A DNA stretch of 32,610 bases, from positions 1 through 32,610 of the forward strand of contig WJIW01000034.1 of assembly GCA_014730065.1 (NCBI GenBank), read 5' to 3'. Under the pieces are notes generated by a model, which had not been told where the DNA came from, searched no databases, and saw only the letters and a program-made list of their open reading frames with translations. The position numbers and the translations under genes are program-made. The DNA comes from Armatimonadia bacterium. GTDB lineage: Bacteria; Armatimonadota; Zipacnadia; UBA1398. Every line of letters starts with the position of its first letter. The first letter of the stretch is position 1. Below, piece after piece: positions 1 to 32,610 of the stretch.

Positions 1-8
1 CCTCCCCC

Positions 9-875
9 ATGCCCGAGGAGCGGCAGGCGCCCGAAGAGCGGCAGGCGCCCGATCAGCCGGCGGCCGCCGCGGTGCCGCCCACACCCGTCCCCGGACAGGC
101 CCAGGCCGGAGCCTCTCAATCGCCCGGCCGGTTCCATGCCGACCCCCTAGCCGAGGAGCAGCACGCCCCCCAGATCCGCACGGGCGACGCACGGGTGGAC
201 TTCTTCGTGACCCAAGGCGACCGGCACCTGGCCGCGGGCCGGTACGACGAAGCTCTGGAGGCCTACCGCAGCGCTGCCGGCGACGCCCCGGCCTGCTCCC
301 TGGCCCACAACCGGGCCGGTGACGTGCTCACCATGATCCGGCGCTACCGGGACGCTCAGCGCCATTACGAGCAGGCCATAACGCTGAACCCCGGCGACTA
401 CGATGCGCGCCACGACCTGGGCCGGGTGCTGATCACCCGGGGAGAGGTCGGATCGGCGGTCCAGCATCTGGAAGCGGTGGTCTCCGCCGATCCATCGCCC
501 GAGCTGCGCCTGTCGGCCCTGACCCATCTGGGGTCGGCGTATTGCGCCCAAAACCTGTTACCTCAAGCCATCGAAGCGTGGTCACGGGTGGTCCGCGAAG
601 GCCCTCCCAACGCCCCGGTGCGCTACTCGTTGGGCGTCGCTCTGGCGCGCCAGGGCGACACGGAGTCGGCGAAGGCTCAGTGGCGCGCGGCCCTGGAGGT
701 CGATCCCAACCACGCCGAGAGCCGCGCCGCCCTGGCCCAGGCCGACTCGCCGTACGGGGGCGACTTCATGCGGATTCAGCGCGTGCCCGAGGGGCCGGGT
801 CGGGGCAGCTCGCTGTTGACGGGTGCCCTCGACGCCCTGGGGTCCATCCTATCCCCTCACCGCAGGTACTGGTAG
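9..875 (+). CDS. TPR-repeat protein (5' end may extend beyond the window)
   Basis: ORF with TPR-like helical repeats (DARVDFFVTQGDRHLAAGRYDEALEAYRSA.., AHNRAGDVLTMIRRYRDAQRHYEQAITLNPGDYDARHDLG..). Pro/Gln-rich N-terminus. ATG lies only 8 nt from the window edge, so the true start is uncertain. Confidence 0.8.
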   Translation: MPEERQAPEERQAPDQPAAAAVPPTPVPGQAQAGASQSPGRFHADPLAEEQHAPQIRTGDARVDFFVTQGDRHLAAGRYDEALEAYRSAAGDAPACSLAHNRAGDVLTMIRRYRDAQRHYEQAITLNPGDYDARHDLGRVLITRGEVGSAVQHLEAVVSADPSPELRLSALTHLGSAYCAQNLLPQAIEAWSRVVREGPPNAPVRYSLGVALARQGDTESAKAQWRAALEVDPNHAESRAALAQADSPYGGDFMRIQRVPEGPGRGSSLLTGALDALGSILSPHRRYW

Positions 876-893
876 CGGGGCGAGCACGGGCCC

Positions 894-1643
894 TCAGCCC
901 GCGAAGGCCGGCTCACCGAGGATTCCATCGATGAGGGTCAGGCATGACCCCACGGCCTTCTCCGCGCCACTCACCAGGAGCCAGGTCGAGCCCTCGGCGC
1001 CGTTGATGCCCCCGGCGGACATGGCCGCCGCCTCCACCCCGGCCAGAAGCTCGAGGGCCTCGATCTCCGTCACGATCTGGCCCTGGGAGATCCACAGCCG
1101 AGGCATGGAGCCCACGACGGGCTCGTCGCCATTGACCCGGCTGGCGATCTCCCATAGGTCGCCGCCGATCGTCTTCTCCAGGCCCACGGGCGTGATCTGC
1201 GTCGCGCCCTTCCCGATCACATGCCCGGCGGTGTTGCCCACCGTGCCGCCGGTGGGATCTCCCACCAGAACCCCGGCCATGCGCCGGTCGGGGGAGAGGG
1301 CGTTGGCGCCCTTGATGAGCACATCCTCGGGCTTCAGGTCGGCCGCCGCCTCGATGGCGGTCACGTCGTCGCGGCGCTGGCCGCGCTCCAGCACCACGTC
1401 GGGGAGCCGCGCGGAAGTCATGGGGGCGGCCCCTCGGGATGGCTGGGTATTGCCCGTCAGGTACATGGGCTTATCGATGGTCTCACCGAGGACCTCTTCC
1501 ACCACATAGGCGTTCGTCGAGCCTTTGCAGATGACGACGGTGCCGTTCTCGATGGCACGCCGGACCTCGGGCATGGCCGCCACGGCCTTGGCGACCAAGC
1601 GCTTGCCCTCACTCACGGTGAGGTGGAACGCAGCCTTGGGCAT
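894..1643 (-). CDS. conserved hypothetical protein
   Basis: 249 aa ORF starting MPKAAFHLTVSEGKRLVAKAVAAMPEVRRAIENGTVVICKGSTNAYVVEE. Gly-rich conserved-looking motifs (GDPTGGTVGNTAGHVIGKGATQITPVGLEKTI). Divergent from the downstream GH gene. No family confidently recognised. Confidence 0.7.
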   Translation of the reverse strand: MPKAAFHLTVSEGKRLVAKAVAAMPEVRRAIENGTVVICKGSTNAYVVEEVLGETIDKPMYLTGNTQPSRGAAPMTSARLPDVVLERGQRRDDVTAIEAAADLKPEDVLIKGANALSPDRRMAGVLVGDPTGGTVGNTAGHVIGKGATQITPVGLEKTIGGDLWEIASRVNGDEPVVGSMPRLWISQGQIVTEIEALELLAGVEAAAMSAGGINGAEGSTWLLVSGAEKAVGSCLTLIDGILGEPAFAG

Positions 1644-1781
1644 GTCTGGACCCCTCTCCTCCGTTGGGCACCGGGTTCTTCAGCCGATGCCGCGGGCCCT
1701 CGCCCTGGTGGGAGTATGCCAAGGGAGTCGGGCCTCGGGCGTCGAACCCGTGGCCCACGACATCGACGAGGGAAGGCTGTC

Positions 1782-4700
1782 ATGAAAGAGGATCTCATCA
1801 AGCGTTTCGAAGCACCCGGAGCCGAGTTCCGCGGCAAGCCCTTCTGGAGCTGGAACGGCAAGCTGGAGAAGGATGAGCTGATCCGCCAGATCCACGTGTG
1901 CCAGGAGATGGGTTTCGGCGGGTTCTTCATGCACTCCCGCACCGGGCTCCAGACGGAGTACCTGAGCGACGAGTGGTTCGACCTGATCAACGCCTGCGCC
2001 GACGAGGGCGAGAAGCTGGGCCTGGAGGCCTGGCTGTACGACGAGGACCGCTGGCCCAGCGGATCGGCGGGAGGGATGGCGACGGAGGATCCGCAGTACC
2101 GCATGAAATACCTGCGGCTCACTCCCTGCCCCGCGGACAAATTCGAGTGGGACGACACCCTGGTGGCCGCCTTCGTCTGTGACCTCGAGGGCATCGACTA
2201 CACGAACCTCAGGCGGCTGGGACCGGACGTTCATCCCGCGGACATCGCCGATCGGACCGTCCTGTGCTTCACCGTGGAGGAGATGGCCTGCAGCACCTTC
2301 TACAATGGCAACACCTACCTGGACACCATGAGCCGAGAGGCCACCGAGCACTTCATCCAGATCACCCATGAGCAGTACAAAGAGAGATGCGGCGACCGCC
2401 TGGGACGCTCGATTCGGGGCGTCTTCACCGACGAGCCCCACCGGGGGATGGTCATGTGTGGGACGAACATCCCCAACGAGGCCTCGGAGTGGCTGGTGCC
2501 CTGGACGCCCAAGCTGCCCGAGCGGTTCCAGGAGTGGTTCGGGTACGACATCCTGGACAAGCTGCCCGAGATCTACCTCCGCCCCGATGGCCAACGGATC
2601 TCGCCTGTGAAGTGGCAGTTCATGGAGTGCCTCCAGCGCCTGTTCCTGGAGAACTGGGCCATCCCGTGCGACGAATGGTGCCGGGAGAACGACCTGATCC
2701 TGACCGGCCACGTGCTCCATGAGGACACCCTCGGCGCCCAAGCCATCCCTTGCGGCTCCATGATGCGCTACTACGAGTACATGGAGTATCCGGGCGTGGA
2801 TGTGCTGACCGAGGGGAACCGAGCCTTCTGGGTCGTGAAGCAGTGCGCGTCGGTCTGCCGGCAGCTCGGCCGGCCGTGGCTGCTGTCGGAGCTTTACGGA
2901 TGCACGGGTTGGCAGATGCCTCTGGAGGCCCACAAGTCCGTTGGAGACTGGCAGTCGCTCCTCGGCGTGAGCCTGCGCTGCCCACACCTGAGCTGGTATA
3001 CCATGGAGGGCGAGGCCAAGCGCGACTTCCCCGCCAGTATCTTCCATCAGTCGGCGTGGTACCCCGACTACCGCCACGTGGAAGACTACTTCTCCCGGAT
3101 GCACGTCGCCCTCACTCAGGGCACGCCCCGCTGCGACGTACTCGTCGTCAGCCCGGTGGAGAGCGCATGGGCCCAGATCCATGTCGGCTGGGCTCAGTGG
3201 CTGGATTCCACCGATCCCCACGTCAAGAAGCTGGATGAAAAGTACCGGGACCTGTTCCACTGGCTTAGCGACGCCCAGATCGAGTTCGACTATGGCGACG
3301 AGGATCACATCGACCGCTGGGCCGAGGTCGCGGACCAGGACGGAGTGCCCCACCTCCAGCTCGGAGAGATGACCTACCGGGCCGTGGTGGTCTCGGGCAT
3401 GGAGACCATGCGCTCCACCACCCTGGCCAAGCTCAAGGAGTTCATCTCCGCCGGAGGCCAGGTCATTTTCGCGGGCGACCCCCCGAGCCATCTCGATGGC
3501 ACCGCGTCCGACGGGCCCGCCCGCCTGGCCCAGAAGGCCGTGCGCGCGTCCTTCGACCGAGGCGCCGTGGTCACCGCCGTCAAGGGCGCCGCGCCGCCGA
3601 CCGTGGAGGTCGTGGACCGAGAGACGGGGCGGCCCCTGACCGATGTCTTCGTGCAGGTGCGCGACGGCGAGGCGGGCACCATCGCTCTGGCCGTCAACGT
3701 GAACCGTGACAAGCCCACCGGTGACGCCGCCCTACGGATACGGGCAAATGGCTCCGTCGAGGAGTGGGATCTGTCGTCGGGGCAGCGATGCCGGGTACCA
3801 ATGCAGACCGCCGACGGGTGGGTCCGGGTCGATCTGGCCCTGCCCCCCTCGGGCGAAGCCCTGTTCTGGATCGGGGAGGATGTCGACGAGACCCTGGCGA
3901 TGAAGCGGGAGCACACCGAGACGTCCACGGCCCCGTTGAACGGCCCGTACCCCTACGAGCTGGAGGAGCCGAATGTGCTGGTTCTCGACCGCGCCCGGTA
4001 CCGGCTCGATGGGGGCGAGTGGAGCGAGGAGCTGGAGATCCTCAAGCTGGATCGCCGGGTGCGCGACGAGCTCGATATGCCCCAGCGAGGCGGCGACATG
4101 GCCCAACCGTGGTTCATGGGCAAGCGCAAGCCCGAGGTCCGGGCCGGCCTCTCCCTGGAGCTCTCCTTCCACATAGACCTGCTGCCCAAGGAGCCGTGCG
4201 AGCTCGTCATGGAGCGGCCCGACCAGTTCCAAGTCAGCGTCAATGGCCAGCCCCTGGATGAGAGCGCCGACAACGGGTGGTGGGCGGACCCGTGCTTCCG
4301 GCGCCTGGCTCTCCCGCCGGGGTGCCTGGTGGCGGGCGAGAACAAGGTGGTCCTGGAGACGGGCTTCCACGACCTGGTGGACTTGGAGTCGCTCTACCTC
4401 CTCGGCCCCTTCGGCGTGCAGATCGAGGGCACCCGCCGTACCGTGGTGGGGCTGCCCGACGAGCTGAGGCCCGAAGACCTGGTGGCCCAGGGCCTACCCT
4501 TCTACACGGGCCGCGTTCGCTACACGATGCCCCAAGCTCCCTCGGGCGAGGGCCGGGCCTTCCTGGTGGCCGAGGAGTTTGAGGGCGCTTTGGTGCGAGT
4601 CCTGGCCGATGGCGATGAGGCGTCGCCCATCATGTGGCAACCGTATGAGACCGAGGTCACCGATCTACTGGCCAAGGGGGGCTTGACGGTGGAGGTCGTG

Positions 4701-4868
4701 CTCACTCGCCGGAATGTCTTCGGTCCGCTGCACCAGCTTCCGAAGCGGGTGGGCGGGTACGGGCCCGAGAACTTCATCAGCGAGGGACAGGCCTTTAGCG
4801 AGGAGTACCAGCTCTACCCCTCGGGTCTCCTGAGCGCGCCGAAGCTGAGCTGGCGCTCCGAGGCTTAG
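1782..4868 (+). CDS. glycoside hydrolase, GH106-like (alpha-L-rhamnosidase-type) with C-terminal beta-rich domains
   Basis: Start reassigned to ATG at 1782 (MKEDLIKRFEAPGAEFRGKPFWSWNGKLEKDELIRQIHVCQEMGFGGFFMHSRTGLQTEYLSDEW), preceded by a GA-rich SD (gagggaagg). Upstream part of the 1215-aa ORF overlaps the divergent gene and looks spurious. Confidence 0.75.
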   Translation: MKEDLIKRFEAPGAEFRGKPFWSWNGKLEKDELIRQIHVCQEMGFGGFFMHSRTGLQTEYLSDEWFDLINACADEGEKLGLEAWLYDEDRWPSGSAGGMATEDPQYRMKYLRLTPCPADKFEWDDTLVAAFVCDLEGIDYTNLRRLGPDVHPADIADRTVLCFTVEEMACSTFYNGNTYLDTMSREATEHFIQITHEQYKERCGDRLGRSIRGVFTDEPHRGMVMCGTNIPNEASEWLVPWTPKLPERFQEWFGYDILDKLPEIYLRPDGQRISPVKWQFMECLQRLFLENWAIPCDEWCRENDLILTGHVLHEDTLGAQAIPCGSMMRYYEYMEYPGVDVLTEGNRAFWVVKQCASVCRQLGRPWLLSELYGCTGWQMPLEAHKSVGDWQSLLGVSLRCPHLSWYTMEGEAKRDFPASIFHQSAWYPDYRHVEDYFSRMHVALTQGTPRCDVLVVSPVESAWAQIHVGWAQWLDSTDPHVKKLDEKYRDLFHWLSDAQIEFDYGDEDHIDRWAEVADQDGVPHLQLGEMTYRAVVVSGMETMRSTTLAKLKEFISAGGQVIFAGDPPSHLDGTASDGPARLAQKAVRASFDRGAVVTAVKGAAPPTVEVVDRETGRPLTDVFVQVRDGEAGTIALAVNVNRDKPTGDAALRIRANGSVEEWDLSSGQRCRVPMQTADGWVRVDLALPPSGEALFWIGEDVDETLAMKREHTETSTAPLNGPYPYELEEPNVLVLDRARYRLDGGEWSEELEILKLDRRVRDELDMPQRGGDMAQPWFMGKRKPEVRAGLSLELSFHIDLLPKEPCELVMERPDQFQVSVNGQPLDESADNGWWADPCFRRLALPPGCLVAGENKVVLETGFHDLVDLESLYLLGPFGVQIEGTRRTVVGLPDELRPEDLVAQGLPFYTGRVRYTMPQAPSGEGRAFLVAEEFEGALVRVLADGDEASPIMWQPYETEVTDLLAKGGLTVEVVLTRRNVFGPLHQLPKRVGGYGPENFISEGQAFSEEYQLYPSGLLSAPKLSWRSEA

Positions 4869-4884
4869 GACCCCCTCCGCAGTG

Positions 4885-6846
4885 TTACTCCGGCGGGGCG
4901 AGCGGCAGGATCAGGTAGGCCGTCGCTCCCTCGCCGGGCTCGCTCGTCAGGACCAGGTCACCATCGTGGCTGCGGGCGATGCCTTGGGCGCTGGCCAGGC
5001 CGAGCCCCCGTCCCCTGAACTTCGTCGAGAAGAAGGGATCGAAAACCCGGGAGAGGGTTTGGGCGTCCATGCCCACGCCGTCATCGCCGAGCCGGAGCAC
5101 CACGTACTCCCCCGTTGGCAGGTCGACATGCTCGGCCCACGGGGCGCTATCCGACGGCGGCATCAAAGTCTGCTGCCAGCTTACGGTAACGCGCCCTTCG
5201 CTTCCCTGGAAGGCCTCGCCCGCGTTGGTGATGAGCTCCCTCAGGGCTTGGAGGATCATCTCATGGTCGGCATGGATCGCCGCTCCGGCCGGTCCTCCTC
5301 CTACGTGGAGAGCGACTCCGCCCGGCAGCAGCTCGGTCAGCGCGGGGAGGGCTTCATCGAGAAGCCGCCCCAGCTCGAAGCGTGTCGCCCCGAGGGGGGG
5401 CTGACCGGTGTAGGCGAGCATCCTGCGGGCGAGCTGCCCGGCCCGATCGGTCAGCTCGCCGATGGCGCTAAGGTTCTCCGAGGCCCGGTACGGATCGGTG
5501 ATGCGGGCCTGGGCGAGCTGTAGGTTGCCCACGATGCCCTGGAGTATGTTGTTGAGATCGTGGGCGATGCCCGCGGCGAGGTGGCCCAGGCTCTCGCGCT
5601 TCTCGGCCTCCCGCACCCGGGCCTCCAGACGCTCCACATCGGTTAGGTCGGTGACCAGCAGCACGGTCTGGGGTCCGCCCGGGGCCTCGTCCTCGATCAG
5701 TGCCCCGCTCAACCGGCACACCCGGTGGGTCCCGTCAGCGGCGCGCAGCTCCACCTTGTAGGGTGGCAAAGGCTCACCGGCCCGGCGCCGGGCGAAGATC
5801 GTCTCCGCCGCCTCCTGGCTCACGCCCAGCATGGGCATGAGCTCCGCCTGCGTGAGGCCGATCAGGGCCTCGGGATCGTACCCGAGCCACTCCTCCACCC
5901 GGGGGTTGACCTCGGCCAGACGTCCCTGGGCATCGATGAGGGCGATCACCTCCGGCGCCGTCTCGAAGATGGCTCGGTACTTGCGCTCGCTCCTCTGGAC
6001 CGCCAGGTGGGCCGCCTCGCGCTCGGATACGTCGCGGAGCACCGCCATGGCGAATCGATCGTCGTCCCCCACCACACCCCCCGATACGGAGACCTCGAGG
6101 GGCAGCTCGGTGCCGTCCCATCGCAGACCCCGGACCGTCAGGACTACCCCCTCCCCCAGCCCGCGGCCCTGCAAGCAATCGCGGACGGCGGAGACCAGAG
6201 CGAAGCGGGATTCCTCGGTGAACAGAGACGCCAGTGGTCGCTCACGCAGGTCGGCTTCGCGTAGGCCAAACAGCCGCTGGGCGGCGGGATTGGCGAGCAC
6301 CGGCCGGCCCTCCTCGCCCACACTGATGATGGCATCGCGGCTGGCGGCGAGGATCGCGCGGAGGCGCTCCTCGCTCCGCTCCAGGGCCCGCTGGGCCTCG
6401 AGACTCGGCCGCACGTCACGGGCAATCCCCAGCACCATGGTCCGGCCCTCGAACTTCACGGGGTGGGTGCGTACCTCCACGGGCACCAGATGCCCGTTTT
6501 TGTGGCGCAGATCCAGTCGACTGGGTCCCGTCGAGCGACCGGTCGCGTTGGCCGCCAGCAAGCGTACGGCGTGGCGGAGCTGGCTGGCGGGCAGCAGGCC
6601 GAGCTGCAGGAAGCTCTTGCCGATCAGCTCCTCGCGGCTATAGCCGATGAGCTCCTCCGCCGCCCGGTTGCCATCGATGAACCGGCCCTGCAGGTCGTTG
6701 ATGTAGCAGGCGTCAGGGGCGAACTCGAACTGGATCCGGAAGCGATCCTGTGAGTCGCGCAGCGCGGCTTCGAGCTCGCGGCGCTGGCGGATCTGCTCCC
6801 GCATCTCGTCCACGATGCCGGGGTCTTTGGGTGTGCCCTCTCCCAC
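4885..6846 (-). CDS. multi-PAS sensor histidine kinase
   Basis: Three PAS-like repeats; HisKA H-box (ESLGHLAAGIAHDLNNILQGI); HATPase N/G boxes (ELITNAGEAF, LGDDGVGMD, FSTKFRGRGLGLA). GTG start. No receiver domain. Confidence 0.9.
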   Translation of the reverse strand: MGEGTPKDPGIVDEMREQIRQRRELEAALRDSQDRFRIQFEFAPDACYINDLQGRFIDGNRAAEELIGYSREELIGKSFLQLGLLPASQLRHAVRLLAANATGRSTGPSRLDLRHKNGHLVPVEVRTHPVKFEGRTMVLGIARDVRPSLEAQRALERSEERLRAILAASRDAIISVGEEGRPVLANPAAQRLFGLREADLRERPLASLFTEESRFALVSAVRDCLQGRGLGEGVVLTVRGLRWDGTELPLEVSVSGGVVGDDDRFAMAVLRDVSEREAAHLAVQRSERKYRAIFETAPEVIALIDAQGRLAEVNPRVEEWLGYDPEALIGLTQAELMPMLGVSQEAAETIFARRRAGEPLPPYKVELRAADGTHRVCRLSGALIEDEAPGGPQTVLLVTDLTDVERLEARVREAEKRESLGHLAAGIAHDLNNILQGIVGNLQLAQARITDPYRASENLSAIGELTDRAGQLARRMLAYTGQPPLGATRFELGRLLDEALPALTELLPGGVALHVGGGPAGAAIHADHEMILQALRELITNAGEAFQGSEGRVTVSWQQTLMPPSDSAPWAEHVDLPTGEYVVLRLGDDGVGMDAQTLSRVFDPFFSTKFRGRGLGLASAQGIARSHDGDLVLTSEPGEGATAYLILPLAPPE

Positions 6847-6850
6847 AGCT

Positions 6851-9800
6851 CTACTTCGCCCCCTCGTTGCTAGGAGGGTCTGGCGAGTGCGCTTCGTCTA
6901 GCACCGCGCGCACCGCTTCGGCGAGTCCGGCCAGGGAGTATGGCTTGGGGAGCATCCGCCGAATGCCCAATGCCTCCAGATCGGCGAGCTGTAGATCCTG
7001 GGTATGGCCCGAGACCATGATCGCCGGCAGGTCCGGCCGAAGCTCGCGGAGTCTGCGCATCAGCTCGGTGCCGGTGAGCTGGGGCATGGTGTAGTCGGTG
7101 ATGAGCAGGTCGAAACGCTGGGGCGACTCCCTGACCAGCTCCAGGGCCTGGCGACTATCGGCGACGGCGGTGACCTGGTAGCCCAGACCCGCCAGCATGT
7201 CCTGGTTCATGGTGACCAGGGCCTGCTCATCGTCCACGAACAGTACTCGCTCGCTGCCCTGGGGCACGGCGGGTGTCGCCAGATCGCCAGCGTGCTGGTG
7301 GGAATCGGCGACGGGGAGGTAGACCTCGAAGACCGACCCCTCGCCCTCGATGCTCCGAGCCGTCACGGTGCCGCCATGGCTGCCCACGATGCCGTGGACG
7401 GTGGACAGGCCCAGTCCCGTCCCCTCGCCGGACCGCTTGGTCGAGAAGAAGGGGTCGAAGATGCGCTCGATAACCTCGGGGGGCATGCCACACCCCGTAT
7501 CGGCGACGGAGACGCGGACGTGGGGGCCCGCGGCCCGGCACCTGAGCCGGACCGCGTCCTCGCTGGTAAGCACGACCTCGTCCAGGCGAACGGTCAGAAT
7601 GCCGCCCGACTCGCGCATGGCATGCTGAGCATTGGTGCATAGGTTCATGATGACCTGATGGATCTGGGTGGCGTCGGCGAGCACAACCGGCGACTCCGCG
7701 GGGACCTCCTGCTGAATGCTGATGGTGGATGGCAGGGTCGCCCGCATGAACTTCAGGGCCTCGGTCACGAGGGGTCCCAGCATGATGGGCCGCTGCTCCA
7801 TGTCCGCCCGCCGGCTGAAGGCGAGGATCTGGGCCACCAGGTCCCTCGCCCGCTCCGAGGCAACGAGTACCTCGGAGAGGCTGGAGCGGGCAGCGTCGTC
7901 GCTGTCCAGGGAGCTGAGGGCCAGCTCGGTGTAGCCCATGATCGCCCCCAGGATGTTGTTGAAGTCGTGGGCGATGCCGCCTGCAAGCACACCCAGGCTC
8001 TCCAGGCGCTGCGCCCGGTGCGCCTGACCCTCGAGCCGCTGCCGCTTCGCCTCCCGCTCGCGCTGCTCCGTCACATCCCGGGCGATCTCGACCGCTCCAT
8101 GGACGCTGCCATCGGAGCCCTTGACCGGGTACGACCTTAGGTGCCAGACCCGGCCGTCCGTCGCTGAGAACTCCTCGACCTCAGCGCGACCGGTCTGCAG
8201 GGTGTGGGCCACCGGACAGGACGCACACCGTCCCTCGGCTTTAAAGGGACACGGCTCGCCGACCATGTCCGCCGGCCGGCTACCCACCTCGCGAGCCGCA
8301 GCCCAGTTCGCCCACCGGACCCTGTGATCGGTCGAGAGATACATCACCTGGTCACTCACGCTGTCGAGGATGACCGACTTCTCCCGCTCAGCTTCCCGGA
8401 GTGCCTCGGTCATCGCCTCGCGCTCGGTGATGTCGGAGAAGACGACGATGCCAGCGACGATCTCCTCCGAGCTGTCCCGGACCGGGGCGGCGTTGGCCGA
8501 GATCCTACGGCGCTCCGCCTCGCTTCCGATGAGATAGTGCTCGTCTTCGCTGACCTCGCCTCGCTGGATGGCACGGGACAGGGGAAGCTCCTCGGGCGGA
8601 ACCGGCTCGCCCGACGGGTAGTACACCTGCCACGCCGCGGAGTGCTCCTCGATGGGGATCTCGGTCAGGGACGAGGGATCGGCTTGGCGGATGCGCAGGG
8701 CGGCCCGGTTGGCCAGCCAGATGCGCCCATCGGGCGCGCCAGCGATGAGGATGCCCGCTGGGCTGGCGTCGATAGCCGTGGTCAGGAGGGCGCGAGTCCG
8801 GCTCAGCTCCGAGGTCGCTCGAGCTCGCTCGACCAGCACCCCGAGGGCCGAGGTGTAGAGCGCCAGGCTCTGTTGAAGCGCCTCGTCGACCTCGGCGCCA
8901 GTGATGGCCGCGTCGTTGAACAGGAACCCGATGGGGTCGCCAGCCGAGCGTATGGGCGTCACGGCGATCCAACCGGTGCTGGACCGGTACTCACGGCCAT
9001 CCCGCCAGTAGCTATGCGGTGCCTCCTCGAGCCACCAACCCTTACCCTCGGCTTCGCGCATCCTCTCGCGCCACGAGTCCGCCGTGAACCGTACGTCGCG
9101 CTCATCGGTGGTGCGGCCGTTCATGTCCGTTCCGTACGTTCCCTGGAAGACCCCCTCACGCTGGATGAAGACGCTGCACCGCTCGGCGCCCAGGCGATCC
9201 CTGGCCAGCGCCACGGCGCGCCGGAGTAGCTGGTCCACGTCGGCGATGCCCATCAGGTCCCGCGTGGTCTCGATGACCACGCCCAGGTTGCGCGTCAGGC
9301 GCTCCCGATGCTCCTCCGCCTTGCGGCTCTCGGTGACGTCCTGGCCCGTGCCCATGATGTACTCGATGGTGCCATCGGGCCCACGCAGGGAGGCGTTGGA
9401 CCAGGAGATGAGCCGCTGCTCGCCATCCTTGGTCAGCCAGTGATTCTCGTGCACGCTGGGCAGCCCAGTGCCCGCAAGCTGCTTGAAGGCCCGCTCGACG
9501 CCCTCCCGGTCCTCGTCGGGGATGAGGTGGTCCCAAAGGCGAAGACCGATGATCTCCTCGGCCTGGAACCCGGTGGTGACCTCACAGGCCCGGTTGAAGC
9601 TGACGATGCGGCCCGAAGCATCCAGGACGATCACCAGCGAGCGCACGGTGTCGAGAACCTTGGAGTTCAGGTCACGCTGGCGGCGGAGATGATCCCGGAC
9701 TTCGGCCCAAGGGCCCATGTCTCGCAGAGAGAGCAGGCACAACCCACCGCCCTGACCGGGCAAGGGTGAGAGCCGGGCCTCGTACGGCGGCGCATCAGGC

Positions 9801-10123
9801 GCCCCGAGCCCCGAGAAGATACCGCGGCCAGCCTCGCCATCGGTGACACACCGTTCCACCAGGGCATGAAGCTCTGCGGCGCTGTCCGACCCGGGCGCGC
9901 ACAGCTCGGTGATGCGGCGGCCCCGAACCGTGTCCGGCTCAACACCCAGAAGCCGGCAGCCAGCCTCGTTGGCGGCCTCGATGGCGTCGATCCCCGTCAC
10001 GAAGAGAGGGTCGCGGCATGCCTGGAAGGCGGCCTCGTACACCGCCGAGAGGGGACCCACGTCCTGCGGGGTGCGGGACGGTCCCTGACTTGTAGCCAAG
10101 AAGTGTCGCTCTCGTTCCTCCAT
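6851..10123 (-). CDS. hybrid sensor histidine kinase (PAS/GAF - HisKA - HATPase - REC)
   Basis: PAS repeats; GAF-like region ([24 protein letters not shown]..); H-box ([21 protein letters not shown]); HATPase ([13 protein letters not shown]); C-terminal receiver ([33 protein letters not shown]). Confidence 0.92.
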
Positions 10124-10141
10124 AGCCAGTGGATCGGCCGC

Positions 10142-10966
10142 TCAGGCGCCGGCAGACGCCCCCAGGAGCTTGCCATGGGCTGCGAGCCGCTCGTGCAGCA
10201 GCCGGACATCCTCGGCTAACATGTCCGGCTTGTCTTCCGGGAACACGCCCACACATGTCGCGTCCCCCGGCCGCAGCGCCTTGGCGACCACATCGAAGGC
10301 CTCCTCGGGATCGTTGCGTCCCGCGGCCATGACCTTGTAGTGGATCGCCGGCTTGCTCAGGCCCTGGACTAGCTCGGTCATGCGGCTCCGATCCTCCTCC
10401 AGAAACCACTCCTTGGAGCCAGCCACATGATCGGGCCGCTCCTCGCGCCGCATGGAGTTGTAGTACGAGCACATGTAGTAGTCTGCTTCCACGTTCTCCT
10501 CGGCCCACACGAGGACTTCCGGATTATGGGCCGCAATGCCCGCGGCCATCCCCTGCTCCTTGATGTGCTCGATCAGGGCCGGGATGTGACCCAGACTGCC
10601 CGCAGCGTAGAGATGATCCATGTACCCACCGTGGATGTGGCATGCGCTGGCCCCGTATCCCTTGGCCGTGGCGACACACCACTCCGGCGACCCTACCTCG
10701 GGACACGTCTGGGCCAGCCAGGTCAGCTTGCCACCTTCGTTGCGGTACTCCAGCAGGACGCGAGCGATGTGGTGATCGGTGCGGCCGAGGACGGCGGTGA
10801 TGCCGAGGGACTCGGCCTGCCACAGCAGGTCTTTGATCCGCTGCGACGTGAAGTAACTGCGCATCCGGGCGTCGACCTCGGGGCTCTGATGGGAGAAGCC
10901 ACTGAAGGGGTTGCTGCCCAGGATGAAGCGGCTCACGTCCACGTTACCCAGGATGACGGTATCCAT
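10142..10966 (-). CDS. conserved hypothetical protein, possible TIM-barrel / aldo-keto-like
   Basis: 274 aa, MDTVILGNVDVSRFILGSNPFSGFSHQSPEVDARMRSYFTSQRIKDLLWQAESLGITAVLGRTDHH. 18 nt upstream of the hybrid kinase on the same strand, so likely cotranscribed. Confidence 0.6.
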   Translation of the reverse strand: MDTVILGNVDVSRFILGSNPFSGFSHQSPEVDARMRSYFTSQRIKDLLWQAESLGITAVLGRTDHHIARVLLEYRNEGGKLTWLAQTCPEVGSPEWCVATAKGYGASACHIHGGYMDHLYAAGSLGHIPALIEHIKEQGMAAGIAAHNPEVLVWAEENVEADYYMCSYYNSMRREERPDHVAGSKEWFLEEDRSRMTELVQGLSKPAIHYKVMAAGRNDPEEAFDVVAKALRPGDATCVGVFPEDKPDMLAEDVRLLHERLAAHGKLLGASAGA

Positions 10967-11090
10967 GCCAGCCTCCGACTCCCCACGGCACCATTAGAGG
11001 GCTATTCCGGCTGGGCAGCCGGGTTCCTTCGGGCGTAGGTGACGGCATCGGCCGGAACGAACCCCCTGGCGGTCAGGTGGAGGTGGCCCG

Positions 11091-12104
11091 ATGAAGTGCC
11101 CGAGCTGCGGTACGCGCTGGAAGCACGCCGATGGCATGATGTGTGGCTGCGGCTACCAGTTCGTGTTCGACCCCAAGACCGAAGGCCTGGCCGACGGGCG
11201 ATTCGCCGCTGCTCTCCGCCGGGCCAGCGCCAATGGCACGCGCTACTTCACCGCCAATCAGCTCTACTCGGAGTTCGCACGGCGCAGCCGGACCTCCGCG
11301 GTGGGTCCCTTCGTGGCGGCGGGCCTGGCGTCGCTGCTTCTCATCGGAGCCCTGCTCTACCAGCGATGGGGCCTGGCGGCGGTGGGAGCCCTGTTCACCC
11401 TCCTGCTCGTTGGCGTTGGCGTGGGGTGCCTGCGCTCCAGGCCCATCCCCAAGGAGAGGTTCGACCAGCTGCTTGCGAGATGGGTCGCCGCCAAGGGACA
11501 CCCCGACCGGCTCATCACGACCCCGCGCCTCGACACGCCGCCGCCCCGGTGGGCGGAGCATGACATGTACGACTACGGCGTGCGGTGCATTCTGCTAGTC
11601 GACCGGCCCGAGATCGTTGACCTTCTGGTGCTCAACGGCCTACACGCCCAGGAGGGGGCCTTGGTGCTGTCCATGGATGGCTACCCCCAGTACCTCACCG
11701 ATCGGGCGGAGGGTCTTCTGGCTCAGTACCCCGACCTGCCGGTGTACCTCCTCCACGATGCCACCTCCGCGGGCATTGCCGCTGCCCAGCGATTCCACGC
11801 CAGGCCCTCCCTGCCCGTTGAGCCCGAGCGTGTGATCGACCTAGGTCTCTACCCGTCGGACACTCGCCACTTCCGCCGCCTCAAGCAGCTCGGCCTGGGC
11901 AGCGGGAACGAGCAGGCACCCCTCGATCTTCTGCCCTACCCCACCCTCCAGCGGGCCACCCATGTCGCCCTCGCGGCGGGCGTTCCCATCGCCGTGCTAG
12001 CCATGCGACAAGCCGCCGGAGTCGGCGGAACGGGCGGTGACGGCGCGACCTTCCACGACTCCGACACCCGTGGCGGGTGGGACGATGTGAGTGACTTCGG
12101 GTAG
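11091..12104 (+). CDS. membrane protein with N-terminal zinc ribbon, two TM helices and a TOPRIM-like C-terminal domain
   Basis: MKCPSCGTRWKHADGMMCGCGYQFVFDPK (CxxC...CxC); hydrophobic pair VGPFVAAGLASLLLIGALLYQRWGLAAVGALFTLLLVGVGV; VRCILLVDRPEIVDLL...GALVLSMDGYPQYLTDRAEGLLAQYPDLPVYLLHDATSAGIAAAQRF resembles the Spo11/TopoVI-A TOPRIM core. Confidence 0.65.
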   Translation: MKCPSCGTRWKHADGMMCGCGYQFVFDPKTEGLADGRFAAALRRASANGTRYFTANQLYSEFARRSRTSAVGPFVAAGLASLLLIGALLYQRWGLAAVGALFTLLLVGVGVGCLRSRPIPKERFDQLLARWVAAKGHPDRLITTPRLDTPPPRWAEHDMYDYGVRCILLVDRPEIVDLLVLNGLHAQEGALVLSMDGYPQYLTDRAEGLLAQYPDLPVYLLHDATSAGIAAAQRFHARPSLPVEPERVIDLGLYPSDTRHFRRLKQLGLGSGNEQAPLDLLPYPTLQRATHVALAAGVPIAVLAMRQAAGVGGTGGDGATFHDSDTRGGWDDVSDFG

Positions 12105-12124
12105 ATCGGGAGCGCCAGCGCTCG

Positions 12125-13834
12125 ATGCTGTACGGATTCTCAGGACACACCGACGAGAAGCTCTCCATGTCCATGGCGATGGCCCTGGCCCATCGCTGCG
12201 GTGCGCCCACCGCTCACGCCTCGACGTACGGCACACTGGGCTGGGGCCGGCTGGAAGAGAGCCCGGGTGGCGCGGGGATCGCCGTCGACGGGGAGCGCGT
12301 GGCCGCCCTGGCGGGCTTCCTGACCGGCCGCGCCTCGGGCCGGACCGTGCACCACATTCTGGACGCCCATCATCGGCGCGGTGTCGATGCCTTGGGGGAG
12401 CTGGAGGGGGTCTTCGTCCTCGCCCTGATGGACCGTGATCGGGTCCACCTGGTGCGCGATCGGGCCGGGGCCCGCACATTGTACTACGGGGTCCATGGCG
12501 GCAGGCTACGCTTCGCGTGTGAGCCCAAGGGGGTGCTCGCCGACTCTTCCTTCCCCCGCCGCCTGCGTCCGGGCGCCGTGGCCCAGTACCTAACGTACAG
12601 CTTCGTGCCCGGAGCGGGTACCATGCTGGAAGACCTGCATGAGCTGCTGCCAGGTCATCGGCTGGAGTGGCACAGTGGCACCGTGCGGGTCGTGCCTTTG
12701 CCGCCGGAGCGGATCGAGCTGCCAGGACGGTCGGGCAACTGGCCGGCGGTGCTTTCGAGCACCATAGGCGACGCCGTGGAAGACCGCCGCCCCGCAGGGC
12801 AGCCCGTGGGCGCCTTCCTCTCGGGCGGCATCGACTCCAGCATCGTGGTGGCCGAGCTGGCCGCTCGTCACGACGCCCCGGTACGAACCTACTCCATACA
12901 CTTCGGACCGCCCCACCTGAACGAGCTGCCCTTCGCCGCCGCCGTCGCAGAGCGGTGCCGAACCGATCACACCGAGGTGCTGATACGACCCCGGGGGTTC
13001 GCGCCGCGTCTTCGTCAGGCGATCTGGCATCTGGACGATCCCATCGGTGACCCCATCACGGTGCCGAACTTCGAGCTGGCTCGCCGGGTCTCCGGCGACG
13101 TGTCACACGTCTTCAACGGCGAGGGCGGCGACCCGCTGTTCGGTGGCCCGAAGAACCTGCCGATGCTCCTTCACCACTGGTACGGTGGCCCCGGCCATGG
13201 TCCGGGACACCGCGAGCGGGCGTATCTCGAATCATACCGGCGCGGCTACTCCGAGCTGGAGCAGCTCCTGACGCCCGAGATCCTCGCCGGGGTCGACACG
13301 GAGCGGGATCTCGAGGGCCCGCTCCAACCCTTCCTTTCCGGCCCGGGGGAGCCGAGCATGCTCCATCGCCTGCTCAGGGCCAACACCAAGCTCAAGGGGG
13401 CGCACCTAATCCTCCCCAAGGTGGATCGCATGATGGCGGCCCATGGCCTCGTGCCTCTTTCGCCCCTGTTCGATGAGAGGCTCATCGCCCTCAGTCTGGC
13501 CATGCCCCCGGAGTGCAAGCTGCGAGCGGGTGTGGAGAAGGTCGTCCTGAAGGAAGCCTACCGGGGCCGCTTGCCCCGGGAGGTGGTCGACCGCCCCAAG
13601 AGCGGCATGCGTGTGCCCGTGCGTGCGTGGTTCCGCAGGGAGCTCAGGCGCTATGCCCGGTCGGTTCTGAGCTCGAAGGCCCTCGCGGCGGCCGGGATCT
13701 TCCGGCCCGAGCGGGTGGCCCAATGGCTTCGGTACGATACCGAGGAGCACGAGAGCCGGTATGGGCTCTGGCTCTGGATGCTGCTGACCTTCGAGCTTTG
13801 GCGCCGTATCGTCCTCGAGGGTGAGGCAGCGTGA
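12125..13834 (+). CDS. asparagine synthetase B-like ATP-pyrophosphatase (N-terminal Ntn domain lacks Cys2)
   Basis: PP-loop GAFLSGGIDSSIVVAELAARH; FNGEGGDPLFGG; LKEAYRGRLPREVVDRPKSGMRVPVRAWFRRELRRYA. N-terminus is MLYGFSGHTDE, not MCGIAG. Confidence 0.88.
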   Translation: MLYGFSGHTDEKLSMSMAMALAHRCGAPTAHASTYGTLGWGRLEESPGGAGIAVDGERVAALAGFLTGRASGRTVHHILDAHHRRGVDALGELEGVFVLALMDRDRVHLVRDRAGARTLYYGVHGGRLRFACEPKGVLADSSFPRRLRPGAVAQYLTYSFVPGAGTMLEDLHELLPGHRLEWHSGTVRVVPLPPERIELPGRSGNWPAVLSSTIGDAVEDRRPAGQPVGAFLSGGIDSSIVVAELAARHDAPVRTYSIHFGPPHLNELPFAAAVAERCRTDHTEVLIRPRGFAPRLRQAIWHLDDPIGDPITVPNFELARRVSGDVSHVFNGEGGDPLFGGPKNLPMLLHHWYGGPGHGPGHRERAYLESYRRGYSELEQLLTPEILAGVDTERDLEGPLQPFLSGPGEPSMLHRLLRANTKLKGAHLILPKVDRMMAAHGLVPLSPLFDERLIALSLAMPPECKLRAGVEKVVLKEAYRGRLPREVVDRPKSGMRVPVRAWFRRELRRYARSVLSSKALAAAGIFRPERVAQWLRYDTEEHESRYGLWLWMLLTFELWRRIVLEGEAA

Positions 13835-15261
13835 TCGAGCCGCTCCTGAGCCCATGGACGGGCGGCCTCTGCGTCCTCGGCTATGCGGGCCTGATGATCG
13901 CCCTCGCCCTCCTATGGGGACGACGCTCGGGCGATGACAAAGACTCATTCCTCCTCGCCTCCCGGGGCGTTGGCGTGGGCTCGGGCGCACTTTCCATCGC
14001 CGCTACCTGGATCTGGGCCCCGGCCCTTTTCCTGTCGGCCCAGAAGGCGTACACCGAGGGGGTTGCGGGCCTGTTCTGGTTCACCGCCCCCAACGTGCTG
14101 TGCCTGATCCTCTTCGCGTGGTTCGCGCGTCGCGCGAGGCGACTGGCGCCCCGGGGCTTCACCCTGTCGGCGTTCATGCGTGACCGGCATGGCGCGGCGG
14201 TCCACGGCGCCTACGTGGTCGAGCTGGTGGGGTTGTCGACATGCTCCTTTGGTGTGCAGCTTCTGGCGGGAGGAGGCGTCATCGCCGCCTTGACGGGGCT
14301 TCCCTACCTAGGCGTGACCGCCGCCATGGCCCTCGCCGCCCTGGCCTACTCCGTCGTCTCCGGCTTGCGGGCATCGGTCATCACCGACGTGGCCCAGATG
14401 CTGCTGATCCTGACGGTCAGCGCGGGTGTGGTTCCTTGGGCCGTGAGCCGAGCGGGCGGGCTCGACGCTGTGATCGCCGGCCTGGGTGGAGTCACGGGCC
14501 AGTACGGGTCACCCTTTTCGAGTGCGTCGGCACCCCTGGCCTTGTCCTTCGGCTTGCCGGTGACTATCGGCCTCCTATCGGGGCCGTTCGGGGACCAGGC
14601 CTTCTGGCAGCGGGCCTTCGCGATGCGGGAGAGCGCCGTGGCCCCGGCCTTTGTCTGGGGCGCCCTGCTGTTCGCCGTGGTACCTCTCACCCTGTCGCTC
14701 CTGGGCTTCTCGGCGGCGGGCATGGGGCTGATCGTGGAAGATCCGTCTCGGGTGAACGTGGCTGTGGTCGCGGAGCTGCTGCCCCGCTGGGCGCTGGTGC
14801 CCTTCGTGATCATGCTGCTGTCGGGTCTCTCGTCGACGCTGGACTCCTGCCTCTGCGCCGTTTCATCCATCGCCGGTCACGACCCGGCCCGGGCGCCAAG
14901 GAGCCATGGCTGGCGCCGCCGAGCCCTGGTGGCCATGACGGTTCTGGCCGCGGGGGCGTGGGGCCTGGCCGCCGTTCCCGGCCTGACGGTGCTGCACCTG
15001 TTCCTGTTCTACGGGATCCTCCGCGCGTCCACCCTCTTGCCGACTGTCCTCACCCTTTTGGGGATCGGTCTGCCCTCGCGCTGGGTCTTCTGGGGCATCG
15101 TGGGGTCCATGGGTGTCGGGCTGCCCGTATTCGCCCATGGGAACCTATCGGGCAGCACCACCGGGATTGTGGCGGGGGCCCTGGCGGGCATGCTACCCGC
15201 GGGCCTCGTGCCGCTCTTGGCACGGTCGCTGGACCGGCGCACCGGCGGGCCTCGGGCCTGA
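13831..15261 (+). CDS. sodium:solute symporter (SSS) family protein
   Basis: Multi-TM protein; motif SIAATWIWAPALFLSAQKAYTEGVAGLFWFTAPN and overall SSS layout. GTG start overlaps the upstream stop (GTGA). Confidence 0.85.
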   Translation: MIEPLLSPWTGGLCVLGYAGLMIALALLWGRRSGDDKDSFLLASRGVGVGSGALSIAATWIWAPALFLSAQKAYTEGVAGLFWFTAPNVLCLILFAWFARRARRLAPRGFTLSAFMRDRHGAAVHGAYVVELVGLSTCSFGVQLLAGGGVIAALTGLPYLGVTAAMALAALAYSVVSGLRASVITDVAQMLLILTVSAGVVPWAVSRAGGLDAVIAGLGGVTGQYGSPFSSASAPLALSFGLPVTIGLLSGPFGDQAFWQRAFAMRESAVAPAFVWGALLFAVVPLTLSLLGFSAAGMGLIVEDPSRVNVAVVAELLPRWALVPFVIMLLSGLSSTLDSCLCAVSSIAGHDPARAPRSHGWRRRALVAMTVLAAGAWGLAAVPGLTVLHLFLFYGILRASTLLPTVLTLLGIGLPSRWVFWGIVGSMGVGLPVFAHGNLSGSTTGIVAGALAGMLPAGLVPLLARSLDRRTGGPRA

Positions 15262-15317
15262 ACCGGCCCTGGCCGCGGGCGTTAGTGGAGTGGCCCCGAA
15301 ATCTCGCGAGACCATCG

Positions 15318-15332
15318 GACACCAAGGGTGTC
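15318..15332. repeat. short perfect inverted repeat GACACC-AAG-GGTGTC
   Basis: 6-bp stem, 3-nt loop in the intergenic region between the symporter and the secreted protein; no following T-tract. Confidence 0.5.
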
Positions 15333-15386
15333 TCACTTCATAGTGGGGCGGGCGCGGGGTGGCCTAGAGATTGCGAGTGAGTTTGG

Positions 15387-16442
15387 ATGTATCGCCTGAT
15401 GGCCGTGGTCTTCCTTGCGGTCTTGCTGAGTAGCGTGGGCCTGGCCCAAGGGCCGGACGCAGCCACCGATGCCGTCCACCCCACGGGGGATGTCCCCGTC
15501 GACGAAGCGGCCGATGATGTGGCCCTTGAGTTCGCCGGAGGCTCGGTGGCGGACTTCTGCCTTGCATGGAGCGAATTCGCGGGCGTACACGTGGCTCCCC
15601 TGCGCGCCTACGAGCGCGAGCTTCCCCCGGTCAGTTGGCATCGGAAGGCTCCCCCGCCGGCGGCGGCGACATCGGAAGAGTTTGATGTCGGGATGCCCAC
15701 TCGCCCCCTTGGCTTGGCCGACCCCGGCCTGGCGCTGAGTCATCCCCTCGGCTTGGCCCTCCGTCCGGGTTGGCTCCTGACCCGTCCCGATAGAGCCGAG
15801 GCCATCCAGCCGCGGGCGCTCATCCAGAGCCGGGACGGCGAAGTCATCCCCTTCATCGACTACCGGGCCAATCCCATCACCCTGGCGGCCCTCCGTGAGC
15901 AGCTCGTCGCGTACGCCCGGCTCCCCATACTTGTGGAGGCTGGGGTGGAGCTGCCGGGTCAGCGCTTGCCCGTGTACGCGGAGGGAATTCAGGTGGCGGA
16001 GGTCATCCGGGCCATGGCCGACTCGGCGGGCCTCGTCGCCGTGCCCGTCCAGGTGGGATTCGACCTGGAGGCCGACTTCGACCGCTACCTCGCCTGCATG
16101 TCCGATGACGAGATCGTGGCCCAAAGTCGGCTCCTGGAAGACTGGGCGGACCTGACACCGGACCAGAAGCACGCCCTGCTCGACACCCTCCTGGCCCAGT
16201 ACAAGCGTCTGGGCGAGCCGCGGCGGGCGGAGATGCGTGCGGCCATCGCCGCGGTGATCGAGGACCTGAGCCAGCGCCTTCAGGTGATGGATCCAGACGA
16301 GGCCCAGGCCCTGTCGGCCTCCCTCGAGAGCCTCCAGAGCGACCTAGCCGACTGGTACGGCGAGCTGGACCCCGAGGACCAGGGCGAGCTGTCCGGCCTT
16401 TTCGGGACCATGGACCAGCTGTTCGGCGGCCCCGCGCGCTAG
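15387..16442 (+). CDS. secreted protein of unknown function, possible STN/secretin-N-like segments
   Basis: Signal peptide MYRLMAVVFLAVLLSSVGLAQG; segment LREQLVAYARLPILVEAGVELPGQRLPVYAEGIQVAEVIRAMADSAGLVAVP resembles the STN pattern; helical acidic C-terminus. Confidence 0.7.
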   Translation: MYRLMAVVFLAVLLSSVGLAQGPDAATDAVHPTGDVPVDEAADDVALEFAGGSVADFCLAWSEFAGVHVAPLRAYERELPPVSWHRKAPPPAAATSEEFDVGMPTRPLGLADPGLALSHPLGLALRPGWLLTRPDRAEAIQPRALIQSRDGEVIPFIDYRANPITLAALREQLVAYARLPILVEAGVELPGQRLPVYAEGIQVAEVIRAMADSAGLVAVPVQVGFDLEADFDRYLACMSDDEIVAQSRLLEDWADLTPDQKHALLDTLLAQYKRLGEPRRAEMRAAIAAVIEDLSQRLQVMDPDEAQALSASLESLQSDLADWYGELDPEDQGELSGLFGTMDQLFGGPAR

Positions 16443-16449
16443 GGGGGCC

Positions 16450-19238
<2,789 letters not shown>

Positions 19239-19261
<23 letters not shown>

Positions 19262-20468
19262 CTTCGTCACCCTCGGCGCTCTCCGGCTCGTGCTCGGCGC
19301 TGGGCTCCGCCTTGTCGTCGGCCTCGGCGTCTGGCTCGTCGTACTCCTCCGGTGGGGGTACGTAATCGGCGTCATCGTCCCAGTACTGGCCCGGACCTTG
19401 CGGGGTGCCGCGAAGCGCCTCCTGCTTACTGAATGGGAACCGCCTGGCGATGGCGGGGTAGCCCGCCGCGCCCAGGACCACACCCACGGCATAGATGATC
19501 GTTCCGGCGACCGAGCCGTGGCCCTCTCGCCAGAGCCAGTAGAAGAAGAAGGCCATGACCGGCACCGTCCCCAGGGTGAAGGCAGGCACGGCGCGCAGAT
19601 CAACCCGATCTCCGAAGGTACACCTCCGGCAGGCGATCAGAGCCGTGGCCGCGGCCACGACCGCGGCCAGGGAGCCGAGCTGGGCCTGGGTCACGGCGTT
19701 GATGATGGGCAGGTCGGCCATGCCAGGAACGGCCTCGGCGGTGGACCAGGCCGGGACCTCGGCGTAGTAGCGGAACCAGTCGGTGACGATGCGGGTGATC
19801 GAGTACAGCACCAGCCACCACAGGAAGACCTGGCCATTCCAGCGGCGGCGCCGCAGGAAGAGCCACAGCAGGATGCCCATAGCGGCCAAGTTCAGCAGCA
19901 TGTCGTAGATCTGGGCCGGATGGCTCGGGGGCGTCAGCTCATTCAGGTTGCCGGGGTACACGGGGAACTGGCACGCCCATGCCAGCCCCTCGGCGGGATG
20001 CCCGTGGCAGCAGCCGTTCAGGAAACAGCCCATCTTGGTGATGGCGTACCCCAGGGCGAGCACGGGAGCGATGTGATCGGCCAGGGCGCCGTACGAGATG
20101 CGCATGCGTCGGGCGCAGAACAGCCCGCCGATCATGGCTCCGATCACGCCCCCGTGGAAGGCCAGTCCGCCCTTCCAGATGTACAGGGCCTCGATGGCCG
20201 GAGTAGGGGACTCGCCGAAGTAGTCTCCCAGGTTCAGGAGAACGTACAGGAGCCGCGCGCCCACCACGCCCGACAGTAGCATGATCAGGACCACGTCGAT
20301 GGAGTGATCGGGCGGCATCAGCTTGGTGCGGGCCACCAGGCGCCAGAGCCCGATGAAGGCGGCGATGAAGGCCAGGGCGAGCATGGTCCCGTAGGCGTGG
20401 ATCGGGAAGGGGCCCACGGCCGTCCCGCCGATCTCGAACCCCGGTATCTCGAAGAGCACCGAATGCAT
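19239..20468 (-). CDS. lgt: prolipoprotein diacylglyceryl transferase with acidic C-terminal tail
   Basis: Multi-TM; FPIHAYGTMLALAF, IWKGGLAFHGGVIG, TKMGCFLNGCCHG (Lgt signature region), HPAQIYDMLLN; located beside lspA. Confidence 0.9.
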
Positions 20469-21137
20469 TCACTCGTCCCCTTGCTCGGAGTCGGCGTGGG
20501 CCGCCTCGCGCTCCTCGGCAGCCTCCACCTCCTCCACCTTCCGCTGGATCAGCTTCTCCTCGATCCGCGACGCCCGGATGATAGCATACCCCACCAGGAT
20601 GGCTCCCACCACGACGGCGGCGTCGGCCACATTAAACTGGGGCCACCAGCCCACGTCGATGAAGTCCACCACTCCCCTGGGACGCAGCAGCCGGTCGAAC
20701 AGGTTCCCCAGGGCACCGCCCACCACTAGCCCGAGCCCGGCCAGGTAGGTGGGCCACCCGAAGCGACCAAGCAGACCCGCCATCAGCACGATGACGATGG
20801 TCACGATGGCGATGCCGGAGACCAGCTCCGGGTGGTCCGAAAGCATGCCCCAGGCGATCCCGGGGTTGTACACGTGGGAGAGCCAGAGGTACCCGTCGAT
20901 TACGGTTACGGTCTGCCGGCCCTCGGGCACTTCGGCTATTACCAGCTCCTTGGTGAACTGGTCGGCGACGAGGCAGGTGATGCCAAGGCTCAGGAAGATG
21001 ACGACCCGCTGCCACCGGGCCAGGGGCTCGAAGATGGGCCGGTACTCGGCCAGGTCCACCTCGATGTAATCCTCCGACGGCCGGTCGTCCGCGCCGCGGG
21101 GGTCGTTGTCCATGCTCGGAGACGGTTGGCTCGCCAA
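20469..21137 (-). CDS. lspA: lipoprotein signal peptidase (signal peptidase II)
   Basis: VADQFTKELV, NPGIAWGM, GGALGNLFDRLLRPRGVVDFIDVGWWPQFNVADAAVVVG (both catalytic Asp regions present). Start may be the internal ATG at 21112 (MDNDPRGADD). Confidence 0.92.
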   Translation of the reverse strand: MASQPSPSMDNDPRGADDRPSEDYIEVDLAEYRPIFEPLARWQRVVIFLSLGITCLVADQFTKELVIAEVPEGRQTVTVIDGYLWLSHVYNPGIAWGMLSDHPELVSGIAIVTIVIVLMAGLLGRFGWPTYLAGLGLVVGGALGNLFDRLLRPRGVVDFIDVGWWPQFNVADAAVVVGAILVGYAIIRASRIEEKLIQRKVEEVEAAEEREAAHADSEQGDE

Positions 21138-21195
21138 GGGTGATCGCCCGATCCGCGGGCGCGGAGACCGCCTGGCCCCCGCGCCCGCTCGAGTG

Positions 21196-24042
21196 CTACT
21201 CCTCCGGAGCGCCCGTCACGGCACGCACGCACCGAGCGCACAGCTCCGGATGCTCGTCGCTTTGGCCCACAGACGTCTCCACGTGCCAGCACCGAGGGCA
21301 TTTCTCGCCTTCGGCCTGCTCCACCAGGAAGTCCACTCCGCCCAGCTCGTCGGTGGAGAGAGTCACATCGCCACCGGCCCGGCCCTCGTGGACCTCGGAG
21401 CCCGAGAGGATCAGGAACTCCGCCAGTGGCGTGCCCTGCTCCTCGATGCCGCGAGCCACCTCGACCACCTGCTGGGGCGCGTGGATGGTGATCCGGCCAT
21501 CGAGGGGCTTCTTGAAGAGCTTCTCCGAACGGGCCTTCTCGATGGCGCGGTACGCCTCGGCGCGCAGTGTCTCCAGCACCTCGAAGCGCTCGAGCAGATC
21601 CTCGTTCATCCACTCGCTCCGTACCGACGGCCACTCCCCGAGTTGGACGGTCGGCAGCTCGTCGGTCTTGAACCGATGCTCCCAGATCTCCTCACAGGTG
21701 AAGGTCAGCACCGGCGCGAGCATCAGCGTCAGGCTCCGCAGGATGTGATCCATCGCCGTCTGGGCCGACCGGCGGGCCCGCCAATCATCGGCGGACGCAT
21801 AGAGCCGGTCTTTGGTCATGTCCATGTACAGAGTCGACAGCTCCGTCTCGCAGAAGCCGTGGATCTCCTGGACGGCGTGGTGGAAGTCCCACTCCTCCAT
21901 GCGCCGGGTGGCCGATTCGATCAGGCGGCCCAGTTTGCCCAGGGCCCATTGATCCAAGGGCAGCATGTCGGCGTAAGGCACCGCGTCGGCCTCGGGATCG
22001 AAGTCCGAGAGATTGCCCAGGAGGAACCGGCATGTGTTCCGGATCGACCGGTACGTCTTCGAGACCTGATCGAAGAGCTCAGCGGAGCAGTGCAGGTCTC
22101 GCTTGAAGTCCACGGTCGCGACCCAGAGCCGGATGATGTCGGCGCCACGACTGGACGCCACCTCCAAGGGGTCGATCACATTCCCGATGGACTTGGACAT
22201 CTTGCGGCCCATCTCATCGACCACGAACCCGTGGGTCACGCACGTCTTGTACGGCGGCACCTGGCGCGTGGCCATCGAGGTGAGCAGCGAGCTTTGGAAC
22301 CAGCCGCGGTGCTGGTCCGAGCCCTCGATGTACAGGTCACTGGGGAAGCCCAGCTCGTCGCTGCGCTCCAGGACGCCGGCCCAGCTCGTGCCCGAGTCGA
22401 ACCACACGTCCATGATGTCCATCTCCTTGCGGAGCTGGTCGGCGCCACGGTCGCAGGCGGGGCACTTAAAACTGTCGGGCAGCAGCTCCTCGGCCGGCAG
22501 CGCGAACCACGCATCCGACCCTCCCTGGCGGACCTTCTCCACCACCGAGTCGAAGGTCTCTTGGGAGTAGACGATCTCGCCGCATCCCCCGCAGAAGAAG
22601 ATGGGGATGGGCACGCCCCAGACCCGCTGGCGCGAGATGCACCAATCGGGGCGGCTCTCCATCATGCCCGCGATCCGCTGCTGGCCCTCGGCGGGGACCC
22701 AGGTCACCCGGTCCAGTGCCTGCAAGGCCGGCTGGCGGAGCTTCTCCATGTCGATGAACCACTGCTCGGTGCACCGGAAGAGCACCGGGTCCTTGCCGCG
22801 CCAGCAGTGGGGGTACGGATGCCGCAGGGCGTCGAGCTTGATGAGGAAGCCGTTCTCCTTCAGCCATGCGGGGATGTCCTCATTGGCCTTCTCCCAATGA
22901 AGCCCCGCGAACTGGCCCGCTTCGTCGGTGAGGCAGCCGTCATCGCCCATGGGCGAGATGATCGGCAGGCCGTACTGCCGGCCCACGATGAAGTCTTCCT
23001 CGCCGTGGCCGGGCGCGGTGTGCACGCAGCCGGTGCCGTCCTCCATGGTCACGTGGGTGCCCAGGATGATGGGCGACTCGCGGTCCAGGAAGGGGTGACG
23101 GGTATTGCGGCCCTCCAGCTCCTCGCCCCGGAACCGGCCCACGATGTCGAACACCTCGTAGCCCAGCTCCTCGCGGAGCGCTTCGAACCGCCCCTCGCCG
23201 ATGAGCAGGTACTCGCCCTGCTCCGGGCAGCCCGCCACATCGCCCTTGGCGAAAACCAGGACGTACTTCTCCGTCGGGTGGAGGCACACGGCCATATTGC
23301 CCGGCAGGGTCCATGGCGTGGTGGTCCAGATGGGCACGGAGATCTGGTCCGACTCGCTCAGCCCCGATCCGAGGGCCTGGAGATCATCGGCCCACGGGAA
23401 GCGCACGGTGATGGCCGGGGACTCGATGTCGTGATACTCGATCTCGGCATCGGCCAGCGCCGTGCGGCTCAGGACCGACCAGTACACGGGCCGGAAGCCC
23501 CGGTAGATCATCCCACCCAGGGCGATCTCCCCGAAGACCTGGAGCTGGCGCGCCTCGTACTCGGGATCCAGGGTGACGTAACGATTCTCCCAGTCACCGC
23601 GGACGCCCATGCGCCGGAACTGCTCGGTCTGCTTGTCCACGTACTGGAGGGCGAAGTCGCGGCAGCGGCCGCGCCACTCCACGGGGTCCATCTGACCTCG
23701 GTCGAGGCCCGTCTCGGTCATGACCCGGTGCTCGAGCGGCAGCCCGTGGGTATCGAAGCCAGGCACGTAAGGGCAGTCGTACCCGCGCAGCGTCTTGTAC
23801 TTGACGACCATGTCCTTGAGGATCTTGTTCTGCGCCGTGCCGATGTGGATGTCCCCATTGCTGTATGGGGGGCCGTCGTGGAGCACGTATCGAGGACGGC
23901 CGGCGCAGCGCTCACGGACGAGTCGGTAGATATCGAGCTGGTTCCATGTCTCGATAATCCGCGGCTCACGCTCCGGAAGGTTGGCCCGCATTGGGAAGTC
24001 GGTCTTGGGTAACTGCAGAGTGCCTTGGTAGTCCTTTGACAT
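21196..24042 (-). CDS. ileS: isoleucyl-tRNA synthetase
   Basis: NGDIHIGTAQNKILKDMVVKYKTLRGYDCPYVPGFDTHGLPLE; GRKMSKSIGNVIDP; C-terminal zinc module CPRCWHVE...CARC. Start assigned to MSKDYQGTLQLPKTDFPMRANLPEREP, preceded by GGAGAGGAGG. Confidence 0.95.
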   Translation of the reverse strand: MSKDYQGTLQLPKTDFPMRANLPEREPRIIETWNQLDIYRLVRERCAGRPRYVLHDGPPYSNGDIHIGTAQNKILKDMVVKYKTLRGYDCPYVPGFDTHGLPLEHRVMTETGLDRGQMDPVEWRGRCRDFALQYVDKQTEQFRRMGVRGDWENRYVTLDPEYEARQLQVFGEIALGGMIYRGFRPVYWSVLSRTALADAEIEYHDIESPAITVRFPWADDLQALGSGLSESDQISVPIWTTTPWTLPGNMAVCLHPTEKYVLVFAKGDVAGCPEQGEYLLIGEGRFEALREELGYEVFDIVGRFRGEELEGRNTRHPFLDRESPIILGTHVTMEDGTGCVHTAPGHGEEDFIVGRQYGLPIISPMGDDGCLTDEAGQFAGLHWEKANEDIPAWLKENGFLIKLDALRHPYPHCWRGKDPVLFRCTEQWFIDMEKLRQPALQALDRVTWVPAEGQQRIAGMMESRPDWCISRQRVWGVPIPIFFCGGCGEIVYSQETFDSVVEKVRQGGSDAWFALPAEELLPDSFKCPACDRGADQLRKEMDIMDVWFDSGTSWAGVLERSDELGFPSDLYIEGSDQHRGWFQSSLLTSMATRQVPPYKTCVTHGFVVDEMGRKMSKSIGNVIDPLEVASSRGADIIRLWVATVDFKRDLHCSAELFDQVSKTYRSIRNTCRFLLGNLSDFDPEADAVPYADMLPLDQWALGKLGRLIESATRRMEEWDFHHAVQEIHGFCETELSTLYMDMTKDRLYASADDWRARRSAQTAMDHILRSLTLMLAPVLTFTCEEIWEHRFKTDELPTVQLGEWPSVRSEWMNEDLLERFEVLETLRAEAYRAIEKARSEKLFKKPLDGRITIHAPQQVVEVARGIEEQGTPLAEFLILSGSEVHEGRAGGDVTLSTDELGGVDFLVEQAEGEKCPRCWHVETSVGQSDEHPELCARCVRAVTGAPEE

Positions 24043-24097
24043 TCGGGTCCTCCTCTCCGGCATTCGCCGCGAAAATGGGGCACCCAAGCACAGAAAC

Positions 24098-24124
24098 GGG
24101 AGCCCGCCATGCGGCTGGGCTCCC
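24098..24124 (-). repeat. perfect 8-bp inverted repeat (hairpin) in the ileS leader
   Basis: GGGAGCCC-gccatgcggct-GGGCTCCC on + strand; between the proposed ileS promoter and start codon. Confidence 0.7.
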
Positions 24125-24155
24125 TCGCTTCGAGCACCCGCTGCTTCGGAGAGGA

Positions 24156-24184
24156 AATATACGCCGGGCATGGGCCAGGGTCAA
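24156..24184 (-). promoter_or_regulatory. sigma70-type promoter for ileS
   Basis: Minus strand TTGACC - 17 nt - TATATT, about 115-140 nt upstream of the ileS ATG, in an otherwise very GC-rich region. Confidence 0.7.
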
Positions 24185-24379
24185 CCGGAGCGGCATCGCC
24201 GTAGGCCGTTGGTAGGAGCGCCCACACGCGCCGCCGGAGGATCCCGGACGGGCCGCGCTGGCACAGGCCTTCGCAGGGGGTAGGCCCTGGCCGGGCCGCG
24301 ACCGGGTCTCAACCAAGCAGGGACCGCCTCCATCGCCCGGAATAGGGCCCCACCTGAACCCGCAACCAGGAGGCCTACC

Positions 24380-25381
24380 ATGGAGCTAATCGGAGACGAA
24401 CATGCCAGCCTCGAACCCCTCAAGGGCAGAACCATCGCCGTCCTCGGATACGGCAACCAAGGCCGTGCCCAGGGCCTGAACCTGCGCGATACCGGCATGA
24501 CGGTCATCGTGGGCAACCGGGACGACGAGTACCGCCAGCAGGCCATCGATGATGGCTTCCAGCCCATGGACATCGCCGACGCCGCCCGGCAGGGAGACGT
24601 GCTGCTGGTCCTCACCACCGATGAGAGCCAGCCGCGCATCTGGGATTCGGAGATCGCCCCGGGCATCGAGGCGGGCAACTGCCTGGTTTGGGGCAGCGGC
24701 TACAACGTGGGCTACGGGCTGCTGGACCTGCCGGAGGACGCTGACGTCATCATGGTGGCGCCGCGCATGGTGGGCGAGAACGTCCGGGCGCTGTACGAGC
24801 AGGGCAGCGGCGCCATCGCCCAGTTCGCCATCCACCAGGACGCCACGGGTAGGGCTCGTGACATGGCCCTAGCCCTATGCAAGGGCATCGGCCTTACCCG
24901 GGGCGGGGTCTTCGAGTCATCCTTCCGGGAGGAAGCCGAGCTGGACCTGTTCGCCGAGCAGGTGGTTTGGGCGGGGCTAACGGCATGGCTCGTGGAGTGC
25001 TTCGAGATAGGGGTGGAGATGGGGTTCTCACCCGAGCTGCTGGTCATGGAGCTGTACGCCTCGGGCGAGGCGGCGGAGATTGTGGGGCTGATGGCGGAGA
25101 TGGGGTTCTTCCGCCAGATGAGCGTACACTCCACCACCAGCCAGTACGGCACCCTGTCTCGGGGCCCCGAGATCCTAAGTGACGAGATGCGAGCCAAGGG
25201 CCGAGAGCTTTTCAGGCGGGACATCCGGGGCGGCGCCTTCGTGGAGGAGTGGAGCCGGGAGCAAGCCGGGGGGTCCCAGCGCCTGAAGGCCCTCAAGGAG
25301 AGGGCCCTTCAGCACCCCATGAGCCAGGCCGAGGTGAAGGTCATCGAAGCCATCCGAAGGGCGCACGGGCTGGAGCGCTAG
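24380..25381 (+). CDS. ketol-acid reductoisomerase (IlvC)-like protein, divergent
   Basis: LKGRTIAVLGYGNQGRAQGLNLRDTGMTVIVGNR (Rossmann), IAPGIEAGNCLVWGSGYNVGYG, ADVIMVAPRMVGENVR, EEAELDLFAEQVVWAGLTAWLVE. AGGAGG SD before ATG. Confidence 0.8.
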   Translation: MELIGDEHASLEPLKGRTIAVLGYGNQGRAQGLNLRDTGMTVIVGNRDDEYRQQAIDDGFQPMDIADAARQGDVLLVLTTDESQPRIWDSEIAPGIEAGNCLVWGSGYNVGYGLLDLPEDADVIMVAPRMVGENVRALYEQGSGAIAQFAIHQDATGRARDMALALCKGIGLTRGGVFESSFREEAELDLFAEQVVWAGLTAWLVECFEIGVEMGFSPELLVMELYASGEAAEIVGLMAEMGFFRQMSVHSTTSQYGTLSRGPEILSDEMRAKGRELFRRDIRGGAFVEEWSREQAGGSQRLKALKERALQHPMSQAEVKVIEAIRRAHGLER

Positions 25382-25384
25382 GCG

Positions 25385-25654
25385 CTAGTCTTCCTCGTCC
25401 TCCTCGGCGCTTGCCTCGGGCGACCGGGGATCGAGCAACCCATCGACCTCGCCCTTGATGGTGTCTCGGACGCCGTCGATGTCGCTCCGGACCTCATCAT
25501 GGATCTTCTTGGCCTGGGCCGCCCCGCTGCCGAGGCTCTTCATCAGGCCGCTCATCTTCGCGCCGCCGAAGAGCAGCACGATGACGCCGGCGATGATGAG
25601 CAGCTCGGGACCACCGAGGGTGAAGGCGAGGGGGAGAGATCCGGTGTAGGGCAT
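25385..25654 (-). CDS. tatA: TatA/TatE-family twin-arginine translocase subunit
   Basis: 89 aa, GGPELLIIAGVIVLLFGGAKMSGLMKSLG then amphipathic/charged helix and acidic C-terminus. Confidence 0.8.
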   Translation of the reverse strand: MPYTGSLPLAFTLGGPELLIIAGVIVLLFGGAKMSGLMKSLGSGAAQAKKIHDEVRSDIDGVRDTIKGEVDGLLDPRSPEASAEEDEED

Positions 25655-25739
25655 GGTGAGCTCCTATACAGACTGGGCAACTACATTGAAGCGTTCGCGG
25701 CGACTAGCGAGGGGTCCTCTCGAACACCGGCCGACGCTG

Positions 25740-27254
25740 CTAGCGGCGATCCACCAGTACGACCATGGAGCGGTCGCATTCGGCGCCCTGGTACAGTAGC
25801 CGGCAGTCGAAGGCCAGGCTGGGGTGACCCTGGCCCATTACTGGGTTGCCGGCGGTGAAGCGCAGCCGGACTTCCAGGTGCTCCCGCTCACCGGGCTCAC
25901 GCTCTGGGTCGTACCCCACCGCGCCATCGATCGTGCCGAGGGCAGCGCCCTCCTCGGACGTCAGGGCGAGCTCGTCCAGGTGCCGGTGAATGTTCAGGGA
26001 AGGCAGCACCAGCACCGCACTGCCGGGCACGATGTCCACGGCCACGGGGAGATCCAAGGCCAATCGGAACCCCGAGATGTCCGACGGCGAAGCATTGCCG
26101 ATAGACACGCGCAGAAGCGCCTCTCCGTCGGAACCGACTACGGCCGTCTGCTGGAAGTCTCCGGTCGCTCCTCGGGCATCGGCGTGGATCTCGCCCATGC
26201 GCCGGAACACGTCCCGGTTCGCGTCACCCACCGACAGGGTCCGCTCCAAGGGCACGGCATCGCCATCGACGACACGGAGGAGGCCTACGTCGATGGGGTT
26301 GTTGACGCTCAGCGACTCGACCACCGCGGCGTACTCGCCGGCCGAAGCCACAGGCTGGCCGTCGATGGACTGGATCAGATCCCAGATGCGCAGGCCGGAA
26401 CGGGCGGCGGGCCCGTGGCTCAGGACGGTGGAGACGAAGACACCCTCGGGGAACTGGCCCGTCTCCTCCTTCAGCGCGGCAGCCACCTGTTGGGAGCGAG
26501 CCGAGGGCAGCGACTCCCACGTCTCGCGCACCATGGCGCCCAGGTACGGATGCGGCTCTGAAGGCAGCGGCAGTGGGTCGCCCGACTCGATGCCCGCCAG
26601 GGCGTACTCCAAGGTGGTACTGATGGTGGCCGCCGGCACGCTCATGGCGAGCCCGGCCCCCGACTTCACGCCCCAGTGCAGGCCCACCACCCGGCCGCGG
26701 CCGTCGAGCAGTGGGCTGCCCGAGGAGCCGGGTCCGAGGAGCACCTTGGTGCGGATACACTCCCGGTAGGCTCCGTGGGCCGGCGGATCGTCGGTGGATT
26801 GGTAGACAGGCGGGCCGGCCACCACGCCGGGCGCCAGTCCGGTGAGGGTCCCCGCATCATAGCCCACGGTCCACACCGCCTCCCCCGGCGCGGGCAGCTC
26901 GTCGGCCAGGGGCAGCGTTACCTGCGGAGGCCGGTCGGGCAGCAGCACGGCCACATCGGTCGCCGTGTTCGCGGTCACCAGCCGGCAGGTGGTGGCTTGG
27001 TCTTCCATCAGAACCTGGATGGCGCCCTGCCAGTCGATGACCACATGGGCGTTGGTGATGTACACCCCCCCCTCGGCGGCGAAGGCCGTCCCCTTCAGCC
27101 GACCTTCAACCAGTACCGATCCGATGGCGGGCGACACCTGGGCGTATAGATCGGAGAGGGCCGGATCGCCAGCGGGGGCCGGCTGGGCCGAGGCGGACGA
27201 GATCAGGATGATCGCTAGGATGGCAATGGCCGAGCCCCGAGCTATGCCCATCAT
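25740..27254 (-). CDS. secreted trypsin-like serine protease with PDZ domain and C-terminal beta-domain
   Basis: Signal peptide; GTAFAAEGGVYITNAHVV (His), NTATDVAVLLPD (Asp), LLGPGSSGSPLLDGRGRVVGLHWG (Ser); PDZ region GPAARSGLRIWDLIQSIDGQPVASAGEYAAVV. Confidence 0.88.
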   Translation of the reverse strand: MMGIARGSAIAILAIILISSASAQPAPAGDPALSDLYAQVSPAIGSVLVEGRLKGTAFAAEGGVYITNAHVVIDWQGAIQVLMEDQATTCRLVTANTATDVAVLLPDRPPQVTLPLADELPAPGEAVWTVGYDAGTLTGLAPGVVAGPPVYQSTDDPPAHGAYRECIRTKVLLGPGSSGSPLLDGRGRVVGLHWGVKSGAGLAMSVPAATISTTLEYALAGIESGDPLPLPSEPHPYLGAMVRETWESLPSARSQQVAAALKEETGQFPEGVFVSTVLSHGPAARSGLRIWDLIQSIDGQPVASAGEYAAVVESLSVNNPIDVGLLRVVDGDAVPLERTLSVGDANRDVFRRMGEIHADARGATGDFQQTAVVGSDGEALLRVSIGNASPSDISGFRLALDLPVAVDIVPGSAVLVLPSLNIHRHLDELALTSEEGAALGTIDGAVGYDPEREPGEREHLEVRLRFTAGNPVMGQGHPSLAFDCRLLYQGAECDRSMVVLVDRR

Positions 27255-27694
27255 GTCACCAGCGAGTTCGTCCGCCGGAGGCGCATGGAGAGCATGCGGG
27301 CCAGTCGGCGCAGGATCAGGCTCGCGGCGGTGGGATGGTCGGTGAGCATCTGCTCGAAAGCCTCTCGGGGCAGGCGGGCGAACCGGCAGCGGCCCCGGGC
27401 GATGGCGCTCGCTGACCGCGGCCCCTTGTCGAGCAGGGCCATCTCGCCCACGATCCAGCCGTTACGGATCTCGGCCAAGGTACGCTCGTCCTCGCCGTCC
27501 TCATCGCCTTGCCGGAGCACGCGGACCGACCCCTCGAGGATGAAGTAGGCGGAGTCGCCTGGGTCGCCCTCCTCGAAGACGGGCTTGCCATCCATCACGA
27601 CCCGCTCCTCGAGCATCTCGCTCACCAGGCCGCGCTGGGCTTCGTCCAGGTCCTTGAGGGTGTCGATCCCAAACAACTCGTCGGGCCGTATCAC
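27251..27694 (-). CDS. cyclic nucleotide-binding (Crp-like sensory) domain protein without HTH
   Basis: VFEEGDPGDSAYFILEGSVRVLRQG..LAEIRNGWIVGEMALLDKGPRSASAIARGRCRFARLPREAFEQML; 147 aa only. ATGA overlap with the protease start. Confidence 0.88.
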   Translation of the reverse strand: MIRPDELFGIDTLKDLDEAQRGLVSEMLEERVVMDGKPVFEEGDPGDSAYFILEGSVRVLRQGDEDGEDERTLAEIRNGWIVGEMALLDKGPRSASAIARGRCRFARLPREAFEQMLTDHPTAASLILRRLARMLSMRLRRTNSLVT

Positions 27695-27786
27695 CGCGAG
27701 CCTCCTCTCCCCCGCTCATGTGGTTCTCGCCCGCGCGTGAAGGCCCCTCTCACGGAGGAGCGGCTACGGGCTAAGGGGAACGCCAC

Positions 27787-27804
27787 CGCCGGCCGAGGCC
27801 GGCG
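27787..27804. repeat. GC-rich perfect inverted repeat CGCCGGCC-GA-GGCCGGCG
   Basis: 8-bp arms ending 24 nt upstream of the rhomboid ATG. Confidence 0.6.
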
Positions 27805-27828
27805 TCTCGGAGCCCAGAGGACGAGTCC

Positions 27829-28464
27829 ATGCCGCGCAGCACATCAGCCAAGCCGAAGGGGCAGCCCCGGCTGCCCGCCGTTCTGGCGATCATCGCCATC
27901 AACTTCGGCCTCCTCCTGGCCACCAGCCTGACCGGCCTGGTTCCAGGGCTGCTATCCCTGCAGCCCCGCTTGGTGGTGGAGGGCCAGGTTTGGCGGCTCC
28001 TGACCTACGCCTGGATCCACGGGGGCTGGGGGCATTTCATCGGCAACATGATGGTCCTCGCCCCCTTCGCCGTGTTCCTGGAGTACCGCTATGGCCGGCC
28101 TCAGTTCGTCGGCTTGTACATTGCCTCATGCGTTCTCGTCGGGGCCTTCCTCACCTTGATCGGTCAGGCCGCCGTGGGGGCCAGCGGGGCCTTGTGCGCC
28201 ATGGCCATGCTCGCCGTGCTCGAGCTTCTCGCTGGCGAGAGCCGGTCGGTGTGGGTCATCATCCCCGAGCTGATCCTGGGCGCGGCGGTGGTCCTGCTGT
28301 GGCTTCTGCCCGCCATGTGGGGGGACCTCATGGGCCTGTTCCAGCGGGACGGGATCTCGCACTGGGGCCATCTCGCGGGCTTCGCAACGGGCTTCGTCTT
28401 CTTCAGGATCATGCGCGCCGGAAAGAGCAGGCGATCCTCGCGGCGAACCAAGAAGCGTTCGTGA
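27829..28464 (+). CDS. rhomboid family intramembrane serine protease
   Basis: WRLLTYAWIHGGWGHFIGNMMVLAPFAVFLEYRYG; catalytic GASGA; HWGHLAGFATGFVF; multi-TM. Confidence 0.9.
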   Translation: MPRSTSAKPKGQPRLPAVLAIIAINFGLLLATSLTGLVPGLLSLQPRLVVEGQVWRLLTYAWIHGGWGHFIGNMMVLAPFAVFLEYRYGRPQFVGLYIASCVLVGAFLTLIGQAAVGASGALCAMAMLAVLELLAGESRSVWVIIPELILGAAVVLLWLLPAMWGDLMGLFQRDGISHWGHLAGFATGFVFFRIMRAGKSRRSSRRTKKRS

Positions 28465-28484
28465 TCATCGGAAGGGGAAAGCCC

Positions 28485-28841
28485 GTGAGCAGCGTTCTAA
28501 TCACACTTCAGGAGGGCCCGTACGGCTCGGAGATGCCCTTCACCGCCCTTAAGCTCGCCGGGACGATCCTGGAGGAGCACCCGGGGACGGCCGTGCGCCT
28601 CTTCCTCGTCTCGGATGCGGTAGGATGCGCCATCGAGCAGCAGACGCCGCCCGAGGGCTGGCCGAACATCGGCGAGATGCTACGGGAGGTCATCGGCCGG
28701 GGCGCCGAGGTCAAGCTCTGCGTGACCTGCATCAAGGCGCGCGGGCTGGCGTATGTGCCGCTCATCGCCGGCGCCGAGGTGGGGAACATGTCCGACTTCG
28801 CCCGCTGGACGGTGGAGTCCGGCAAGGTCATCTCGCTATAG
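28485..28841 (+). CDS. DsrE/DsrF-like family protein
   Basis: SSVLITLQEGPYGSEMPFTALKLAGTILEEHPGTAVRLFLVSDAVGCAIEQQ..EVKLCVTCIKARGL; GTG start preceded by ggaagggga SD. Confidence 0.8.
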   Translation: MSSVLITLQEGPYGSEMPFTALKLAGTILEEHPGTAVRLFLVSDAVGCAIEQQTPPEGWPNIGEMLREVIGRGAEVKLCVTCIKARGLAYVPLIAGAEVGNMSDFARWTVESGKVISL

Positions 28842-28846
28842 GCTGA

Positions 28847-31630
28847 CTACGGCTCCTGCCCCCAGATCACCACATCCGACGCGCGCTCCGGCGGGTCGAC
28901 GGTGAGGGACGCGATCTCGCCATCGCGTACGCTCGCCTGGATGACGGTCTGCCTGGGCGCGTGGAGCTTGAAGTCGGCATCCCAGCCCTCGGGCCAGGCG
29001 GGTAGCAGGTAGACGGTGTCCCCATCGACCTGCATCAGCAGCGACTGAACCGCCTTGAGCAGCACGCCGCCGTGATCCTGATCGGGCACCCAGTCGTAGT
29101 TGGGGCCCCAGAAGGCGGGGAAGCGTGAGCCCGAGTGCCACGAGCGGGCCCGCTGGACGATGTTGTCCCGCGCCTCCTCCTCAAGCCCCAGGTAGGCCAT
29201 GAAGATGTCGTCCTGCCGCCAGCCCGAGGCGCCGCGATCCCACCGGTGATGCAGGGCGTTGATGCCCCACTCCAGGTGAGGATTGCCCACGGCCACGAGC
29301 CGGAAGGGATACACGGCGTACAGCTCGGGGTTCTCTACGTTCGCTTTGTGCTCGTACCGCTCCGCGGGCGCCAGGGCGAGCCCGTCGGGGGTCTCGCGCA
29401 GGGGCAGCTCGGGGAGCTTCGAGCGGAAGCTGACCCAGAAGGGCCGGTCCACCTCGTCCACGACGTCATCGGGCAGGGCGAGGATGCGGTCGGTGGTGGA
29501 GATGAGGCCCGCCAGCTCGGGCATGGGGTTGGTCGTGTCCCACCACGTCTCGAGGGCCTGGGACGGGTGCATGACCAGCTTGCCGTCATCGTCCACATCG
29601 TAGTAGTTCAGGAAGAACTCGGCGATGGCCCGGGCCACGGGTAGGGTCTTGGAGCGGGTGAACCCGTCGTCACCAGTGTACAGGGCGTAGTCGAGCATGA
29701 GGTCGACCAGCTCGGGGCCCGAGACCCACTCCCACTTGTGATATCCACTGCGCTGCAGCTTGTCCTCCCGCTCCGCGGCGGGCGCGTCGTGGCCGTAGGT
29801 ATCGGGGAAGACGGCGCCCCACGGGAAGATGCACTCGGGGAAGTAGGCGCCCCGGAACCCGAAATACTCCTCCACCCGGTACTTGCACAAGGGAAAGACC
29901 TCATCCACGTACATCTCGAACAGGGGCTGGAGGAGGTCGAAGTCGCCCGAGGCGCACATGCTGATGTACGGTAGCCGGGTGTTCTGCCACCAGTAGCCGG
30001 GGCCCCACCGGCGATAGTCGGCATCGCCGTCATGGCCCTCATGGGGGACGGTGAAGATGGAGCCATTGAACTTGATGGGGTACTCGGCGCGACCCGCGCA
30101 GGCATTGATGAAGCGCTGAAGGGCGTAGCCGCGGCTGACCACGTAGGCGTCGGGCGCGCGCTCCTTGGGCTGGGCCGCTACCTCGTCGCCGCTCTGATAG
30201 AGCCTGATCCCGTCCAGCCCGATGACTGCGGCCACGTGGGTCCACTCGCCCGCGGGAAGCGTGCGGTCGGCGTTGAGGGTATCCTGGCCGGCGACGACGC
30301 GGAGCTGGCTCCCGGGGTAGGTGTCGAAAAGGAACCCATCGCCCTGGCCGGGGGTGACCTTATCGACGATGCGGCCGATCATGGCGTCGCCTTCGGGGCG
30401 TATCCATGCCTCCAGGGTCAGCTCAGCGGCCCCATCCCAACCCGCCGATCCGTCCAGCTCGCCGACGAGATCGGGGTGGCCGGAGTAGAGCTGCCCCGGG
30501 AGCTCGGCCGGCTGCTGCGCCGACGGCGTAGCTGCCAGCTCTCGCACCTGCTCGGGGCTCAGGACCTCCCCGTACACCCCGAGCCGGCCGATGTCGCCTT
30601 GGAACACGTTCCCGCCATGCTGGTCCATGCCGACGCGGAGGGCGTACTCGTTGGCCGGGTAGGCGCGCTGCACGCTGCCCTCGTTCTCGCGGAGGAAGAT
30701 CCAGCTCCGATCCCAGAAGGCCCGCCACCATTCATCGTGGGCGGCGGCCCTCTGGTCGACGTCGATGGACTGGGTCTCCTCGATGGCCTGGTCCATGGCT
30801 CGGAGCCAGTCGGCGGGGTCGGACGGATGGCGCGCGAGGCAGTAGACATTGAGCCGGTGCGCGTCGGATGCCGGCGCGAGAACCGTCGCCTGGTCGACCC
30901 GCCGCCCGCCGTCCGCGGTGATCACGGCACCGAAGACTCGGTTGGCGAGGATGTCGACGAAGTCCTCGTACCCGTCCAGGCCTTGGAACTCCATGGTCTC
31001 CTTGGGCCCGAAAGACTCGGCGTTGTAGTGGTACCAGCCGACCCGGTCATCGGGGCCCTGGAGGAAGACGTCGGGCTGGACGACGGACTGAAGCGGAGAG
31101 TAGGGATCGCTCACCCGGGAGGCGGCGGCGGGGGTGTAAGGCTCGGTTCGCCACGACTCGATGTGCGCCGTCATCCGCACCGCCTGCTCGCTGCGGCTGG
31201 TGAGGTGGATGACCGGGTGGTTGGCATCGACCCAGAGCCGGAGCTCGGCGGGGTTCGGGCCATCGATGGCCACCGTCATCCTGCCGTGCCGCAGGTCCAG
31301 GGTCTGGCGGATCTCGGCGCCATCGGTGAGGGGCGAAGGGCTCAGCGATACGCGCACCTTGCCCACCTTCAGGAGGTGCCCGCCGGCGCTCCAGCTATCC
31401 AGCCGGCCGATGTAGAAGTGGACATCGCCCTCGGGGTCCGCCCACGCGTTCAGGCCGATCTCGCCGTTGCCCAGGGGCATGGAGCCATGGTGGTCTTCGC
31501 TGGGCGATTCCCAAACGACGTTGAGATCGTCCAGGGCGGCGGGAGCGTCGGCCTTGGTCGGCCCGCCAAGGGCCATGGCGGCCATGGTCATGATGGGCAG
31601 GGCGAGGGCGCGGGCGGATCGGTGGGCCAT
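28847..31630 (-). CDS. secreted DUF5703/GH95-like glycoside hydrolase-type protein with inserted LamG-like segment
   Basis: Signal-like N-terminus; VVWESPSEDHHGSMPLGNGEIGLNAWADPEGDVHFYIGRLDSW; YALQRFINACAGRAEYPIKFNGSIFTV; YRRWGPGYWWQNTRLPY; insert with LTLEAWIRPEGD..LPAGEWTHVAAVIGLDGIRLYQSG. Confidence 0.8.
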   Translation of the reverse strand: MAHRSARALALPIMTMAAMALGGPTKADAPAALDDLNVVWESPSEDHHGSMPLGNGEIGLNAWADPEGDVHFYIGRLDSWSAGGHLLKVGKVRVSLSPSPLTDGAEIRQTLDLRHGRMTVAIDGPNPAELRLWVDANHPVIHLTSRSEQAVRMTAHIESWRTEPYTPAAASRVSDPYSPLQSVVQPDVFLQGPDDRVGWYHYNAESFGPKETMEFQGLDGYEDFVDILANRVFGAVITADGGRRVDQATVLAPASDAHRLNVYCLARHPSDPADWLRAMDQAIEETQSIDVDQRAAAHDEWWRAFWDRSWIFLRENEGSVQRAYPANEYALRVGMDQHGGNVFQGDIGRLGVYGEVLSPEQVRELAATPSAQQPAELPGQLYSGHPDLVGELDGSAGWDGAAELTLEAWIRPEGDAMIGRIVDKVTPGQGDGFLFDTYPGSQLRVVAGQDTLNADRTLPAGEWTHVAAVIGLDGIRLYQSGDEVAAQPKERAPDAYVVSRGYALQRFINACAGRAEYPIKFNGSIFTVPHEGHDGDADYRRWGPGYWWQNTRLPYISMCASGDFDLLQPLFEMYVDEVFPLCKYRVEEYFGFRGAYFPECIFPWGAVFPDTYGHDAPAAEREDKLQRSGYHKWEWVSGPELVDLMLDYALYTGDDGFTRSKTLPVARAIAEFFLNYYDVDDDGKLVMHPSQALETWWDTTNPMPELAGLISTTDRILALPDDVVDEVDRPFWVSFRSKLPELPLRETPDGLALAPAERYEHKANVENPELYAVYPFRLVAVGNPHLEWGINALHHRWDRGASGWRQDDIFMAYLGLEEEARDNIVQRARSWHSGSRFPAFWGPNYDWVPDQDHGGVLLKAVQSLLMQVDGDTVYLLPAWPEGWDADFKLHAPRQTVIQASVRDGEIASLTVDPPERASDVVIWGQEP

Positions 31631-31640
31631 GCTTCCCCTC

Positions 31641-32609
31641 CTAAGGGAGCTCCATGATCTCGATGTCGCGGTACCAGGTCTCGCTGGGAGGGCCGGAGTG
31701 GACTTGCAGGCCGATGATGCCCTCCCGGGGGATCTGGGGATCCTCCTCGGTGTAGTCCACCGTCTGGTGGCCGTTCACGTAGAGGCGGATGCGGGGGCCT
31801 TCGCAGCGGATCTCGTAGTCGTTCCAACCGTCTAGGTCGACGATGTCTTTCATCATCGCCTGGTCGACGGCGACGAGCATTCCGCGGCGCGATTCGTCGT
31901 ATAGGCAGCCCCAGTAGATGCCGTGGGCGTCGAAGTCGGCCTGGTACCCACTGACCTCGGAGCTACCCTCGACCCGATGGGAGCGGAACTGGATGCCGCC
32001 GTTGGCATCGACGGCTTTCACCTGCAGCCGCAGGATGAAGTCGCCGTATTCCTCGGTGGTGCACAGGAACTCGTTATGGGGGATGGGCTCCTCGAGGCTG
32101 CCGCCAACGATGGCGCCGTCCTCGATTCGGAAGGAGTCCTCCGTATCGCCCTCCCAGCCCTGGAAAGTCTCGCCATCGAAGAGGGGCACGAAGCCGAGCT
32201 CATCGGCGGCCCGCTGGGCCGCGGGATCGTCGCGCCCAGACAGAACCTCGATCAGGGTAAGCCGCAGCTCGGCATCGGCATCCTCGGCGGTCTCGATGAG
32301 GGTCTGGGTGACCGCGGTGCCCGGCATCTCCCGGACGGCGCGGAGGGCCATACGCCGCTCGGGCAGGTCGCTCGACACCAGGTACCGGCCGAGCAGATCG
32401 GCCGACGCGTCACCGCGCAAGATCATAGTCTGCCCGATGGCGGCGAGCCGGACGTGCGCGGGCATATCGGGGCTGCGCAGAGCGGCGTAGAGCGCCACCG
32501 CGTCCGCGGTGCGGCCCTCCTCGACACAGGTGTCGGCGCAGGCGATGGCGGGCCCGATGATGGCCGCGGTCTCCTCGGGTGAGCCTTCCTGCAGGCCGCG
32601 GAGGAGCAC
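31641..32609 (-). CDS. DUF1080 (3-keto-disaccharide hydrolase-type) protein with N-terminal HEAT-like region, 5'-truncated by window end
   Basis: FVPLFDGETFQGWEGDTEDSFRIEDGAIVGGS..YGDFILRLQVKAVDANGGIQFRS..WNDYEIRCEGPRIRLYVNGHQTVDYTEED; N-terminal helical repeats; ORF open at window edge. Confidence 0.88.
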   Translation of the reverse strand: MLLRGLQEGSPEETAAIIGPAIACADTCVEEGRTADAVALYAALRSPDMPAHVRLAAIGQTMILRGDASADLLGRYLVSSDLPERRMALRAVREMPGTAVTQTLIETAEDADAELRLTLIEVLSGRDDPAAQRAADELGFVPLFDGETFQGWEGDTEDSFRIEDGAIVGGSLEEPIPHNEFLCTTEEYGDFILRLQVKAVDANGGIQFRSHRVEGSSEVSGYQADFDAHGIYWGCLYDESRRGMLVAVDQAMMKDIVDLDGWNDYEIRCEGPRIRLYVNGHQTVDYTEEDPQIPREGIIGLQVHSGPPSETWYRDIEIMELP

Positions 32610-32610
32610 G

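Follow-up and report, generated by a model that had tools for sequence, protein, structure and literature searches.

Two adjacent genes in the window (the whole stretch of 32,610 nucleotides that was analysed) belong to a conserved module known from at least four phyla of bacteria, with its two members always linked. We propose that genes 1 and 2 form a two-protein ligation module, in which an AsnB-type ligase (gene 2) adenylates the terminal glycine of an FG tail and forms an amide with an amine other than ammonia from glutamine; we put the probability of this reading at about 45%. The gene 1/gene 2 pair was not found described in the searchable literature and, judged from that literature, is new. 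Nor did we find there a named system with the composition of the three-gene set, as the original prediction had stated. The genes are:

11091–12104, + strand: gene 1, 337 aa (ORF, homologues, alignments A1/A3)
12125–13834, + strand: gene 2, Cys-less AsnB-type ligase, 569 aa (Pfam, tree, PDB profile, fold)
13831–15261, + strand: gene 3, sodium:solute symporter, 476 aa (Pfam, class relatives, comparison of module loci)

Genes 1 and 2 are separated by 20 nt, genes 2 and 3 share a 4-nt GTGA overlap, and this same-strand arrangement, reported earlier, was reproduced in full by the ORF check. No promoter or terminator consensus at the three-gene set rose above chance.

Gene 1 encodes, in order, a zinc ribbon, a winged helix, a transmembrane (TM) hairpin, a Toprim-like domain and a disordered tail that ends in DFG:

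11097–11150, + strand: zinc ribbon, Cys 3, 6, 18 and 20 (Cys invariant in alignment A1)
11193–11300, + strand: winged-helix-like segment with FTxxQLYx (alignment to Cytophagales Topo VI-like fusions; AF2 model)
11307–11426, + strand: TM hairpin of two hydrophobic helices, residues 73–112 (AF2 helices 73–93 and 95–112)
11586–11840, + strand: Toprim-like domain with incomplete metal ligands (Pfam and PDB profiles, Foldseek to Topo VI-A, alignment)
11979–12101, + strand: Gly-rich C-terminal tail, residues 297–337 (pLDDT < 50, 26–30 across the last residues)
12093–12104, + strand: conserved C-terminal DFG plus stop codon (alignments, ORF-end scans)

The cysteine pattern is CxxC...CxC in the window and CxxC...CxxC in relatives. 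The FTxxQLYx motif corresponds to the segment RQLYY that carries the catalytic Tyr in Spo11/Top6A; in the alignment, the Tyr position is occupied by Ser60 in the window and by Ala in the homologue L022. The Toprim acidic residues are also altered, with D171 in place of Glu and D223-A-T225 in place of DxD. Gene 1 has the winged-helix and Toprim homology of Topo VI-A/Spo11, but neither the catalytic Tyr nor the complete E...DxD set. The match to Pfam TOP6A-Spo11_Toprim is sub-threshold (0.0063), the PDB profile match is to Topo VI subunit A/Spo11 (0.0056), Foldseek ranks 1–4 are all Topo VI-A (E 0.01–0.04) and the profile matches to Topo VI-like fusions have E 1e-8 to 1e-9. From its sequence, gene 1 is predicted to encode a zinc-ribbon protein of Spo11/Topo VI-A descent that is anchored in the membrane and has a degenerate catalytic site. 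The earlier description of a zinc-ribbon/TM/Toprim-like protein is upheld, and its Toprim element is now backed by profile, fold and full-length homology.

Gene 2 gives a strong Pfam match to Asn_synthase (1.3e-73) and a partial one to GATase_7, from which the first 58 positions are absent. Its two halves differ in preservation:

12125–12268, + strand: eroded N-terminal half of the glutaminase domain (no MCG; residues 1–48 unpredicted)
12758–13804, + strand: intact synthetase (PP-loop) domain (LSGGIDS 232–238, GEGGD 332–336, K492)

The ten codons between the stop TGA (12092–12094) and the ATG at 12125 include no ATG, GTG or TTG, so the start is unambiguous and the protein begins MLYGFSG..., without Cys at position 2; the in-frame stop and the lack of a start codon rule out a missed upstream start that would restore this residue. 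The SGGxDS and GEGxD motifs of the PP-loop domain and the catalytic Lys are all in place (invariants of alignment A2; alignment with 1CT9 and 7YLZ). MCG is missing from all module ligases and present in most other AsnBs compared. Gene 2 scores below the cut-off of TIGR01536 (209.5 vs 267.1), and far below the curated cut-offs of the XrtA amidotransferase TIGR03108 (222 vs 817 bits) and the NAGGN amidotransferase TIGR03104 (211 vs 570 bits). In a tree with 22 other AsnBs, AsnB1 (support 99/94) and AsnB2 (100/100) of the module together form one clade (100/99), separate from canonical AsnB. The nearest folds are TsnB9, ASNS and beta-lactam synthetase. These data agree with the previous view of gene 2 as a putative AsnB-like ligase that activates carboxylates and has no glutaminase Cys.

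The pair is adjacent in the window, in five more genomes from the same phylum, in two Microscilla-type Bacteroidota, and on a Gloeothece and a Streptomyces plasmid. Both genes occur in 6/291 genomes of the window's phylum (one of the six, in which a contig end cuts the ligase, was counted on the basis of its locus) and in 2/391 of the Cytophagales sample; across both sets, the two genes were jointly present or jointly absent, and no ligase orthologue was found without gene 1. Ligase orthologues in the window's phylum are 42–43% identical (every other ≤ 35%), those in the Cytophagales sample score ∼ 480 bits (others ≤ 146), and among plasmids the two records with gene-1 homologues, the only such records, rank top at 308 and 313 bits (next ≤ 191). 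Weak gene-1 profile matches in three genomes (G195, G561 and G670; E 3e-5 to 5e-4) were discarded as long unrelated ORFs. The lineages in which the module was found are few and share a common ancestry, a point against the ligation model. Some clusters also hold AsnB2, PLP decarboxylase and cupin genes, and the Gloeothece operon includes a PLP decarboxylase of LysA type. A viral or phage origin was rejected, as no gene-1 relative was found in viral scans, in the phage collection or at the viral AsnB loci examined.

The conserved tail end was not noted in the original prediction, nor were the recurrence of the pair in other phyla and the absence of the symporter there. Family members finish in DFG, DFG, SFG, SFG and SFG, whereas the preceding 40 residues cannot be aligned between these lineages. 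Gene-1 family members carry the -[DS]FG ending everywhere except in Streptomyces, where a separate, unrelated protein of 179 aa beside the ligase, without Spo11-like domains, ends in ...SDDDFG. Across the nine module loci, [DS]FG ends 9 of 1077 ORFs, all nine being the module tail proteins; of 880 background genes, none ends this way. DFG is not a general tag in the source genome (5.65 Mb): there are 12 pattern matches, and only that of gene 1 is an ORF end. Likewise, a scan of G097, G058 and the Microscilla genome for D[TSC]FG ends gave the gene-1 proteins as its sole credible hits; the remainder are short ORFs or no ORF.

A fixed FG ending on a membrane protein suggests that the ligase attaches something to that end. 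In our model, the ligase would bind the FG tail of its partner, use ATP to adenylate the carboxylate of the C-terminal glycine and pass the adenylated glycine to an amine, giving an amide. The tailed protein would be a membrane-tethered carrier or a tagged protein, in the role that LysW plays for LysX. If the operon encodes AsnB2, this enzyme would extend the attached group, and in Gloeothece the decarboxylase would remove a carboxyl group from it; BtrK, a LysA-clade decarboxylase, works on a carrier-bound amino acid (PMC7857480). The symporter may import a substrate, in the source organism only. A role for gene 1 as substrate or carrier of the ligase is more likely than the separate nucleic-acid-related component first suggested. 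We further suggest, more tentatively, that the module defines a distinct class of bacterial systems for protein conjugation or carrier chemistry, in which a glutaminase-less AsnB adenylates the -[DS]FG glycine of a membrane-anchored, catalytically dead Spo11/Topo VI-A relative (or of the Streptomyces tailed protein) and joins it to an amine. Against the ligation model, the substrates of known Cys-less AsnBs are, to our knowledge, side chains or small molecules, and the best-described AsnB enzyme that acts on a peptide C-terminus, PesC, takes ammonia from glutamine.

A conserved C-terminal tail may also be a docking or sorting motif, such as the SSB tip. The FG tail could be a non-covalent docking peptide that recruits the ligase to the Spo11-like membrane protein, with another protein or a small molecule as the substrate of the ligase. 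Like the acidic tip of SSB, the tail is a flexible, acidic stretch at the C-terminus, the folded domains of gene 1 could bind ligands or nucleic acid, and the linkage of the two genes fits too. However, an invariant Gly as the very last residue is rarely required for docking, the partner enzyme activates carboxylates, and the Streptomyces tail is carried by a small protein that has no Spo11-like domains; we regard docking as rather unlikely. A natural-product pathway on a protein scaffold, of the PEARL type (PMC12715798), would share its first step with the ligation model, but the product would be the attached group, built by AsnB1, AsnB2 and the PLP decarboxylase and later cut off. The PEARL precedents and the accessory genes of some clusters speak for it. 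The clusters have no common protease or obvious tailoring genes, the minimal pair of the window has no second enzyme, and the membrane-anchored Spo11-like domain is left without a role, which makes a scaffold pathway distinctly unlikely.

The sparse, cross-phylum and plasmid-borne distribution, the Spo11/Topo VI-A ancestry of gene 1 and the precedent of protein conjugation by a QueC-family PP-loop enzyme in type IV CBASS (PMC11996544) would suit an anti-phage or anti-plasmid module, in which a nucleic-acid-sensing membrane protein is modified by the ligase. Yet, among the PADLOC defence models, only the generic QueC one was matched, weakly, by one AsnB2 (E ∼ 0.001), the neighbours are non-defence genes, viral relatives of gene 1 are lacking in the scans, and gene 1 has lost its metal ligands and catalytic Tyr; defence is improbable. 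The 'uptake and ligase module' of the original prediction, with the symporter importing what the AsnB-like enzyme ligates, is very improbable. SSS and AsnB-like families do handle small solutes, genes 2 and 3 overlap, and gene 3 is a sodium:solute symporter (PF00474, 43.1 bits vs a gathering threshold of 22.8; Pfam SSF, 3.5e-11). But none of the eight other module loci has a counterpart, and its nearest relatives within the class are only 28–30% identical and on other contigs. Of the proposed trio, linkage across at least four phyla holds for genes 1 and 2 and fails for gene 3, which is not a conserved third component but a local passenger or local addition.

If the ligation model is correct, AsnB/PP-loop enzymes would join the few enzyme classes that activate a dedicated protein at its C-terminus, be it for conjugation or as a carrier, and would be a PP-loop counterpart of LysW/LysX or ubiquitin-type C-terminal activation. 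Spo11, the enzyme that cuts DNA in meiosis, would have a domesticated relative with a function at the membrane, and a short peptide ending in SDDFG is predicted, from sequence alone, to be a ligase substrate. Should the chemistry prove wrong, the two genes with their conserved ending would still stand as a robust, unnamed module, present in four or more phyla and on two plasmids among them.

The beta-lactam and carbapenam synthetases and the lasso cyclases have an AsnB fold, no glutaminase activity and an amine nucleophile instead of ammonia. Gene 2 matches their fold (∼ 20% identity in fold alignments), but the module lacks precursor and tailoring genes. The RQLYY-type winged helix, Toprim and C-terminal segments of Topo VI subunit A/Spo11 align over most of gene 1, which adds the zinc ribbon and TM hairpin and has kept neither the catalytic Tyr nor the whole acidic triad. 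AsnB-like PesC, TsrC and ScdTA modify the C-terminal carboxylate of peptides (PMC13060819); such action on a ribosomal product is shown there and proposed here. Those are RiPP enzymes, PesC using glutamine ammonia, whereas the module ligases have no glutaminase and no adjacent short precursor gene (the partner has 332–429 aa, the Streptomyces tailed protein 179 aa). In type IV CBASS, the QueC-family Cap9, a repurposed PP-loop ATPase of a different subfamily, attaches a small molecule to one end of a protein (PMC11996544), there a deazaguanine to the N-terminus, here by proposal an amine to the C-terminus. LysW combines Zn-binding Cys with a C-terminal EDWGE attachment tail, and LysW/ArgW with LysX/ArgX likewise pair a Zn-binding Cys protein that has an acidic-aromatic tail with its own carboxylate-activating, tail-recognizing ligase (PMC10433800). 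Gene 1 has conserved Cys predicted from the alignment to bind zinc, but its tail ends in -[DS]FG with Gly last, not in Glu, while LysW attachment uses a side-chain carboxylate. LysX/ArgX are ATP-grasp enzymes and the module ligase is of AsnB/PP-loop (AMP) type; LysW and ArgW are small, and the carrier proposed here is large, membrane-anchored and Spo11-like.

All three open reading frames are confirmed at the positions, order and + strand of the original prediction; 20 nt separate the first two, and the second overlaps the third by GTGA. Together with the two genes divergent from them, they are:

6851–10123 (−), read by eye as a large hybrid sensor histidine kinase of PAS/GAF type, receiver domain included
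10142–10966 (−), small enzyme-like gene
11091–12104 (+), gene 1, 337 aa; sole Pfam match TOP6A-Spo11_Toprim, sub-threshold
12125–13834 (+), gene 2, the ligase, 569 aa; Asn_synthase and partial GATase_7 (Pfam)
13831–15261 (+), gene 3, the symporter, 476 aa; SSF (Pfam)

No link between the module and the two divergent genes was seen. The GC content of the three + strand genes equals that of the window, and no promoter or terminator signals at the window genes rose above shuffles.

Genes 1 and 2 are a conserved unit. A ligase scan of 84,980 species genomes yielded one relative, 43% identical, in an uncultured Microscilla (Bacteroidota), with a gene-1 homologue directly upstream. Searching the window's phylum (291 genomes) with gene 1 gave five further homologues, each adjoined by one or two AsnB-like genes, and a plasmid search located the pair on Gloeothece verrucosa plasmid Cy782202 and on a Streptomyces plasmid. 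A second Bacteroidota carrier (G379) has the order cupin–gene 1–ligase, as in the first. Host phyla include Armatimonadota, Bacteroidota, Cyanobacteriota and Actinomycetota. All three genes had been proposed to form an uptake-and-ligase module; genes 1 and 2 do recur together across phyla, but the symporter has no relative in the eight further module loci examined, and its best relatives in the class are only 28–30% identical and on other contigs. The symporter is a local neighbour, and a three-gene uptake module is not supported.

Within the window's phylum, ligase orthologues (42–43% identity) are confined to genomes with gene 1 (in one of these, G059, the ligase is cut by the contig end); no non-orthologous AsnB exceeds 183 bits or 35% identity. 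Two of 391 genomes sampled from the Microscilla order, both Microscilla-type, have ligase orthologues (∼ 480 bits versus 146 for the next match); full-length gene 1, too, is present in these two alone. Among plasmids, the two gene-1 records are the two top ligase matches, with a clear gap to the rest. In a maximum-likelihood tree of 33 AsnBs, including 22 from outside the module, the direct partners of gene 1 (AsnB1) form one clade (99/94) and the second copies (AsnB2) a separate one (100/100), jointly split from the 22 others (100/99). The sister of the window ligase is the Microscilla ligase, not those of its own phylum, a placement consistent with horizontal transfer.

Gene 1 comprises:

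C3, C6, C18 and C20, zinc ribbon
segment with FTxxQLYx
residues 73–112, two hydrophobic helices
residues 166–250, alpha/beta domain
tail, unstructured in the AlphaFold2 model (last residues pLDDT 26–30)

For this model (mean pLDDT 61), Foldseek places Topo VI subunit A in ranks 1–4, although the E-values (0.01 to 0.04) are weak. The gene-1 family profile gave 0.0056 against Topo VI-A sequences and about 1e-8 to 1e-9 against the A-like half of ∼ 790-aa Topo VI-like fusions from five Microscilla-order genomes; the latter alignment spans SLRQLYY/FTxRQLYY, IHDADLSG/LHDATSAG, NLGLEP/DLGLYP and the next segment. The position of the catalytic Tyr is occupied by Ser in the window and by Ala in Microscilla; of the acidic triad, not all residues are kept (E to D, DxD to DAT; HNAN in Gloeothece). 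Because homology to Spo11/Topo VI-A is combined with these losses, gene 1 is, to judge from sequence, a domesticated relative that probably does not cleave DNA. In the Microscilla order, loci L175–L179 (genomes G393, G452, G432, G305 and G461) encode ∼ 770–800-aa proteins in which a Topo VI-B-like GHKL part is fused to a Top6A-like part carrying SLRQLYY and IHDADLSG; these are the closest gene-1 relatives found outside the module. The plasmid of Streptomyces sp. NBC_01237 carries three tandem paralogues (L114, 5522–8684), the third of which lacks the zinc ribbon; the DAD Toprim motif is kept in two of the three.

Gene 2 was predicted to be a Cys-less AsnB-like enzyme, and the missing Cys is real, since none of the ten codons between its start (MLYGFSG) and the upstream in-frame stop is a start codon. 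Its glutaminase half is eroded (residues 1–48 pLDDT < 50), and that of the ligases in genomes G056–G059 is nearly all gone. The synthetase domain retains LSGGxDS, GEGGD and the catalytic Lys region; the nearest folds are TsnB9 hydroxyamidotransferase, human ASNS and beta-lactam synthetase. Beta-lactam synthetase and the lasso cyclases are the established case of carboxylate adenylation with an amine other than glutamine ammonia, and by analogy gene 2 should still be able to adenylate a carboxylate, likewise requiring such an amine.

Every gene-1 protein outside Streptomyces terminates in -[DS]FG (DFG or SFG), preceded by tails that vary in length and sequence. The three Streptomyces copies lack this ending; a separate 179-aa protein, whose gene lies between theirs and that of the ligase, carries a tail rich in Gly, Ser and Asp that ends GAWSDDDFG. 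Counting related copies rather than independent events, 9 of 1077 ORFs (≥ 40 aa) in nine module loci end in [DS]FG, namely eight gene-1 proteins and the Streptomyces 179-aa protein, versus 0 of 880 genes in background loci. The only DFG-ending ORF found in the window's genome is gene 1. Since the motif also sits on an unrelated Streptomyces protein, its distribution is hard to explain unless the ending is under selection.

Some clusters (G097, G056–G059 and Gloeothece) add a second AsnB and a small membrane protein. The latter, which has an N-terminal helical domain and no Pfam family above cut-off, stands first in the four- or five-gene cluster version in three lineages (L028 11248–12042, L029 3169–3960, L113 3599–4222). 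In the Gloeothece cluster (L113 3599–10417) a LysA-family PLP decarboxylase sits between AsnB2 and gene 1, with AsnB1 convergent; this plasmid also has a gene for a protelomerase-family protein (12081–13442). A cupin gene immediately precedes gene 1 in Bacteroidota (L022 6072–6746, L182 8404–9078) and Streptomyces (L114 4806–5525); window gene 1 has none.

Whatever goes beyond a conserved pair with a conserved ending, we infer. An invariant free C-terminus is paired with a ligase that adenylates carboxylates; read most simply, the FG carboxylate would be that ligase's acyl substrate. The second AsnB, membrane protein, decarboxylase and cupin of some clusters suggest that an amino acid may be processed after being joined to the tail, or that the gene-1 membrane protein may receive a tag; the data favour neither. 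Known AsnB-like enzymes that modify peptide C-termini are PesC and, cited in the same paper, TsrC and ScdTA (PMC13060819), and BtrK and MccE, in the clade of the Gloeothece decarboxylase, have carrier- or peptide-bound amino acids as substrates (PMC7857480).

No prior description of the module was found in the full-text literature, a scope outside which most subscription journals lie, so an earlier account is possible. The module is no member of a known family, because it lacks the glutaminase feature of AsnB, the catalytic Tyr and full acidic triad of Spo11/Topo VI-A, the EDWGE tail of LysW and the precursor peptide of RiPPs. The likeness to LysW/LysX, in which a dedicated ligase recognises the acidic-aromatic-Gly C-terminal tail of its zinc-Cys partner protein (PMC10433800), would lie in how the module works.
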